From Pseudacidovorax sp. RU35E (GTDB lineage: Bacteria > Pseudomonadota > Gammaproteobacteria > Burkholderiales > Burkholderiaceae_C), in contig NZ_FTMY01000002.1 of the NCBI RefSeq assembly GCF_900156165.1, forward strand, positions 248,001 through 312,000: a DNA stretch of 64,000 nucleotides, written 5' to 3'. How positions within the stretch are numbered: position 1 is the stretch's first letter; the number at the start of each line of letters is the position of its first letter. Both the position numbers and the translations under genes were made by a program. The notes below the pieces were generated by a model that saw nothing but the letters and a program-made list of their open reading frames with translations, did no database searches and had not been told where the DNA came from. Positions 1 through 64,000 of the stretch are shown in pieces.

Positions 1-175
1 CGCGCGTGGTGGCCCGCTCCGCCTGGGCGGCGGCCAGCGGATCGTCGCTGAGCCGGTTGATCTTCTTGCCGGTATTGACCTGCTCCTGCAGGTCGGCCAT
101 CTGGGCCTGTCGCTCCGACAGGCGCTGGATCGCCGTCTCGCGCAGGTTGGGGGTGGAGATGCGTTGGATGGTCAT
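1..175 (-). CDS. flgL: FlgL, hook-filament junction protein 2 (N-terminal part only)
   Basis: Only the first 58 codons lie in the window; the gene continues past the left edge. The start is the ATG at 175-173, giving MTIQRISTPNLRETAIQRL. This is the flagellin-like D0 helix that opens FlgL proteins, followed by QVNTGKKINRLSDDP, the heptad region shared with flagellin. FlgL forms the ring between hook protein FlgK and the filament. It lies 17 bases after flgK and is probably the last gene of the flgBCDEFGHIJKL run. The identity rests on the N-terminus and position. Confidence 0.9.
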   Translation of the reverse strand, partial: MTIQRISTPNLRETAIQRLSERQAQMADLQEQVNTGKKINRLSDDPLAAAQAERATTR

Positions 176-192
176 GCGGTGGCCCCTTGCCC

Positions 193-2076
193 TCAGCGCA
201 CGCTGGACAGCAGCGAATCGAAGATGTTTTGCGCGATCTGGATCACGCGTGCCGAGGCCTGGTAGGCCTGCTGGTAGGCCAGCAGCTTGGTCGCCTCCTC
301 GTCCAGGTTGACGCCCGTGCTGTTGGCCCGCGCGGTCTCGGTGCTGGTGGCGATGGCCGAGGACACCTGCGCCGCGTACTTGGCGCCCTGCGCCCGCACG
401 CCCACGCGGGCGATGAGGCCGGCATAGCCATCCGACAGCGGCGAGCCGTCGATCAGCTTCTGGTCGGCCAGGGCCTGCAGGGCCGTGGCGTTGCCGCTGT
501 TCTGCGCGGTCATGGCGGCCGTGGCGGCCTGGACGGTGACGGTGTCGCCGGCCTTGGGCACGCCCGTGAGCGTCAGCGACCAGCCGTTCACCTTGATCGC
601 CTCGCCGGCCGTGTAGGTCTGGTTGCTCAGGTTGCCGGTGCCCGCGCCGCTGATGTTGTAGGTGCCGTCGGCATTGAAGCTCAGCGTGGCCGTGGCCGTG
701 AGGTTGGCGTCCTGGGCTCTGGCATAGACGCCCGACACCGCCAGGCTGCCCTTGTTGCCGGTGCCGGTGCTGGCCTGCACCGGGCTGCCGGCGGCCACCG
801 CACTGGCCGAGCCCAGGGCCACCGCCACCTTGCCGGCGGCCTGGGAGAAGGGCTCGATGCGGTAGACGTCGCCCGCCGCGCCCGCGCCTGACTGCAGGCC
901 GATGGACAGGCCGTCGATCTGCGCCGGCAGGCTGGCGAAGCTGCTCACCGAGTTGTCGGAGAGGCGCCGCACCTGGTAGCTGCCATCGGCCTGCACGCTC
1001 AGGGTGTAGGAGGAAGGGACCAGCGCGGAGACATCGCTCACCGTGGTGGAGAAGGTGGCGTTGCCGGTGTTGGTCGCAGCCGGGATCGAGTCCGGCACGG
1101 CGATGCTGCCGAAGAGCGCATTGCCCGTCTCGCCGTTCAGACCCACGCCCAGCGAATGCTGGGCATTGACCGTGCTCGTCATCGTCAGTGCCAGCCGGCC
1201 CAGGAGGTTGCGGGTGTCGGGCAGGTCCTCGTTCAGGAAGCGCAGCTGGCCCGCGGCCGCGCCGCCACCGAGTGCGGCCGCGTCCAGGTGGGTCACCACG
1301 CTGCCGCGCGCGATGTCCAGCGTGCTGCTGCCGTCGGCGGCCGTGCCCACCGACACCTGGCTGCTGCTGCTGCCCAGCACCAGCGCCTGGTTGCCGACGA
1401 AGACCGACAGCGTGCCGTCGTCGGCCACCATGGTGCTGGTCTGGACCTGCCCATTGAGCTGGGTGAGGAGCGCATCGCGCTGGTCCAGCAGGTCGTTGGG
1501 CTCCTGGCCGCTGCCTCGGGCGCGCTGGATCTGGCCGTTGATCTTGGCAAGCGACGCGCCCAGGCGGTTGATGTTGTCGGCCGCCGTGCCCAGCTGCTCC
1601 AGCGTGGCCTTGCCCATCTCGTCGAGCTGGGTCTGGGCACTGGAGAAGCGCGAGGCCAGCGCGCCGGCCTGCGTCAGCACCACCGTGCGGGCCGACAGGT
1701 CGGTGGGGGCGCTGGCCACGCTGGTGAAGGCGTTGAGCAGGGTGTTCATCGACGCGCCCAGCCCGGCGCTGCCGGTCTGGAACACCGACTCCAGCGAGGA
1801 CAGCTGGTCCGAGCGCGCCGTGTCGGCTGCCGCCACGGCCGCCGTCTGGTTGGCCTGCTGCGTGAGGTAGCTGCTGTAGGCGCGCTCCACCGTCACCACG
1901 CGCACGCCGTTGCCCAGGTAGCCGCCGCCGCTGGGGGTGGTGATGGCCTGCTGCTGCACCACCGACTGGCGCGAGTAGCCCGCGCTGCCCGCGTTGGCCA
2001 CGTTGTTGCCTGTGGTGGTGAGCGCCGCCTGGTTGGCCTGCAGCGCCGACAGGCCGATGTTGAGGAGGGAGCTCAT
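193..2076 (-). CDS. flgK: FlgK, hook-filament junction protein 1
   Basis: The 627-residue protein has the FlgK N-terminus (MSSLLNIGLSALQANQAAL) with the rod/hook signature around ANAGSAGYSRQ. Its C-terminal coiled coil ends in RVIQIAQNIFDSLL, the terminal D0 helix that stacks in the hook-filament junction. The middle is a variable, Ala/Gly/Thr-rich domain, as is usual. FlgK is exported through the flagellar channel with FlgN as chaperone; flgN lies at 10685-11089. Its start overlaps the flgJ stop in an ATGA, indicating translational coupling. Length is within the family range (about 550-680). Confidence 0.97.
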   Translation of the reverse strand: MSSLLNIGLSALQANQAALTTTGNNVANAGSAGYSRQSVVQQQAITTPSGGGYLGNGVRVVTVERAYSSYLTQQANQTAAVAAADTARSDQLSSLESVFQTGSAGLGASMNTLLNAFTSVASAPTDLSARTVVLTQAGALASRFSSAQTQLDEMGKATLEQLGTAADNINRLGASLAKINGQIQRARGSGQEPNDLLDQRDALLTQLNGQVQTSTMVADDGTLSVFVGNQALVLGSSSSQVSVGTAADGSSTLDIARGSVVTHLDAAALGGGAAAGQLRFLNEDLPDTRNLLGRLALTMTSTVNAQHSLGVGLNGETGNALFGSIAVPDSIPAATNTGNATFSTTVSDVSALVPSSYTLSVQADGSYQVRRLSDNSVSSFASLPAQIDGLSIGLQSGAGAAGDVYRIEPFSQAAGKVAVALGSASAVAAGSPVQASTGTGNKGSLAVSGVYARAQDANLTATATLSFNADGTYNISGAGTGNLSNQTYTAGEAIKVNGWSLTLTGVPKAGDTVTVQAATAAMTAQNSGNATALQALADQKLIDGSPLSDGYAGLIARVGVRAQGAKYAAQVSSAIATSTETARANSTGVNLDEEATKLLAYQQAYQASARVIQIAQNIFDSLLSSVR

Positions 2077-2927
2077 GTGATCTGCAGCCGCTGCTGGACG
2101 GCCTGGGTCGCCTGGATCGCGCGGCCCAGCTTGCGCGCATAGGCCGGATCGGTGGCATAGCCGGCCTTCTGCAGCTGCGCGGCGTAGGCCTGGGCGGAAT
2201 GGGTGCTGGCCCGGGCCTGGGCGTAGCGCGGGTTCTCGCCGATCAAGCGGGCGTAGTCGCGGAAGGACTCCTCGGGCGAGTCGTAGGCGCGGAACTTCGC
2301 CTTCACCTTGCGCGGCTGACCGTCGACGTATTCGGTGGTGGTCACGGTGGCGACCTTGCCCGTCCAGCCGCCGGTGGCCTTGATGCCGAACAGGTTGTGT
2401 GCGCTGCTGCCGTCGGCATTGCGGATCTCGCTGCGGCCCCAGCCGGTCTCGTGGCCGGCCTGGCCGATCATGAAGGCGGCCGGGATGCCCGTCTCCTGCG
2501 CCACGCGCTCGGCCGCATCCTGGTGCCGGGCCACGAACCCGCTCTGGCCTGACGTGGTGGCGATGGGCGCCTTGCCGATGCCGCCCATGGCGGCGAGCGA
2601 GAGGGTGGAAGGCGTCTGCCTGCCCTGGATCTGCTGGGTCAGCTGGCGCGTGATGGCGTCCGACAGGCCGCCGGGCAGGCCCGAGAGCTGCACCGACAGC
2701 TGCTGGTCCAGCAGGTCGGTGCCGAGCTTCTCGCCGTCGCTGTCGAGCAGGCCCGACTTGGTGGTCGCCTCGCGCATGCTCTTGATCAGCTCGCGCATGA
2801 AGAGGGATTCGAACTGCTTGGCGGCCTCGCGCACCGCCTTCGGGTCGTTGCCCGTGGCGTACTTCAACGCGTCCAGCGAACGCGCGTCGGCGGCCAGGCT
2901 GTTGGAGGTGGAGGTGCCGATGCTCAT
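2073..2927 (-). CDS. flgJ: FlgJ, rod-cap scaffold fused to peptidoglycan hydrolase
   Basis: This 284-residue protein is the bifunctional form typical of beta- and gammaproteobacteria. Residues about 25-105 form the rod-binding domain (AAKQFESLFMRELIKSM). Residues about 130-284 form a glucosaminidase/muramidase domain with GHETGWG (putative catalytic Glu160) and NLFGIKA. It caps the growing rod in the periplasm and opens the peptidoglycan locally. It starts 16 bases after flgI and overlaps flgK by four bases. Many bacteria have only the N-terminal half; here both halves are intact. Confidence 0.97.
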   Translation of the reverse strand: MSIGTSTSNSLAADARSLDALKYATGNDPKAVREAAKQFESLFMRELIKSMREATTKSGLLDSDGEKLGTDLLDQQLSVQLSGLPGGLSDAITRQLTQQIQGRQTPSTLSLAAMGGIGKAPIATTSGQSGFVARHQDAAERVAQETGIPAAFMIGQAGHETGWGRSEIRNADGSSAHNLFGIKATGGWTGKVATVTTTEYVDGQPRKVKAKFRAYDSPEESFRDYARLIGENPRYAQARASTHSAQAYAAQLQKAGYATDPAYARKLGRAIQATQAVQQRLQIT

Positions 2928-2943
2928 GGCGATGCGGGCCGCG

Positions 2944-4068
2944 TCAGATCACTTCCAGCTCGGCATTGAGCGCGCCCGATGCCTTGATGGCCTGCAGGAT
3001 GGCCAGCAGGTCCTGCGGCGTGGCGCCCAGCGCATTGAGCGCGCGCACCACGTCGGCCAACTGCGGCGAGGCCGGCACCTGGTAGAGGATGCCCGGCTCC
3101 TGCTTGATCTGGATGGCGGCCTGCTCGGCCACCACGGTCTGGCCACCCGACAGCGGTGCCGGCTGGCTCACCACCGGTTGCGAACTGATGGTCACCGACA
3201 GGTTGCCGTGGGCGATGGCGCAGGGGTTGAGCGTCACGGCCTGGTTCAGCACGATGGAGCCGGTGCGGGCATTGATCACCACCTTGGCGGCGGGCGCGGA
3301 CTGCTCCAGCGTCAGTTCCTCGAGCTGGGCGATGAAGCTCACGCGCGCATCCGAGTCGCCGGGAGCGCGCACCTGCACCGTGCGGCCATCCATGGCGCGG
3401 GCCATGCCACCGCCCATGCGGCGGTTGATGGCCTCGGCGACGCGGCTGGCGGTCTGGAAGTCGGCCGCGTTCAGGCCCAGGTTGATGGTGTCGCCGTCGA
3501 GCAGCGGCGTGGGCACGGCCCGTTCCACCTGCGCGCCCTCGGGCACGCGGCCTGCGCTCAGATGGTTGATCTGCACCTTGCTGCCGGCGGCGGCGGCACC
3601 GGCGCCGCCCACCACCACGTTGCCCTGGGCGATGGCGTAGATCTCGCCGTCGGCACCGCGCAGCGGCGTGGCCACCAGCATGCCGCCCTTGAGCGAGCGG
3701 GCATTGCCCATCGACGCGACGGTCACGTCCACCGCCTGGCCCGGCTGCGCGAAGGCCGGCAGCTGGGCCGTGACGATCACCGCCGCCACGTTCTTGAGTT
3801 GCAGCTGGCTGGCCCGGTTGTCGGGCAGCGTGATGCCCAGCTGCTGCAGGTAGTTGGCCACGCTCTGCGTGGTGAAGGGCATCTGCGTGGTCTGGTCGCC
3901 GGTGCCGTCCAGGCCCACCACCAGGCCGTAGCCGGTCAACTGGTTGCTGCGCACGCCTTGCACGGCGGCCACTTCCTTGATGCGCACTGCCTGCGCTGGC
4001 GCCAGCAGGGCCAGGCCCAGTGCGGCACCCGCCAGCAGGCGGTGGATGGTCTTGCTCATGGTGTTCAT
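2944..4068 (-). CDS. flgI: FlgI, flagellar P-ring protein
   Basis: The 374-residue product begins with a Sec signal peptide (hydrophobic stretch LLAGAALGLALLAPAQA, cleavage near residue 27). It then shows the P-ring signature VRIKEVAAVQGVRSNQLTGYG and continues as one FlgI domain to its end (NALGATPQDLLAILQAIK). FlgI forms the bushing around the rod in the peptidoglycan layer. A GAGGGGAA ribosome site lies just before the first ATG. A second ATG three codons on is better spaced, so the start is uncertain by three residues. It sits between flgH and flgJ in the standard order. Confidence 0.97.
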   Translation of the reverse strand: MNTMSKTIHRLLAGAALGLALLAPAQAVRIKEVAAVQGVRSNQLTGYGLVVGLDGTGDQTTQMPFTTQSVANYLQQLGITLPDNRASQLQLKNVAAVIVTAQLPAFAQPGQAVDVTVASMGNARSLKGGMLVATPLRGADGEIYAIAQGNVVVGGAGAAAAGSKVQINHLSAGRVPEGAQVERAVPTPLLDGDTINLGLNAADFQTASRVAEAINRRMGGGMARAMDGRTVQVRAPGDSDARVSFIAQLEELTLEQSAPAAKVVINARTGSIVLNQAVTLNPCAIAHGNLSVTISSQPVVSQPAPLSGGQTVVAEQAAIQIKQEPGILYQVPASPQLADVVRALNALGATPQDLLAILQAIKASGALNAELEVI

Positions 4069-4116
4069 TTCCCCTCGATCCTGTCGTGCGTCGTCGGTCG
4101 TGCGTTCGGCCTGCCG

Positions 4117-4803
4117 CTAGAAGGGCATCACGTTCATGAAGAAGCGGCTGAGCCAGGGCATGACCTGAGCCTCGCCCTGCGCGCCGCGGCCGCGAGACTC
4201 GATGCGCACGTTGGCCACCTGCGTCGAATTGACGACGCTGCCCGGGCCGATGGCGCGCGGGTCCACCGTGCCCGAGAAGCGCAGCACGTCCACGTTCTGG
4301 TTCACGCCGATCTGCTTTTCGCCCAGCACCACCAGGTGGCCGTTGGGCAGCACGTCCACGACGGTGGAGGTGATGGTCCCGTAGAAGGTGTTGGCCGCCT
4401 CGGTGCCACCCTTGCCCGCGAAGTCGGTGGCCGAATTGCCGGAGGCGGTGGCGCGGGTGAAGGAGTTGGCGCTGATGAAGGGCAGGGCGCTCACGCCCGC
4501 GCTCAGGCTGTCCTTCTTGTTGACGGTCGAGGTCGACTTCTGGCTGGCCGTCAGCGTCTCGACGATGTTGATCGTGACCGTGTCGCCTGCCATGCGGGCA
4601 CGCCGGTCCTCGAACAGCGGGCGGTAGCTCGCGTTGTGGTAGAGGCTGCCCGTGGCCGCGCGCGGCGTCTGCAGTTGCGTGGGGTAGACGATGGGCGGGC
4701 GCGTGTCGGGAATGTCCACCTGCGGCGTGTTGGCCAGGGTGGAGCAGCCGGCCAGTGTGGCGACGGCCAGCGCGGCGGCGATCGGGGCAAGCAGACGGTG
4801 CAT
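4117..4803 (-). CDS. flgH: FlgH, flagellar L-ring lipoprotein
   Basis: The 228-residue protein starts with a lipoprotein signal (MHRLLAPIAAALAVATLAGC). The LAGC lipobox puts the lipidated Cys near residue 20. It then has the FlgH fold, with SLYHNASYRPLFEDRRARMAGD and VLGEKQIGVNQNVDVLRFSG. FlgH assembles the outer-membrane ring that lets the rod pass. The ATG used overlaps the flgG stop (TGATG); a GTG one codon earlier is possible. It ends with RFFMNVMPF, as FlgH proteins do. Confidence 0.96.
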   Translation of the reverse strand: MHRLLAPIAAALAVATLAGCSTLANTPQVDIPDTRPPIVYPTQLQTPRAATGSLYHNASYRPLFEDRRARMAGDTVTINIVETLTASQKSTSTVNKKDSLSAGVSALPFISANSFTRATASGNSATDFAGKGGTEAANTFYGTITSTVVDVLPNGHLVVLGEKQIGVNQNVDVLRFSGTVDPRAIGPGSVVNSTQVANVRIESRGRGAQGEAQVMPWLSRFFMNVMPF

Positions 4804-5585
4804 CACAGCTGTCCCAACTTCTGGAGCATCTGGTCGCTCGTCTGGATCGCCTTCGAATTCATCTCGTAGGCGCGCTGCGTCTGGATCATGGCCACCAGCT
4901 CGGTCACCACGTTGACGTTCGAGGTCTCCAGCATGCCCTGCACCACCGTGCCCAGGCCATTGGTGCCGGCGGTGCCGCCGTTGGGCTGGCCCGATGCGGC
5001 CGTCTCGGCGAAGAGGTTGTCGCCGCGCGGCTCCAGGCCGGCCGGGTTGATGAAGTTGACCAGCGCGATGGTGCCGATGTTCTGCGGCGTCGCGTTGTTG
5101 GGCAGCGTGGCCGTGACGGTGCCGTCGGTGGCCACGCTCACGCTGGTGGCGGTGGTGGGCACGGTGATGCCGTTGGCGATCGGCAGGCCCGAGGAGGTGA
5201 CGATGCGGCCCTGCGCATCCACCTGGAAGGAGCCGTCGCGCGTGTAGCCCGTGCTGCCGTCGGGCATGGTCACCTGGAAGAAGCCATTGCCCTTGATCGC
5301 CATGTCCAGCTGGTTGGTGGTGGACTGCAGGCTGCCCTGCGTGAACGAGCGGCTGGTGGCGATGGTGCGCACGCCCAGGCCCAGCTGCAGGCCCGTGGGG
5401 AGCTGCGTCTGCTCGTTCGCATTGGCGCCGACCTGTCGCAGGTTCTGGTACATCAGGTCCTGGAACACCGCGTTGGCACGCTTGTAGCCGGTGGTCGAGA
5501 CGTTGGCCAGGTTGTGGGAGATGACGTCCAGCTGGGTCTGCTGGGCCTCCATGCCGGTCTTCGAGATCCAGAGCGAATTGATCAT
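4803..5585 (-). CDS. flgG: FlgG, distal rod protein
   Basis: This 260-residue protein is the usual FlgG length. It carries the rod/hook N-terminal signature (SHNLANVSTTGYKRANAVFQDLMY), the internal FlgG motif GNGFFQVTMPDGSTGYTRDG, and the C-terminal helix IQTQRAYEMNSKAIQTSDQM (residues about 232-251). It builds the distal rod passing through the P and L rings. It lies 28 bases downstream of flgF and overlaps flgH. Confidence 0.97.
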   Translation of the reverse strand: MINSLWISKTGMEAQQTQLDVISHNLANVSTTGYKRANAVFQDLMYQNLRQVGANANEQTQLPTGLQLGLGVRTIATSRSFTQGSLQSTTNQLDMAIKGNGFFQVTMPDGSTGYTRDGSFQVDAQGRIVTSSGLPIANGITVPTTATSVSVATDGTVTATLPNNATPQNIGTIALVNFINPAGLEPRGDNLFAETAASGQPNGGTAGTNGLGTVVQGMLETSNVNVVTELVAMIQTQRAYEMNSKAIQTSDQMLQKLGQL

Positions 5586-5613
5586 GGCGATGTGCCTGCG
5601 GTGTGAAGTGGGA

Positions 5614-6348
5614 TCAGCCCTGCACGCTCAGCAGCTGGGCGGCGGACTTGTCGGCGGTTTCGGTGGTCTGCAGCAGGCGCATCTGCTGCTCGAACTGGCG
5701 GGCGGCGGCGATCATGCCGACCATGGTCTCGACCGGGTTCACGTTCGAGCCCTCGAGCGCGCCGGTCTCCAGGCGTGCATTGGCATCGGCGGGCAGCACC
5801 TCGCCCTCGCCGGGACGGAACAGGCCGTCGGTGCCGCGGGTGAGCGGCGTCTCCGACGTGGCGAGCTTGATGCGGCCCAGCACCGCGGCCGGCTGGCCGG
5901 TCTGCTGCGCGCTGATCGTGCCGTCGGCGCCCACGGTGAGGCTGGCGCCGGCCGGCACGTCGATGGGCGAGCCGCCATCCGACAGCACCAGCAGGCCGCT
6001 GCTGGTGGTCAGCGCGCCTTCGGGCGAGACCTGGAAGGCGCCGCTGCGGGTATAGGCCTCGGTGCCATCCAGGCCCTGCACCGCGAACCAGGCATTGCCC
6101 TGCGCGGTCATGTCCAGGTCGCGGCCGGTGCGCTGCAGGGCGCCCGGGCGGCTGTCGTAGCCGGTGGTCGTTTCCATGGCGAACACGCGTGTGGTGGCGC
6201 CGTCGCCGCGCAGGGGCACCGCGCGGAAGTTGGCCAGCTCGGCGCGAAAGCCCGGCGTGGCCGCATTGGCCAGGTTGTTCGCGAGCACGGACTGGCGCTG
6301 CGCCGCGGCGCTGGCGCCGGTCATCGCGGTGTAGATCAGGCGGTCCAT
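5614..6348 (-). CDS. flgF: FlgF, proximal rod protein
   Basis: The 244-residue product begins MDRLIYTAMTGASAAAQRQ, the typical FlgF opening. It has the rod signature NNLANAATPGFRAELANFR and a C-terminal helix with VETMVGMIAAARQFEQQMR. It is a structural subunit of the proximal rod and is exported without a cleaved signal. Upstream flgE is 22 bases away and flgG follows after 28 bases. It is distinguished from FlgG by its N-terminus and shorter, more variable centre. Confidence 0.96.
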   Translation of the reverse strand: MDRLIYTAMTGASAAAQRQSVLANNLANAATPGFRAELANFRAVPLRGDGATTRVFAMETTTGYDSRPGALQRTGRDLDMTAQGNAWFAVQGLDGTEAYTRSGAFQVSPEGALTTSSGLLVLSDGGSPIDVPAGASLTVGADGTISAQQTGQPAAVLGRIKLATSETPLTRGTDGLFRPGEGEVLPADANARLETGALEGSNVNPVETMVGMIAAARQFEQQMRLLQTTETADKSAAQLLSVQG

Positions 6349-6370
6349 GCGTGCTCAGCCCGTCGTTCGA

Positions 6371-7570
6371 TCAGCGCAGGTTGACCAGGGTCTGCAGGAC
6401 CTGGTCCTGCGTCTTGATGGTCTGGGCGTTGGCCTGGTAGGCACGCTGGGTGGTCATCATGTCCACCAGCGCGGCCGTCAGGTCCACGTTGGACTCTTCC
6501 AGCGCCTTGCTCTGGATCGAGCCGAAGATGCCTTCGCCCGGCGCGCCCAGCAGGGGCTGGCCGGACGCCGTGGTCTCGAACCAGTAGCCGGCATCGGTGA
6601 TGCCCAGGCCCTGCGGGTTGCGGAAGTCCACCATCGCCACCTGCCCGGCCGCCTGGGTCTGGTTGTTGGAATAGGTGGCCATCAGCGTGCCCGAGTCGTC
6701 GATGGTGAGGCTGGTGAGCTGGCCTGCGGTGTAGCCGTCCTGCGTCAGGTCGTTGACGGTGAAGTTGGAGGCGACCTGCTTGACCTTGGTGAGGTCGAGC
6801 GACACCGGGAAGGTCACCGTGGGATCGTTGGGCGACGTCAGCGTGAGCGTCTGGGTGCCGCCGCTGGTGAGATTGCCCGAGGCGTCGAAGCTCAGCTGGA
6901 AGGGGGTCGAGGCCGCCGGTGCACTGCCGTTGACGCTGGTGTAGACGTTCCAGGTGTTGTTGGCCGTCTTCTGGAAGTACATGCCGACCTCGGTCTTCAG
7001 GCCCTGGGCGTCGTAGGCCGTCAGCGAGGTGCTGTACTTGGACAGGTCGGTGGTGCTCGTGGTGGCCGCGGCCGACGCGTCCAGCGTCAGGTTGGCGCTG
7101 ATGGCGCTGGTCTGCTTGGCGGGCACGGTGCCGGTGGGCACGGCCAGGGTCTGCAGCGTGGAGCTGGTGCGCGCACCCTTGGCGTCGGTGGGGTAGCCCA
7201 TCAGCTTGGCGCCGCTGGAGGTCACGATGGTGCCGGTAGCGTCCTTCTTGAAGTTGCCAGCGCGCGTGTACGCGGAGCTGCCGTCCGGCATGGTCACCTG
7301 GAAGAAGCCATTGCCGTTGATGGCCATGTCAAGCGCGTTGCCGGTGGAGTTGATGTTGCCCTGCGTGAACTGCTGGGAGACGCTCCCCACCGTCACGCCC
7401 ATGCCGCCGGTCACGCTGTTGGTGCCCGAGGCGGCGGCGGCGTACACCTCCGCGAATTCCACCCGGGAGGACTTCATGCCCGTGGTGCCGGCGTTGGCGA
7501 TGTTGTGCCCGATCACGTCGAGGCTGCGGCTGGCGGCGTTGAGTCCGGCGATGGCCTGCTGAAAGCTCAT
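6371..7570 (-). CDS. flgE: FlgE, hook protein
   Basis: The 399-residue protein has the hook/basal-body signature at its N-terminus (MSFQQAIAGLNAASRSLDVI, then GHNIANAGTTGMKSSRVEF). Next comes GNGFFQVTMPDGSSAYTRAG, shared with FlgG. It ends with the D0 helix MMTTQRAYQANAQTIKTQDQ. The enlarged Ser/Thr-rich middle (residues about 140-290) forms the outer hook domains D1/D2. Length matches the roughly 400-residue short hook proteins. It follows flgD by 14 bases. Confidence 0.97.
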   Translation of the reverse strand: MSFQQAIAGLNAASRSLDVIGHNIANAGTTGMKSSRVEFAEVYAAAASGTNSVTGGMGVTVGSVSQQFTQGNINSTGNALDMAINGNGFFQVTMPDGSSAYTRAGNFKKDATGTIVTSSGAKLMGYPTDAKGARTSSTLQTLAVPTGTVPAKQTSAISANLTLDASAAATTSTTDLSKYSTSLTAYDAQGLKTEVGMYFQKTANNTWNVYTSVNGSAPAASTPFQLSFDASGNLTSGGTQTLTLTSPNDPTVTFPVSLDLTKVKQVASNFTVNDLTQDGYTAGQLTSLTIDDSGTLMATYSNNQTQAAGQVAMVDFRNPQGLGITDAGYWFETTASGQPLLGAPGEGIFGSIQSKALEESNVDLTAALVDMMTTQRAYQANAQTIKTQDQVLQTLVNLR

Positions 7571-7584
7571 GGAAGGCTCCTGGG

Positions 7585-8250
7585 TCAGAGAATCGAGTAG
7601 ATGGCGGAATACGGCTTGCTGCCGTTGCGGGCGAGATTGAGCGTGAGGCCGTCGCTGGTGGTGCTCACCGAGGTCACGCTGTCGTACATGAGGGTCTTGC
7701 TGCCCACCGCGTCGCCCTTGTTGGTGGCGGTGACGGTGAAGCTCAGCTCCTGGTCGCTCGGATAGCCCGAGGCGTCCAGCGTGATGTTGTGTTCGCCCGC
7801 GGCCATCGGGCCGAGCGACTTGGTGTCGATCACCTGGCCGTCGGCATTGGTGACCTTGACCGTGACCTGCGTGGCAGCGGCGTCGAGCACCATCGCGCCC
7901 ATGGCCGTCTTGCCGTCGCTGCTGTAGGCCAGCGTCTTGCCTTCGGTGAGCACGTTCTTGCCCACCACGGCGGCGGCCTGCAGCGTCTGCGTGGTCGAGG
8001 CCTGGGTGGCCAGGCCGTTGACGGTGCTGTTGAGCTTCTCGATGCCGGTGACGGTGTTGATCTGCGCGATCTGCGAGGTCAGCTGCGCGTTGTCCATCGG
8101 GTTCATCGGATCCTGGTTGCTCAGCTGGGCGACCAGCAGCTTCAGGAAGCGGTCCTGCAGGTCCGCGGCCGAGGTGGAGGCGAGCGACGAGGCGCCGCCT
8201 GCGCTGCTCGCGGTGTTGCTGGTGGCGGTGGTGCCGGTGACGGTGCTCAT
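7585..8250 (-). CDS. flgD: FlgD, hook-cap (hook assembly scaffold) protein
   Basis: The 221-residue protein has the FlgD N-terminal motif DLQDRFLKLLVAQLSNQDPM followed by NAQLTSQIAQINTVTGIEKL, the part that binds the growing hook. Residues about 110-190 are the FlgD Ig-like/tudor region. It caps the hook while FlgE subunits are added and is then discarded. The low-complexity Ser/Thr/Ala head (residues 1-25) is normal for an exported, initially unfolded substrate. It lies 34 bases after flgC. Confidence 0.96.
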   Translation of the reverse strand: MSTVTGTTATSNTASSAGGASSLASTSAADLQDRFLKLLVAQLSNQDPMNPMDNAQLTSQIAQINTVTGIEKLNSTVNGLATQASTTQTLQAAAVVGKNVLTEGKTLAYSSDGKTAMGAMVLDAAATQVTVKVTNADGQVIDTKSLGPMAAGEHNITLDASGYPSDQELSFTVTATNKGDAVGSKTLMYDSVTSVSTTSDGLTLNLARNGSKPYSAIYSIL

Positions 8251-8284
8251 GCGGTTGTTCCTGCGGCGGTGGCGGGGGTGCGGG

Positions 8285-8725
8285 TCATTGGCCCAGCTGC
8301 AGCGTCTTGAGCAACAGGCTCTTGGCCGTGTTCATCACTTCGACGTTGTTCTGGTAGGAGCGCGAGGCCGAGATCATGTTGACCATCTCCTCCACGGCAT
8401 TCACGTTGGAATAGGTGACGTAGCCGTCGCCGTCGGCCAGCGGATTGCCGGGCTCGTGCACGCGACGGCCCGGGTCCTGCCGCTCGGTCACGGCGTCGAC
8501 CCGCACGCCGGCGGAATAGCTCTTTCCGGCGGCCGCCGGGTCGGCTTCGGCGCCGCCATCGCCCAGGTCGACGGTCTGGAAGACCACCTGGCGCGCTTTG
8601 TAGGCCTTGCCGTCCGGCCCGGCCGTGGCGTCGGCATTGGCCAGGTTGCTGGCGACGACGTTCAGGCGCTGCGACTGCGCGCTCACCGCGCTGCCGGAGA
8701 TGCCGAAGATCGAGAACATGGACAT
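8285..8725 (-). CDS. flgC: FlgC, proximal rod protein
   Basis: This 146-residue rod subunit begins [20 protein letters not shown] and has the rod signature [13 protein letters not shown]. Its C-terminus [20 protein letters not shown] plus [10 protein letters not shown] is nearly invariant in FlgC. The stretch between residues about 75 and 100 is less conserved, but the frame stays open and matches the family ([13 protein letters not shown]). It is exported to the proximal rod with FlgB and FlgF. It starts 38 bases after the flgB stop. Confidence 0.96.
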
Positions 8726-8763
8726 GGCGGTCGCTTTCCTTGCTTCTGGTCAGGGGCGGGGCG

Positions 8764-9201
8764 TCACTGGCCCTGGATGGCGGAGAGCAGGGTCTTGCCC
8801 TGGCCGTTGAGGAAGCGCAGCGTGGCCTCGTAGCGCACGGCGTTGTCGGCGAAGGCGGCGCGCTCGCGGTCCAGGTCGACGCTGTTGGCGTCCATGGACG
8901 GCTGCACCTGGGCGGTGTAGGCCAGGCTGCCGCCGGCATCGCTGGTGCGCGGGGCCAGCCGGAAGTGGCGCCCGTCGCTGCGGCCGTCGTCCGTCGCGGC
9001 CATGGCGGCGGGGCTGCCGGTGGCCTGCCGGCGGTCGCCCGCGGTGGCCTCGGACAGCGCGGCGGCAAAGTCCAGTTCGCGGGCCGCATAGCCCGGCGTG
9101 TCGGCATTGGCGATGTTGCCGGCGATCACGCGCTGGCGCTCGGCGCGCAACGTCAGCGCCTGGCCCTGGAAGTCCATCGACTGCGTCAGCTTGTCCAGCA
9201 T
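8764..9201 (-). CDS. flgB: FlgB, proximal rod protein
   Basis: The protein has 145 residues from the ATG at 9201, beginning MLDKLTQSMDFQGQALTLRA. It carries the rod signature NIANADTPGYAARELDF and ends with RYEATLRFLNGQGKTLLSAI. Upstream in-frame codons exist, but FlgB proteins start here. It is the first gene of the leftward flg operon. A candidate FlhDC-dependent promoter (box at 9300-9343, -10-like CACAAT at 9280-9275) would give a leader of about 67 bases. Confidence 0.96.
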   Translation of the reverse strand: MLDKLTQSMDFQGQALTLRAERQRVIAGNIANADTPGYAARELDFAAALSEATAGDRRQATGSPAAMAATDDGRSDGRHFRLAPRTSDAGGSLAYTAQVQPSMDANSVDLDRERAAFADNAVRYEATLRFLNGQGKTLLSAIQGQ

Positions 9202-9274
9202 GCGTGATCCTTGGTGTGGGAAGGGGTGGGCGGGGCAGGGCCCCGGGTGAGGGGACGGATGCCACCGTGCGGAA

Positions 9275-9368
9275 ATTGTGGGCGCGGACCCCTTCGCGGA
9301 ATGGCGGGAACAAAGGCTGCTTTTCCGCGCTGTTCCCTGCTTTGGGGGCGGGGCTCGCTGTCTACAGT
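9275..9368. promoter_or_regulatory. Candidate FlhD4C2 box with two divergent -10 hexamers (flgB and flgA)
   Basis: Two inverted half-sites are seen: AATGG-CGG-GAACAAAG at 9300-9315 and, on the other strand, AAAGC-AGG-GAACAGCG at 9343-9328, separated by 12 bases. This fits the E. coli FlhD4C2 architecture AA(C/T)G(C/G)-N2-3-AAATA(A/G)CG in inverted pairs with a 10-12 base spacer. A -10-like TACAGT lies at 9363-9368 for flgA. CACAAT lies at 9280-9275 on the minus strand for flgB. Each is 19 bases from the box edge, so the element is symmetric. The motif is seen directly; regulation by FlhDC is inferred. Confidence 0.75.
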
Positions 9369-9493
9369 GCATCGCATCCTGGAATGGACGCGCCCTGCCG
9401 GGCCCGCTCCGCGGCGTGTTCCGACGCTGCCGCGGCAGCCTTCGGGCAGGTGTTCTTCTTCCGGCTCCGGCCGATCCTCGCTGCCGTCTTGCC

Positions 9494-10270
9494 ATGACCC
9501 GCACACACTCCTTCTTCCTCCGACGCCTGGCCGCCGCCCTGGGGCTGGGCCTGGCGTCCCTGTCGCCGGCCCTGGGCCAGGCGCCCGCCGGCGTCGCTTC
9601 ACTGCCCGGCCTGAACGGCGACATGGGCGCCGATTTCGTGTCCGCGGCCCAGCACTGGGTGGACGACGCCGTCGCCCAGGGCCGCGGCGCCGCCGGCACC
9701 GACATGGCCCCGCTGCGCATGGAGGTGAGCGTGGGAACGCTGGACAGCCGGCTGCGCCTGGCGCCGTGCGCCAGCGTCGAGCCCTATCTGCCACCCGGCC
9801 AGCGCCTGTGGGGCCGCAGCCGGCTCGGCCTGCGCTGTGTAGACGGCGCGGTGCGCTGGAATGTCTTTCTGCCGGTGACGGTCAAGGCCATCGGCCCGGC
9901 CTGGGTGCTGCGCGACGGCGTGGCGCCGGGCGCGGTGCTGCAGGCCGGCGACGCGGTGCAGGCCGAAGCCGACTGGGCGGCGGACGCCTCGCCGGTGGTC
10001 GCCGATCCCGCGCGCTGGGTGGGGCAGGTCGCCACGCGGGCGCTGTCCGCGGGCCAGCCGATCCGCCAGTCCATGGTCCGAACGCAGCAGGTGCTGCAGG
10101 CTGGCGCGGCCGTGCGTATCCTTGCGGGTGGCCGCGGTTTCGAGGTCAGCACGGAGGGCCAGGCCCTCAGTGCCGGCGGCGTGGGCGAGGCGGTGCGTGT
10201 TCGCATGCCGAACGGCCGGATCGCCACCGGGCAGGTGGTCGACGCCGGGACGGTGCGGATGGCGCTCTAG
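9494..10270 (+). CDS. flgA: FlgA, periplasmic P-ring assembly chaperone
   Basis: The 258-residue protein begins with a Sec signal peptide (MTRTHSFFLRRLAAALGLGL, cleavage near residue 29). The C-terminal SAF/ChapFlgA domain contains GQPIRQSMVRTQQVLQAG and GRGFEVSTEGQALSAGGVGE, with RVRMPNGRIATGQV near the end. FlgA helps polymerise FlgI around the rod in the periplasm. It is divergent from flgB across a 292-base gap holding the candidate FlhDC box, and is followed by flgM and flgN, as in enteric bacteria. Confidence 0.95.
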   Translation: MTRTHSFFLRRLAAALGLGLASLSPALGQAPAGVASLPGLNGDMGADFVSAAQHWVDDAVAQGRGAAGTDMAPLRMEVSVGTLDSRLRLAPCASVEPYLPPGQRLWGRSRLGLRCVDGAVRWNVFLPVTVKAIGPAWVLRDGVAPGAVLQAGDAVQAEADWAADASPVVADPARWVGQVATRALSAGQPIRQSMVRTQQVLQAGAAVRILAGGRGFEVSTEGQALSAGGVGEAVRVRMPNGRIATGQVVDAGTVRMAL

Positions 10271-10313
10271 GCCCATGCCGACGGTGCCACTCAAAAAGTT
10301 TTAAAAAAAGTCC

Positions 10314-10340
10314 TCAAGTTCCTTCCGGGGCCGCCGAAAA
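10314..10340 (+). promoter_or_regulatory. Candidate sigma-28 (FliA) promoter for flgM
   Basis: TCAAGTTC (10314-10321) and GCCGAAAA (10333-10340) are separated by exactly 11 bases. This matches the sigma-28 consensus TAAAGTTT-N11-GCCGATAA at 6 of 8 and 7 of 8 positions. It lies 39 bases before the flgM start. A class III promoter for flgM separate from flgA read-through is known in enterics. It would let FliA drive its own anti-sigma factor here. Confidence 0.8.
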
Positions 10341-10379
10341 ACAGTGACGCTGCCCTTCCAAGGGGCATGGAGTCCAGTC

Positions 10380-10679
10380 ATGAAAGTCGGTGCAAGCAAT
10401 GAAGTCGGCCTGATCGCCACCGGTGGTGTGCGGTCGGATCGCCCCGCCACCACCGCGGCGGAGTCGGGTGCCACCCGGGCGGAAGCCGGGGTGTCGGTCG
10501 ATGTGTCGTCCACGGTGCAGTCGCTGGGCCGTACGGGTTCGGGTTCGGGAATCGACGAGGCCAAGGTCGCGTCGATGCGCGAAGCCATCGCCAACGGCAC
10601 TTTCACCGTCAATGCCGGCGCCGTGGCCGACAAGATGCTCGCCAATGCTCAGGAAATGCTGAGCCGCACAAGAGGTTGA
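10380..10679 (+). CDS. flgM: FlgM, anti-sigma-28 factor
   Basis: The 99-residue product begins MKVGASNEVGLI and has the C-terminal FlgM helices (IDEAKVASMREAIANGTFTV, then DKMLANAQEMLSRTRG) that bind FliA. FlgM holds sigma-28 inactive until the hook is finished and is then exported. The chosen ATG has GGAG seven bases upstream; a further in-frame ATG 36 bases earlier lacks the family N-terminus. The N-terminal half is Ser/Thr/Ala-rich and probably disordered, as in all FlgM. It sits just before flgN. Confidence 0.93.
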   Translation: MKVGASNEVGLIATGGVRSDRPATTAAESGATRAEAGVSVDVSSTVQSLGRTGSGSGIDEAKVASMREAIANGTFTVNAGAVADKMLANAQEMLSRTRG

Positions 10680-10684
10680 ACGCC

Positions 10685-11089
10685 ATGCATGCTCCCCTGA
10701 TGATCGACACCCGCGAGTCCACCGAAGAACTGCTGCAGGAAGTGGAGCGCCAGCTCGACGCCGTGGATGCCAGCCTGCTCGAAGGCGACGCACCGGCACT
10801 CGAGGCCGCCTGCAACGGCATGCGCCAGGTTGCCACCGGTTTCAGCAACGTGCTCGAGTCGGCCCTGTCGGCCGAAGTGTTCGACGCCGAGTTCCGTGAC
10901 CGCATCGAGGGCGTGGCCCAGCGCCTGCGCGTGCTGCGCGCAGGCATCGCCCGCCGTGCCGCCGCCGTGGAGCGCAGCCTGGCCGCCCTGCTGGGCACCC
11001 AGGACACCCCCACCTACGGCGCCGTCGGCCAGCGCAGCATGTTCGGCGGTGCCGGCCTGCGCACCGCCTCCGCCACCGGCATGCACTGA
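10685..11089 (+). CDS. flgN: FlgN, export chaperone for FlgK/FlgL
   Basis: The 134-residue, mostly alpha-helical protein has the FlgN pattern of amphipathic helices (ESTEELLQEVERQLDAVDAS; FRDRIEGVAQRLRVLRAG). Its C-terminus is Gly/Ala-rich. FlgN binds the C-termini of FlgK and FlgL in the cytoplasm and delivers them to the export gate. The ATG at 10685 is preceded by AAGAGG; a TTG at 10676 overlapping the flgM stop is an alternative start. Identity rests on helix pattern and position after flgM, because FlgN sequences are weakly conserved. Confidence 0.85.
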   Translation: MHAPLMIDTRESTEELLQEVERQLDAVDASLLEGDAPALEAACNGMRQVATGFSNVLESALSAEVFDAEFRDRIEGVAQRLRVLRAGIARRAAAVERSLAALLGTQDTPTYGAVGQRSMFGGAGLRTASATGMH

Positions 11090-11117
11090 GCGCGCCCAGC
11101 CCTCCGACTCCATGAAG

Positions 11118-11156
11118 ACGCCCCGGTCCGCGAAAGCGGCCGGGGCGTTCTTCTTT
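11118..11156 (+). terminator. Rho-independent terminator after flgN
   Basis: ACGCCCCGG at 11118-11126 pairs with CCGGGGCGT at 11140-11148. The inner segment CCGC-GAAA-GCGG extends the stem, and TTCTTCTTT follows. It lies 28 bases after the flgN stop and should end the flgAMN transcripts. Confidence 0.85.
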
Positions 11157-11357
11157 GCTCGGTCCCGTGCGTATGGCAGAGGATGGATGAGGAGCCGGCC
11201 GTCATGACGCCTTCGGCCACGGTCCTGAAAACGGAAGACCCGGTGAGCGAGACAGAAGCGAGCAAAACCTTCGGGACGCCGGCGCAGGCGCGAATCGGAG
11301 GGCCGCGGAGCAGGCCACGCCAGGGCACCCGAGGAACCGGCTTTGCCGGGCCTCAGG

Positions 11358-11424
11358 GTGCGCCCCCCTCCCAAGCCGAAGGCGCCAGAGAGAGGGGGGA
11401 GCCGCGCAAGCGGCTTGGGGGGTG
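11358..11424. repeat. GC-rich palindromic intergenic element (REP-like) downstream of fliA
   Basis: CCAAGCCG (11371-11378) pairs with CGGCTTGG (11411-11418). Inside, AGCCGC-GCAA-GCGGCT (11400-11415) is a perfect hairpin with a GCAA tetraloop. C-rich (11363-11368) and G-rich (11394-11399) runs could pair in a competing fold. It abuts the fliA stop. From memory, very similar C/G-rich palindromes recur between genes in Comamonadaceae, but only one copy is in this window. It may serve as the fliA terminator. The rest of the 11157-11357 gap shows nothing recognisable. Confidence 0.6.
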
Positions 11425-11429
11425 CTGCT

Positions 11430-12176
11430 CTAGTGCCCGCGCATCTTGGCCCGAAGCCGCGCCACGGCCTGGCTGTGCAGCTGGCAGACGCGCGATTCGG
11501 TGATGCTCAGCACGGCCGCGATCTCCTTGAGATTCATGTCGTGCTCGTAGTACATGCCCATGATGTAGCGCTCGCGCTCGGGCAGGGACTCGATGGCCGC
11601 GACCAGTGCATTGCGCAGACGCTGGTCCTTGAGGACGCTCATGGGGTCGGACTCGTTGTCCGCCACATGGCGTTCGAGGAAGGCCTCCTCGTCCTCGCGG
11701 CCGTCGCCACCCATGTCCTCCAGGTACAGCAACTGGGTGCCGCGCACGCGGCCCAGCAGCGACTGGTATTCGGCCAGCGGCATGTTCAGCTCGGCCGCGA
11801 TCTCGGATTCCTGGGGCGCGCGCCCCAGCTTGTGTTCGAGCCGCACCACGGCCTGCTCGATCTGCTTCTGGCTCTTGCGCGAGCCGCGCGACATCCAGTC
11901 GCCGTCGCGCAGCTCGTCGAGCATGGCGCCGCGGATGCGCTGGGTGGCAAAGGTCTCGAACTGCACACCCTGCGCGGCGTCGAAGCGCGAGAGGGCATCG
12001 ACCAGTCCGATCATGCCGACCTGGATCAGGTCGTCCACCTCGACGTTGGGCGGCAGCTTGGCCACCATGTGATGGGCGAGGCGCTGCACCAGCGGCACAT
12101 ACTGGCGGATCAATGCGTCGCGGTCGAGTCGGCCCTTGGCGGTGTACATCTTCTGGAGAGCGGCGGCGGCAAGCAT
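11430..12176 (-). CDS. fliA: FliA, RNA polymerase sigma-28 (flagellar)
   Basis: The protein has 248 residues from the ATG at 12176 (MLAAAALQKMYTAKGRLDRD), which has GGGGACC upstream. A longer form from 12215 would overlap flhF by 19 bases and has no ribosome site. Sigma region 2 (DDLIQVGMIGLVDALSRFDA, then TFATQRIRGAMLDELRDGDW), region 3 and region 4 (LPERERYIMGMYYEHDMNLK) are all present. The protein transcribes late flagellar genes (fliC, flgM, motAB) and is held by FlgM. It is the last gene of the flhB-flhA-flhF-fliA run; flhG, often found between flhF and fliA, is missing. Confidence 0.96.
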   Translation of the reverse strand: MLAAAALQKMYTAKGRLDRDALIRQYVPLVQRLAHHMVAKLPPNVEVDDLIQVGMIGLVDALSRFDAAQGVQFETFATQRIRGAMLDELRDGDWMSRGSRKSQKQIEQAVVRLEHKLGRAPQESEIAAELNMPLAEYQSLLGRVRGTQLLYLEDMGGDGREDEEAFLERHVADNESDPMSVLKDQRLRNALVAAIESLPERERYIMGMYYEHDMNLKEIAAVLSITESRVCQLHSQAVARLRAKMRGH

Positions 12177-12196
12177 GGCGGGTCGGTCCCCGTGGT

Positions 12197-13744
12197 TCAG
12201 CGCCGAGTGCTGCATTGTGCCGGGGAAAGCAGAAGGTCGAGGTCTTCGCTGCTCCGCGGCTCGAAGGCACCGCGCAGGGGAGCATTGAAGGTTTCGCGCA
12301 GCAGTTCGGCCGCGCGCGGCAGGCGCCAGTCGTCGGGCACCACCTGGCCGCAGCCCAGGCCGCGCAGTTGCAGGCCATGGCGCATCAGCACGTCGAGCGC
12401 CGGGCCGAGCTTGACGGCTTCGTCCACCTTGGTGAGCAGGGCATGGCGGGCGCCGTCCTCACGGAAGGCCTGGACCACCTCGTCGAGGGCATCGCCCTGC
12501 GCGCCGGCATTGAGCACCACCAGCGGCTTCACGCCCGGCAGGTCGAGCTGGGCCATCTGCTGCTGGCGGCGCGGGTCGTGCGAGGCATGGCCCGCGGTGT
12601 CGATCAGCACCAGCCGCTTGTGGGCCAGCAGGGCGAGCAGCTCCTGCAGCGCCGCGGTGTCGTGGGCCTGGTGGGCCACCACGTCGATGCTGCGACCGAA
12701 GGCGCGCAACTGCTCGTGGGCGCCGGCGCGCTGGGTGTCGAGTGTGATCAGGCCCACGCTGGCCGAGCCGTGCGTGCGGGCGCACAGGGTGGCCAGCTTG
12801 GCGATGGCCGTGGTCTTGCCCACGCCGGTGGCACCGACGAGGGCCAGGATGCCGCCTTCGTCCTCCAGCGGCATGGCCTGGTCGTCGATGGCCAGCAGGC
12901 GGGTGAAGGTGGCCAGCACATGGGCCTCGGCCGCGGCAGCGTCGGTGCCAGGGGCGATGGGCTGCAACACCGCGCGCACCAGCGGCGCGGAGAAGCCCGC
13001 GCGCACCAGGCGCAGCATCAGGTCGGCCAGGCCCGGGTCCTGGCGCGAGCGGCCGAGCCAGGACACGGTCTCGAAGCGTGTCTCGACCATCTGGCGCAAG
13101 GCGCGCAGTTCGGCCATCACCTCGGCGAGGGCCTGGGCAGGCACCATGGCCGCGGCGGGTGCAGGCTCGGCTGCCGAAGCGGCAGCGGGGCGCGCGGTGG
13201 ACAGGGGCATGCCGCTGACCGGCGCGGGGCGCACGGCCGCCGGGGGCGTCCACGGCATGGCGGCGACGGCCGGCGCGGCGGTGCGCGCAGCGGACGCCGG
13301 CTGGGCGGGCGCGGGCATCGGCGCGGCGCTGGCAGGCAGGGCCGCAGCCGAGACGGCCGCATCGCCAAGTTGCTTGCGCAGCATGCGTTCGCGCACGAAG
13401 TCCTGGAAGGACAGCGTGCTCATCGCGAGGCGGTTGGCGTCTTCCTCGACCGAGGTCTCCGCCAGGTTGGGCGTGCGCACCACGGGCTGGGCGGCGGCAG
13501 CCGCGGTCGCTGCCACCGACGCGCGCATCGGGCTCGACGCGGCGGCCGCCTGGGGCACCGCTTCTGGAGGGCGGGTGGCCGCCGCCTGCTGCAGGCCGGC
13601 GAGGGATTCCTCGGACGCGGCCATCACCTCCACACCCTGTTCGGTCTGCTTGTTGGACAGGATGAGGGCGTCGTCGCCAAAGGCACTGCGGGCCATGGCC
13701 ATGGCTTCGCGTGCGGTCGGGGCCAGAAAGCGTTGGATGTTCAT
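12197..13744 (-). CDS. flhF: FlhF, SRP-type GTPase for flagellar placement
   Basis: The 515-residue protein begins MNIQRFLAPTAREAMAMARS, the FlhF B-domain. A long Ala/Pro-rich linker covers residues about 55-200. The C-terminal NG GTPase domain has the P-loop GATGVGKTTAIAKLA (about residue 303), LITLDTQRAGAHEQL, and DTAGH. FlhF recruits the first basal-body parts at the membrane and sets flagellum position and number. It is usually checked by the ATPase FlhG, which is not encoded here. It lies between flhA and fliA. Confidence 0.95.
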   Translation of the reverse strand: MNIQRFLAPTAREAMAMARSAFGDDALILSNKQTEQGVEVMAASEESLAGLQQAAATRPPEAVPQAAAASSPMRASVAATAAAAAQPVVRTPNLAETSVEEDANRLAMSTLSFQDFVRERMLRKQLGDAAVSAAALPASAAPMPAPAQPASAARTAAPAVAAMPWTPPAAVRPAPVSGMPLSTARPAAASAAEPAPAAAMVPAQALAEVMAELRALRQMVETRFETVSWLGRSRQDPGLADLMLRLVRAGFSAPLVRAVLQPIAPGTDAAAAEAHVLATFTRLLAIDDQAMPLEDEGGILALVGATGVGKTTAIAKLATLCARTHGSASVGLITLDTQRAGAHEQLRAFGRSIDVVAHQAHDTAALQELLALLAHKRLVLIDTAGHASHDPRRQQQMAQLDLPGVKPLVVLNAGAQGDALDEVVQAFREDGARHALLTKVDEAVKLGPALDVLMRHGLQLRGLGCGQVVPDDWRLPRAAELLRETFNAPLRGAFEPRSSEDLDLLLSPAQCSTRR

Positions 13745-13808
13745 GATTCAGGCGGGCAGCGGCTGAAGGCGGACGTGGGCGGGGTCGAGGCGAGGGTGAC
13801 GGCGCGCC

Positions 13809-15902
13809 TCAGGCAGGGGCGGCGCCACCGCGCAGGATCGGCCCGATGCGGATGGTGTGGGTTTCGGGGATCTCGCTGTGCGAGAGCACGGCCAGGCGCG
13901 GCGCCGTGCGGCGCACCAGGCGGGCGATGGCACCGCGGATGGCATCGGGCACCAGCAGGCAGGCGGGCACGCCGCGCTCTTCCTGACGATTGGCGATGTC
14001 GGCCGCGCTGCGGGTGAAGGTGTCGGCCACGCCGGGGTCCAGCGCGGGGCCCTGTGCATTGCCCAGGGCCTGCATCAGCAGCCGCTCGAAGCCGGGCTCG
14101 ATGGCGATCACGTCCAGCTCCTTCACCGGCCCGTAGATCTGCTGCACGATGGCAGGCGCCAGCGCCACGCGCACGCGGCGGGCCAGTTCGACGGCATCGG
14201 TCACGCCGGCCGCATGTTCGGCCAGCGTCTCGACGATGGTGCGGATGTCGCGGATGTGCACGCCTTCCTCCAGCAGCAACTGGAGCACCTTCTGGAAGGT
14301 GGCGATCGGGATGAGCTTGGGCACCACTTCCTCGATCAACTTTGGGCTGTACTGACTGACGTGTTCCACGAGTTGCTGCGTTTCGGATCGGCTGAGCAGG
14401 CGTCCTGCCTGGGTCTGCATCAAATGTGACAGATGGGTCGCCATCACGGTCTCTGGATCAACGACCGTGAAACCCGCCATTTGTGCGCTGTCGCGGTAGC
14501 GCGCCTCGATCCAGGTGGCCGGCAGGCCGAAGGCCGGGTCGGTGGTGGCGGTGCCGATCAGCGGCGTGCCGATGCCGCCGGGGTTGATGGCCAGGAACAT
14601 GCCGGGGAAGGCCTCGCCTTCGGCCACCACCACGCCGCGCAGCGTCACGCGGTAGGCGCTGGGCTTGAGCTCCAGGTTGTCGCGCACATGCACGGCTGGT
14701 GGCAGGAAGCCCACCTCCTGCGCGAACTTGCGGCGCACGCCCTTGATGCGGGTGAGCAGGTCGCCCTGGCGGTTCTTGTCCACCAGCGTGATCAGGCGGT
14801 AGCCCAGCTCCAGGCCCAGCAGCGACACCGGCTGCAGGTCGGCCCATGTGGCGTCGGCCTCGGGCGGCGGCTCGCTGGGCTTGGGCGTCTCGGCCTCGAT
14901 GCGGCGGCGGCGCGCCATGGTCCAGGCGCCCCAGCCCAGCAGCCCCGCCATGCCCAGGAACACCACGTGCGGCATGCCCGGCACACTGCCCAGCAGCAGC
15001 AGGATGGCCGCCGTCAGGCCCAGGGCGCGCGGCGAGGTGAAGACCTGCTGCACGATCTGCCGGCCCACGTCCTCTTCCTTGCCCACGCGCGAGACCACCA
15101 TGGCGGCGGCCACCGAGATCAGCAGGCCCGGGATCTGCGCCACCAGCGCATCGCCCACCGCCAGCAGCACATAGCTGTTGGCGGCCTCGCCGGCCGGCAT
15201 GCCATGCTGCAGCACGCCGACGGTGAAGCCGCCCACGATGCTGATCACCAGGATCAGGATGCCGGCGATGGCATCGCCGCGCACGAACTTGGAGGCGCCG
15301 TCCATGGCGCCGAAGAAGTTGGCCTCTTCCGCCACTTCGGCGCGGCGGCGGCGGGCTTCCTTCTCGTTGATGGTGCCGGCATTGAGGTCGGCGTCCACCG
15401 CCATCTGCTTGCCGGGCATGGCGTCCAGCGTGAAGCGGGCCGACACCTCGGCGATCCGCTCCGCGCCCTTGGTCACCACCACGAAGTTGATGACCACCAG
15501 GATGGCGAACACGATCAGACCGACCGCGAAGTTGCCGCCGATCAGGAAGTGGCCGAAGGCCTCGATCACCGCGCCGGCAGCGCCGGGGCCGGTGTGGCCT
15601 TCGAGCAGCACGACCCGGGTGGAAGCCACGTTGAGCGACAGCCGCATCAGCGTGGTGAGCAGCAGCACGGTGGGGAAGGCGGCGAAGTCCAGCGGCTTCG
15701 TCATGTACGCCGCCACCATCATCACCATCAGCGCCGCGGCGATGTTGAGGGTGAAGAAGCCGTCCAGCAGCCAGGACGGAATCGGCAGCACCATCAACGC
15801 CAGGATGGCGATGACCAGCAGCGGGGCGGCCAGGCGCTGCAGGCCGGCCGAATCGGGCGCGTCGCCGAACAGGCCCTGCATCACACGCTGCACGGCGTTC
15901 AT
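13809..15902 (-). CDS. flhA: FlhA, export-gate membrane protein
   Basis: The 697-residue protein has about eight N-terminal membrane segments. It carries the FHIPEP family signature (LMRLSLNVASTRVVLLEGHT) and a large cytoplasmic C-terminal domain from about residue 340 (YRLITLVDKNRQGDLLTRIK). FlhA is the export gate's proton-using core and the docking platform for chaperone-substrate complexes. Its start overlaps the flhB stop by four bases (ATGA). Length matches the family (about 690-700). Confidence 0.98.
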   Translation of the reverse strand: MNAVQRVMQGLFGDAPDSAGLQRLAAPLLVIAILALMVLPIPSWLLDGFFTLNIAAALMVMMVAAYMTKPLDFAAFPTVLLLTTLMRLSLNVASTRVVLLEGHTGPGAAGAVIEAFGHFLIGGNFAVGLIVFAILVVINFVVVTKGAERIAEVSARFTLDAMPGKQMAVDADLNAGTINEKEARRRRAEVAEEANFFGAMDGASKFVRGDAIAGILILVISIVGGFTVGVLQHGMPAGEAANSYVLLAVGDALVAQIPGLLISVAAAMVVSRVGKEEDVGRQIVQQVFTSPRALGLTAAILLLLGSVPGMPHVVFLGMAGLLGWGAWTMARRRRIEAETPKPSEPPPEADATWADLQPVSLLGLELGYRLITLVDKNRQGDLLTRIKGVRRKFAQEVGFLPPAVHVRDNLELKPSAYRVTLRGVVVAEGEAFPGMFLAINPGGIGTPLIGTATTDPAFGLPATWIEARYRDSAQMAGFTVVDPETVMATHLSHLMQTQAGRLLSRSETQQLVEHVSQYSPKLIEEVVPKLIPIATFQKVLQLLLEEGVHIRDIRTIVETLAEHAAGVTDAVELARRVRVALAPAIVQQIYGPVKELDVIAIEPGFERLLMQALGNAQGPALDPGVADTFTRSAADIANRQEERGVPACLLVPDAIRGAIARLVRRTAPRLAVLSHSEIPETHTIRIGPILRGGAAPA

Positions 15903-17065
15903 GCCTCATCCTCCAGGTCGGCCATGGCCTTGGGGTCGTTGAGCGGATCGAGCTCGGCCGGCACCGCCGGCTCGGGCACCGTCTGCGGCCAGGCGCCGCG
16001 GCCGGCGATGGCCGCCTTCAGGCGGTAGACATAGGCCAGGATCTGCGCCACGGCGGTGAAGAGCTGGCTCGGGATCGGTTGGTCGATCTCCGCATGCGCG
16101 TACAGCGCGCGGGCCAGCATCGGCGACTGGATGACCGGGATGTCATGCGACTTGGCGATGTCGCGGATCTTCATGGCCAACAGGTCCGAGCCCTTCGAGA
16201 TCACGTGCGGTGCGGCCATGTCCGACTCGTCGTAGCGCAGGGCCACGGCGAAGTGGGTCGGGTTCATCACCACGAAATCGGCACGCGGCACGGCCGTGAT
16301 GCTGGCGCGCTGCAGGATGGCGCGGGCCGCCTTGCGCTGCTGGCCCTTGACGTGCGGATTGCCGTCGCTTTCCTTGTGCTCCTGCTTCACTTCCTCGTGC
16401 GACATGCGCAGGCGGGAGCGGTGCAGCCAGCCCTGCAGCGGCACGTCTGCGATGGCCGTGGCCACCAGCACCAGCAGGGCCAGCGCCGTGCCCGTGACCA
16501 GCCAGTCGGCAAAGTAGGGCAGGGCGGCGGGCGCCGGCATCATCACCATGCGGGCCAGCGTGTCCATGGAGCCGCGCACGTAGACGAAGCCCACGCCGGC
16601 CAGGATGGCCGACAGCAGCACCAGCTTGAGCACCGTGCTCGCCTGCTGCTTGCTGAACAGGCGGCCGATGCCGGCGAAGGGGTCGAGGCGGGTGAGGTCG
16701 GGCGTGATGGCCTTGGCGCTGGCCACCCAGCCGCCGGTGGCCAGGGTGGCCGCGATGGAAGCCACCATCACCACCACCGCGAAGCCGACGCAGGCGGCGA
16801 TGCCGAGCAGGCCCAGGTGCATCAGGCGCTCGCCCATGGCGCCGGGGCGCGTGGCCTCGGCAGCGTTGAAGTGCAGGGCCCCGGCCAGGGCGTCCCGCAG
16901 CGCACCGAAGGCGGTGGGCGCGAGCAGCAGCAGCGCCACGGCGCCGGTGCCCACCACGGCCAGGTGCGTCAGGTCGCGCGAGCGCGGAACCTGGCCGTCG
17001 CGACGGGCCTGGTCCAGGCGCCGCTGCGTGGCGGGAAGCTTCTTGTCCTGGCTGCTGGATGACAT
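15899..17065 (-). CDS. flhB: FlhB, export-gate specificity switch
   Basis: The 388-residue protein has a charged N-terminus (residues 1-30), four membrane segments (about 35-215) and a cytoplasmic domain with the self-cleaving NPTH motif (VVMNPTHFAVALRY, about residue 266). Cleavage between N and P switches export from rod/hook to filament substrates, together with FliK. It is the first gene of the flhBA-flhF-fliA unit. A candidate FlhDC box lies 56 bases upstream. No ribosome site is obvious at the start. Confidence 0.97.
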   Translation of the reverse strand: MSSSSQDKKLPATQRRLDQARRDGQVPRSRDLTHLAVVGTGAVALLLLAPTAFGALRDALAGALHFNAAEATRPGAMGERLMHLGLLGIAACVGFAVVVMVASIAATLATGGWVASAKAITPDLTRLDPFAGIGRLFSKQQASTVLKLVLLSAILAGVGFVYVRGSMDTLARMVMMPAPAALPYFADWLVTGTALALLVLVATAIADVPLQGWLHRSRLRMSHEEVKQEHKESDGNPHVKGQQRKAARAILQRASITAVPRADFVVMNPTHFAVALRYDESDMAAPHVISKGSDLLAMKIRDIAKSHDIPVIQSPMLARALYAHAEIDQPIPSQLFTAVAQILAYVYRLKAAIAGRGAWPQTVPEPAVPAELDPLNDPKAMADLEDEA

Positions 17066-17095
17066 GGGCGCGAACGGCTTGGGGCGGTTCGGGCC

Positions 17096-17162
17096 ATTGT
17101 CGGCAGGGGGTGCCGGCGCTAAAGGCCGATAAGGGCCGTTGCAGGCCGGCTATTCGCGCGTT
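17096..17162 (-). promoter_or_regulatory. Candidate FlhD4C2 box and -10 for the flhB operon
   Basis: On the plus strand AAAGG-CC-GATAAGGG (17121-17135) faces GGCTATTC-GC-GCGTT (17148-17162) across 12 bases. Read on the minus strand, the second half is AACGC-GC-GAATAGCC, close to the E. coli half-site AA(C/T)G(C/G)-N2-3-AAATA(A/G)CG. A -10-like GACAAT occurs on the minus strand at 17101-17096, 19 bases past the box, in the same geometry as at flgB/flgA. It would give a leader of about 24 bases to flhB. Confidence 0.7.
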
Positions 17163-17196
17163 GGTCGACGCCGCGCGAAGCGGCGGCGACCCGGCT

Positions 17197-18237
17197 TCAG
17201 GAACGGGTCGCGGCGGGCAGCGTGGCGCGCTCCGGCGCCTGCGCGGGCCGGGGGGCTGCCGGCGCTTCGGCGCCCGCTGCAGGCGCGGTCTCGGCGCCTG
17301 CGCCACCGTGGCGCTGCTGCAGCGCCTTGATGGCGTCGTCGGCTTCCATGCTCTTGCGACCGTCCATGCGGGCCTCGGCCTCGCGGGTCAGCACGGTGAT
17401 GCTGATGCGGCGGTTGACGGCCGCGGTGCGCTCGCTCTTGTCGAGCGGGTCGCTGGCCGCCAGGCCCACCACGCGGATCAGCTTGTCCTCGGGCATCCCG
17501 GCTGCCACCAGTTCTCGGCGCGAGGCATTGGCGCGGTCGGCGGAGAGCTCCCAGTTGCTGTAGCCGCGTTCGCCGTTGCCGTACGGCGTGGCGTCGGTGT
17601 GGCCGGCCAGGCTGACCTTGTTGTCGATGCCCTTCAGCGAGCCGCCGATGGCGCCGAGGATGTCGCGCATGTAGGGCTTCACCAGCGCGCTGCCGGTGTC
17701 GAACATGGGGCGCTGCTGGGCATCGACGATCTGGATCTCCAGCCCGTCCGGCGTGGTCTCCAGCCGGATCTGCGAGCGGAACTCGCGCAGCTTCACGTCG
17801 CTGGTGATCAGCACCTCGATACGCCCGCGCAGCGCTTCGAGCTTGCGGGCATCCTCGCGCGCGGCCTGCGCACGCGCATCGACGGCGGCCGTGTGCGAGC
17901 GGGTCGGGTCCTTGCCCACCTCGGTGCTGCGGCGCATCTCGCCGGTGGTACGCGTCAGGTCGGTGCCGCCGCCGGTCACGATGCTCGAACTGCTGCCGGT
18001 GCCGGGGCCGCCCGCCATCTCCACCTTGAGCGGCGAGTTGAAGTAGTTGGCGATGCCCTGCAGGTCGCCCTTGGTGGTCGAGCCCAGCAGCCACATCAGC
18101 AGGAAGAAGGCCATCATGGCCGTCACGAAGTCGGCGTACGCGATCTTCCAAGCGCCCCCGTGGCTCGCATGCACCGTCTTCTTGACGCGCTTGACGATGA
18201 TGGGCTGGAGCTTGCGTCCCGAGGAGCCGGTGGCCAT
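17197..18237 (-). CDS. motB: MotB, stator peptidoglycan anchor
   Basis: The 346-residue protein has a basic cytoplasmic head and one membrane helix with the essential proton-binding Asp (AYADFVTAMMAFFLLMWLLG, Asp36). It has a plug/linker and a C-terminal OmpA-like peptidoglycan-binding domain (LAGHTDATPYGNG, residues about 210-290). The tail (about 300-346) is Ala/Pro-rich and not conserved. MotB and MotA form the proton-driven stator. It starts 35 bases after motA. The region after it is flhB, without chemotaxis genes between. Confidence 0.97.
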   Translation of the reverse strand: MATGSSGRKLQPIIVKRVKKTVHASHGGAWKIAYADFVTAMMAFFLLMWLLGSTTKGDLQGIANYFNSPLKVEMAGGPGTGSSSSIVTGGGTDLTRTTGEMRRSTEVGKDPTRSHTAAVDARAQAAREDARKLEALRGRIEVLITSDVKLREFRSQIRLETTPDGLEIQIVDAQQRPMFDTGSALVKPYMRDILGAIGGSLKGIDNKVSLAGHTDATPYGNGERGYSNWELSADRANASRRELVAAGMPEDKLIRVVGLAASDPLDKSERTAAVNRRISITVLTREAEARMDGRKSMEADDAIKALQQRHGGAGAETAPAAGAEAPAAPRPAQAPERATLPAATRS

Positions 18238-18272
18238 GGTTGCGTCGGTGCTTCAGTGAATGGTCGGCGGCA

Positions 18273-19136
18273 TCAGGCCGGCTTTTTCTTGACGTGGCTT
18301 TCCAGCTCGCTGAACGTGGGCCGCTCGGTGGAGAACAGCACCTTGCGGCCGAACTCGATGGCCGTGGTCGGGTTGTAGCCCTGCATGCTGGCCAGCAGCG
18401 TGGTCTTGATGCACTGCAGTTCCTTGCCGGCATCCTCGGCCTTCTGCTCGAGCAGGCCGGCCAGCGGCTCCACGACACCGTAGGCCAGCAGAATGCCCAG
18501 GAAGGTGCCCACCAGCGCAGAGCCGATCATGCCGCCCAGCACGGCCGGGGGCTGGCCCACCGAGCCCATGGTGTTGACCACGCCCAGCACGGCGGCCACG
18601 ATGCCGAAGGCGGGCAGGCCGCCCGCCAGGCGCGTGAGTGCGGCCACCGGACCGTGGGCCTCGTGGTGGTGGGTCTCGATCTCGCTGTCCATCAGCGACT
18701 CGATCTCGTGGGCGTTGAGGTTGCCCGACACCATCATGCGCAGGTAGTCGGTGGTGAACTCCACCACGTGGTGGTCGTTGCCCACCTTCGGATAGGCCTG
18801 GAAGATGGGCGAGTCGCCCGGCGACTCGACATCCTTCTCGATGGACATCAGGCCGTCCTTGCGCGCTTTCTGCAGGATGTCGTAGAGCAGCGCCATCAGC
18901 TCCATGTAGCGCGCCTTGGTGTACTTGGAGCCCTTGAGCGCGGCGGGCAGGGCCTTCATCGTGGCCTTGAGCACCTTGGGCTGGTTGTTGACCACGAAGG
19001 CGCCGATGGCACCGCCACCGATCACCAGGATCTCATTGGGCAGGGCGTGCAGCACCACGCCGATGTTGCCGCCGTGCGCGATGAAGCCGCCGAAGATGCA
19101 GCCCAGGGCGACCAGGTAACCGAGGATGACGAACAT
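18273..19136 (-). CDS. motA: MotA, stator proton-channel protein
   Basis: The 287-residue protein begins MFVILGYLVALGCIFGGFIA, the first of four membrane helices. The central cytoplasmic loop includes RKDGLMSIEKDVESP, the MotA signature involved in contact with FliG, and the last two helices start near residue 165 (ALTRLAGGLPAFGIVAAVLG). With MotB it converts proton flow into torque. The gene is separated from flhC by a terminator hairpin at 19197-19220, so it probably has its own promoter. No clear sigma-28 site was found upstream. Confidence 0.97.
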   Translation of the reverse strand: MFVILGYLVALGCIFGGFIAHGGNIGVVLHALPNEILVIGGGAIGAFVVNNQPKVLKATMKALPAALKGSKYTKARYMELMALLYDILQKARKDGLMSIEKDVESPGDSPIFQAYPKVGNDHHVVEFTTDYLRMMVSGNLNAHEIESLMDSEIETHHHEAHGPVAALTRLAGGLPAFGIVAAVLGVVNTMGSVGQPPAVLGGMIGSALVGTFLGILLAYGVVEPLAGLLEQKAEDAGKELQCIKTTLLASMQGYNPTTAIEFGRKVLFSTERPTFSELESHVKKKPA

Positions 19137-19196
19137 GGTGAGGGTCGAAGATCAGGTGGCGCTATTGGGCCTGACAGCGGGCTGAACCGGTCCAAG

Positions 19197-19220
19197 AAAA
19201 AGGGCCCGATCACGGGCCCA
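19197..19220 (-). terminator. Rho-independent terminator after flhC
   Basis: On the minus strand GGGCCC-GTGATC-GGGCCC is followed by TTTTTC. It lies between the flhC stop (19258) and motA, so flhDC and motAB are likely separate transcripts. Confidence 0.8.
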
Positions 19221-19257
19221 TATCGACAGTTAGGAGGCGGCGTGCCTGCGGTTCAAT

Positions 19258-19818
19258 TCACTGCAGATGCACACCATTGGCCGCACCCGCCCCCTTGCCC
19301 GCCCGAGCCGGCGGCTCGCACAGACCGCACACGAAGTGGCGCGGGTTCTCGTAGGCATCGGCCACGAAGTGCCCGCCGCAGCGCGTGCAGGGCACCATCT
19401 TGAGCATGTTGTTCTTGATGAAGCGCACCAGGCGCCAGGCGCGCGTGATGGTCAACAGCGGCTCCAGGCCCTGTCCGCCCACCTGCTCGGTGTACAGACC
19501 GTAGGCCTTGATCATCACGTCCACGTTCTCCAGGTCCGTGCTGGAGCGGCTGAGGTAGGTGTGGATGTTCTGGAACAGCGAGGCGTGGATGTTGGGCTGC
19601 CAGGTGAGGAACCAGTCCGTGGAAAAGGGCAGTTGACCCTTGGACGGCGAGCGTCCGGCCACTTCCTTGTACAGGCGCAGCAGGCGCTCGTAGGACAGGT
19701 CGGTCTCGCTCTCGAGCACCTGCAGCCGGGCGCCCATCTCGATCAGGCTGACGGCCCGGTCGATCTGGCGCGACTCGTCGAGCACGCTCTTGGGGGTAGG
19801 CATCTTCTTGCTTTCCAC
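19258..19818 (-). CDS. flhC: FlhC, flagellar master activator subunit
   Basis: The 186-residue protein is an FlhC. Its N-terminal helical part includes QIDRAVSLIEMGARLQVLES and YKEVAGRSPSKGQLPFSTDW. The C-terminal zinc site is Cys144-x2-Cys147 and Cys164-x2-Cys167 (CTRCGGHF and HFVCGLCE). With FlhD it forms the DNA-binding FlhD4C2 complex that activates middle flagellar operons. An internal Met (MPTPKS, five codons in) could be the true start. It lies 12 bases after flhD. The candidate boxes at flgB/flgA, flhB and fliE/fliF are its likely targets. Confidence 0.96.
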   Translation of the reverse strand: MESKKMPTPKSVLDESRQIDRAVSLIEMGARLQVLESETDLSYERLLRLYKEVAGRSPSKGQLPFSTDWFLTWQPNIHASLFQNIHTYLSRSSTDLENVDVMIKAYGLYTEQVGGQGLEPLLTITRAWRLVRFIKNNMLKMVPCTRCGGHFVADAYENPRHFVCGLCEPPARAGKGAGAANGVHLQ

Positions 19819-19830
19819 GAAAGGTCAGGT

Positions 19831-20163
19831 TCAGAGACCCTGCTCCGCGATGCGGCTGGACATGACGATGTTGGCATGCAGCCGGGCCGTGGCCTCGTTG
19901 ATGGTGCGGTGGCCGACGTTGTGGTTGGTCAGCAGGCCCCAGACCATGTCGTCGTCCGCGCGGAAGGTGCACAGCAGCATGTTGCCGGAGGCGATCTTCA
20001 TCAGCTGGGCCGGCGACAGCGCCGCGATCAGATCGGCCGAATCGCCCGAGATGCCGAGGCGGTAGAGCGCCTGCGCGCGGTCCTCACGGATGAGGCTCTG
20101 GGCCAGCATCAGGTAGGTGAGGTTGGCTTCCTTGATCTCGGAAAGGATCTGGTCGCTGGTCAT
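19831..20163 (-). CDS. flhD: FlhD, flagellar master activator subunit
   Basis: The protein has 110 residues from the ATG at 20163 (MTSDQILSEIKEANLTYLML), the conserved FlhD start. The reading frame extends upstream without family similarity, so the longer form is rejected. It keeps LAQSLIREDRAQALYRLGIS and KIASGNMLLCTFRADDDMVW, with the Cys used for the FlhD inter-subunit disulfide. It is the first gene of flhDC and is preceded by a long, comparatively AT-rich control region. Confidence 0.96.
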   Translation of the reverse strand: MTSDQILSEIKEANLTYLMLAQSLIREDRAQALYRLGISGDSADLIAALSPAQLMKIASGNMLLCTFRADDDMVWGLLTNHNVGHRTINEATARLHANIVMSSRIAEQGL

Positions 20164-20716
20164 GGTCGTGCCCCAAAGAACTGTGTCTGTCGATGGAAGC
20201 AATTGTGAGATTCGTAACAAAAAACTTAATGCGATCTGGGCGGTACTTCGTGTCATCCAAGTGCAACTTTTTCGAGACTTTTGGTTACACGGAAAGTATT
20301 CATTCCGTCCCCTCGTCTCAACTTTGCGCCGCATCTAGTGCCTACGCCTTACGTTTTTCTGCCCGTCGATCAGCGTCTCCATCTTGTGACTCGCTGTCAA
20401 GCAGGGTGTCTGATTTTCACGTCGAGTCGCCGAAAGTTCTAAGGACGCTTGGTCCGGCCGTCCAACACGTTAGATCAGTAACTACACGTATCAAGTTCGA
20501 TACACGTCGGCAGAACACGCCGGTCCAGGCCGCGGTGTCTGGCCGAGGGTCCGAATCTTTAGGGTCTGCACTGAAAAATAAAGTGCTCAAGTCAGGGCTC
20601 GGTAGACCCGAAATCCAGGCAACGGGCCACCCGGTCCGTCTGGCAGCCAGTGTCGGTACTGGCAGACATTGGCAACGTATGCCGGATTCACCGGCTTTGA
20701 ACAAGGAGTAGTCACC
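20164..20716. promoter_or_regulatory. 553-base divergent control region between flhD and fliC
   Basis: No gene fits here. Base composition is visibly less GC-rich than the flanks, with runs such as AACAAAAAACTTAATG near 20216-20231 and ACTGAAAAATAAAGTG near 20569-20584. It must hold the flhDC promoters (leftward) and the fliC promoter (rightward). Such long leaders usually integrate many regulators of motility. A direct reading found no convincing sigma-70 pair for flhD. Confidence 0.6.
20587..20614 (+). promoter_or_regulatory. Possible sigma-28 promoter for fliC
   Basis: TCAAGTCA at 20587-20594 resembles the -35 seen at flgM (TCAAGTTC). CCCGAAAT at 20607-20614 resembles GCCGATAA, one base further away than the canonical 11-base spacer. 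Position (about 100 bases before the fliC start) and FliA control of flagellin in relatives support it. The off-by-one spacing weakens it. Confidence 0.5.
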
Positions 20717-21562
20717 ATGGCCTCGATCATCAACACCAACATCGGCTCGCTCAACGCACAGCGCAACCTGTCGGCGAGCCAGAACTCGCTGGCGACCTCG
20801 ATCCAGCGGCTGTCTTCCGGCCTGCGCGTCAACAGCGCCAAGGACGATGCCGCCGGCCTGGCCATCGCCTCCCGCATGGACGCCCAGGTCCGCGGCATGA
20901 ACGTGGCGGCCCGCAACGCCAACGACGGCATCTCGCTGGCGCAGACGGCTGAAGGCGCGCTGGCCCAGATCGGCAACAACCTGCAGCGCATGCGCGAACT
21001 GGCCGTGCAGTCGGCCAACGACACCAACACGTCGACGGACCGCACGGCCCTGGACAACGAGTTCAAGCAGCTCGCTCAGGAAAACTCGCGGATCATCTCG
21101 AACACCAAGTTCAACGGCCAGGAACTGCTGACCGGCTCGGGCGGCTCCAGCGGCACCTTCACCTTCCAGGTGGGCGCCAACACGTCCTCGGACAACCAGA
21201 TCAGCGTGGCGACGACCAACATCGCCAACTCGATGACCACGTCCACGCAGGGCAGCACCGCCACGCTGGGCACCACGTCGGCGACGGCCCTGACGGCGAT
21301 GACCAGCATCGACTCCGCCATCGACGCCATCTCCAACGCCCGCTCCACCTTCGGTGCGGCCCAGAACCGTTTCGAGGCCACGATCACCAACCTGCAGACC
21401 GCCGCCGAGAACACCAGCGCCGCCAAGAGCCGGATCACCGACGCCGACTTCGCCGTCGAAACCGCCAACCTGTCGCGTGCGCAGATCCTGCAGCAGGCCG
21501 GCACCTCGATGGTGGCCCAGGCCAACCAAATGCCGCAGACCGTGCTGAAGCTGCTGGGCTGA
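20717..21562 (+). CDS. fliC: FliC, flagellin
   Basis: This 281-residue flagellin is short. The N-terminal D0/D1 is conserved ([40 protein letters not shown]), as is the C-terminal D1/D0 ([20 protein letters not shown] to LKLLG). Only about 100 residues lie between, so the surface domains D2/D3 are essentially absent. The ATG is preceded by AAGGAG (20703-20708). It is the only flagellin gene in the window and is followed by a hairpin and then fliD. Confidence 0.97.
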
Positions 21563-21612
21563 TCGCCGGCAGGCAAGGGGCGCACGGCCCCCGGGCAGTG
21601 CGTCTCCCATCG

Positions 21613-21642
21613 AGGCGGCTGGCGTTGTGACGCCCGCCGCCT
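21613..21642 (+). terminator. Strong hairpin between fliC and fliD
   Basis: AGGCGGC-T-GGCGT (21613-21625) pairs with ACGCC-C-GCCGCCT (21630-21642) around a TGTG loop, with one T/C mismatch. There is no U-run after it. It may act as a partial terminator or stabilise the 3' end of the abundant fliC mRNA rather than stop transcription fully. Confidence 0.55.
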
Positions 21643-21665
21643 TCAACCATTGAGGAGCGCCAACC

Positions 21666-23114
21666 ATGGCCATCACCGGAACCGTCACGTCGAGCGGCAC
21701 CAACATCGACATCGACACGATCGTCAGTAAGATGATGGCGATCGAGCAGACCTCGGTCACCAAGCTGCAGACGCAGGCGAGCGCGCTTCAGAGCCAGGTG
21801 TCGGCGGTGGGCACGGTCAAGTCGATGCTGTCCACGTTGTCGGATGCGGCCACGGCGCTCACCAAGCCCACGCTGTGGGCGACGAAGACGGCGTCCTCGT
21901 CCTCGGCGGCGGTCGGCGTCAAGGTGGCCGATTCCAGCCAGGCGATGGCCGGCAGCTTCCAGGTGTCGGTGTCCCAGCTGGCGAGATCGCAGTCGGTGTC
22001 GTCGTCAGCCGTGGCCGCGACGGACGGCTTTCAGGCCGGCACGCTGTCGATCCAGATCGGCACGTGGAGCGGCACCTCGGGCGGCGGCACGCCAAGCTTC
22101 GCCGCAGGCAGCGCAGCAGCCGTCGACGTGGCCATCAGCGCGGGCGACACGCTCGGCACGGTGGCTTCCAAGATCAATGCGGCCGGGGCCGGCGTCACGG
22201 CCAGCGTGGTCACCGACCTGAGCGGCCAGCGTCTGGTGATGCGTTCGGCCAGCACGGGCGAGGCCGCGGGCTTCCAGGTCAGCGCTAACGGTTCCGGCAG
22301 CGGCACCGCCCTGTCGGGACTCGCCTTCGACGCCCCTGGTTCCGGGGCGGGCATGGCGGCCAACAGCGTGCAGTGGGCCGCCAACTCCGTGGCGACGGTC
22401 GATGGGGTCACCGTCACGTCCGCCACCAACACCGTCACGGGCGCGCTGCCCGGGCTGTCGCTCACGCTGTCGCAGCTCAGCAGCGACCCCGTCACCGTCA
22501 CCACCAGCACCGACACCAATGCGCTGACCTCGGCCATCCAGGGCTTCGTCAACGCCTACAACAACATCAACGGCCAGATCAATTCGCTGACCTCATACAA
22601 CGCCGACACCAAGAAGGCCGGCCTGATGCAGGGCGACAGCATGGTGACCGGCCTGCAGACCATGATGCGGCGGCTTGTGGGCACGGCCAACACCAGCGGC
22701 ACGTTCACCACGCTGTCCCAGTTGGGCATCTCGGTGAGCAAGAGCGCGGACGGCAGCCTGACGCTGGACAGCACCAAGCTCGGCGAGGTGCTGGCGAACC
22801 CGGATGCGGTCAAGACCTTCTTCATGGGCTCGGGCGATGGCACCACCAGCACCACGGACGGCTGGGCGTCCCGCTTCTCGGCGTTCACCAAGGGGGCGGT
22901 CGGCGACGACGGCACGCTGGACATCCGCACGCAGTCGCTGCAGAAGCAGCTCGACGGCAACACCGACGACCAGGCGAAGGCGACCGACCGCATGACGCTC
23001 ACAGAATCGCGTCTGCGGGCGCAGTACTCGGCACTGGATGCCAAGCTCAGCACGCTGACTTCCCTGGACACCTACGTCAAGCAGCAGATCGCGCAATGGA
23101 ACAAGTCGAGCTGA
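21666..23114 (+). CDS. fliD: FliD, filament cap protein
   Basis: The 482-residue protein has the FliD N-terminal domain (TNIDIDTIVSKMMAIEQTSV; QTQASALQSQVSAVGTVKSM) and the C-terminal domain (AIQGFVNAYNNINGQINSLT; QFSA-like coiled end TLTSLDTYVKQQIAQWNKSS). Five cap subunits fold flagellin at the filament tip. The start has AGGAG nine bases upstream. It is followed by a terminator-like hairpin (23113-23138) and then fliST. Confidence 0.96.
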   Translation: MAITGTVTSSGTNIDIDTIVSKMMAIEQTSVTKLQTQASALQSQVSAVGTVKSMLSTLSDAATALTKPTLWATKTASSSSAAVGVKVADSSQAMAGSFQVSVSQLARSQSVSSSAVAATDGFQAGTLSIQIGTWSGTSGGGTPSFAAGSAAAVDVAISAGDTLGTVASKINAAGAGVTASVVTDLSGQRLVMRSASTGEAAGFQVSANGSGSGTALSGLAFDAPGSGAGMAANSVQWAANSVATVDGVTVTSATNTVTGALPGLSLTLSQLSSDPVTVTTSTDTNALTSAIQGFVNAYNNINGQINSLTSYNADTKKAGLMQGDSMVTGLQTMMRRLVGTANTSGTFTTLSQLGISVSKSADGSLTLDSTKLGEVLANPDAVKTFFMGSGDGTTSTTDGWASRFSAFTKGAVGDDGTLDIRTQSLQKQLDGNTDDQAKATDRMTLTESRLRAQYSALDAKLSTLTSLDTYVKQQIAQWNKSS

Positions 23115-23138
23115 CGGCGGGAAATACCGCCCGTCTTT
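23113..23138 (+). terminator. Possible weak terminator at the end of fliD
   Basis: GACGGCGG (23113-23120) pairs with CCGC-CCGTC (23127-23135) with one bulge and a GAAATA loop, followed by TTT. It overlaps the fliD stop codon. Confidence 0.45.
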
Positions 23139-23162
23139 GGGGTCCGCTGAGGTGTAACTGAC

Positions 23163-23189
23163 TTGATTTCTCCCGCGGGCGGCCGATAA
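23163..23189 (+). promoter_or_regulatory. Possible sigma-28 promoter for fliS-fliT
   Basis: A perfect -10 element GCCGATAA lies at 23182-23189. Eleven bases upstream is TTGATTTC (23163-23170), which matches the -35 TAAAGTTT at only four of eight positions. It lies 29 bases before the fliS start. Confidence 0.55.
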
Positions 23190-23218
23190 AGAAGGAAAGC
23201 ATCGATTCAGGAGCCGCC

Positions 23219-23635
23219 ATGTACACACCTCCCGCCGCCCGCGCCGCACGTGCCTACCAGCGCGTCGCGGTCGAATCCAGCATCGAAGGCGGTGCCAGCC
23301 CGCATCGCCTGGTGGAGATGCTCTACGAAGGGCTCGGCCAGTCGCTGCTGGCGGCCCAGGGCGCGCTGGCCCGCGGCGACATCGGGGTCAAGGGCGAGCA
23401 GATCGGCCGTGCCGTGCGGCTGCTGGAAGAGGGCCTGAAGCCCGGTCTGGATACCACCCGGGGCGGCGAACTGGCAGGTAGACTTCGCGCGCTGTACGAC
23501 TACTGCATCGCACGTCTGACCACCGCCAACCTGCGCAACGATGCCGCCATCGTCGCCGAGGTGGCCGCGTTGATCAGCCCCGTGGCGCAGGCCTGGAGCG
23601 AAATTGGACCCCAGGCGCATGCAGTGGCCCCCTAA
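23219..23635 (+). CDS. fliS: FliS, flagellin export chaperone
   Basis: The 138-residue, all-helical protein has the FliS core ARAARAYQRVAVESSIEGGA, then SPHRLVEMLYEGLGQSLLAA and LYDYCIARLTTANLRNDAA. FliS binds the C-terminal D0 helix of new flagellin to prevent early polymerisation. CAGGAG precedes the ATG. It follows fliD and precedes fliT by 31 bases, in the common fliDST order. Confidence 0.95.
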   Translation: MYTPPAARAARAYQRVAVESSIEGGASPHRLVEMLYEGLGQSLLAAQGALARGDIGVKGEQIGRAVRLLEEGLKPGLDTTRGGELAGRLRALYDYCIARLTTANLRNDAAIVAEVAALISPVAQAWSEIGPQAHAVAP

Positions 23636-23666
23636 TCGGCCTGAAGCCGCTATGCAGGAGCTCGCG

Positions 23667-23966
23667 ATGTCTCATCGACTGCTGGACTACTACAAGGCGA
23701 TCGAGGACGCGAGCATGCGCATGCTGGAGGCGGCCCGCCGCGAGGATTGGGACGAGGTGGTGCGCTGCGAAGGTGCCTGCGCCGTGCTGATCGAGCAGCT
23801 GCGCTTCCTGGGTCGCACCGAGCGGCTGGAGCGCCCCGACCGGGCCGAGAAGGCGAAGATCATGCAGCGCATCCTGCGCAACGACGCCGAGATCCGCGTG
23901 CTGGCCGAGCCCTGGCTGTCGGACGTCGCCCAGCTCTTCGACCCCCGGCTGCAGACGATGCACTGA
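23667..23966 (+). CDS. fliT: FliT, FliD export chaperone
   Basis: The protein has 99 residues from the ATG at 23667, which has GCAGGAG eight bases upstream; earlier in-frame ATGs are less likely. It is a small helical protein (MSHRLLDYYKAIEDASMRML; KIMQRILRNDAEIRVLAEPW) of FliT type. FliT escorts the cap protein FliD, and in enterics also restrains FlhDC. Identity relies on helix pattern and position after fliS, since FliT sequences diverge quickly. Confidence 0.83.
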   Translation: MSHRLLDYYKAIEDASMRMLEAARREDWDEVVRCEGACAVLIEQLRFLGRTERLERPDRAEKAKIMQRILRNDAEIRVLAEPWLSDVAQLFDPRLQTMH

Positions 23967-23982
23967 CGGGCCGGACAGGGCC

Positions 23983-24300
23983 TCAGACCTGCATGTTCAT
24001 GATGTCCGTGTAGGCCTGCACCAGCCGGTTGCGCACCTGCATCGTGGCCTGGAAGCCCACTTGGGCCTTCTGCATGGCCACCATGGTCTGCTCGAGGCTG
24101 ACCTGCGGGTTCTCCATCTGGACCTCGCGCTGCAGCCGCGACGACTCGTTCTGCGCATTGCTCACCTCGCGCAGGGCGCCCGACAGCGCCGACGAGAAGC
24201 CGCCGCCCGGCGCGGCCTCGACATTGGCCGCGGGGCGGGCGCTGCCGGCCGGCCGCAGGCCCGCAGCCGAGGGGGTGACGGTGTTCAGGCGCAGTTCCAT
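23983..24300 (-). CDS. fliE: FliE, MS-ring/rod junction protein
   Basis: The 105-residue protein is the normal FliE length. Its C-terminal signature is MVAMQKAQVGFQATMQVRNR with LVQAYTDIMNMQV at the end. FliE joins the MS ring to the proximal rod and is the first export substrate. The start has no ribosome site. The predicted -10 (TAGCAT, minus strand 24315-24310) would begin the transcript about two to three bases before the ATG, so the mRNA may be nearly leaderless. It is convergent with fliT and divergent from fliF. Confidence 0.95.
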   Translation of the reverse strand: MELRLNTVTPSAAGLRPAGSARPAANVEAAPGGGFSSALSGALREVSNAQNESSRLQREVQMENPQVSLEQTMVAMQKAQVGFQATMQVRNRLVQAYTDIMNMQV

Positions 24301-24309
24301 GGTGCCGGG

Positions 24310-24401
24310 ATGCTAAGCCCCCCCTCGGCACTTCATGGCGGGAATTGAGGCCGAATACGGGGCCTTATCCAAGGCTTCGCGGCGGCGGGCCTTCGAATAA
24401 T
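24310..24401. promoter_or_regulatory. Candidate FlhD4C2 box with divergent -10 hexamers (fliE and fliF)
   Basis: Half-sites CATGG-CGG-GAATTGAG (24334-24349) and GCCTTATC-CAA-GGCTT (24362-24377) are separated by 12 bases. The first shares ATGGCGGGAA with the flgB/flgA box at 9301-9310. The second, read on the minus strand, is AAGCC-TTG-GATAAGGC, close to the flhB half-site. AATAAT (24396-24401) for fliF and TAGCAT (minus strand 24315-24310) for fliE each lie 18 bases from the box edges. Confidence 0.7.
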
Positions 24402-24457
24402 CGGCGGCCATGCGGAGGCTGTCCCGGCTTCCGCCTTCCAACGCCGCCGTCCGCCCC

Positions 24458-26281
24458 ATGTCCGCCGCTGCCGCCCAGCTTCCCGCCACCAGCCCCTTGC
24501 CCGGCACCGCCCTGGTGCCGGCCGGCCTGGCCAGCCGATTCGCAGCCCTGGACCGCAGTCAGCGCCTGAAGCTGGCGCTCGGCGCCGTGCTGCTGGCGGC
24601 CGTGGCCATCGCCGCCGTCGTGATGGGCCGCTCGTCCGACTGGCGGGTGCTGTTCTCCAACCTGAACGACAAGGACGGAGGCGCCATCGTCGCGCAGCTG
24701 GCGCAGATGAACGTGCCTTACAAGTACACCGAGGGCGGTGGCGCCATCATGGTGCCGGCCGAGAAGGTGCACGACGTGCGGCTGCGCCTGGCCTCCCAGG
24801 GCCTGCCCAAGGGCTCGGTCACCGGCTTCGAGCTGACCGACACCAACCGCTTCGGCATGACGCAGTTCCAGGAGAAGCTGAGCTTCCAGCGGGGCCTCGA
24901 GGGCGAGCTGACCCGCTCGATCCAGGCCCTGGCGGCCGTGCAGTCGGCCCGCGTGCACCTGGCGCTGCCCAACCAGAACGGCTTCTTCCGCGAGCAGCAG
25001 AAGCCCTCGGCCTCGGTGCTGCTGACGCTGCATCCCGGCCGTACGCTGGACCGCGCGCAGATCGCCGGCATCGTGCACCTGGTGGCCTCCAGCGTGCCCG
25101 AGCTGAGCCCGGCCGCCGTCAGCGTGGTGGACGACACCGGCAAGCTGCTGTCGAGCACGGGTGATGCCAATGCCAACGGCAGCGTCGACGCCCAGCAACT
25201 GGCCTACGTGCAGCAGCTCGAGCAGCTCTACACCCGCCGCATCCTGGACATGCTGGAGCCGGTGGTCGGCAAGCAGAACGTCAAGGCCCAGGTGACCGCC
25301 AACGTGGACTTCTCGCAGACCGAGGCCACGAGCGAGGAGCATCGGCCCAACCTGTCGCAGGACGCCAGCGCGGTGCGCAGCCAGCAGACCATCGAGACGG
25401 TGGGCGCGGCGCCGACGCAGCCCTCGGGCGTGCCCGGAGCAGCTTCCAACCAGCCGCAGCCGCCGGGTGCGCCGGCCGCGCCCATCAACGGCCAGGCTGC
25501 GCCGCTGGCGCCCAACGGTGCCCAGGCCCAGGCCCAGGCCCAGGCTCAGGCCGGCCAGCGCCCGCCCGGCAAGCGTGAGTCCATCACCAATTACGAGGTC
25601 GACAAGACCACCCGCACCGTGCGCGGCGCCGTGGGCACCGTCAAGCGCCTGTCGGCGGCCGTGGTCGTCAACTATCAGGGCGTGGCCGATGCGCAGGGCA
25701 AGGTGACGCCCACCGCGCTGCCCGCGGCCCAGCTGGAGCAGATGACGGCGCTGGTGCGCGAGTCCATCGGCTTCAGCAAGGAGCGTGGCGACTCGGTCAA
25801 CCTGATGAACGCCGCCTTCATGGCCGACGGCGCCGTGGCGCCCGAGCTGCCGCTGTGGAAGCGGCCCGAGCTGTACGACCTGGCCCGCAGCCTGGCCTGG
25901 CCGGCAGCCCTGGCGGTGCTCGGCCTGGCCGTGCTCTTCGGCCTCGTGCGCCCGGCGCTGAAGGCCCTGGCACCGCCCAAGCCCGAGGCGGCCAAGGACA
26001 AGGAGCCCGAGGAGCCCTTGACGCTGGAAGGCGGTCCGGTTCCGGCCGCGCTGCCCGGCCCGGGCGGGGCCCTGAATGCCGTGATCGGCGACGACCCCGA
26101 GCGTCCGGCGCTCGATGCCCCGGGCGTCGAGGCGGGCCCCGAACCCATCGCATTGCCCCGCCCCGAGTTGTTGCTGGAGCAGGCCCAGCTCGAAGGCGCC
26201 CGCGTCATGGCGCGCCAGAACCCCGCGGCGGTCGCCAACATCGTTCGCGGCTGGATCAACCCCGAGACTGAGAAGGCCTGA
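24458..26281 (+). CDS. fliF: FliF, MS-ring protein
   Basis: The protein has 607 residues from the ATG at 24458 (MSAAAAQLPATSPLPG). An in-frame ATG at 24410 is also possible and would lie about two bases after the predicted transcript start. Two membrane segments (about residues 42-63 and 480-500) flank the ring-building motifs (SDWRVLFSNLNDKDGGAIVA; RVHLALPNQNGFFREQQKPS). The C-terminal tail that binds FliG ends MARQNPAAVANIVRGWINPE. A periplasmic linker includes a tandem GCCCAG hexamer run (25520-25549). FliF nucleates the basal body. Confidence 0.96.
   Translation: MSAAAAQLPATSPLPGTALVPAGLASRFAALDRSQRLKLALGAVLLAAVAIAAVVMGRSSDWRVLFSNLNDKDGGAIVAQLAQMNVPYKYTEGGGAIMVPAEKVHDVRLRLASQGLPKGSVTGFELTDTNRFGMTQFQEKLSFQRGLEGELTRSIQALAAVQSARVHLALPNQNGFFREQQKPSASVLLTLHPGRTLDRAQIAGIVHLVASSVPELSPAAVSVVDDTGKLLSSTGDANANGSVDAQQLAYVQQLEQLYTRRILDMLEPVVGKQNVKAQVTANVDFSQTEATSEEHRPNLSQDASAVRSQQTIETVGAAPTQPSGVPGAASNQPQPPGAPAAPINGQAAPLAPNGAQAQAQAQAQAGQRPPGKRESITNYEVDKTTRTVRGAVGTVKRLSAAVVVNYQGVADAQGKVTPTALPAAQLEQMTALVRESIGFSKERGDSVNLMNAAFMADGAVAPELPLWKRPELYDLARSLAWPAALAVLGLAVLFGLVRPALKALAPPKPEAAKDKEPEEPLTLEGGPVPAALPGPGGALNAVIGDDPERPALDAPGVEAGPEPIALPRPELLLEQAQLEGARVMARQNPAAVANIVRGWINPETEKA
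25520..25549 (+). repeat. Five in-frame GCCCAG-type hexamers inside fliF
   Basis: Four GCCCAG units and one GCTCAG encode (Ala-Gln)x5 in the FliF periplasmic linker, next to a Pro/Ala-rich stretch. Copy-number change would keep the reading frame. Confidence 0.8.
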
Positions 26282-26287
26282 GCCCCC

Positions 26288-27277
26288 ATGGACGAACAAG
26301 GACTCGAAGACGCCGCCGTGCTGCTCATGTCGCTGGGCGAGCAGGAGGCTGGCGAAGTGCTGCGCCACCTGTCGCCGCGCGAGGTGCAGAAGATCGGCGA
26401 GACCATCGCGCGCACGCATGTGGTGTCGCGCGATCGGCTCGGTGCCGTGGCCGAGCGCTTCATCGCCGCCACCTCGGGCCAGGGGCTGTATGCCGCCGAC
26501 ACGCACCAGTACGTGCGCACGGTGCTGCAGCATGCACTGGGCGAGGAGAAGGCCGGCATCCTGGCCGACCGCATCCTGCAGACCAGCGACCTGACCGGCA
26601 TCGAGAACCTCAAATGGATGGACGCCGTGGCCGTGGCCGAAGTGCTGCGCAACGAGCATCCGCAGATCGTGGCCGCCATCCTGGCCCACCTGGAGCCCGA
26701 CCAGGCCGCCGCCATCCTGGTGCAGTTTGACGAGAACATGCGCGGCGACGTGCTGCTGCGCGTGGCCAAGCTGGAAGGCATCCACCCCGCCGCGCTGGAA
26801 GACCTGAACGACGTCATGTTCCGCGTGCTGGCCGGCGGCGGCAAGGTGCGCAAGCCCTCGCCCGGAGGGACCAAGACGGCGGCGGGGATGATCAACCTGC
26901 TGGGTGCCGGCAACGACACCTCCGCCCTGGACGCGATCCGCATCCAGGACCCGGACCTGGCGCAGGAGATCGCCGATCTGATGTTCGTCTTCGACGACGT
27001 GCTCAAGCTCGACGACCGCTCGGTGCAGCTGCTGCTCAAGGAAGTGGCCACCGAGACGCTCATCGTCGCGCTCAAGGGCGCGGCCGATCCGCTGCGCGAG
27101 AAGTTCCTCAAGAACATGTCCTCGCGCGCGGCCGAAGCCTTGCGCGAGGACCTGGAAGCCCGCGGCCCGATGCGCGTGTCCGAGGTGGAGGCGCAGCAGA
27201 AGGAAATCCTCAAGACACTGCGTCGCCTGGCCGAGGAAGGCCAGGTGGTGCTGGGCGGCGGCGCGGGCATGGTGTGA
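26288..27277 (+). CDS. fliG: FliG, rotor/switch protein
   Basis: The 329-residue protein has the three FliG parts. The N-terminal FliF-binding domain includes LLMSLGEQEAGEVLRHLSPR. The middle domain has the EHPQ motif (NEHPQIVAAILAHLEPDQAA). The C-terminal torque helix has the charged residues that face MotA (DDVLKLDDRSVQLLLKEVAT). It transmits torque from the stator to the rotor. It begins 6 bases after fliF, in a tightly packed fliF-fliK run. Confidence 0.98.
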   Translation: MDEQGLEDAAVLLMSLGEQEAGEVLRHLSPREVQKIGETIARTHVVSRDRLGAVAERFIAATSGQGLYAADTHQYVRTVLQHALGEEKAGILADRILQTSDLTGIENLKWMDAVAVAEVLRNEHPQIVAAILAHLEPDQAAAILVQFDENMRGDVLLRVAKLEGIHPAALEDLNDVMFRVLAGGGKVRKPSPGGTKTAAGMINLLGAGNDTSALDAIRIQDPDLAQEIADLMFVFDDVLKLDDRSVQLLLKEVATETLIVALKGAADPLREKFLKNMSSRAAEALREDLEARGPMRVSEVEAQQKEILKTLRRLAEEGQVVLGGGAGMV

Positions 27278-27293
27278 AGCCGGCAGTCCCGTC

Positions 27294-28115
27294 ATGTCCC
27301 TGGCCTTCCTTCCAGCGATGAGCCGTTCCCGACTGATCAGCGCCGAGCGCCTGGCCGTGCTGGCCGGCGGCTCGGCTGCGCCCTGGGCCTTCGAGCGCAT
27401 GGATGCGCCGCCGCCTGTGATCGCCCAGGAGGAGGGCCCGCCGCCCGAGCCCCCCATCGACATCGAGGCCCTGCTGGCCGAGGCGCGCGCCCAGGCCTAT
27501 GCCGAAGGCCACGCGGCCGGCGCTGCCGAAGCCCGCGAACAGGCCGACGAGGCCATGCGCACCCTGACCGAGGGTCAGCTGCACGAGCAGGCCGAGCACT
27601 TCGCAGCCATGCTCGATGCCGCCCGCGAGGGGCTGGATGCAGCCCAGCAGGACATCGCCCGAGGCACGCTGGACATCGCCTGCGCACTGGCCCGCCAGGT
27701 GCTGCGCCAGGAACTGGCCACCCGGCCCGAACTGCTGGAGCCCGTGGTACGCGAGGCCATCGACCTGCTGGTGGCCGACGGCCGCAGCGTGCGCGTGGTG
27801 CTGTCGCACGACGACCATGCATGGCTGGCGGGTGCGCTGGAGCAGGAATTCGCCAGCCGCGGCCTGACCGTGGTGGCCGAGGGTGCCATGCTGCCGGGCG
27901 ATTGCCGCCTGGAATCGGCCGGTGCGGTCGTCGACGGCGGCATCGCCCCACGCTGGGCCCGCGCCGTGGCCAGCCTGGGGCTGACCGTGCCGTGGCAGCC
28001 CGAGGCGGACGAGGTGGGCACTGCGGACGAGGTGGGCAATGCGCCCAGCGCAGTCGCACCGGCCGACGCGCCGCCGACGCCCGACCAACAGGAGCCGGAC
28101 GGTGATGCCCCCTGA
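27294..28115 (+). CDS. fliH: FliH, regulator of the FliI export ATPase
   Basis: The 273-residue protein has a Pro-rich N-terminus and a central coiled coil with Ala/Gly/Glu spacing ([20 protein letters not shown]), typical of FliH GxxxG regions. The C-terminal E2-like domain includes [20 protein letters not shown] and [20 protein letters not shown]. It tethers FliI to the C-ring. The start could also be the Met eight codons in. The last 11 bases overlap fliI. The 40-residue tail is Asp/Pro-rich and not conserved. Confidence 0.9.
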
Positions 28116-29511
28116 GCGCGCCATCTGGCAACGTTTCATGGACGACGCGCGCCGCCGCGTGGAGCAGGCGCCCGGGCTGGAGGTGCGGGGCACGCTCACG
28201 CGCGTGGCCGGCCTCGTGCTCGAGGCGCGCGGTGTGCGCGAACCCATCGGCGCCCAGTGCCAGGTGGTCATGCCCGGCAGTGCGCCGGTGCTGGCCGAGG
28301 TGGTGGGCTTCTCGGGCGAGCTCGCCTACCTGATGCCCGCCGGCGACGTGCATGGCCTGTCGGCCGGTGCCAGCGTGGTGCCGGCCGCCCCGTACGTGCC
28401 GGTGCCGCGCCTGGGCGAACCCGAGCGCGACGTGCGGGCCCGCAGCGGCATGCTGCGCCTGCCGCAGGGCAGCGGGCTGCTGGGCCGGGTGGTCGATCCG
28501 CAAGGGATTCCGCTCGATGGCCAGGGCCCGTTGCAGGACGTGTCGGCCGAGCCGATGGACCGCCGCCCCATCAACGCCATGGACCGCGATCCGGTCCGCC
28601 TGCCGCTCGATACCGGCGTGCGGGCCATCAACGCATTGCTCACCGTCGGCCGCGGCCAGCGCATCGGGCTGTTCGCCGGCTCTGGCGTGGGCAAGAGCGT
28701 GCTGCTGGGCATGATGGCGCGCTACACCGCGGCCGACGTGATCGTCGTCGGGCTCATCGGCGAGCGCGGCCGCGAGGTCAAGGAATTCATCGAGGACATC
28801 CTGGGCGAGGAAGGCCGGGCCCGTTCGGTGGTGGTGGCCGCCCCGGCGGATGCGCCGCCGCTGCTGCGCATGCAGGGCGCCGCCTATGCCACGGCGGTGG
28901 CCGAACATTTCCGCGACCGGGGCCAGCATGTGCTGCTGCTCATGGATTCGCTCACCCGCTATGCCATGGCCCAGCGCGAGATCGCCCTGGCCATCGGCGA
29001 GCCGCCGGCGACCAAGGGCTATCCGCCCTCGTGCTTCGCGCGCCTGCCGCAGCTGGTGGAGCGCAGCGGCAACGGCCTCAACGGCGTGGGCTCGATCACC
29101 GCCTTCTACACCGTGCTGTCCGAAGGCGACGACCAGCAGGACCCGATCGCCGACGCCGCCCGCGCCATCCTGGACGGCCACATCGTGCTCTCGCGCGCCC
29201 TGGCCGAAGAGGCGCATTACCCGGCCATCGACATCGAGCAGTCGGCCTCGCGGGTGATGCACAACGTCGCCACGCCGGAGCACCTGGAAGCCGCGCGCCG
29301 CTTCCGCACGCTCTACGGCCGCTTTCGGGGCAGCCGTGACCTGGTGCGCGTGGGCGCCTACGCGGCCGGCAGCGATGCGGTGCTGGACGAGGCGATCCGC
29401 CTGCAGCCGGTGATGACCGCCTTCCTGCAGCAGAACATGCGTGAGGGCGCACCCATGGACGAAAGCGTGGCCGGCCTGCAGTACATCGCCGACGCGGTAC
29501 AGGCGGCCTGA
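28105..29511 (+). CDS. fliI: FliI, flagellar export ATPase
   Basis: The protein has 468 residues from the ATG at 28105 (GGAG at 28091-28094). It is an F1-beta-like ATPase with Walker A GSGVGKSV (about residue 192), Walker [12 protein letters not shown], the family signature [15 protein letters not shown], and [14 protein letters not shown] near the C-terminus. FliI unfolds and releases substrates from chaperones at the export gate. It overlaps fliH and is followed by fliJ after 40 bases. Confidence 0.98.
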
Positions 29512-29551
29512 GCGCGCCGGCGAAACCAGAACACCATTGAAGGAGGAACCG

Positions 29552-30019
29552 ATGTCCGCACCCAAGATCGACGCGCTGGCCATGGCCGAGCAGATGGCCC
29601 GGGCACGGCGCGACGCCGTCGCCCAGCAACTCGCCGTCGCCCGCCAGGGCTGGGTGTCGGCGCAGTTGCAGCGCGACCAGCTCGAAGGCTATGCGCAGGA
29701 GACCACCGCCCGCTGGGGCGCCTCCGAGGCGCGGCATGCGCCGGAGATCATGCGGCATCACTACCAGTTCATGGACCGGCTCCATCACACCATCCAGATG
29801 CAGGCGGGCATCCTGGAGCAGCATGCGCAGACGGTGTCGCGCATCGCCGGCCGGCTGCAGGAGGCCGAGCAGAAGCTCGAAGCCCTGCGCCAGGTGATCG
29901 CCAGCCGCGACGCCAAGGCCCGCCAGGCTGAACAGCGCCGCGAGCAGAAGGCCGCGGACGAACTGGCCGCCCAGGTGCATCGCCGCCAGCAGGGTCGCGC
30001 GGCGTGGGAGGGCCGGTGA
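29552..30019 (+). CDS. fliJ: FliJ, export-apparatus coiled-coil stalk protein
   Basis: The protein has 155 residues from an ATG with AGGAGG six bases upstream. It is a nearly continuous antiparallel coiled coil rich in Gln, Glu, Arg and Ala (ARRDAVAQQLAVARQGWVSA; QRREQKAADELAAQVHRRQQ). FliJ sits in the FliI hexamer like the gamma subunit of F1 and opens the FlhA gate. Its stop overlaps the fliK GTG start (GTGA). Confidence 0.92.
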   Translation: MSAPKIDALAMAEQMARARRDAVAQQLAVARQGWVSAQLQRDQLEGYAQETTARWGASEARHAPEIMRHHYQFMDRLHHTIQMQAGILEQHAQTVSRIAGRLQEAEQKLEALRQVIASRDAKARQAEQRREQKAADELAAQVHRRQQGRAAWEGR

Positions 30020-31656
30020 CCGCCGTCGCCGCTGCGGGGCCGCTGGGCTTGCTGCCCGCGGGCGTTGGCGCCGCGGCGGACGGGGCCGCCACGTCGGCGG
30101 CCAGCGGTTCCGCACCGGCGTTCGCTTCGGTGTTGCGCGAGGCGGAGGCCGCCCCGGCCGGTCATGAGGCATCGGGACGGGCCGATCCGCACCCGGACGC
30201 GCCGCCCAAGGCCGAGTTGCCCGAGCAGGCGGCCGTGCCGGCGCCCGTTGCGGACTCGCGCCGCGATGCGACGAGCCAGGCCGGGAGCGCGGGCGCGAAG
30301 GATGGCGCCGGCAAGCCGCCCAAGTCGCCTGCCAGCGCGAGCGATGCGGCCCAGGCGGAGGCGCCAGCCGAGGGCGCATCGGACGCGGCGCGCGCCGAAC
30401 GGGAAAGCCGTGGCAAGGCGGCCGTGGATGTGCCGCAACCGGCCGACACCAATGACGCCACGCCACCCGATCTGGCCCTGATGCTGTCGCAACTCATGCA
30501 GAAGGCCGAGGGCTCCGGCACCACGCCTGCCGAGGCCGGGGGCGCGGGCGCCCCGGGTATCGAGGCTGTGGGCGCGCGCAGGCCAGCCGCGCCGGGCACC
30601 GAGGTGCGAGGGCGTTCCGGGGCGGTCGTCGCGGCCGCCTCTGATGCGCCAGCGGCGACGGTGCCGGTTGCCGATCCGGTCCTCGCCAACCTGGATGCCC
30701 GACCCGCGGTCGCGCCCGCTGTGGCGCCCGCGCTGCCCGGCGGGCGGCCGGCCACGCTGCCGGTCGTGCAGACGCCGGCGGAAGCGGCAAACGCCTCTGG
30801 CACGGCGACATGGCAGACCCGCATGCTGGGCCAGGCCTTGGGCGATCACCGGCCGGTGCCGGAGGTGGTGCGCGCGCCGCATCCCGCCGCCACGCCCACC
30901 CCGGCGCCGACGACGCCGTCGCTGGCCGCACAGGAAGCGCAGGCGCCGTCCCAGGCAGCGGCCCTGCATGCCCCGACCCAGGTCGTCCATCCGGCAGCCG
31001 ACGCTGCAACCGCCCAGCCCGTGCCCACCGCCGCTACGCTGTCGCCCGACTTCGCGTCGGCCTGGCAGCGCGTCGAGCAGCCCGATGACGACGGGCCGTC
31101 TGCCGGTTCCGGCGCGGCGATTCCAGGCGGCTGGCAGGCGCCGGGTGCTCCCGATCTGGGCGCGACGCTGCCCGTGCTGTCGCCGTCGGCGATGGCAGAG
31201 GCAGGCTCGGCCTTCCGGGACGCCTCCGAAGCGCTGCTCGACCAGGTCAGCTGGTGGGCGGCCCAGCAGACGCAGGGCGCCCAGCTCACGGTCGCCGGCC
31301 CGGGTGATGCGCCGGTCTCCGTGCAACTGCGGCTGCAGGGCCAGGAGGCGCAGGTGCTCTTCCAGAGCGACGACCGGCAGGCGCGTCAGCTGATCCACCA
31401 GTCACTGCCGCAGCTCGAACAGATGTTGGCGGGGCAGGGCCTGAGCCTGGGCTCGGCCAGCGTGGGCACAGGGCCGGGGCAGGGCGGCGGACAAGGTCTG
31501 GGCGCGCAGGCCCAGGCGCAAGGGCAGGGGCAAGGCTCATCCGGCCAGGGCGCCGAACGCGGTGACGCGAGGGCCGCAGCGCCGCCCGCCACCCGTGTTG
31601 CGGCGGCTGGGCGACCGGGTGCGTCGGGGCGCGGCGCGCTGGACCTGTTCGTGTAA
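30016..31656 (+). CDS. fliK: FliK, hook-length control protein
   Basis: The protein has 546 residues from a GTG start (GGGAGG upstream) that overlaps fliJ. The long Ala/Pro-rich, probably disordered body (residues 1-380) acts as the ruler in this family. The C-terminal switch domain (about 390-475) has SVQLRLQGQEAQVLFQSDDR and QLIHQSLPQLEQMLAGQGLS, which contacts FlhB. The tail (about 480-530) is a Gly/Gln/Ala low-complexity segment, common in FliK. It ends the fliF-fliK run; fliL begins 113 bases later. Confidence 0.92.
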   Translation: MTAVAAAGPLGLLPAGVGAAADGAATSAASGSAPAFASVLREAEAAPAGHEASGRADPHPDAPPKAELPEQAAVPAPVADSRRDATSQAGSAGAKDGAGKPPKSPASASDAAQAEAPAEGASDAARAERESRGKAAVDVPQPADTNDATPPDLALMLSQLMQKAEGSGTTPAEAGGAGAPGIEAVGARRPAAPGTEVRGRSGAVVAAASDAPAATVPVADPVLANLDARPAVAPAVAPALPGGRPATLPVVQTPAEAANASGTATWQTRMLGQALGDHRPVPEVVRAPHPAATPTPAPTTPSLAAQEAQAPSQAAALHAPTQVVHPAADAATAQPVPTAATLSPDFASAWQRVEQPDDDGPSAGSGAAIPGGWQAPGAPDLGATLPVLSPSAMAEAGSAFRDASEALLDQVSWWAAQQTQGAQLTVAGPGDAPVSVQLRLQGQEAQVLFQSDDRQARQLIHQSLPQLEQMLAGQGLSLGSASVGTGPGQGGGQGLGAQAQAQGQGQGSSGQGAERGDARAAAPPATRVAAAGRPGASGRGALDLFV

Positions 31657-31689
31657 TCCTGGAAGAAGCCGGTTTTCCTGCCTTTGTTC

Positions 31690-31731
31690 GACGGCTCGGG
31701 CCGGGCGGCTGCGCCGAATAATTCCCCCAAG
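31690..31731 (+). promoter_or_regulatory. Possible (weak) FlhD4C2 box before fliL
   Basis: The right half AATAATTC-CC-CCAAG (31717-31731), read on the minus strand as CTTGG-GG-GAATTATT, resembles the halves at fliE and flgB. The left half GACGG-CT-CGGGCCGG (31690-31704) matches only in its first five bases. The spacer is again 12 bases. No good -10 follows at the expected distance, so this is tentative. Confidence 0.35.
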
Positions 31732-31769
31732 GTCCGGTACCGGGCCTTTCAACCCGAGGGGAATGATCC

Positions 31770-32357
31770 GTGTCCGCCACTGCCGCAGCCGAAGGGGCCG
31801 CCAAGCCCAAGAGCAACCTCATCAAGATCATCGTGATCGTCGTGGCCGTGCTCGTGCTCGTGGGCGGCGCCGCGGGCGGGACGTGGTTCTTCATGAAGGG
31901 CGGCAGCCACGCCAAGGCCAAGGAAAGCCATTCCGAGGCTTCGGCGGGCGACGAAGAGGACGACGAAGCGCCCTCGTCGGCCAAGAAGCCCGCGCCGATC
32001 TACATGGCGCTGGAGAACATGGTGGTCAACCTGGCCGATCCCGGCGGTGACCGCTTCGCCCAGATCGGCGTCACGCTGGAGCTGGGCGACGACAAGGTGG
32101 GCGATCAGATCAAGCAGCGGCTTCCGGCGGTGCGCAGCAGCATCCTGATGCTGGTGTCGCAGCGCACGGCCGAAGAGCTGCTCAAGCGTGATGGCAAGGA
32201 AAAGCTGGCCCAGGACATCGTGGTCGAGGTCTCTCGTGTGGTCGGCCTGCGCGCGCCGCGTCCGGTCCGCGCCGAAGAAGGCGACAAGCGCCCGCTGATG
32301 CCGCGCTACAGCGGGCCCATCCGTGCCGTGCTGTTCGCCGCTTTCATCGTTCAATGA
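31770..32357 (+). CDS. fliL: FliL, stator-associated basal-body protein
   Basis: The protein has 195 residues from a GTG start with GAGGGGA upstream. It has a short cytoplasmic head, one membrane helix (about residues 19-41, LIKIIVIVVAVLVLVGGAAG), an acidic linker (EEDDEAPSS) and a periplasmic stomatin-like domain (IYMALENMVVNLADPGGDRF; VRSSILMLVSQRTAEELLKR). FliL rings the stator and stabilises it under load. It starts the fliL-fliR run. Confidence 0.94.
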   Translation: MSATAAAEGAAKPKSNLIKIIVIVVAVLVLVGGAAGGTWFFMKGGSHAKAKESHSEASAGDEEDDEAPSSAKKPAPIYMALENMVVNLADPGGDRFAQIGVTLELGDDKVGDQIKQRLPAVRSSILMLVSQRTAEELLKRDGKEKLAQDIVVEVSRVVGLRAPRPVRAEEGDKRPLMPRYSGPIRAVLFAAFIVQ

Positions 32358-32384
32358 CGACCGGCCGTGCCCGGAGGTGAAGCG

Positions 32385-33329
32385 ATGACCGAGGACACCC
32401 AGACCGACACCGTCGCGCAGGCCGCGACGGCGCCCGGCGTGCTGGAGCTGCTGCCCAGCGACCGGCGCGTGCGCCAGCCGCTGCCGATGCTGGACGTGGT
32501 CAATGAACGCTTCGTGCGTCACCTGGGCCAGGGCCTGTTCCAGCTGTCGCGCCGCAGCGCGCAGCTGAGCACCACGGGCGTGCAGGTGCGCCGTTGGGAA
32601 GAGGTCATGGCCGACTACACGGGCGAGATGGCCATGCCCGCGTGCTTCGGCGTCTATGGCCTGCAGCCGCTGCGCGGCAGTGCGCTGGTGGCCTGCGACA
32701 GCGGCTTCGTCTCGGCGCTGGTCGATGCGCTCTACGGCGGTGGCGGCACCGTCCACACGCCGATCGACCGCGACTTTTCGCCTACCGAGCAGCGGGTGAT
32801 CCAGCGCCTGATGGTGCTGCTGGGCCAGGAATACGCCCGCGCCTGGAAGGACGTCTATCCGCTGGTGCCGAGCTATGTCCGCCACGAGCGCCTGCCGCAA
32901 TTCACCGGCGTCGCGACGCCGCAGGACGCGCTGGTGGTGACAACGCTGTCCATCACGCTCGGAACCTACGAGGGCGAGCTGCGCCTGTGCCTGCCCTACG
33001 CCGCGCTCGAACCCATCCGCGATGTGCTCTACGGGCCGCAGCAGGCCACCGCCCTGGCGGAGGACCGCCGCTGGGTCGGCCAGCTGGCGCGCGAGATCCA
33101 GGCTGCCGAGGTCACGCTGGTGGCCGAGCTGGCCCAGGCCGAACTCAGCGTGGCCGACCTGCTCGCCATGAAGCCCGGCGATTTCATCCAGCTGGACCGC
33201 CAGCCGATGGTGCTCGCCACCATCGAAGGCGCCCCCGTCTTCGCCTGCCGCTACGGCACGCACAACGACCGCTATGCGCTGCGCATCGAGCAGCACCTCG
33301 GCAGCCAAGGAGCTTTCCATGAGCAATGA
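32385..33329 (+). CDS. fliM: FliM, C-ring switch protein
   Basis: The protein has 314 residues from an ATG with a strong ribosome site (GGAGGTGA). The middle domain (LPMLDVVNERFVRHLGQGLF; MPACFGVYGLQPLRGSALVA) and the C-terminal SpoA domain (ELSVADLLAMKPGDFIQLDR) are both clear. The N-terminal segment that binds CheY-P in other species (LSQ-EID-like) is not obvious; the first 20 residues are Thr/Ala-rich. It overlaps fliN by 11 bases. Confidence 0.96.
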   Translation: MTEDTQTDTVAQAATAPGVLELLPSDRRVRQPLPMLDVVNERFVRHLGQGLFQLSRRSAQLSTTGVQVRRWEEVMADYTGEMAMPACFGVYGLQPLRGSALVACDSGFVSALVDALYGGGGTVHTPIDRDFSPTEQRVIQRLMVLLGQEYARAWKDVYPLVPSYVRHERLPQFTGVATPQDALVVTTLSITLGTYEGELRLCLPYAALEPIRDVLYGPQQATALAEDRRWVGQLAREIQAAEVTLVAELAQAELSVADLLAMKPGDFIQLDRQPMVLATIEGAPVFACRYGTHNDRYALRIEQHLGSQGAFHEQ

Positions 33330-33687
33330 CACCTCTTCCTCTTCCGCCGCCTGGGCCGAGCCGCTGGAGCCGGGCGAGCCCGGCGCGGCCACGGCCGCCA
33401 CGCCCGATGCGGCAGCCATGGCGCAGGACATCCAGCGTGTGCTGGACATCCCGGTGCAGCTGTCGGTCGAGCTGGGCCGCAAGAAGGTGCCGATCAAGCA
33501 GGTGCTGCAGATGGGGCAGGGCACCATCGTCGAGCTGGACACGCTGGCCGGCGAGCCCATGGATGTGCTGGTCAACGGCTATCTGGTCGCGCAGGGTGAG
33601 GTGGTGGTGGTCAACAACCGCTTCGGCATCCGCCTGACCGATGTCGTGACCCCTTCCGAGCGGCTGCGGCGCGTGCACCGCGCCTGA
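33319..33687 (+). CDS. fliN: FliN, C-ring switch protein
   Basis: The protein has 122 residues from the ATG at 33319 (AAGGAG upstream), overlapping fliM. A variable Ser/Ala/Glu-rich head of about 45 residues precedes the SpoA domain (VLDIPVQLSVELGRKKVPIK; GQGTIVELDTLAGEPMDVLV; VVNNRFGIRLTDVV). FliN forms the base of the C-ring and docks FliH. Confidence 0.97.
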   Translation: MSNDTSSSSAAWAEPLEPGEPGAATAATPDAAAMAQDIQRVLDIPVQLSVELGRKKVPIKQVLQMGQGTIVELDTLAGEPMDVLVNGYLVAQGEVVVVNNRFGIRLTDVVTPSERLRRVHRA

Positions 33688-33723
33688 GCGCCTTGTGTTC
33701 GATTCGATCCGGATGCTTGCCGC

Positions 33724-34017
33724 GTGACGCAGAGCCTTCTCACCATCGTCCTGTTCATTGCGCTGATTGCGTCGCTGCCCTTCGTGCTGCGCCGCATCCG
33801 CGCCCGCCAGCTGCTCGCGCCGGGCGCGGCCGATGCCGCCTCGCGCGTGGTCTCTGCCGTGGCCGTCGGGCCGCAGCAGCGGGTGGTGACGGTGGAGGTG
33901 GGACCGGCCCACGCACGGACCTGGCTGGTGCTCGGTGTGACGGCGCAGGCCGTGAACTGTCTGCACACGCTGCCGGCCGCCGGTTCCGTCGCGGTGCAGG
34001 AGCCGGTCGATGCGTAA
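33724..34017 (+). CDS. fliO: FliO, export-gate assembly membrane protein
   Basis: The protein has 97 residues from a GTG start. It has a single N-terminal membrane helix ([20 protein letters not shown]) followed by a small cytoplasmic domain ([20 protein letters not shown]) like FliO/FliZ proteins. FliO helps FliP assemble. It overlaps fliP by eight bases. The family is weakly conserved, so the call leans on topology and the fliN-fliO-fliP order. Confidence 0.85.
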
Positions 34018-34759
34018 GTGGCACGCGGGTCTGGCCCTCGGCCTGGCCTTCACGGTGCCCGTGCTGGCGCAGCAGGCACCCGCGGCCGGCCAGCTGCCGC
34101 TGCTGATCGGGCAGGGCGCCGGCGGCACCAGCTATTCGGTGCCCATCCAGACGCTGCTCTTTTTCACCGCGCTGAGCTTTCTGCCGGCCGTGGTCCTGAT
34201 GATGACGGGCTTCACCCGCATCGTGATCGTGCTGTCGCTGCTGCGGCAGGCCATGGGCACGCAGGCCGCGCCGCCCAACCAGGTGGTGATCGGGCTGTCG
34301 CTCTTCCTCACGCTCTTCGTCATGGGCCCGACGCTGGACAAGGTCTACGCCGAGGCCTACGAGCCCTACAGCCGCAATGCCATCGCCTTCGACGAGGCGC
34401 TGTCGCGCGCCGAGCAGCCGATGCGCCAGTTCATGCTCAAGCAGACGCGCCAATCGGACTTCGCCCTGTTCGCGCGGCTGGCCAAGCTGCCCTCCGAGAC
34501 CACGGCCGAGACGGCGCCCATGCGCGTGCTGATCCCGGCCTTCGCCACCAGCGAGCTGAAGTCGGCCTTCCAGATCGGCTTCATGATCTTCATTCCTTTC
34601 CTGGTGATCGACATCGTGGTGTCCAGCGTGCTGATGTCGCTGGGCATGATGATGCTGTCGCCGGTGCTGGTGGCCTTGCCCTTCAAGCTCATGCTCTTCG
34701 TGCTGGCCGATGGCTGGAACCTGCTCCTGGGTTCGCTCGCCGCCAGCTTCATCACCTGA
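34010..34759 (+). CDS. fliP: FliP, export-gate core protein
   Basis: The 249-residue protein has a cleavable signal peptide (residues about 1-22). Its signatures include [40 protein letters not shown], and [20 protein letters not shown]. It forms the FliP5-FliQ4-FliR1 export channel. It starts inside the end of fliO and is followed by fliQ after 24 bases. Confidence 0.98.
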
Positions 34760-34783
34760 CCGATCTCTGCAAGGACCTTTTCC

Positions 34784-35053
34784 ATGAACGCCCAGATGGT
34801 GCTGACCACCGGCCAGGACGCGCTGATGCTGATGCTGATGGTCTCCGCCCCCATGCTGCTGGCGGTGCTGGCCGTCGGACTGGTGGTCAGCATCTTCCAG
34901 GCCGTCACGCAGATCAACGAGGCCACGCTGGCCTTCGTCCCCAAGCTGGTCGCCGCCGTGGCGGTGCTCGCCATCGCCGGGCCCTGGATGCTGACGATGC
35001 TCGTGGACTATCTGCGCCGCATCATCGAGTCGCTGCCCAGCGTCGTCGCTTGA
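34784..35053 (+). CDS. fliQ: FliQ, export-gate core protein
   Basis: The 89-residue protein has two membrane hairpin helices (LMLMLMVSAPMLLAVLAVGL; LTFVPK-like LAFVPKLVAAVAVLAIAGPW) and the FliQ signature VSIFQAVTQINEATLAFVPK. It is of standard length and position between fliP and fliR. GCAAGGA lies upstream of the ATG. Confidence 0.97.
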   Translation: MNAQMVLTTGQDALMLMLMVSAPMLLAVLAVGLVVSIFQAVTQINEATLAFVPKLVAAVAVLAIAGPWMLTMLVDYLRRIIESLPSVVA

Positions 35054-35102
35054 TCCTTCGCTCTTCTTCGAAAGGGCGGCCGGCCCTGCGAGGCGGCGTG
35101 AC

Positions 35103-35873
35103 ATGCTGACCTTCACCGACGCCCAGCTCACGGCCTGGATCACCCCGATCCTCTGGCCCTTCCTGCGCGTGCTGGGACTGTTCACCACGGCGCCCGTGTT
35201 CTCCTCGCGCGCGCTGCCGGTGCGCGCCCGCATCGGCCTGGCCTTCGTCATCGCGCTGTGCGCGCAGGGCGTGCTGCCGCCGGCGCCGGCCATCGGTGTG
35301 GACAGCCCGCTGGCGCTGGCCGCGCTGGTGCAGCAGGCCGGCATCGGCATGGCCATCGGCTTCGCGGCGCGGCTGATCCTGGCGGCGGTCGAGCTGGCCG
35401 GGGAACTCGCGGGCCTGCAGATGGGCCTGAACTACGCGAGCTTCTTCGACCCCATCAACAACACCCAGGCCAGCGCCGTCTCGCGCTTCTTCGGCACGCT
35501 CGCCACCTTGCTGTTCGTGGTGATCAACGGCCACCTGGCAGTGCTGATGGCGGTCATCAAGAGCTTCGAGGTCTTCCCCATCGGCGGCGGGCTCATGGAT
35601 GCGCTGATGCGGGTGCGCGTGCACGAGCTGGGCGCCGAGCTCTTCGCCAGCGCCTTGTGGATCGCGCTGCCCATGATCGGGCTGCTGCTGTTCGTGAACC
35701 TGGTGCTTGGCATCATCTCGCGCGTCGCGCCGCAGATGAACATCTACGCGATCGGCTTCCCCGTCACGCTCACGGCCGGCATGGCCGCCATGGCGTGGGT
35801 GCTGCCGATGCTGGAGTCGCCCCTTCTCGCGCTGATCGACCGGATGCTGGCGGGGTTCGTCGGGGGGCGGTGA
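35103..35873 (+). CDS. fliR: FliR, export-gate core protein
   Basis: The 256-residue protein has six hydrophobic segments. Its motifs include RVLGLFTTAPVFSSRALPVR, GELAGLQMGLNYASFFDPIN, and the C-terminal VLGIISRVAPQMNIYAIGFP. FliR caps the FliP/FliQ channel next to FlhB. It is the last gene of the flagellar locus; ffs and dnaX follow. Confidence 0.97.
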   Translation: MLTFTDAQLTAWITPILWPFLRVLGLFTTAPVFSSRALPVRARIGLAFVIALCAQGVLPPAPAIGVDSPLALAALVQQAGIGMAIGFAARLILAAVELAGELAGLQMGLNYASFFDPINNTQASAVSRFFGTLATLLFVVINGHLAVLMAVIKSFEVFPIGGGLMDALMRVRVHELGAELFASALWIALPMIGLLLFVNLVLGIISRVAPQMNIYAIGFPVTLTAGMAAMAWVLPMLESPLLALIDRMLAGFVGGR

Positions 35874-35930
35874 GGCCGCCGCGGTCATGGCCGCGCAACG
35901 ACGAAAGAAGGGGAGAAAGAAGAAGGTGAC

Positions 35931-36018
35931 GAGCCTTACCCCCGGCACTGGCTACGCAGTTAGGGCTGCTTGGTTCCCCACCTGACCCGGTTGGCCGCTT
36001 GACCATGCGGGGAGGCCC
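35931..36018 (-). ncRNA. ffs: Small signal recognition particle RNA (4.5S-type)
   Basis: Read on the minus strand, the conserved SRP core is plain: GGTCAGGT, then GGGGAACCAAGCAGCCC (the Ffh-binding tetraloop and symmetric loop), with CTAACTGCG after it. The 5' GGGCCT and 3' AGGCTC ends pair, with CCCC against GGGG next, giving a closed rod of about 88 nt. A T-rich stretch (CACCTTCTTCTTTC) follows the 3' end. The RNA joins Ffh to target membrane proteins to FtsY. It is divergent from dnaX, a common neighbour. Confidence 0.92.
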
Positions 36019-36028
36019 GTCGAGATCG

Positions 36029-36034
36029 ATCATA
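36029..36034 (-). promoter_or_regulatory. Probable -10 element of ffs
   Basis: TATGAT occurs on the minus strand, 10 bases before the predicted RNA 5' end. No clear -35 was seen; the preceding GGT may help. Confidence 0.6.
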
Positions 36035-36108
36035 ACCCAGGCCTGCATGCCATCCCGCCGCGGCGGGCCATCCCGGGCGCGATGGGACCGCCTCTTAGAA
36101 TCGACCGG

Positions 36109-38091
36109 ATGTCCTACCTCGTGCTCGCCCGCAAATACCGTCCTCGCAATTTCGGCGAGATGGTGGGGCAGGAGCACGTGGTGCAGGCCTTGAGCAATGC
36201 GCTCACGCAGCAGCGGCTGCACCATGCCTACCTCTTCACCGGCACGCGCGGTGTGGGCAAGACAACCGTCTCGCGCATCCTGGCCAAGTCGCTCAACTGT
36301 CAGGGGCCGGACGGGCAGGGCGGCATCACCGCCACGCCCTGCGGCGTGTGCCAGGCCTGCACCGACATCGACGCCGGCCGCTTCGTCGACTACACCGAAC
36401 TGGACGCGGCTTCCAACCGCGGTGTGGATGAGGTGCAGGGCTTGCTGGAACAGGCTGTCTACAAGCCAGTGCAGGGCCGCTTCAAGGTCTTCATGATCGA
36501 CGAAGTGCACATGCTCACGAACACCGCGTTCAACGCGATGCTCAAGACGCTGGAAGAGCCGCCCGAATACCTCAAGTTCGTGCTGGCCACCACCGACCCG
36601 CAGAAGGTGCCGGTGACGGTGCTCAGCCGCTGCCTGCAGTTCAACCTACGGCCGATGGCGCCCGAGACGGTGCTGGAGCATCTGACGCATGTGCTGGGCG
36701 CCGAGCGGATCGAGGCCGAGCCGGGTGCCCTGCGCCTGCTGTCGCGTGCGGCGCGCGGCTCCATGCGCGATGCGCTGTCCCTCACCGACCAGGCCATCGC
36801 CTATGGCAATGGCAGCCTGGCCGAGGGCGGCGTACGGCAGATGCTGGGCAGCGCGGACCGCGGTCATGTGCATGCGTTGATCGATGCGCTGGCGCGCGGC
36901 GACGGAGGCACCGTCGTCGAGACGGTCGAGGCCATGCGTGTGGCCGGCCTGGCCGCTGCCTCCACCTTGGAAGAAATGACGGCGGTGCTCCAGAGCATGG
37001 CTGTGCTGCAGGCCGTGCCCTCGCGTGCGGCGGCCATCGATGCCGCGGACCCGGATGCGGCCGAAGTCGCTCGGCTGGCCGGCAGCATGCCCCCGGACGA
37101 GACGCAACTGCTCTACAGCATCTGCCTGCATGGCCGCTCGGAGTTGGGTCTGGCGCCCGACGAGTACGCCGGGCTCACGATGGTGTTGCTGCGCCTGCTG
37201 GCCTTCAAGCCTTCGGGCGGGGCTGAAAAAAAAAGTCCGCTGAACGCTGAAGCGCGGCCGCCGGCCGGGGGCGTTGCGACGACGTTTGCGACGCCGTCAG
37301 CCCCCACCGTGGCGAAGGCGGCGGTTGCGTCGGCGCCCGCTCCCGTCATGCCTGCCGTGCCGACGCCGGTGGCGCAGGCGGGCCGGCCCTCCGCCGTGCC
37401 GACGCCCGGCGCGGACCGTGGATCGCCGGTGCCTGTGCCTGTCGCCCCCCGTGGTGACGTGGAGCCTGCGGTCGCCCCCCATCCGCGTCCCGCAATGGCC
37501 GGGGCCGGGTCTGCGCCCGCCTCTGCCCATCCCGTGCACCGACTGCCCGTGGTCGACATGCCGGCCCGTGGCGCCTCGGTGTCGGCGCGGCCGGTGTCCT
37601 CCACCGAGGAGCCGGACACGCCCGTCGTCGCTGTCCCCTTGCGTGTGCAGCCGCCCCCCGGTGCGCGCGAAGCGCCGCGCGAGTCCGCGGCGGCGCGCAT
37701 ACGTCCCAGCGAAGAGGGCGACTTCTGGCACCAGACCGTGATGGGCCTCGTAGCCGCAGAGGCGATCAACGCGCTGGCGCGCGAGCTGGCGTTGCAGTCG
37801 CAGCTGGTGGCGCGCGACGTCGACCAGTGGCTGCTGCGCGTGGAGCGCGAAACCCTCAATCAGGGCGCGAGCCGTGAGCGATTGCAGAATGCGCTGGCTG
37901 GCGCCGGCCATGCCGTGCGGCTGGCCATCGAGGTCGGCGCGGTCGTCGACAGCCCGGCGTTGCGCAACAAGGCCGCGGCCGAGGCCCGGCAGCTCGCGGC
38001 CGAGCAGGCCATCATGGGCGACCCCGATGTGCAGGCCCTCATGCGCCAGTGGGACGCCCGCATCGTGCCCGGCTCTCTCAAGCCGGCCTGA
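36109..38091 (+). CDS. dnaX: DnaX, DNA polymerase III tau (and probably gamma) subunit
   Basis: The protein has 660 residues from MSYLVLARKYRPRNFGEMVG. The AAA+ clamp-loader part has Walker A GTRGVGKTT (about 45-53), a zinc module (Cys64, Cys78, Cys81, Cys84), FMIDEVHML and SRC (LSRCLQFNL). A Pro/Ala linker begins after residue about 372, then the tau-specific domain that binds polymerase and helicase. Codons 373-376 lie in an A9 run (37226-37234), and both other frames stop within about 16 bases. This suggests a gamma form of about 378 residues made by slippage. A -10-like TAGAAT lies nine bases before the start. Confidence 0.97.
   Translation: MSYLVLARKYRPRNFGEMVGQEHVVQALSNALTQQRLHHAYLFTGTRGVGKTTVSRILAKSLNCQGPDGQGGITATPCGVCQACTDIDAGRFVDYTELDAASNRGVDEVQGLLEQAVYKPVQGRFKVFMIDEVHMLTNTAFNAMLKTLEEPPEYLKFVLATTDPQKVPVTVLSRCLQFNLRPMAPETVLEHLTHVLGAERIEAEPGALRLLSRAARGSMRDALSLTDQAIAYGNGSLAEGGVRQMLGSADRGHVHALIDALARGDGGTVVETVEAMRVAGLAAASTLEEMTAVLQSMAVLQAVPSRAAAIDAADPDAAEVARLAGSMPPDETQLLYSICLHGRSELGLAPDEYAGLTMVLLRLLAFKPSGGAEKKSPLNAEARPPAGGVATTFATPSAPTVAKAAVASAPAPVMPAVPTPVAQAGRPSAVPTPGADRGSPVPVPVAPRGDVEPAVAPHPRPAMAGAGSAPASAHPVHRLPVVDMPARGASVSARPVSSTEEPDTPVVAVPLRVQPPPGAREAPRESAAARIRPSEEGDFWHQTVMGLVAAEAINALARELALQSQLVARDVDQWLLRVERETLNQGASRERLQNALAGAGHAVRLAIEVGAVVDSPALRNKAAAEARQLAAEQAIMGDPDVQALMRQWDARIVPGSLKPA
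37226..37250 (+). promoter_or_regulatory. A9 slippery tract with flanking stops in dnaX
   Basis: Nine A residues (37226-37234) are followed by GTCCGCTGA. In the +1 frame the next codons are AAA GTC CGC TGA (stop at 37241-37243). In the -1 frame they are AAG TCC GCT GAA CGC TGA (stop at 37248-37250). The normal frame stays open. A CGGCC-GCC-GGCCG hairpin lies at 37255-37267. This resembles the E. coli A AAA AAG frameshift site and the Thermus A9 transcriptional slippage site, both in dnaX. Confidence 0.75.
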
Positions 38092-38140
38092 CCCTAATCT
38101 CCTGAAACCCCATCTCCAGACCTAAGAAGGAACCCGCCCC

Positions 38141-38473
38141 ATGTTCAACAAAGGACAACTTGCCGGCCTAATGAAGCAGGCGCAGGCCATGCAGGACAAC
38201 CTCAAGAAGGCCCAGGAAGAGCTGGCCCACATCGAGGTCGAAGGCGAGTCCGGCGCCGGCCTCGTCAAGGTCGTCATGACCTGCAAGCACGACGTCAAGC
38301 GCGTGACCATCGACCCGAGTCTGCTGGCCGACGACAAGGACATGCTCGAGGATCTGGTGGCTGCGGCCTTCAATGCCGCAGTGCGCAAGGCTGAGGAGAC
38401 CAGCGAGCAGAAGATGGGCAAGATCACCGCCGGCATGCCGGGCCTGCCTGGCGGCATGAAGTTCCCGTTCTGA
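38141..38473 (+). CDS. YbaB/EbfC family nucleoid-associated protein
   Basis: The 110-residue protein begins [20 protein letters not shown] and has the family core [20 protein letters not shown] and [16 protein letters not shown]. It is a small dimeric DNA-binding protein with a tweezer shape. The dnaX-ybaB-recR order is widely conserved and shown here with 49- and 22-base gaps, suggesting co-transcription. Confidence 0.96.
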
Positions 38474-38495
38474 GCCTCGCGACAGCCCCCGAACG

Positions 38496-39086
38496 ATGTC
38501 CGACGCCCATTCGCTCGACACGCTGATCGAGGCGCTGCGGCGCCTGCCGGGCGTGGGCGCCAAATCGGCCTCGCGCATGGCCTTCCATCTGCTGCAGCAC
38601 GACCGCAATGGCGCCCAGGTGCTGTCGCGCGCGTTGCAGGACGCCGTGCTGCAGGTGCACCACTGCAGTCGTTGCAACACCTTCACCGAGGCCGAGCTGT
38701 GCGACGTCTGCCGCGACCCGCAGCGGGATGCCAGCAAGCTGGCGGTGGTGGAAACCCCTGCCGACCAGGCCGCGCTGGAGCGCACCGGCGCCTTCCGCGG
38801 CTATTACTTCGTGCTGATGGGCCGCCTGAGTCCGCTCGATGGGGTGGGGCCACGCGACATCGGCCTGCACCAGCTTGTGGCCCGGGCGACCGACGGGCAT
38901 GTGAGCGAGGTGATCGTGGCCACCAATTTCACTGCCGAAGGCGAAGCGACCGCGCATGTCATCGCCGAAGCGCTTCGAAGTCGCGGCCTGACGGTCACCC
39001 GGCTGGCGCGCGGCGTGCCCGCAGGAAGCGAACTGGAATATGTGGACCTGGGCACCATCGCCCATGCGCTGGTCGATCGCCGCTGA
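38496..39086 (+). CDS. recR: RecR, recombination mediator
   Basis: The 196-residue protein has the helix-hairpin-helix ([20 protein letters not shown]), a four-Cys zinc finger ([18 protein letters not shown]), and a Toprim domain ([40 protein letters not shown]). With RecF/RecO it loads RecA on gapped DNA. It is of standard length (about 200). Confidence 0.97.
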
Positions 39087-39096
39087 GGAGCAAGGC

Positions 39097-39489
39097 ATGG
39101 GTACGAGTCATCTGACATTGGCGTACTGGTGTGTGCTGGCGGCGGCGTTGCTGCCCTATCTGACGGCCTACATCGCCAAGGCGGGCGCGTTTGCGGCCTG
39201 CGACAACGACGCGCCGCGTGCATGGGCTGGCCGGCTGGAAGGTTGGCGCGCGCGCGCCATGGCGGCGCACACCAACGGTTTCGAAAGCCTGCCCTTCTTT
39301 GTCGGGGCGGTGGTGATCGCCCATCAATACGGCGCCGCACAGGGCCGGCTCGATGCGCTCGCCGTCGCGTATGTGCTGCTGCGGGTGGTGTTCATCTCCC
39401 TGTACATCCGCGGTCGAAGCACGATGCGCAGTGCCGTGTTCGCACTGGCCTTGCTGGTCAACATCGCGATCCTCTTCGTCGGGCGCTGA
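39097..39489 (+). CDS. MAPEG-family membrane protein
   Basis: The protein has 130 residues from the ATG at 39097 (GAGGAG upstream). It has about four membrane helices, with the MAPEG motif AAHTNGFESLPFFVGAVVIA and RVVFISLYIRGRSTMRSAVF. Relatives include glutathione S-transferase-like eicosanoid enzymes; bacterial members mostly have unknown substrates. It follows recR by ten bases. The 215-base gap after it (39490-39704) holds only a small CCCCG/CGGGG hairpin (39504-39517). Confidence 0.85.
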   Translation: MGTSHLTLAYWCVLAAALLPYLTAYIAKAGAFAACDNDAPRAWAGRLEGWRARAMAAHTNGFESLPFFVGAVVIAHQYGAAQGRLDALAVAYVLLRVVFISLYIRGRSTMRSAVFALALLVNIAILFVGR

Positions 39490-39704
39490 GCCAAGAGCGA
39501 CGGCCCCGTGACCGGGGATGCCAGGGATGCGCCGTTCCGTGGAAACCCATGTGGGGATGGTCCGGATGCTCCTGCACGGCCACGCCTTCTAAGCTCGTGG
39601 CAACCTGCTGAGGTGTCCCGGCCGCTGCTCGCAGCGATGCGCCAAGATGGCGGACAGCGCACCGGACGTGCCTCGGTTCTCGCCACAGAGGAACCACCGT
39701 CGCC

Positions 39705-40739
39705 ATGCTCCACCGCCGCGCCTTCTGCGCCGCGGCCGCCGCGGGTGTCGCGCTGGCCATCGCGCCTGGCGTGCGCACCCAGCCGCGGCTCGAAAAGACC
39801 CGTATCGTCATCGCCGTGGCGGGCAAGGCTTCGTTCTATCACCTGCCGCTCACGCTCGCCGAGCAACTGGGCTACTTCCGGGCCGAAGGACTGGACGTGG
39901 AGGTGATGGACCATGCCGCGGACGTGCGCGCCTCCCAGGCCCTGCTGTCGGGCAGCGCGGACATCTGCGCGGGCACGTTCGAGCAGACGCTGAGCCTGCA
40001 GTCAGGCGGCCAGTTCTTTCCATGTTTTGTGCTGCAGACCCGTGCGCCGCAGGTGGCCATGGGCACATCCACCAAGGGCTTTGCCTCGTACCAGGCCGCG
40101 GCCGATCTGCGCGGGCGGCGGGTCGGTGTCTCGGCTGTCGGCTCGCCGACGCACATGATGGCCAGCCTGGTGGCTCTGCGCGGCGGTCTGCGTGCGGGCG
40201 ATGTGCAGTACGTGGGGGTCGGCTCCTCCGCGGGCGCACTCGGCGCGCTGCGCTCCGGCCAGGTCGACGCCATGAGCAACATCGAGCCCGTGATGACCAT
40301 GCTCGAGCAGAAGGGCGACGTGAGGCTCATCGCCGATTGCCGGACCTTGCGGGGCACGTCCGAAGTGTTCGGAGGCCCCATGCCGGCGGCGTGCCTCTAT
40401 GCGTCAGAGGACTTCCTGCGGCGCGCACCCCATACCGGGCAGGCCGTCGCCAATGCCATGGTCCGCAGCCTGAAATGGCTCCAGACGGCAGGACCGGGCG
40501 ACATCATCAAGGCGATCCCCGAAAGCCAGCTGCTCGGGGACCGGGCGCTGTATCTCGCCGCCTTCGACAAGGTGCGCGAATCGATCGCGCTGGATGGTCT
40601 GGTTCCGCAGGAAGGGCCGCGTACGGCGCTGGCGGCCATGACCGCCTTCGACGTCAACTTCAGACCGGAGCGCATCGAGCCGGCCAGGCTTTACAACAAC
40701 GACTTCGCCCTGAGGGCCAAGGACCGGTACAAGGCCTGA
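39705..40739 (+). CDS. NMT1/NitT-TauT-type periplasmic substrate-binding protein
   Basis: The 344-residue protein has a signal peptide with a twin-arginine-like head (MLHRRAFCAAAAAGVALAIA). It then has a type-2 periplasmic binding fold (FYHLPLTLAEQLGYFRAEGL; LLSGSADICAGTFEQTLSLQ; DLRGRRVGVSAVGSPTHMMA). Homologues bind nitrate, sulfonates, pyrimidine precursors or similar anions for ABC uptake. No permease or ATPase gene is adjacent, so the substrate cannot be inferred. It is convergent with mltD. Confidence 0.8.
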   Translation: MLHRRAFCAAAAAGVALAIAPGVRTQPRLEKTRIVIAVAGKASFYHLPLTLAEQLGYFRAEGLDVEVMDHAADVRASQALLSGSADICAGTFEQTLSLQSGGQFFPCFVLQTRAPQVAMGTSTKGFASYQAAADLRGRRVGVSAVGSPTHMMASLVALRGGLRAGDVQYVGVGSSAGALGALRSGQVDAMSNIEPVMTMLEQKGDVRLIADCRTLRGTSEVFGGPMPAACLYASEDFLRRAPHTGQAVANAMVRSLKWLQTAGPGDIIKAIPESQLLGDRALYLAAFDKVRESIALDGLVPQEGPRTALAAMTAFDVNFRPERIEPARLYNNDFALRAKDRYKA

Positions 40740-40751
40740 CCCGCGCCGTCC

Positions 40752-42353
40752 TCAGCGCTTCTTCTTGGACGGCGAGCCGCCGCGCGGTGCACCCGAGACG
40801 GCTTTCTTGGAACTTGCGGTGGTCTTGCTGGAGGCGGGCACAGCGCGGGTGGACACCGATGTGACCGCCGCACGGGGAACGCCGCCGCCCCGCTTGCTGG
40901 TGACCACGGCATGCTTGGCGCCCGTACCCACGCGTTCGGCGGCCGCCGCGCGCACCGGCAGGTACACCACGACCTGGAAGCCGCGCTTGAAGCGATGGCT
41001 TGCCGCCACGTCGTTCCACTGCGCCACGCGCGCTGGGCTCAGCTTGTAGCGGTTGGCGATGGTGGTCACGCTGTCGCTGCGGCCCGCCTTGACGACGGTA
41101 CGGCGGGTGACGATCTCGGGCTCGAAGCTCAGGTGGCCGGTCTCGGCCACCACGGCCGCCACGTCTTCCTTGACCCGGGCCGTGCGCGGCACGATCAGCG
41201 TGGAGCCCGACTTGATGAGCATGCGCGGCGGCACGTTGTTCATCGCGCGCAGGTCGGCCTCGCTCATGCCCGCGCGTTGCGCGGCATCGGCCACTGTCAT
41301 GGTCGACGGAACGGTCCAGGCCGTCCAACTGGCGTACTGCCCCTGGCTGTAGGCTTCGAAGTTGCGCTTGAAGACCGCGGCGTTGTCCCAGGGCAGCAGG
41401 ATGGGCGTGCCGCTCGCGGCCAGCAGCACCGGCTTGTGCGCGGCCGGATTGAGTGCGCGGAAGTCCTCGATGCGCACGTCGGCCAGCTTAGCGGCCAGTT
41501 CCACGTCGAGGTCTCGCTTGAGCTCGACGGTCTGGAAATACGGGTGGTTGGCGATGAAGGGCAGGTCGACACCGAACTGCTGCGGGCTCGCGACGATGTT
41601 CTTCACCGCCTGCAGCTTGGGCACGTAGTAGCGGGTCTCGTCGGGCATCTTCAGGTCGGCGTAGCCGGTGGGCAGGCCGGCCTTCTGGTTGCGCGCGATC
41701 GCGCGGCCCACGTTGCCTTCACCCCAGTTGTAGGCGGCCAGCGCCAGCTGCCAGTCGCCGAACATGGTGTAGAGCCGCTGCAGGTAGTCCAGGGCGGCGC
41801 GGGTGGAGGCGACCACGTCGCGCCGGTCGTCGCGGAACAGGTTCTGCTTGAGGTCGTAGTCGTTGCCCGTGGCGGGCATGAACTGCCACATGCCCGTGGC
41901 CCGTGCGCTGGAGACCGCCTGCGGGTTGAACGCGCTCTCGATGTAGGGCAGCAGGGCCAGCTCGGTCGGCATGCCGCGCCGCTCCAGCTCTTCGACGATG
42001 TGGAAGATGTACTTGCTCGACCGCTCCGTCATACGCTGGATGTAGTCGGGCCGGGTGGCGTACCACTGCTCCCGGTCGCGTACGAGGTCGCTGTCCAGGT
42101 CGGGCATCTTGAAGCCGCGGCGGATGCGGTCCCACATGTCCGTGGGCGGCGCCAGGGTGACCACGCTGTGGCCCGACCATTCCTGGCTGCTCGGCACGAG
42201 GGGCTTGAGCCCGCCGCGGGGATAGACCGGAGCGGCGGCAGGTGAGGAGACCGCAGCCGCGGCCTGGAGCGCCTTGGAGTCGGGTGGAGCGCTGGCGCAG
42301 CCGGCCAGGAACAGCGAGGCGGCCACCATGGCGGCGGCAATAAGTCTCTTCAT
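40752..42353 (-). CDS. mltD: MltD-like membrane-bound lytic murein transglycosylase with LysM repeats
   Basis: The protein has 533 residues from the ATG that overlaps the gloB stop (ATGA). It has a lipoprotein signal ([19 protein letters not shown]) and an SLT domain with the catalytic Glu in ALLPYIESAFNPQAVSSARA and GMWQFMPATG. C-terminal LysM-like repeats start at about residues 335 and 400 (STMTVADAAQRAGMSEADLR; SVTTIANRYKLSPARVAQWN). A Ser/Lys-rich tail ends SPSKKKR. It cleaves peptidoglycan glycan strands in the periplasm. The neighbours gloB, methyltransferase and rnhA are the same as in E. coli. Confidence 0.93.
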   Translation of the reverse strand: MKRLIAAAMVAASLFLAGCASAPPDSKALQAAAAVSSPAAAPVYPRGGLKPLVPSSQEWSGHSVVTLAPPTDMWDRIRRGFKMPDLDSDLVRDREQWYATRPDYIQRMTERSSKYIFHIVEELERRGMPTELALLPYIESAFNPQAVSSARATGMWQFMPATGNDYDLKQNLFRDDRRDVVASTRAALDYLQRLYTMFGDWQLALAAYNWGEGNVGRAIARNQKAGLPTGYADLKMPDETRYYVPKLQAVKNIVASPQQFGVDLPFIANHPYFQTVELKRDLDVELAAKLADVRIEDFRALNPAAHKPVLLAASGTPILLPWDNAAVFKRNFEAYSQGQYASWTAWTVPSTMTVADAAQRAGMSEADLRAMNNVPPRMLIKSGSTLIVPRTARVKEDVAAVVAETGHLSFEPEIVTRRTVVKAGRSDSVTTIANRYKLSPARVAQWNDVAASHRFKRGFQVVVYLPVRAAAAERVGTGAKHAVVTSKRGGGVPRAAVTSVSTRAVPASSKTTASSKKAVSGAPRGGSPSKKKR

Positions 42354-43138
42354 CGGAAGTCGTTTTTCCATTGGCGCAGGGCGGCGAAGACGGCGACCTC
42401 GTCATCTGGCTGCACGCCAGGCGCGTGCGCCTGGACGGCGGCGATGACGGTGCCTTCGCGCGAGCGCAGAAAGGGATTGATGTGGCGCTCCGTTGCCAGT
42501 TGGACCGGCAAGGTCGGGCGCCCCTGGGCGCGCAGTGCCTGGCAGTGGCGCTCATGGTCGATCAGCGCGGCATTGCCGGGTTCCACTGCCAGGGCGAAGC
42601 GCAGGTTGGAAAGGGTGTACTCGTGCGCGCAGCACACCTGGGTGTCGTCGGGCAGGGCGGCCAGCGCGTCGAGCGAGGCCAGCATCTGCGCCGGGGTGCC
42701 CTCGAACAGGCGGCCGCAGCCGCCCGAAAAGAGGGTGTCGCCGCAGAAGAGCAGCGGACGGGAAAGAGGAGTGGGCGTGCCCCGCAGGACGTATGCGATA
42801 TGACCGGCGGTATGGCCCGGCACGTCGATGACGTCGAAGCGCAAGCCGAGTGCATGCGCATGGTCGCCACCGCGAACCGGCGTGAAGGGCTCGGGGATGT
42901 TTTCGGTGGCGGGACCGAAGACCTGCGCTCCCGTGGCCTCCCGCAAAGCGGCCACGCCGCCCGTGTGATCGCCGTGATGGTGTGTGACTAGAATCGCCGC
43001 CAGTTCAAGCCCGGGCTCCCGGGCCAAGGCGTCGAACACTGGTCCGGCGTCGCCTGGATCCACCACGGCGGCCTGCCCGTCGATCTGGAGCATCCAGATG
43101 TAGTTGTCGGCGAAAGCAGGCAACGGAACAAGGGTCAT
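42350..43138 (-). CDS. gloB: GloB, hydroxyacylglutathione hydrolase (glyoxalase II)
   Basis: The 262-residue metallo-beta-lactamase-fold enzyme has the metal motif [10 protein letters not shown] (His53, His55, Asp57, His58), the core [13 protein letters not shown], and [20 protein letters not shown]. It hydrolyses S-lactoylglutathione from methylglyoxal detoxification to D-lactate. The start codon (43138-43136) overlaps the start codon of the divergent methyltransferase in a single CATG. Its promoter must therefore lie inside that gene. Confidence 0.96.
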
Positions 43139-43913
43139 GACCGGTCAAATTATAAAGTTGGGCGAATGGTTGAAGACCCCGCCCGGCCGCCTGCTGCAGG
43201 CCTGGGAGGCGTCGCAGTTCGACGAGGCGGTGGTCGACATCTTCGGTTATCACGCGCTGCAGTTGGGCTGCGCGGAGATCGACACGCTGCGCACCAACCG
43301 CATGCCGCATCGCTGGCTGGCCGGAGGCTCCGAGGAGCCGAAGGCAACATCGGCCGGCCTGCTGACGGATTTTTCGGCCTTGCCTTTCGGCGCCAACAGC
43401 CTGGACCTCGTCACGCTGCCCCACACGCTCGAACTGGCAGCCGATCCGCACACCACGCTGCGCGAGGTGGAGAGGGTGCTGGTGCCAGAAGGCCGCGTGG
43501 TCGTCTGCGGGCTGAACCCGGCGAGTCTCTGGGGCCTGCGGCAACGCCGGGCCCGACTGTACCGGCATCTGGGCGGCGGCGAACTTTATTTACCGGGCCC
43601 CTCCGAACTCATCAACTACTGGCGTCTGCGCGATTGGCTGCGGCTGCTGGGCTTCGAGGTCGAATCCAGCCGCTTCGGCCTGTACCGGCCGGCCGCGCGC
43701 GGAGAGGCCTGGCTGCAGCGTTACCGCTGGATGGACGATCTGGGCGAGCGCTGGTGGCCCATCTTCGGTGCCGCCTATTTCGTCGTGGCGGTCAAGCGCG
43801 TGCGCGGCATGCGCCTCCTGCCGACCGACTGGAAGCGGCGGCCAGCCCTGGCGGCAGCGCCCCGGCCGATCGCCGGTCGGACGTCCCGCACTGGAAAGAA
43901 ACACAACCCTTGA
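43137..43913 (+). CDS. SAM-dependent methyltransferase, YafS-like
   Basis: The protein has 258 residues beginning [20 protein letters not shown]. It is a class I methyltransferase of the type found between gloB and rnhA in many proteobacteria: [20 protein letters not shown], then [20 protein letters not shown]. The glycine-rich SAM loop is atypical for the family. The C-terminus is basic ([12 protein letters not shown]). It shares its CATG start with gloB and overlaps rnhA by three bases. The target molecule is unknown. Confidence 0.85.
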
Positions 43914-44359
43914 ACGAAGTCACGATCTACACCGACGGTGCCTGCAAGGGCAATCCCGGCCCTGGCGGCTGGGGGGCCTGGCTCAAATCCGGCACCTATG
44001 AAAAAGAACTCTTCGGCGGCGAACTGGACACCACCAACAACCGCATGGAGCTGATGGCGGTGATCGAGGCGCTGGCCGCGCTCAAGCGGCCTTGCCGGGT
44101 GGTGCTCTTCCTGGACAGCCAGTACGTGCGCCAGGGCATCACGGCCTGGATCCGCGGCTGGAAGGCCAAGGGCTGGCGCACGTCGACTGGGCAGCCGGTC
44201 AAGAACGTGGAGCTCTGGAAGCGGCTCGATCAGCTGGTGGCCGATGGTGGGCATCAGATCGAGTGGCGATGGGTGCGCGGGCACTCGGGCGATCCGGGCA
44301 ATGAACGGGCGGACGCACTCGCCAACCGCGGCGTGTTGCACGCACAGGGCAGGGCCTGA
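43910..44359 (+). CDS. rnhA: RNase HI
   Basis: The protein has 149 residues from a TTG start that overlaps the preceding stop (TTGA). No ATG or GTG is near, and family proteins begin exactly here ([19 protein letters not shown]). The catalytic set is intact: Asp9, Glu47 ([10 protein letters not shown]), Asp69 (LFLDSQYV) and Asp135 ([16 protein letters not shown]). It removes the RNA strand of RNA-DNA hybrids. In E. coli dnaQ follows; here the convergent moeA does instead. Confidence 0.95.
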
Positions 44360-44416
44360 AGCGACGGCGGCCTGGCAGGTGCCCGCGTGCTCGGGGCAAG
44401 GCTTGCTTTGAGATGC

Positions 44417-45712
44417 TCAGAGCAGGCCGTCCAGCAGCAGCACATCCACCTCGTCACCCGCCTGGACGCTGGCCTGGTCGTGCGGAAAAACGATCAGCGC
44501 ATTGGCGCCCACCATGGCACTGAGTACTGCCGAACTCTGGCTGGGTGCGACGTCCACCACGGGCAGGGCGCCGGGAACCTGGCGCAGCATCGCGCGCTGG
44601 TACTCGGTACGGCCGGCGCGCTTGCGCAGCGCGTGGCTGGTGCGTGCGCGCACCAGGGGCGGCATCGGCGCCAGGTCCGCGCTGCGGCCAGCCAGTTGCA
44701 GCAGAGCCGGCCGTACAAACAGCAGAAAGCTCACCACGGCGGCCACCGGATTGCCGGGCAGGCCGAAGAACAGGCTCGGCGCGCTGCTGTCGTTTGCGAG
44801 TACGCCGGCGGCAAAGGGCCGGCCGGGCCGCATCGCCACATGCCAGAACGCCAACTCGCCCGCGTCCGCAAGCGCTGCACGCGTGTGATCGGCCTCGCCC
44901 ACGCTGACGCCACCGGAGCTGATGACGGCATCGGCCTGCCTGCTGGCGGCAGCCAGCACGTCTGCCAAGGTCTGCGCGCTGTCGGGCACTGGGCCGAGGT
45001 CCACCACGTCGCAGCCCAGCCCCCGCACCAGGGCCGAGAGCGTGGCGCGGTTGCTGTCGTAGATGGCGCCGGGGCGGGCGGGTTCGCCGGGCTGGAGCAG
45101 TTCGTCCCCTGTCGACACGATGGCCACGCGAAGCCGGCGCCGCACGGCCACATGCGCCTGGCCGAGGCTTGCCAGCAGTCCGAGCGCCGGCGCGTTGAGA
45201 GGGGTACCCGCAGCGAGGGCGAGGCCGCCGGCGCGCAGGTCCTCACCCGCTTCGCGCCGGTGCGCGCCGGCGGCAACGGCACGGCGATCGAAGCGGACCC
45301 GATCTGCCTCCGTGCGACACAACTCCTGCGGCACCACGGTGTCAGCGCCTGTCGGCATGACGGCGCCCGTCATGATGCGCAGGGCTTCGCCTGCACCGAG
45401 CCGCCCCGTCCAAGGCGCGCCGGCGCGCGCGTGGCCCACGACGTGAAGCGTCACCTCGCCGGTGCCGGCATCCAGCGCCGCGCCGGCAAAGGCGTAGCCA
45501 TCCATCGCGGCGTTGTCGTGTGGCGGCACGGAGACGGGCGACAGAACGTCCTGGGCCAGGATGCGCCCCAATGCATCGCCAAGCGCGACCCGCTCGGTCG
45601 GCAGGTCCTTGCATCCACGAGCCACCAGATCGGCGATGCGGCGGTGGACCTCGTCGACGTGCAGGTCGGCCGTGGCGCCGGCATGGAAGGAGTTCTGGGG
45701 TGAAGAAGTCAT
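44417..45712 (-). CDS. moeA: MoeA, molybdopterin molybdenumtransferase
   Basis: The protein has 431 residues from the ATG at 45712 (MTSSPQNSFHAGATADLHVD). MoeA features are clear: VSVPPHDNAAMDGYAF near residue 70, IMTGAVMPTGADTVVPQE, VAIVSTGDELLQPGEPARPG, VISSGGVSVGEADHT, and the nucleotide loop FFGLPGNPVAAVVSF. It inserts molybdate into molybdopterin after AMP activation. With mobA and moaA it forms a leftward Moco group. Confidence 0.95.
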   Translation of the reverse strand: MTSSPQNSFHAGATADLHVDEVHRRIADLVARGCKDLPTERVALGDALGRILAQDVLSPVSVPPHDNAAMDGYAFAGAALDAGTGEVTLHVVGHARAGAPWTGRLGAGEALRIMTGAVMPTGADTVVPQELCRTEADRVRFDRRAVAAGAHRREAGEDLRAGGLALAAGTPLNAPALGLLASLGQAHVAVRRRLRVAIVSTGDELLQPGEPARPGAIYDSNRATLSALVRGLGCDVVDLGPVPDSAQTLADVLAAASRQADAVISSGGVSVGEADHTRAALADAGELAFWHVAMRPGRPFAAGVLANDSSAPSLFFGLPGNPVAAVVSFLLFVRPALLQLAGRSADLAPMPPLVRARTSHALRKRAGRTEYQRAMLRQVPGALPVVDVAPSQSSAVLSAMVGANALIVFPHDQASVQAGDEVDVLLLDGLL

Positions 45713-45762
45713 GGCAGCGGGGCGCGCCGACGCGGCGTGGGGAAGAAAGAGTATCAGCCGCC

Positions 45763-46413
45763 TCAGCGCATGCGGTTGAGGGCCGCGAGCTCGTCGAGGG
45801 TGTTGATGTTGGCGAAGGCGGACGGATCGTCCGGGCGGTCGAAAGCCACCCGCAGGGCTTGCTCGCTGCGTGCCCAGCCCATGACGCGGCGCTCGCCCCG
45901 CGTCAGCCAGGCCCGCAGACTGGCATGCAGGCGTGCCTGCACCAGGCAGAACACGGGTTGAGGCCGGGCCTCGCCGCCGTCGCCTGCATCGACCACCGGT
46001 ATGGCCAGGGCTGCATCTGCCTTCTGGGCGGCATGGAGCAGTCGCGCGGCGAGATCGTGCGGAACGCCGGGCACGTCGCAGGGCACCGTCAGAAGCCATG
46101 TCGTTGTGCAACGTTCCATCGCCGCCAGCATGCCCGCGAGCGGCCCGGCAAAGCCCGGAATGTCGTCCCGCACCACCGGAGCGCCGAAACCTGCGTAGGT
46201 TTCGACGTGTCGATTGGCGCTGATCAGGCAGGTGCCCACCTGCGGTTGCAGGCGACTCAGTGCATGACGGGCGAGCGGCTGCCCCCGGTAGCTCTGCAGG
46301 CCCTTGTCTGCGCCGCCCATCCTGCTGCCCATGCCACCAGCCAGGACAACCCCTGTGATGGCATCGATCGCTGCTTCGGCTGGCACCTGGGGCAAATGGC
46401 TGGCAGTGCTCAT
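45763..46413 (-). CDS. mobA: MobA, molybdenum cofactor guanylyltransferase
   Basis: The protein has 216 residues from the Met at 46413 (MSTASHLPQVPAEAAIDA); starts at 46419 or further upstream are possible because no ribosome site stands out. The GTP-binding motif LAGGMGSRMGGADKGLQSYR and the Asp-containing LLTVPCDVPGVPHDLA are typical. It attaches GMP to Mo-molybdopterin to make bis-MGD for DMSO-reductase-type enzymes. It is just downstream of moaA. Confidence 0.94.
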   Translation of the reverse strand: MSTASHLPQVPAEAAIDAITGVVLAGGMGSRMGGADKGLQSYRGQPLARHALSRLQPQVGTCLISANRHVETYAGFGAPVVRDDIPGFAGPLAGMLAAMERCTTTWLLTVPCDVPGVPHDLAARLLHAAQKADAALAIPVVDAGDGGEARPQPVFCLVQARLHASLRAWLTRGERRVMGWARSEQALRVAFDRPDDPSAFANINTLDELAALNRMR

Positions 46414-46472
46414 GGGCATTCGTGCAGATTCGCGCAGGGTCACGTCGTCTGCGCGGCGACCGCAGCGCAGGG

Positions 46473-47606
46473 TCAACCGCCGATGTAACTCATCTCGACG
46501 CGTCGGGGCGCGGACCCGTCGGCTGCACGGTCGGCCTGACGGCCCGCGCGCAACTCGGAATAGCGGTCGTCGCGCTGCGTCCAGATGCCGCGAATGGTGC
46601 GGGCCAGGGCCTCGTCATCGGCTCCGCCACGCAGCAACTGCCGCAGGTCGTGACCTTGCGTGGCGAACAGGCACAGGTAGACGCGGCCTTCGGTCGACAG
46701 ACGGAGCCGGCTGCAGTCGCTGCAGAAGGCCCGGGTGACACTGCTGATGACGCCGATCTCGCCACGACCGTCGGCATAGGCCCAGCGCTGCGCGGTCTCG
46801 CCCGGCGCGCTGGCCACCAGGGGCCGCAGCGGAAAGTCGGTGGCAATACGCGCCACCACCTCGGCCGACGGCATCACCTCGTCCATGCGCCAGCCGTTGG
46901 TGGCACCGACGTCCATGTATTCGATGAAGCGCAGCACCACGCTGCCGCCGTGCCGTTGCCGGAAGTGGCGCGCCATCGGCAGGATCTCCTGCTCGTTGGT
47001 GCCGCGCTTGACCACCATGTTGACCTTGATCGGGCCCAGCCCTGCTTCATGCGCGGCGTCGATGCCGGCCAGCACGTCGGCAACCGGGAAGTCCATGTCG
47101 TTCATCCGGCGGAAGATGGCATCGTCCAGCGCGTCGAGGCTGACGGTGACGCGCTGAAGGCCGGCAGCCTTCAGTGCCCGCGCCTTGCGCGCGAGCAGCG
47201 AACCATTGGTGGTGAGCGTGAGGTCCAGCGGCGACCCGTCGGGGGTGCGCAGTGCGGACAGTTGCTCGATCAGATGCTCGATGTTCTTGCGCAGCAGCGG
47301 CTCCCCGCCGGTCAGGCGGATCTTGCGCACACCCTGGGCGACGAAGACGCGGGCGAGCCGGGTGATCTCTTCGAAGCTCAGCAGCGCCGAATGCGGAAGG
47401 TAGGCGTGGTTCTTGTCGAACACCTCCTTGGGCATGCAGTAGCTGCAACGAAAGTTGCAGCGGTCGGTCACGCTGATGCGCAGGTCGGTCAGAGGCCGTC
47501 GCCGTCGGTCTTGCAGGACGCCATCGCCCAGCGCGTCGGCATCGCCCAGCACGGGCAGGGGCGCGTCGCGGCGCTGGTCGACCAGGGGGATCACGCGGGG
47601 GGCCAT
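46473..47606 (-). CDS. moaA: MoaA, GTP 3',8-cyclase
   Basis: The 377-residue radical-SAM enzyme has the N-terminal cluster motif CNFRCSYC (Cys-x3-Cys-x2-Cys), [14 protein letters not shown] for SAM, and the C-terminal cluster ([20 protein letters not shown]). The conserved Gly-Gly terminus (MSYIGG) is needed for catalysis. It starts Moco synthesis by converting GTP to cyclic pyranopterin precursor with MoaC. The 288 bases to the divergent ZIP gene hold no recognisable feature. Confidence 0.97.
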
Positions 47607-47894
47607 GGAAGTGGGAGGAGGATGTCCGGCCGGAACGGCAGGGATGCGTCAGTTTATCGATGGGATGGTTTCGAGCACGACGTGGGGTCGGCCCCTGCGT
47701 TAAACCTCGGCGCCAGGCACCTCGGGACGATGCGCGATGACGCAGGAGCGACAAGACCTCCGAGTCCGCTGGTAGCGCGACCGGCGTCCGGACTACAACG
47801 CGGCTTCCAGGCCGATGGTTCACTCACGTCGCTCGAGCCCTGAAGGCGCGAGTCATCGGCGCGCCGGAACGACGATGCAACCGAAGGACCGACC

Positions 47895-48821
47895 ATGAAC
47901 GACCCCGATACCGTTGTCTGGCGTGCGCCACGCGGGCAACCACGTACCGCCCGGCGCTGGCTGGGCCTGGCGATCATGGGGGTGGGTGTGCTGGTCCTGC
48001 TGGGCCAGTTCTGGTCTCTGGTGGAAAGCAGCGACGTGGTGCGACAGGCGCTGGTGGGCGGATCAGTCGCCGCGCTTGCCACCGCCCTCGGCACGCTGCC
48101 GGTGCTCTTCTCACAACGCCTCTCTGAGAGGGTGCAGGACACGCTCTTCGGTTTCGGTGCTGGCGTCATGCTGGCGGCATGTGCCTTCTCGCTCATCCTG
48201 CCCGGACTGGAGGTTGCCAAGGAGCAGGCGCTGTTTGGTGGTGGCCGTTGGTCGTCGGGCGGGGTGATCGGCGCCGCGATCCTGATGGGGGCGGCCGCGC
48301 TGATGGCAATGGAAAAGCTGCTGCCTCACGAGCATTTCATCAAAGGGCGGGAAGGGCGCGATACGGATGCTGTCCGCACCCTTCGGCGAACCTGGCTGTT
48401 CGTGATCGCCATCGCGTTGCACAACCTGCCCGAGGGGCTGGCCATCGGCGTCGGCTATGCGGGCAACGATGGGTTGCGGGCCAACGCCCTTGCCACGGGC
48501 ATTGCGATCCAGGACGTGCCGGAAGGCCTCGTCGTCGCCGTGGCGCTGCTGGCGGCAGGCTACGGACGCGGAATCGCCGTGTCGCTCGGCATGGCGTCAG
48601 GGCTCGTGGAGCCCGTGGGCGCCGTGCTCGGCGCCGCCGTGGTCGAGCATTCGGCGCTTCTGCTGCCCTGGGGACTGGGCTTTGCAGCTGGTGCGATGCT
48701 GTTCGTCATCAGCCACGAGATCATCCCGGAGTCTCATCGCAAGGGCCATGAAGCCTTCGCGACAGGCGGGCTGATGGTGGGATTCGTGTTGATGATGCTG
48801 CTGGACACCGCACTCGGCTGA
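47895..48821 (+). CDS. ZIP-family divalent metal transporter
   Basis: The 308-residue membrane protein has about eight helices. The ZIP metal-binding helices are clear (IALHNLPEGLAIGVGYAGND and IQDVPEGLVVAVALLAAGYG), with the closing HEIIPESHRKGHE. ZIP proteins bring zinc or iron into the cytoplasm; the substrate cannot be fixed from sequence. It is convergent with the aldehyde dehydrogenase, 15 bases apart. Confidence 0.92.
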   Translation: MNDPDTVVWRAPRGQPRTARRWLGLAIMGVGVLVLLGQFWSLVESSDVVRQALVGGSVAALATALGTLPVLFSQRLSERVQDTLFGFGAGVMLAACAFSLILPGLEVAKEQALFGGGRWSSGGVIGAAILMGAAALMAMEKLLPHEHFIKGREGRDTDAVRTLRRTWLFVIAIALHNLPEGLAIGVGYAGNDGLRANALATGIAIQDVPEGLVVAVALLAAGYGRGIAVSLGMASGLVEPVGAVLGAAVVEHSALLLPWGLGFAAGAMLFVISHEIIPESHRKGHEAFATGGLMVGFVLMMLLDTALG

Positions 48822-48836
48822 GCCTTACCCGGCGTA

Positions 48837-50270
48837 TCAGCCGTGGCGGATGGCGACCGTCTTCATAGTGGTGAAGCCGTAGAGCGCCTCGAAACCCTTT
48901 TCGCGGCCATAGCCCGATGACTTCACGCCGCCGAACGGCAGTTCGACCCCACCGCCTGCTCCATAGTTGTTGATGAACACCTGTCCGCTGTGCAGCCGTT
49001 TGGCCATGCGGAACTGACGCGAGCCGTCACGCGTCCACACGCCGGCCACCAGGCCGAACTGGGTGGCGTTTGCCAGTCGCACGGCCTCGTCGTCGCCGTC
49101 GAAGCGCATCGCGGCGAGCACGGGCCCGAAGACCTCTTCCTGCGCGACGCGATGGTCCACGGGGACGTCTCGCAGGAGCGTGGGCGCCTGATAGAAGCCC
49201 GACTCGGGCGCTTCGTCGACGACCTGTCCTTGGGCCACCATGGGAATGCCGGCGGTCTGCGCGTCGGAGAGGAAATCCCATACGCGCTGCTGCTGGCTCT
49301 GGCGGATCAGCGGGCCGAGGTCCAGGTCCATCGCCGCGGGGCCGACGCGCAATTTCTCGAAGGCGGCGCCAAGGCGGTCAAGCAGCGACTCGTAGATGCT
49401 GCCTTCGATCAGCACGCGCGAACCGGCCGAGCACGTCTGGCCGGAGTTCTGCACGATCGCATTGATGAGCACCGGCACGGCCGCATCCAGGTCGGCGTCG
49501 GCGAACACGATCTGCGGGCTCTTGCCACCCAATTCGAGCGTGACCGGACAGTGCCGTTCGGCGGCGACCTGCTGGATCAGCGTACCGACGCGGGGGCTGC
49601 CGGTGAAGCTGATGTGGTCGATGCCCGGGTGGCGCGCCAGCGCATCGCCCACTTCATGGCCGTAGCCAGTGACGATGTTGATCGCACCGGCCGGAAAGCC
49701 CACCTCTGCCGCCAGTTGCGCCACGCGGATGAGCGACAGACAGGCGTCTTCGGCCGGCTTGACCACGCAGCAGTTGCCCGCCGCCAGTGCGCCGCCCACG
49801 CTGCGGCCAAAGATCTGCATGGGGTAGTTCCAAGGGATCACGTGGCCGGTCACGCCATGCGGCTCGCGCCAGGTCATGACGCTGTAGCCGTCCAGGTAGG
49901 GAATGGTTTCACCATGGAACTTGTCGCAGGCGCCGGCATAGAACTCGAAGTACCGGGCCAGCGCCAGCGCGTCCGCACGGGCCTGCTTTGTCGGCTTGCC
50001 GCAGTCGCGCTGCTCCAGCGCGGTCAGTTCGTCCGCATGTTCAGCGACCTTCAAGGACAGGCGGTACAGCAGGCGCCCGCGGTCTGCGGCAGAAAGCCGG
50101 GCCCACGCGCCCTCGTAGCAGGCGCGCGCGGCCTGCACGGCGGCATCGATGTCGCGAGCATCACTGCGTTGCAATTCGTCGAAAGCCTGGCCGTCGGAGG
50201 GATCCAGAACGGGAATCACGCGGCCGCTCGCCGACGCGGCATGCTCATTGGCGATGAAATTCAGTTGCAT
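48837..50270 (-). CDS. NAD(P)-dependent aldehyde dehydrogenase
   Basis: The protein has 477 residues from MQLNFIANEHAAS; an upstream extension has no family similarity. It has the ALDH motifs VIPWNYPMQIFGRSVGGALA, TLELGGKSPQIVFADADLDA (general-base Glu) and the catalytic Cys in NSGQTCSAGSRV. The C-terminal GGGVELPFGGVKSSGYGREK resembles betaine or aminobutyraldehyde dehydrogenases. It stands alone, so the substrate is unknown. A minus-strand CATTAT about 60 bases upstream could be its -10. Confidence 0.92.
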   Translation of the reverse strand: MQLNFIANEHAASASGRVIPVLDPSDGQAFDELQRSDARDIDAAVQAARACYEGAWARLSAADRGRLLYRLSLKVAEHADELTALEQRDCGKPTKQARADALALARYFEFYAGACDKFHGETIPYLDGYSVMTWREPHGVTGHVIPWNYPMQIFGRSVGGALAAGNCCVVKPAEDACLSLIRVAQLAAEVGFPAGAINIVTGYGHEVGDALARHPGIDHISFTGSPRVGTLIQQVAAERHCPVTLELGGKSPQIVFADADLDAAVPVLINAIVQNSGQTCSAGSRVLIEGSIYESLLDRLGAAFEKLRVGPAAMDLDLGPLIRQSQQQRVWDFLSDAQTAGIPMVAQGQVVDEAPESGFYQAPTLLRDVPVDHRVAQEEVFGPVLAAMRFDGDDEAVRLANATQFGLVAGVWTRDGSRQFRMAKRLHSGQVFINNYGAGGGVELPFGGVKSSGYGREKGFEALYGFTTMKTVAIRHG

Positions 50271-50439
50271 GCCCCCATTGTGGAGGAGGCGTCGTCCCCG
50301 CGCCGCCCCAGCGCTCGCGGGGATAATGTCCCTCGTCAAACCAGAAAACCGGAAATCGCCGAAAATCACGACATGCCGTGCATGTACTCCCCACTTCTCT
50401 CTGCCGTCCGCGGCGTGTTCGTTCAACAGGGAGGCGCTG

Positions 50440-50679
50440 ATGGCCAGCTCTGATGTCAAGACGACCATGGACGAGGCTGGGCTGCGCTACAAGTCCAAGA
50501 CTCCCGGTTCTCCCTTCAAGGCATCGTCCTCTTTCAGCGGTGCAACCATGTCGTGCTTCCTGTGCGGCAAACACCGTCCGCGTTCCTTGATGCAGACGAA
50601 GCGGGTGCTGGGCAAGGCGCAGCCCGTCTGCGCGCCTTCTTGCAAGGAGCTGGAAGCCACGCTCAAGGGCGGCGGCTGA
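50440..50679 (+). CDS. Small CxxC protein of unknown function
   Basis: The 79-residue protein has GGGAGG seven to eight bases before its ATG. It contains two possible metal-binding pairs, MSCFLCGKHRP and QPVCAPSC, with Arg/Lys between them, and a helical tail (CKELEATLKGGG). This looks like a small zinc ribbon. I do not recognise a characterised family. It is followed by a terminator and stands apart from its neighbours. The real-gene call rests on its ribosome site and the spaced Cys pairs. Confidence 0.72.
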   Translation: MASSDVKTTMDEAGLRYKSKTPGSPFKASSSFSGATMSCFLCGKHRPRSLMQTKRVLGKAQPVCAPSCKELEATLKGGG

Positions 50680-50736
50680 ACTGATTCCTCCACACGGGGG
50701 CGTGCCAGGGTGACGGCACGGGTTCCCGAACGATGA

Positions 50737-50760
50737 AAGGCGGGCGCGACCCGCCTTCGT
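50737..50760. terminator. Bidirectional terminator between the CxxC gene and the convergent hydrolase gene
   Basis: AAGGCGGG (50737-50744) pairs with CCCGCCTT (50750-50757) around CGCGA. TTCGTCGTTT follows on the plus strand. Confidence 0.65.
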
Positions 50761-50773
50761 CGTTTGGCCGACG

Positions 50774-51595
50774 TCAATTCGCGCCGACGGGCGTGTAGCT
50801 TCCGCGATTGGCGTCCAGCCACTGCTGCGCCAGGGTGCTCTCCTGCTCCGACGGGTGAAATTCCGGGCGGAAGTACGCGCGCCACGCGCCGACATTGCTG
50901 CGCAGCAGGCCGTCGCGATTCATCAAGGTTTGCCAGGCGTCCCGCCAGGTCGAACGCTTCCACAGCTGTTTTTCGTGCCGGAGGTTGCTCACGGTTTGAC
51001 GCAGCAGGTCAGACAGGAAAAGGGTGGTGACGCGGCGCATCCAGCGTCGCCGCCATTTCTCGGAGCCGCCCACGGCGCGGTACAGGTCGAAGGCGGTGCA
51101 TTTGTGCTCCGACTCTTCGGCGGCGTGCCACATCCACATCGTGCGCAACCGAGGCTCGACGCCCTGCAGTGTTTGAGGATGGCGTAGCAGCCAGTCCGCA
51201 AAGATCGCCGTGAAATGTTCCGTGGCGGCGGTGATCGCCAGGGCATGCCGCGGGTCCTGGTCCTCCAACAGCTTCCTCCGGCGCGTCACGCGAGGCGTCC
51301 AATGGTCGTCCAGGCCCTGGCGGGAGAGCTGGCCGTTGAACAAGGCATGAATCCGGCGGTGGGTGGCTTCCTGTCCAATGAACCCGCGGACTTCCGCTTG
51401 CCATTGCTGTTGGGCGTCCTCCGACAGCATCGGTACGGCGCCGCGAACGGCGTCGATGAAAAACTGTTCCCCGAATGGAAAGCTCATCGACAGCGCATTG
51501 AAGAAGGCCGTCCGGAACGCATTGCCCGCGCACCACTGACGTTCGAACGGGGTTTCGAGGTCGATCAACAGTCGTCGGATCACGAGCTGGCTCAT
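50774..51595 (-). CDS. Predicted metal-dependent hydrolase (PF10118/COG3687-like)
   Basis: The protein has 273 residues from MSQLVIRRLLIDLETPFERQ. The His/Glu-rich pattern of this family is visible: MSFPFGEQFFIDAVR, GFIGQEATHRRIHALFN, ITAATEHFTAIFADWLLRHP, and MWMWHAAEESEHKCTAFDLY. This resembles a four-helix di-metal oxygenase-like core. Biochemistry is not established. It is divergent from a TetR gene across a 143-base gap with two palindromic sites, so it is probably repressed by that regulator. Confidence 0.8.
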   Translation of the reverse strand: MSQLVIRRLLIDLETPFERQWCAGNAFRTAFFNALSMSFPFGEQFFIDAVRGAVPMLSEDAQQQWQAEVRGFIGQEATHRRIHALFNGQLSRQGLDDHWTPRVTRRRKLLEDQDPRHALAITAATEHFTAIFADWLLRHPQTLQGVEPRLRTMWMWHAAEESEHKCTAFDLYRAVGGSEKWRRRWMRRVTTLFLSDLLRQTVSNLRHEKQLWKRSTWRDAWQTLMNRDGLLRSNVGAWRAYFRPEFHPSEQESTLAQQWLDANRGSYTPVGAN

Positions 51596-51615
51596 AGGAA
51601 ATTCGCCTTTCTGGA

Positions 51616-51637
51616 CGTGGTACGTCAGCGTACCACG
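51616..51637. promoter_or_regulatory. TetR operator 1 (22-base palindrome)
   Basis: CGTGGTACG and CGTACCACG form perfect nine-base arms around TCAG. It lies 21 bases before the hydrolase start, between it and the TetR gene. Confidence 0.8.
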
Positions 51638-51655
51638 CCCATTGTCCAACGTTTT

Positions 51656-51671
51656 GGTACGCCCACGTACC
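51656..51671. promoter_or_regulatory. TetR operator 2 (GGTACG-N4-CGTACC)
   Basis: Six-base arms identical to the core of operator 1 surround a CCCA spacer. The centres of the two sites are 37 bases apart. Confidence 0.75.
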
Positions 51672-51738
51672 GCGGCAGCATCAACGGTGTGGTTTTGTAC
51701 GATCGCCGTTTCACCTTGCCTTGGTCCACCCCTCTTGC

Positions 51739-52329
51739 ATGAACACGTCAGTCGCAGCCGATACGAAGATTCCCGATGTCGGCCACCGCGAGCGCCTGCT
51801 GCAAGGCATGGCCCGGGCTGTTGCAGCGCGCGGCTACACGCAGACGTCCATTGCCGACATCGTGCGCGAGGCCGCAGTGTCGCGGCGTACGTTCTACGAA
51901 CATTTCTCCGGCAAGACTGCATGTCTTCTGGCGCTCTATGAGACCGCGAGCGGCGTGGCGCTCGGTGTGCTGGCCGAAGCGGTCGATGCGGATCGGCCTT
52001 GGCAGGCACAGATCGAGGGCGCCGTGCGCGCCTATCTGGAGTGCCTGGCGGCCGATCCCGTGCTCCTGCGAACGCTGTTCGTGGAAATCCTCGGCCTCGG
52101 CCTTGAGGGGCTCGCGGTGCGTCGCCGCGTCCATCGGGCCATCGTCGACTTCATCTGCGCCGCTGTACCCGATGCGCAGGGAAAGCCTCTGGATCGAGAG
52201 ATGGGCATGACGGTCGTCGGCGGCATCCACGAACTGGTGCTGCATGCCGTGGAGGAGGGGCGCGAGGCCGACCTCACGGCCCTGGTCGGCCCGGCCACCC
52301 GCCTGGTGCGAGCGGTGGCGCTGCGCTGA
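51739..52329 (+). CDS. TetR-family transcriptional repressor
   Basis: The protein has 196 residues from the ATG at 51739. The N-terminal helix-turn-helix reads ARGYTQTSIADIVREAAVSR followed by RTFYEHFSGKTACLLALYE, as in TetR proteins. The C-terminal ligand domain is helical and not assignable. It most likely controls itself and the divergent hydrolase gene through the two GGTACG palindromes. It is convergent with hppA, three bases apart. Confidence 0.92.
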   Translation: MNTSVAADTKIPDVGHRERLLQGMARAVAARGYTQTSIADIVREAAVSRRTFYEHFSGKTACLLALYETASGVALGVLAEAVDADRPWQAQIEGAVRAYLECLAADPVLLRTLFVEILGLGLEGLAVRRRVHRAIVDFICAAVPDAQGKPLDREMGMTVVGGIHELVLHAVEEGREADLTALVGPATRLVRAVALR

Positions 52330-52332
52330 CGT

Positions 52333-54474
<2,142 letters not shown>

Positions 54475-54712
54475 CATTGCCGTCTCCATGTGGTTGTGAA
54501 GACGCCAGCTGGGACCCTGCCACAACGCGCCGGGCCCAACTGCCGCCGCGTTGCTTCCTCGATGCTGGTGCGGAACGTGCCGCGCATTGATTGGCCAACG
54601 CACTGAATTTACAGGCAAAGTGCGCCGCTGTCAGGCTCGTGTCGGCCCGCTGGCTAAACTCGGGGTTTGCCCCGAGCCCCGGGGCGAACGCCATACCAAC
54701 CAAAGACAAGCC

Positions 54713-55240
54713 ATGTCCTTCGACAAAATCCCCCCGGGCCCCAAGGCCCCTGAAGAATTCCACGTCGTCATCGAGATCCCGATGAACGCCGACCCGATCA
54801 AGTACGAAGTGGACAAGGAAACCGGTGCGATCTTCGTCGACCGCTTCATGACCACGGCGATGTACTACCCCACCAACTACGGTTACGTGCCCCAGACGCT
54901 GTCGGGCGATGGCGACCCGGTGGATGTTCTGGTGGTCACGCCCTATCCGCTGATGCCGGGTGTGGTGGTCAAGTGCCGTGCGCTCGGCATCCTGAAGATG
55001 GAAGACGAAGCAGGGATCGATGGCAAGGTGCTGGCCGTGCCCACCGACAAGATCCTGCCGATCTACAGCCACTGGAAGACGGTGGATGATGTGAACCAGA
55101 TGCGCCTGAAGGCCATCAGCCATTTCTTCGAGCACTACAAGGACCTGGAAGCGGGCAAGTGGGTCAAGGTGCTGGGTTGGGACGGCATTGAGGCCGCCCA
55201 CAAGGAAATCACAGACGGTATCGCCGCATACAAGAAGTAA
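54713..55240 (+). CDS. ppa: Inorganic pyrophosphatase (family I, soluble)
   Basis: The 175-residue enzyme has the normal length and the family I active-site run [19 protein letters not shown]. It also has [20 protein letters not shown] and [18 protein letters not shown]. It hydrolyses cytosolic pyrophosphate to drive biosynthesis. It is divergent from hppA, which uses the same substrate to pump protons. A terminator follows 25 bases after the stop. Confidence 0.97.
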
Positions 55241-55264
55241 TCCGCCCTGCGGATTGCGCTTCCC

Positions 55265-55288
55265 AGCCCGCCTTGGCGGGCTTTTTTT
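55265..55288 (+). terminator. Rho-independent terminator after ppa
   Basis: AGCCCGCC pairs with GGCGGGCT around TT, followed by a run of seven T. Confidence 0.92.
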
Positions 55289-55320
55289 ATGTGCGCACGG
55301 CGCCGCCGGCGCGGTGCAGG

Positions 55321-55953
55321 TCAGAAGCCCAGGTAGCGTCCGGGCTTGTGGTTGATGGCCAGCACTGCGTTGAGGGCGACGGCACCGGCAATGGACAGCA
55401 TCACCCGCTGGGGCTCCACCAGTGCAAAAGCGGTGGCAACGATGAGGCAATCGAACGCCATCTGCACTTGGCCTGCACGCCAGCCCTTCTTCTCCTGCAG
55501 CCAGATCGCGAGGATGCCGATGCCGCCCAGGCTGCAGCGGTGCCGGAACAGGATCAGGAAGCCGGTGCCGGTCACCAGCCCGCCCGCGAGCGCGGCATAC
55601 AGCGGCTGCAGGCGGTCGAAGTGGAGGAGTGTTGGCTGCCACACGCTCAGCGAGGACAGCGACGCGACTGCCAGGAAAGTCTTGACCGTGAACGCAAGAC
55701 CCAGCTTGCGCCAGGCCAGCCAGTAGAAGGGCAGATTGAGCAGGAAGAACAACGTGCCAAAGCTGGCCCCGCTGCCGTAGTGCAGGAGAAAGGCGATGCC
55801 GGCGGTGCCGCCTGTCAGCAGCCCGGCCGTGGTGAACAGCGCCACGCCCATCGAGATGAGCAGGGTGCCGCTGGCGATGGCCAGCGCATCCTCCCACAAG
55901 GCGTGGCGGGTCCTAGCCCCCGGAGTGGAGGCAACAGTGGCTGGGTCGGTCAT
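55321..55953 (-). CDS. YitT/DUF161-family membrane protein
   Basis: The 210-residue protein has five to six hydrophobic segments. Its family pattern is AIASGTLLISMGVALFTTAG followed by LLTGGTAGIAFLLHYGSG and RHRCSLGGIGILAIWLQEKK. Some members have a C-terminal DUF2179; this one lacks it. Transport is suspected for the family but not shown. It is separated from ppa by the terminator, and the next upstream gene is 80 bases away. Confidence 0.85.
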   Translation of the reverse strand: MTDPATVASTPGARTRHALWEDALAIASGTLLISMGVALFTTAGLLTGGTAGIAFLLHYGSGASFGTLFFLLNLPFYWLAWRKLGLAFTVKTFLAVASLSSLSVWQPTLLHFDRLQPLYAALAGGLVTGTGFLILFRHRCSLGGIGILAIWLQEKKGWRAGQVQMAFDCLIVATAFALVEPQRVMLSIAGAVALNAVLAINHKPGRYLGF

Positions 55954-56033
55954 CGACCGAGCTTAGCCGCCGACGCGTGTGGCGGGGCTGACGTGGCGCA
56001 GCAATGCGCCTGCGAATGCGTGGAGCGCAGCAG

Positions 56034-57218
56034 TCAGGTCCGGAAGGGGCTGCGCTCGCCAAGTTCCGACAGATAGGCCGACACACCTACGTCTTCACGC
56101 TCGAGAAAGCGCTCCACCGCATCCGCGAACGCCGGATGGGCCAGCCAGTGGGCACTGCTGGTCTTGACGGGCATCAGCGCCCGGGCCATCTTGTGCTCGC
56201 CCTGGGCGCCGCCCTCGAAGCGATGCACCTGATTCGCGATGCACCACTCGATGGGCTGGTAATAGCAGGCCTCGAAATGCAGGCAGTCGACCCGCTCCAG
56301 GGCACCCCAGTAGCGTCCATAGGCAATGCCACGCCCCGCGGCATCGGCGCCCAGGCCGATCAGGCTGCAGGCCATGGGGCGGCCCTCGCGTTCTGCCACG
56401 AAGAGCAGCCAGGCATCGGGCAATTGGGTCGCCATGCGATGAAAGAAGTCCCGGGTCAGGTAGGGCGGGTTGCCGTGCTCCCGGTATGTGCGCGCATAGC
56501 AGCGATAGAAGAAGTCCCAGTCGGTGCCGCGGATGTCCGCGCCACGCGCCCAACGAAAGCGCACGCCGCTCTCGGCGACCTTGCGGCGTTCCTGCCGGAT
56601 CTTCTTGCGCTTCTCCTGATTGAGGGCCGCAAGGAAATCGTCGAAGTCCCGATAGGGGAGTGCCGAATCCTTCGACGCCGGATGCATGTTCTCCCAGTGG
56701 AATTGCACGGTGTGCCGCAGCATGAGCCCTGCGGCTTCACAGGCGGCGATGTCCTCTTCTTGGCCGAACAACAGGTGCAGGGACGACAGATCGTTGTCCG
56801 AAGCCCATGCCATCAGCGACTGGACGAGCGCGAGGCGCGTGGGCGCGTCGACCGCCATCAGCCGGGCGCCGGGCACTGGCGTGAAAGGAACGGCCACAAG
56901 CGCCTTGGGGTAGTAGCGCAACCCATGCTGCTCGTATGCATTGGCCCAGGCCCAGTCGAAGACGTACTCGCCATAGGAATGCGACTTGAGGTAAAGCGGA
57001 CACGCGCCCACCAGCTCACTGCCCCGCCACAGTGTGGCAAAGGCGGGCGTCCAACCCGTCTGTTCGGTCGCGCTGCCGCTCGCATGCAGCGCGGCGAGAT
57101 ATTCGTGACGCATGAAGGGCGTGGGAGCGGCCTGCCGGGCGTGCAGGGCGTTCCACGCGTCCGCATCGATCCGCTGCGGGTCGGGGACGATCCTGAATTC
57201 CAACGAAGTGCGAGTCAT
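56034..57218 (-). CDS. FemAB-like / GNAT-superfamily protein (COG3146)
   Basis: The 394-residue protein begins MTRTSLEFRIVPDPQRIDAD. It has family features FMRHEYLAALHASGSATEQT, CPLYLKSHSYGEYVFDWAWA and NQEKRKKIRQERRKVAESGV, with a GNAT-like core (GAYFLVA-type AWLLFVAEREGRPMACSLIG). Such proteins are annotated as peptidoglycan biosynthesis/recognition or acyltransferases, without proven substrates. It lies 7 bases downstream of the EamA gene and is probably co-transcribed. Confidence 0.82.
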   Translation of the reverse strand: MTRTSLEFRIVPDPQRIDADAWNALHARQAAPTPFMRHEYLAALHASGSATEQTGWTPAFATLWRGSELVGACPLYLKSHSYGEYVFDWAWANAYEQHGLRYYPKALVAVPFTPVPGARLMAVDAPTRLALVQSLMAWASDNDLSSLHLLFGQEEDIAACEAAGLMLRHTVQFHWENMHPASKDSALPYRDFDDFLAALNQEKRKKIRQERRKVAESGVRFRWARGADIRGTDWDFFYRCYARTYREHGNPPYLTRDFFHRMATQLPDAWLLFVAEREGRPMACSLIGLGADAAGRGIAYGRYWGALERVDCLHFEACYYQPIEWCIANQVHRFEGGAQGEHKMARALMPVKTSSAHWLAHPAFADAVERFLEREDVGVSAYLSELGERSPFRT

Positions 57219-57225
57219 GGCGGCC

Positions 57226-58173
57226 TCACTCCGCGCCCGCTGGGCGCCGTCGGCGCTCGGCGATCCAGATGCCGCCTAGCACGAGCGCGAGGGCCACGAG
57301 GTGGAAGGCATGCAGCGGCTCGCTCAGCACCAGCACTGCCAGCAATGGTCCGAAGATCGGCGTCAGGTTGACGAAGACGCCCGCGCGTTCAGGCCCGATC
57401 AGCGAGACAGCCTGGATGAAGGTGATCTGCGACACGAACGAAGGCAGCAGCCCGACGAAGAGCATCAACGCCCAGCCTGTGGGCGTGGGCGCGAAAAATC
57501 GATCTGTGGCGATCTCGAAAGCCAGCAGGGGCAGCGAAGTCAGGGCCGCGACGCCCGCGGCCGCCGCAAAAAAGACGATGGGCGGCACGGGCGGGCGGCG
57601 GGTCAGTCCCAGCATGTAGCCCGCATAGAACAAGCTGGCCAGAAGCATCCAGACGTCGCCAACATTGAAGTCGAGCGTGGCCAAAACGTGGAACTGTCCT
57701 CTGGAGGCCACGACGGCGCAGCCTGCCAGGGTGACGGCCACGCCCAGTGCCTGCATTGCCCTGAAACGCCGGCCCGCGAACACGAAGCTTCCGATCAGTA
57801 CCAGCACCGGGATCGTGCCCTGGATGATGGCGATGTTGATGGCCGAGGTATGGTGGGCCGCGGCGTAGAACAGGGCGTTGAAGGCCGTGAAGCCCGCCGT
57901 GCCCATCACGGCGACCAGCCGCCAAGACCGGGCCACGGTTCGCCAGTGGTGCGCAATGGCGTGCCGAGCCGTCAACCACAGTGCCACGCAGCAGATCGTC
58001 CAGCGCGCGGTGGTCAGCATCATGGGCGAGATGTTGCCTACCGCGAGCCGTGCGGCCACGGCATTGCATCCCCACATCAAGGTCGTGAACACCAACAGCA
58101 TGGTGGCACTCTGGCTGGCGCGCCTATATGCGGCGGCAATCCCTCGGGAGGCAGTCTGGGAGGTCGGAGGCAT
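57226..58173 (-). CDS. EamA/DMT-family drug/metabolite exporter
   Basis: The 315-residue protein has ten predicted helices in two EamA repeats (residues about 28-160 and 170-300). Examples are TTLMWGCNAVAARLAVGNIS and LLPSFVSQITFIQAVSLIGP followed by ERAGVFVNLTPIFGPLLAVL. The substrate is unknown. A shorter form from the Met at residue 25 is possible. It is divergent from glnB with 150 bases between; that gap has a CATAAT (58229-58234) that may be the glnB -10. Confidence 0.88.
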   Translation of the reverse strand: MPPTSQTASRGIAAAYRRASQSATMLLVFTTLMWGCNAVAARLAVGNISPMMLTTARWTICCVALWLTARHAIAHHWRTVARSWRLVAVMGTAGFTAFNALFYAAAHHTSAINIAIIQGTIPVLVLIGSFVFAGRRFRAMQALGVAVTLAGCAVVASRGQFHVLATLDFNVGDVWMLLASLFYAGYMLGLTRRPPVPPIVFFAAAAGVAALTSLPLLAFEIATDRFFAPTPTGWALMLFVGLLPSFVSQITFIQAVSLIGPERAGVFVNLTPIFGPLLAVLVLSEPLHAFHLVALALVLGGIWIAERRRRPAGAE

Positions 58174-58233
58174 GGATCGGCGAGCGTAGCAGCCGGTCGC
58201 CCGGCGCGCTTGGGCTCTGGTCGAATGACATAA

Positions 58234-58662
<429 letters not shown>

Positions 58663-58721
58663 CGGCCTCCGACCTGCGTATCGAACCACGCCCATTGGCG
58701 GCACAACGGCCGCCGGACTCG

Positions 58722-59318
58722 TCAGATGTTCTGGTTCAGCAAGGGGGCGCGGCGATCCACGGGGGCTTGTTGCCGCAGCTTCTCCAGGAGCGGCTCCAGG
58801 CTTGAACCCGATTCGATCAGGCCCAGCTGCCAATCGTTCATCAGGCCGGCCTGGATGCTCTGGTCGGCAAAGGCCAACAATCCGTCGTAGTAGCCCGCGA
58901 CGTTGAGCAGCCCGATCGGCTTGTCGTGGTAGCCGAGCTGGCGCCAAGTCCACATCTCGAAAAGTTCCTCGAAGGTGCCGATGCCGCCCGGCAATGCCAG
59001 GAAGGCGTGTGCACGCTCGGCCATCATGGCCTTGCGCTCATGCATGGTGTCGACCACGTGCAGTTCGTCGCACAGCGTGTTGGCCAGTTCCTTGTCGACC
59101 AGCGCCTTGGGAATGATGCCGACCACGCGGCCACCGGCAAGCCGGGTGGCCTCCGCCACGGCGCCCATCAAGCCGGTGCGCCCGCCACCGTAGACCAACT
59201 GACCACCGTTCTTGCCGATCCAACGACCCGTGGCTTCGGCGGACTGCAGATATTCCGGCCGCGTTCCCGGACGGGAGCCGCAGTACACGCAGACGGAAAA
59301 GGTGGCAGGGTGACTCAT
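58722..59318 (-). CDS. LOG-family phosphoribohydrolase
   Basis: The protein has 198 residues from MSHPATFSVCVYCGSRPGTR. It has the LOG signatures LVYGGGRTGLMGAVAEA and PGGIGTFEELFEMWTWRQLG (PGGxGTxxE). Relatives split cytokinin nucleotides or AMP/other NMPs into base and ribose phosphate. It is the last gene of the leftward sigma-DUF3619-DUF3106-RDD-dgkA group, 17 bases after dgkA. Confidence 0.92.
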   Translation of the reverse strand: MSHPATFSVCVYCGSRPGTRPEYLQSAEATGRWIGKNGGQLVYGGGRTGLMGAVAEATRLAGGRVVGIIPKALVDKELANTLCDELHVVDTMHERKAMMAERAHAFLALPGGIGTFEELFEMWTWRQLGYHDKPIGLLNVAGYYDGLLAFADQSIQAGLMNDWQLGLIESGSSLEPLLEKLRQQAPVDRRAPLLNQNI

Positions 59319-59335
59319 CGTGCTGGGCTCCGCGT

Positions 59336-59737
59336 TCAGGCCAGAAAACGTTGCCAAAGGGCGGCAAGCCAAATGCCACCCGTCAGCAGGCTGGTGATGA
59401 ACACGGCGGCGCTGCCCATGTCCTTGGCACGCTTCGACAGGTCGTGCCACTCGGGTCCAATCCGATCGATGGCGGCTTCGACCGCCGTGTTGAGCAATTC
59501 CACGATCATGAGGAGTGCCACGCCAGCGATCAGCAGCGCCGTCTCAACCCAGCTCTGCCCCACCACGAATGCCAGCGGCACAAGGACGATCGCAAGACAT
59601 GCTTCCATCCTGAAAGCCGGTTCATCCCACCCTGCCTTCAGGCCGTGGAGGGAATACAGGGTGGCATGCCAAAGACGATCGAGACCCTTGCGCGCCTTCT
59701 GCGGATTGGCATGCAGGGTGGGGTCGGGAGTGCTCAT
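59336..59737 (-). CDS. dgkA: Diacylglycerol kinase
   Basis: The 133-residue protein has three membrane helices and the DgkA catalytic motif ELLNTAVEAAIDRIGPEWHD, plus KDMGSAAVFITSLL. It phosphorylates diacylglycerol from lipopolysaccharide/glucan decoration back to phosphatidate. It is slightly longer than the E. coli enzyme (122). Its start overlaps the RDD stop (ATGA), so the two are translationally coupled. Confidence 0.94.
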   Translation of the reverse strand: MSTPDPTLHANPQKARKGLDRLWHATLYSLHGLKAGWDEPAFRMEACLAIVLVPLAFVVGQSWVETALLIAGVALLMIVELLNTAVEAAIDRIGPEWHDLSKRAKDMGSAAVFITSLLTGGIWLAALWQRFLA

Positions 59738-60288
59738 CGGGGAGGAGAAGTGGCATCGACGATGCGGGTGCCTGCCCACGCGTCGTGCCAGAACTGTTGT
59801 TGAGGATGAAAGCGCGCCAGGAGTGCCCAGACGAGCACCCAGCCCGTCAGCAGAACGGTGACTTCGCCACCGCTGACTTTGAAGGGAAGGGCATGGATCG
59901 CCGCAAGCGGCGGCAGGAACCACACCCAGCTGAGCAGGTAGCGAACCAGCGCCCGGCCTTGGGATGGCGTGCGGCCCTGCCGGTCGACCAGCCGCAACTT
60001 CCAGGTCTTCATGGCCAAGGTCTGGCCTCGTGACCAGAACACGGTGAAGTAGATCCCGAACACCACGAATAGAAACGCTTGAAAAAGCGGTCGGCGGGTG
60101 TCCATGGCGTCCCGCATCTGGCCCAGCGTGCTGAAAAGCCAGCCAGCGACGAAGACCACCGCAAAGAGGAGCAGGCCTTCATACAGCCAGCAGGCCATGC
60201 GTCGCCAGATCCCGGGTGTGCCGGCTGCGGTCGACGGTGGTTGAAGATCGGCGGGAGAGGATGAAGCCCGGGGGTGCAACGAAGGCAT
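59734..60288 (-). CDS. RDD-domain membrane protein
   Basis: The 184-residue protein has about three or four membrane segments and the RDD pattern: RRMACWLYEGLLLFAVVFVA, then SRGQTLAMKTWKLRLVDRQG and a Trp-rich end (FWHDAWAGTRIVDA). RDD proteins are proposed transporters, some linked to sodium or compatible solutes; function here is unknown. It is 22 bases after DUF3106 and overlaps dgkA. Confidence 0.88.
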   Translation of the reverse strand: MPSLHPRASSSPADLQPPSTAAGTPGIWRRMACWLYEGLLLFAVVFVAGWLFSTLGQMRDAMDTRRPLFQAFLFVVFGIYFTVFWSRGQTLAMKTWKLRLVDRQGRTPSQGRALVRYLLSWVWFLPPLAAIHALPFKVSGGEVTVLLTGWVLVWALLARFHPQQQFWHDAWAGTRIVDATSPPR

Positions 60289-60310
60289 GCCCTATTGTCG
60301 GACACGCGGA

Positions 60311-61057
60311 CTACGGCGCCGTGGCAGTCGGCTCAGAAGCTTGCCGGCCAGGCAGTGCGCCGTTGCCTGACGGGGCACCCACGCTATCGCCCACCGGCGC
60401 TGCGTTGGCGACTTCGGGCCCCGGCGAGGGCGTGATCTGGATGCGAGGCCCGCCATGCGGCTGTTGAAAGGCAGCGGCAGGCACCGGCACCAATTTGTCG
60501 GCGGGCACGGGCCGTGCTGCAGGCGCCGCGCCGATGCTGCGGCCGCCAGCGCTTTCAGCCAGCTTCCGGCGCTCGTCTTCGCTCAGTGCCTGGTAGGCCT
60601 CCCATTTGGCCTTCAGCTGATCGGCCGGTGCCAGATTGCGGACTTCTGCGAAATTCAGCCGGGCCAACGCGCGCTCGCGCGGACTCAGCGCGGCCCAGTC
60701 GGTCATGCGTGCATGCAGTTTTGCCTGCTCGGCCGTACCGATCCGGTCGAAGTTGCGCGACAAGGCGATCCACTTGCGGCGCTGGGCATCGCTCAAGGTG
60801 TTCCAGTGCGGGGCGAGAGGTGCAAGTGCCTGCTGCTGCGCCTTGGTCAGCGTGGTCCACCGCGGGCCACTGCGCGACGATGTGGCGGGTCTGGCCTGCG
60901 GGGCGACTGCACTGGGCTCGCCCGCGTGTACGGCCAACGGGTATGCGCCGACCGCCGTGAGCGCCAGGGTCACCGCCAGGACGTTGCGCTTGAGCAACGC
61001 GGCGGCCAATCCAAACCCAGGGCTGGAGCAAGGTTGGGGTGTTGCCAGGACGGTCAT
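60311..61057 (-). CDS. DUF3106 secreted protein, candidate sensor of the adjacent sigma factor
   Basis: The protein has 248 residues from an ATG with GGAGG six bases upstream. A signal anchor or peptide lies at residues 24-46 (NVLAVTLALTAVGAYPLAVH). Four helical repeats follow, each near a Trp and an L-(S/T) turn: W67-TTLTKAQQQAL, W85-NTLSDAQRRKW, W121-AALSPRERALA, W152-EAYQALSEDER. The C-terminal third is Pro/Ala-rich. The repeats resemble periplasmic all-helical stress proteins such as CpxP/Spy in character only. No function is established. It is nine bases after DUF3619. Confidence 0.82.
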   Translation of the reverse strand: MTVLATPQPCSSPGFGLAAALLKRNVLAVTLALTAVGAYPLAVHAGEPSAVAPQARPATSSRSGPRWTTLTKAQQQALAPLAPHWNTLSDAQRRKWIALSRNFDRIGTAEQAKLHARMTDWAALSPRERALARLNFAEVRNLAPADQLKAKWEAYQALSEDERRKLAESAGGRSIGAAPAARPVPADKLVPVPAAAFQQPHGGPRIQITPSPGPEVANAAPVGDSVGAPSGNGALPGRQASEPTATAP

Positions 61058-61068
61058 TAAGACCTCCA

Positions 61069-61491
61069 TCACTGGTGCGCAGCGGCCGCGTTGGCCTTCA
61101 GGAACTGGGCAAAGCCCGGGTCGGTGTATGCAGCGGGCGGTAGATCGTCGGTCAGCAGGGCGGCGTCGACCTCTGCCAATTCGGCTGTGCGGCGCTCTTC
61201 CTGTGTGAGGCCAATCGTGAGAAGCCCGAACGTCAGCAGAAGCAATGGCACAACGGCCAGCGCGCGCTGCCACCATCCTCGCCCGCCAAGCAGGGCGCTG
61301 CCCCCGCTGTCGACCACGACCGTATGCGTCAGCTCGCGCTTTCGTTGGGCGAGTGCCTGCATACGAGCTGCCCTCAGGCGCTCACTGATGTCGTGCGGCA
61401 CGGTGTGGACGCCTGCGTTGAGCCGGGCAGCGATGGCCCGGCCGAACAGGTCTTCCGGTGTGGAGGTGGCGGAGGTGCGTGTCGAAGTCAT
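61069..61491 (-). CDS. DUF3619 membrane protein, candidate anti-sigma factor
   Basis: The 140-residue protein has a cytoplasmic helical N-terminus (DLFGRAIAARLNAGVHTVPH; ISERLRAARMQALAQRKREL), one membrane helix at 76-95 and a 45-residue outer tail. This topology (cytoplasmic domain, one helix, short periplasmic end) is that of many anti-sigma factors. Its start overlaps the sigma gene stop (ATGA), and DUF3106 follows. The anti-sigma role is inferred; no known zinc motif (HxxxCxxC) is present. Confidence 0.8.
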   Translation of the reverse strand: MTSTRTSATSTPEDLFGRAIAARLNAGVHTVPHDISERLRAARMQALAQRKRELTHTVVVDSGGSALLGGRGWWQRALAVVPLLLLTFGLLTIGLTQEERRTAELAEVDAALLTDDLPPAAYTDPGFAQFLKANAAAAHQ

Positions 61492-62060
61492 GGCGGCAGA
61501 AACCCTTTCGCCTTGAGGGCGCGGCTGAGTGCCTGGATGGCCCGGGAGCAGTGCGTCTTGACGCTGCCTTCTGAGCAACCCATTGCGGCGGCTGTCTCGG
61601 ACACATCCATCTCCTCCCAGTAACGCAACAGGAAAGCTTCTCGTTGACGAATGGGGAGTGCCGCGATCTCGGATTCGATCTGATGAAAAATCTGGGTGCG
61701 CCGCGTGACGTCTTCCGCGCTTTCGGTTTCGCGCGTATCCAAGTCGCCATTGAAGCTGGCGAGCAGGTCGAAGTCGCCGGCGTCATCATCAACGCCCTCG
61801 AAGTCGCTCAGGTTGGAAAACAGCGCACGTCGCGTCTTCTGACGCCGGAACCAGTCGAGCGTGCAGTTCGACAGGATGCGCTGAAAAAGCATCGGCAGTT
61901 CGGCCGGCGGTTTGTCACCGTAGTGCTCTGCCAGCTTCATCATGCTGTCCTGCACGATGTCCAAAGCAGCCTCTTCGTCGCGAACGTGGTAGAGCGAGCG
62001 TTTGAATGCACGCTTCTCGACGCTCTTGAGGAAGTCTGAGAGTTCTTGTTCGGTGGCCAA
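61488..62060 (-). CDS. ECF-like RNA polymerase sigma factor
   Basis: The protein has 190 residues from a TTG at 62060 that fits family N-termini (ATEQELSDFLKSVEKRAFKR). A GTG at 62129 would add 23 residues. Sigma region 2 covers about 10-80 (LDIVQDSMMKLAEHYGD; FQRILSNCTLDWFRRQKTRR). An acidic linker spans about 85-115, and region 4 spans 125-180 (LPIRQREAFLLRYWEEMDVS; GCSEGSVKTHCSRAIQAL). No region 3 is seen, as in ECF sigmas. It leads a six-gene leftward unit with DUF3619, DUF3106, RDD, dgkA and LOG. Confidence 0.93.
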   Translation of the reverse strand: MATEQELSDFLKSVEKRAFKRSLYHVRDEEAALDIVQDSMMKLAEHYGDKPPAELPMLFQRILSNCTLDWFRRQKTRRALFSNLSDFEGVDDDAGDFDLLASFNGDLDTRETESAEDVTRRTQIFHQIESEIAALPIRQREAFLLRYWEEMDVSETAAAMGCSEGSVKTHCSRAIQALSRALKAKGFLPP

Positions 62061-62129
62061 GCGCGGGTTGCCGTAGGGCGCGAGAGGTGGAGCGACTGCA
62101 GGGTGCCGGCAGGAGGCTGTGACAAACAC

Positions 62130-62352
62130 ACGCCGGCAGACGATTTGATTATTGCATCGGCCAGTTGGATGCTGGCTTTCGTCCTACGCGGTGTCATAAT
62201 CCGCGATTCGCAATCAAAAGGCAAACGGGTCAAAGTCCGGCGGTTCACCTGTCCGCCCATGGTTTTGGCCTCAAGTCCTGACGCGGCCCCACAAGGGCTG
62301 GCAAGGGGCACCCAAGGTTTTTCGTTCCCGAAAACTCGGAAGGTTCATCAAA
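62130..62352 (+). promoter_or_regulatory. ilvB leader region
   Basis: A -10-like CATAAT lies at 62195-62200 without a clear -35, leaving a leader of about 145 bases. It contains a G-C hairpin (GGCCCC near 62285-62290 with GGGGC near 62305-62309) and a bulged stem GTTTTTCG/CGAAAAC at 62317-62335. No leader peptide rich in Ile, Leu or Val was found, so attenuation is not shown. Confidence 0.45.
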
Positions 62353-64000
62353 ATGGAAATCTCCAAGGCTGAGAGCGCCGCCGTCGCGGCTGGCCAACCT
62401 CAAGAACTCATGGGCTCTGAAGTGCTGATCAAGGCACTGCAGGCCGAAGGCGTGAAGTACATCTGGGGCTATCCCGGTGGCGCCGTTCTTTACATCTACG
62501 ACGCGCTCTACAAGCAGGACACCATTCAGCACGTGCTGGTGCGTCACGAGCAGGCCGCCGTGCATGCCGCTGACGGCTATGCCCGCGCCACTGGTGACGT
62601 GGGCGTCGCGCTGGTCACGTCCGGCCCCGGCCTGACGAATGCCGTCACCGGCATTGCCACGGCGTACATGGATTCGATCCCCATGGTGATCGTCGCTGGC
62701 CAAGTGCCGACGGCCGCCATCGGCCTGGACGCCTTCCAGGAATGCGACACCGTCGGCATCACCCGGCCGATCGTGAAGCACAACTTCCTGGTCAAGGATC
62801 CCAAGGATCTGGCAGCGACCATGAAGAAGGCCTTCCACATCGCGCGCAGCGGCCGCCCCGGCCCGGTGGTGGTGGACGTGCCCAAGGACGTGTCCTTCAA
62901 GAAGGTCGCCTACCACGGCTACCCGGACAAGATTGAGATGCGCTCGTACAACCCCGTGCGCAAGGGTCACGGCGGTCAGATCCGCAAGGCGCTGCAACTG
63001 CTGCTGACGGCGAAGCGCCCTTACATCTACACCGGCGGCGGTGTGCTGCTGGGCAATGCCACCAACGAACTGCGTACGCTGGTGGACATGCTGGGCTATC
63101 CGGTCACCAACACGCTGATGGGCCTGGGCGCCTATCCGGCGAGCGACCGCAAGTTCCTGGGCATGCTTGGCATGCACGGCACCATCGAAGCCAACAACGC
63201 GATGCAGAACTGCGACGTGCTGCTGGCCGTCGGAGCGCGCTTCGACGACCGCGTGATCGGCAACCCCAAGCACTTCGCGCAGAACGAACGCAAGATCATC
63301 CACATCGACATCGACCCGTCCAGCATCTCCAAGCGGGTGAAGGTGGATGTGCCGATCGTCGGCGACGTCAAGGACGTGCTGACCGAGCTGATTTCGATGA
63401 TCCGCGAGAGCGGCACCAAGCCCGACGGCGGTGCGTTGGCGGATTGGTGGAAGACGATCGAGACCTGGCGCAGCCGCGACTGCCTGAAGTACGACCGCGA
63501 CAACAAGGATGTAATCAAGCCCCAGTACGTCGTCGAGACGCTGTGGAACATGACCAAGGACGTCGAGGCCTATGTGTGCTCCGACGTCGGCCAGCATCAG
63601 ATGTGGGCCGCGCAGTACTACCGTTTCGACGAGCCGCGCCGCTGGATCAATTCCGGCGGCCTGGGCACGATGGGCGTGGGCATTCCCTACGCCATGGGCA
63701 TCAAGCTGGCCAAGCCGGAGGCGGAGGTCTTCACCATCACCGGTGAAGGCTCGGTGCAGATGTGCATCCAGGAGCTGTCGACCTGCCTGCAGTACAACAC
63801 GCCGATCAAGATCTGCTCGCTGAACAACCGCTACCTGGGCATGGTGCGCCAGTGGCAGGAGATCGAATACTCCGGCCGCTACAGCCACAGCTACATGGAC
63901 GCGCTGCCCAACTTCGTGAAGCTCGCCGAGGCCTACGGCCACGTCGGCATGCTGATCGAGCGGCCGCAGGACGTCGAACCCGCGCTGCGTGAGGCCCGCA
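62353..64000 (+). CDS. ilvB: Acetolactate synthase large subunit (C-terminus beyond the window)
   Basis: Codons 1-549 are in the window and the frame is still open at the edge. It begins MEISKAESAAVAAG. The TPP-binding Glu is in VRHEQAAVHAADGYARATGD, a central FAD/domain II is present (YIYTGGGVLLGN; IIHIDIDPSSISKRVKVDVP), and the TPP/Mg motif TGEGSVQMCIQELSTCLQ ends in NNRYLGMVRQWQ. It makes acetolactate and acetohydroxybutyrate for Val, Leu and Ile. It is divergent from the sigma-factor unit. The small subunit should follow outside the window. Confidence 0.96.
   Translation, partial: MEISKAESAAVAAGQPQELMGSEVLIKALQAEGVKYIWGYPGGAVLYIYDALYKQDTIQHVLVRHEQAAVHAADGYARATGDVGVALVTSGPGLTNAVTGIATAYMDSIPMVIVAGQVPTAAIGLDAFQECDTVGITRPIVKHNFLVKDPKDLAATMKKAFHIARSGRPGPVVVDVPKDVSFKKVAYHGYPDKIEMRSYNPVRKGHGGQIRKALQLLLTAKRPYIYTGGGVLLGNATNELRTLVDMLGYPVTNTLMGLGAYPASDRKFLGMLGMHGTIEANNAMQNCDVLLAVGARFDDRVIGNPKHFAQNERKIIHIDIDPSSISKRVKVDVPIVGDVKDVLTELISMIRESGTKPDGGALADWWKTIETWRSRDCLKYDRDNKDVIKPQYVVETLWNMTKDVEAYVCSDVGQHQMWAAQYYRFDEPRRWINSGGLGTMGVGIPYAMGIKLAKPEAEVFTITGEGSVQMCIQELSTCLQYNTPIKICSLNNRYLGMVRQWQEIEYSGRYSHSYMDALPNFVKLAEAYGHVGMLIERPQDVEPALREAR

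Follow-up and report, generated by a model that had tools for sequence, protein, structure and literature searches.

A conserved A9 run in dnaX as a probable transcriptional-slippage site for a short clamp-loader subunit

The dnaX gene and its A9 run

The window, the whole 64-kb stretch of DNA that was analysed, contains a dnaX gene for the tau subunit of DNA polymerase III (Table 1). The encoded protein scores 395.4 bits against the NCBIfam model dnaX_nterm (TIGR02397; cut-off 250), which places it in that family, and matches the Pfam models DNA_pol3_delta2, DNAX_ATPase_lid, DNA_pol3_gamma3 and DNA_pol3_tau_5, giving a layout of clamp-loader domains I–III followed by the tau-specific linker and domain V. 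The tau C-terminal domain is present, with 45.8 bits to PF12170 against a cut-off of 28.8. The ORFs located 3' of dnaX are presumably ybaB and recR, the same gene order being annotated in E. coli MG1655.

Table 1. Positions, within the window, of dnaX and of the features in and around its A9 run
Feature	Position	Strand	Basis or remark
dnaX (DNA polymerase III tau, 660 aa)	36109..38091	+	ORF with NCBIfam and Pfam matches
Domain III (residues 241–365; last domain expected in gamma)	36829..37203	+	Pfam PF12169, E 2.9e-20
A9 putative slippage run, phase GAA AAA AAA Axx	37226..37234	+	Sequence; same phase in relatives
TGA ending the +1 frame (mRNA with A8 or A11)	37241..37243	+	Stop ends 9 bases past the run
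TGA ending the -1 frame (mRNA with A10 or A13, or -1 ribosomal slip)	37248..37250	+	Stop ends 16 bases past the run
GGCC-GCC-GGCC hairpin, role doubtful	37256..37266	+	Sequence; not conserved in sequence
Tau domain V (residues 526–652; missing from predicted gamma)	37684..38064	+	Pfam PF12170, E 8.9e-12

The run of nine adenines, bounded by G on both sides, lies in an ORF of 70.7% GC, as the initial annotation had noted, and is read in frame as GAA AAA AAA AGT, codons 373–376 of 660. That annotation had also placed the shift point, near codon 373, just past the clamp-loader domains, and the Pfam boundary of domain III at residue 365 agrees with this position. The in-frame heptamer is A_AAA_AAA, and not the A_AAA_AAG of the E. 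coli type. The window holds no other run of eight or more A or T (0.05 matches are expected from shuffles), and the whole genome (5.69 Mb) holds 11 placements of A9, which form 10 tracts, one of them A10. Two other A9/T9 tracts of this genome (L187 and L188, at C17:47624 and C17:608129) lie about 40 bp or less from tRNA genes, for His and Val.

Both alternative frames close with TGA soon after the run, in keeping with the earlier claim that shifts of +1 and -1 each meet a stop within 16 bases. The computed full-length products of mRNAs with A9 and A12 are 660 and 661 residues long (tau, about 69 kDa), and the computed short products of A7, A8, A10, A11 and A13 are 379, 377, 380, 378 and 381 residues long. 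The gamma predicted from A8, A10, A11 or A13 is therefore 377–381 residues long, about 40.4–40.8 kDa by computation, a range that includes the 378 or so residues first proposed.

Conservation of the run and of the stops behind it

Relatives were collected by a tblastn-confirmed scan of genome records, from which the best 80 of at least 579 were used, a set biased towards full-length matches. The record titles name Pseudacidovorax, Xenophilus, Variovorax, Rhodoferax, Acidovorax, Paracidovorax, Ramlibacter, Polaromonas, Hydrogenophaga, Limnohabitans, Delftia, Curvibacter and other genera, which we take to be Comamonadaceae; some titles give just Proteobacteria, Burkholderiales or similar. All 80 relatives (the best 80 of at least 579) read as a single dnaX ORF and carry exactly one A9 per gene, in the same codon phase and soon after domain III. 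The initial annotation had named disappearance of the run from close relatives as evidence that would count against slippage; among these best 80 of at least 579, every gene has kept it. Across the 81 sequences (the window and the best 80 of at least 579; 592,233 bases in total) no further A9 or T9 is found, while A8 occurs twice and T8 three times. The conservation of A9 in these relatives is not due to chance. Phase variation by DNA slippage was considered as the main reading and rejected, because no out-of-frame allele was seen among 138 distinct run-bearing genes; none of the 138 has a 0-frame stop within 100 codons past the run, two of the sequences ending sooner.

The run is in frame as A AAA AAA in all 121 distinct A9 genes, which have in common that it encodes E-K-K or Q-K-K. 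Conservation could therefore also reflect the protein sequence, or history, with no programmed product at all and with nearby stops that abort accidental slips; stops close to a slippery run limit damage whatever the purpose of the run. The codons, however, speak against this explanation, which we hold to be quite improbable: the two lysines at the site are AAA AAA in 81 of 81 genes (the window and the best 80 of at least 579), although in the rest of these ORFs AAG outnumbers AAA about two to one (AAG 811, AAA 415), and were slips a mere hazard, synonymous AAG would remove it.

The stops were compared with a null in which the codons after the run were recoded synonymously with each gene's own usage (200 trials, 81 genes). 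For the window and the best 80 of at least 579 relatives, 74 of 81 genes have both frames closed within 31 nt past the run (null mean 13.5, maximum 22), the -1 frame has a stop within 22 nt in 68 of 81 (null mean 17, maximum 28) and the +1 frame within 9 nt in 73 of 81 (null mean 51, maximum 60). The excess in the +1 frame is the smaller one, since CTG A is already favoured by the amino acids encoded there. When the sample is thinned to about one gene for each genus (14 genera known by name plus 38 fetched genomes, possibly overlapping), both frames are closed in 48 of 52 genes, against a null mean of 9.4 and a maximum of 19 in 300 recodings. These comparisons are contrasts and not p-values, the sequences being related and not independent. 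Slippage by RNA polymerase requires closure of both frames; a -1 ribosomal shift requires closure of just one. Together, the conservation of the run and the paired stops support the reading of the site as a putative slippage site for a gamma subunit.

The known parallel is dnaX of Thermus thermophilus, in which, according to passages of two papers, a single dnaX ORF has A9 on its sense strand, tau comes from the 0 frame, stops lie nearby in both other frames, and slippage occurs in transcription with termination in either frame (PMC1088944, PMC5009743). The features of the Thermus type recur here, namely at least nine A in one dnaX ORF past the clamp-loader domains (codon 373 versus the end of domain III at 365), a nearby stop in each of the two other frames (9 and 16 bases past the run), and a run length kept in 80 of 80 relatives (the best 80 of at least 579) and in 81 of 135 family genomes. 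The two differ in that the lineages are unrelated, and in that those passages report slippage with about 50% short product for Thermus, whereas the present site is known from its sequence.

We put at roughly two in three the probability that A9 is a site of programmed slippage in transcription, giving rise to a gamma of 377–381 residues beside tau. In the mechanism we infer, which comprises the slippage by RNA polymerase, the making of gamma and the role of gamma, the RNA-DNA hybrid of the polymerase would realign inside the nine A:T pairs, and dnaX mRNAs with A8, A10, A11 and so on would arise beside the faithful A9. An mRNA with A9 or A12 would be translated into full-length tau, and the others would reach a stop within 9–16 bases and end as gamma, which would keep domains I–III and be without the tau-specific parts that, by analogy with E. 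coli, hold the polymerase and the helicase. A single gene would thus probably yield two forms of the clamp-loading protein.

A ribosomal type of signal in related genera

The same short product could come from the same run by way of the ribosome, through a -1 slip on A_AAA_AAA or two-way sliding on AAA, the mRNA being uniform. The reference for this route is E. coli dnaX, whose signal is described in passages of PMC3711429 as A_AAA_AAG with an upstream Shine–Dalgarno sequence and a stem-loop. Like the window gene, it is predicted to give a short gamma that ends after domain III; its -1 stop lies 6 nt past the run and its +1 frame stays open for 38 nt. Unlike it, the window gene has A9 and lacks both an exact four-base Shine–Dalgarno match and a conserved stem, and each of its alternative frames closes within 16 nt.

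Clear signals of the E. coli type are found within the window's own family. A search with the A_AAA_AAG pattern gave matches in 40 of 399 family genomes, seven of the matches being dnaX signals and one an A9 dnaX (G167), and 30 family genomes were fetched for run type by genus. A_AAA_AAG is present in dnaX of every genome drawn from g99 (5/5), g168 (5/5) and g152 (1/1) (rows L356–L360, L368, L374, L377, L379, L384 and L385). These are the same gene in the same family with the same predicted short product, but unlike the window's A9 they have six to seven A followed by G, a GGGAG- or GGAGG-like stretch about 15 nt upstream (the spacing is 10 nt in E. coli), a -1 stop 6 or 12 nt past the run, and only rarely an early +1 stop (1/11). 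A near-identical block, GTGCCGCCGAGCC-NNN-AAAAAAG, is shared by five genomes of g99 and two of g168; common descent or constraint may lie behind it.

After five duplicate contexts were dropped, the comparison set comprised 121 A9, five A10, one A8 and 11 A_AAA_AAG genes. A stop in the +1 frame within 12 nt is found in 112 of 121 A9 genes versus one of 11 A_AAA_AAG genes, and both frames are closed within 31 nt in 111 of 121 versus four of 11; the -1 frame taken singly has a stop within 31 nt in 114 of the 121. An upstream anti-Shine–Dalgarno duplex of -6.5 kcal/mol or better, a cut-off chosen after the values had been seen, is present in 10 of 121 versus 11 of 11. Because the A_AAA_AAG genes come from three genera only, Fisher p-values for these contrasts overstate the independent evidence. 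The folding energy just past the site does not differ between the two groups (p 0.91). The A9 genes as a group are without the clearest marks of the family's apparent ribosomal signal. Since the A_AAA_AAG relatives carry E. coli-like marks that the A9 group mostly does not, the comparison favours transcription over translation.

Upstream of the window run, no exact four-base Shine–Dalgarno match occurs within 25 nt. The best duplex there, -6.3 kcal/mol (6.5th percentile of its own ORF), is just short of the post hoc cut-off; the corresponding value for E. coli dnaX is -7.4 kcal/mol (1.1st percentile). Shine–Dalgarno-like sequences are not enriched upstream of A9, with five of 81 genes (the window and the best 80 of at least 579) at or below the 5th percentile where about four are expected. 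The 42 nt immediately upstream of the window run (37184–37225) fold well, at the 3rd percentile of the ORF (z -2.36), a property that is not general, being at or below the 5th percentile in 12 of 81 genes (the window and the best 80 of at least 579). An upstream hairpin drives slippage in one IS element, as reported in a passage of PMC5009743.

Downstream, the GC-rich hairpin that the initial annotation had placed about 20 bases past the run does exist, but its sequence is not conserved: it is absent from the eight relatives checked (seven distinct, L380 repeating L003), each of which folds otherwise. Dinucleotide shuffling gave z from 0.30 to -0.92 for the window and means from -0.28 to -0.71 for 41 of the 81 genes; the stem known from E. 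coli escaped detection in this way (z -0.48), and positional percentiles were used instead. On that scale, the 45-nt stretch from 4 nt past the window run is at the 58th percentile for its own linker, and 17 of 81 genes (the window and the best 80 of at least 579) are at or below the 5th percentile with about four expected, in a weak test that ranks the E. coli stem just at the 10th. As a required part, the window hairpin is not borne out, being absent from the relatives checked and unremarkable in percentile; it is not wholly dismissed, but this particular hairpin is best left out of the interpretation. Scanned by offset, the 32-nt windows that start 6–36 nt past the run average -9.6 to -10.9 kcal/mol in the 121 A9 genes and about -8 kcal/mol further on; with a mean z of just -0.18 to -0.33, the rise is partly one of composition. 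The 11 A_AAA_AAG genes have a clearer peak of structure about 12 nt past the run, whereas the rise in the A9 genes is broad and modest. What stands of the proposed downstream structure is a modest average rise in structure 6–40 nt past the run across the 121 A9 genes, and a looser preference for structure behind A9 is possible.

Several of these observations suit the ribosome. The run is in frame as A AAA AAA in every A9 gene, ribosomes can slip, if weakly, on A_AAA_AAA as well, structure past the run is modestly raised, the window's upstream duplex comes near the cut-off, and three related genera carry clear E. coli-type signals. In addition, large excursions and sliding of ribosomes on iterated AAA in E. 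coli are described in part of PMC4363877, so that translation stays conceivable even with both frames closed. In genus g164 (L369, L371, L372, L373 and L378; 5/5), dnaX has A10 followed by G, GAA AAA AAA AAG CTG, with both frames closed; this arrangement contains an in-frame A_AAA_AAG, which also suits the ribosome, and has no Shine–Dalgarno duplex at the -6.5 kcal/mol cut-off. We nevertheless consider the ribosomal route unlikely. The A9 genes have no Shine–Dalgarno enrichment, they close the +1 frame within 12 nt although a -1 slip does not need it, and they retain a third A where AAG would work better, A_AAA_AAA being less shift-prone than A_AAA_AAG in E. coli according to a passage of PMC5009743.

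The complement of lysine tRNAs does not help to separate the two routes. Both UUU and CUU tRNA-Lys were found in the window's own genome (30 of 49 tRNA places scanned), as is reported for Thermus. By pattern, CUU tRNA-Lys is present in 53 of 81 A9 genomes, one of three A_AAA_AAG genomes and 45 of 49 run-less genomes of the family. The notion that a second tRNA-Lys disfavours ribosomal shifting therefore fails as a rule, the CUU tRNA not sorting A9 from A_AAA_AAG genomes.

Distribution in the family and the order

For a less biased sample, 150 genomes of the window's family group were searched with the N-terminal dnaX model, the sole basis on which genes were picked (142 over its cut-off). The A9 pattern matched dnaX in 40 of the 150, and 100 genes without a pattern match were fetched, five of which could not be framed. 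Of the 135 genomes classified (15 were left out), 81 have A9, 49 no run, three A_AAA_AAG, one A8 and one A10. In genus g155, none of the five genomes drawn has a run, and in g94 one of five has A9. One family row, L293 (G174), matches the N-terminal dnaX model in two neighbouring pieces that lie in different frames, owing to either a frameshift within the clamp-loader domain or an error of assembly there.

A FastTree tree of 141 N-terminal DnaX rows, built without 37 of the 40 genomes whose A9 came solely from the pattern match, has 55 of 138 inner branches open and is thus weak at depth. It contains a clade of 78 rows (support 80) that comprises 74 A9, A10 or A8 rows, two A_AAA_AAG and two run-less rows; outside it lie three A9 rows (L212 and two of family f48) and one A_AAA_AAG row (L294).

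The 49 run-less genomes and the five drawn from g155 are consistent with a run that makes no programmed product, and they imply that the A9 route to gamma is dispensable. The different frameshift signal that g99, g168 and g152 carry in the same linker stands against that explanation, since the short product then seems to be selected. With programmed transcriptional slippage as the preferred reading for A9, it is close to an even call, tilted slightly towards yes, that the means of making gamma has switched within this one family, between RNA-polymerase slippage and ribosomal frameshifting of the E. coli type, and was lost or never gained elsewhere. The marks used for this proposal are A9 or A10, both frames closed and no Shine–Dalgarno sequence for the polymerase, and A_AAA_AAG, a Shine–Dalgarno sequence and a closed -1 frame for the ribosome.

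If such a switch did take place, selection would maintain the short product even as the machinery behind it turns over. The A9 signature, fixed in the best 80 of at least 579 relatives, and the E. coli-type signal of other genera suggest a wider selection for gamma, and offer a natural comparison between two machines, polymerase and ribosome, that apparently serve one purpose in related bacteria. The purpose of gamma is debated, a question that can be put to the test in related genera that differ in having a signal.

The slippage mechanism itself is already known. Our literature search, which did not extend to Larsen et al. 2000, the key Thermus paper, found no report of A9 dnaX slippage in Comamonadaceae, nor of a mechanism switch among relatives or of A9 fixation in a lineage. 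A 2012 review holds that most bacteria besides enterobacteria and Thermus keep no dnaX frameshift signature and may make no gamma (PMC3290774). A 2005 survey of A9/T9 runs covered only genes in which slippage lengthens the product (PMC1088944), and two later surveys followed (PMC3711429, PMC4066793). In one of these, poly-A slippage is proposed for two-ORF dnaX genes with A10 and similar runs (a GeneTack cluster; PMC3711429), a likeness to the present gene. As described there, however, those genes are broken in frame at the DNA level and depend on slippage for tau, whereas tau is the direct product of the window gene.

The order was sampled with 100 genomes, three of them in the window's family (its own included), and 96 besides its own were read. 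Most of the 96 are without a run of six or more A in the stretch examined. Ten other families have 8–11 A in at least one genome, some of these in another phase or further along the linker, and families f48 and f50 have A9 in the window's phase. The dnaX A-run trait may have been recruited more than once, with independent origins in other families. Runs of A9–A11 in dnaX were seen in f43 (L098, L131), f37 (L091, L099), f50 (L120, L130), f48 (L100, L102), f45 (L112), f13 (L142) and f4 (L165); f43 closes both frames within 11 nt, and f50 closes the -1 frame only.
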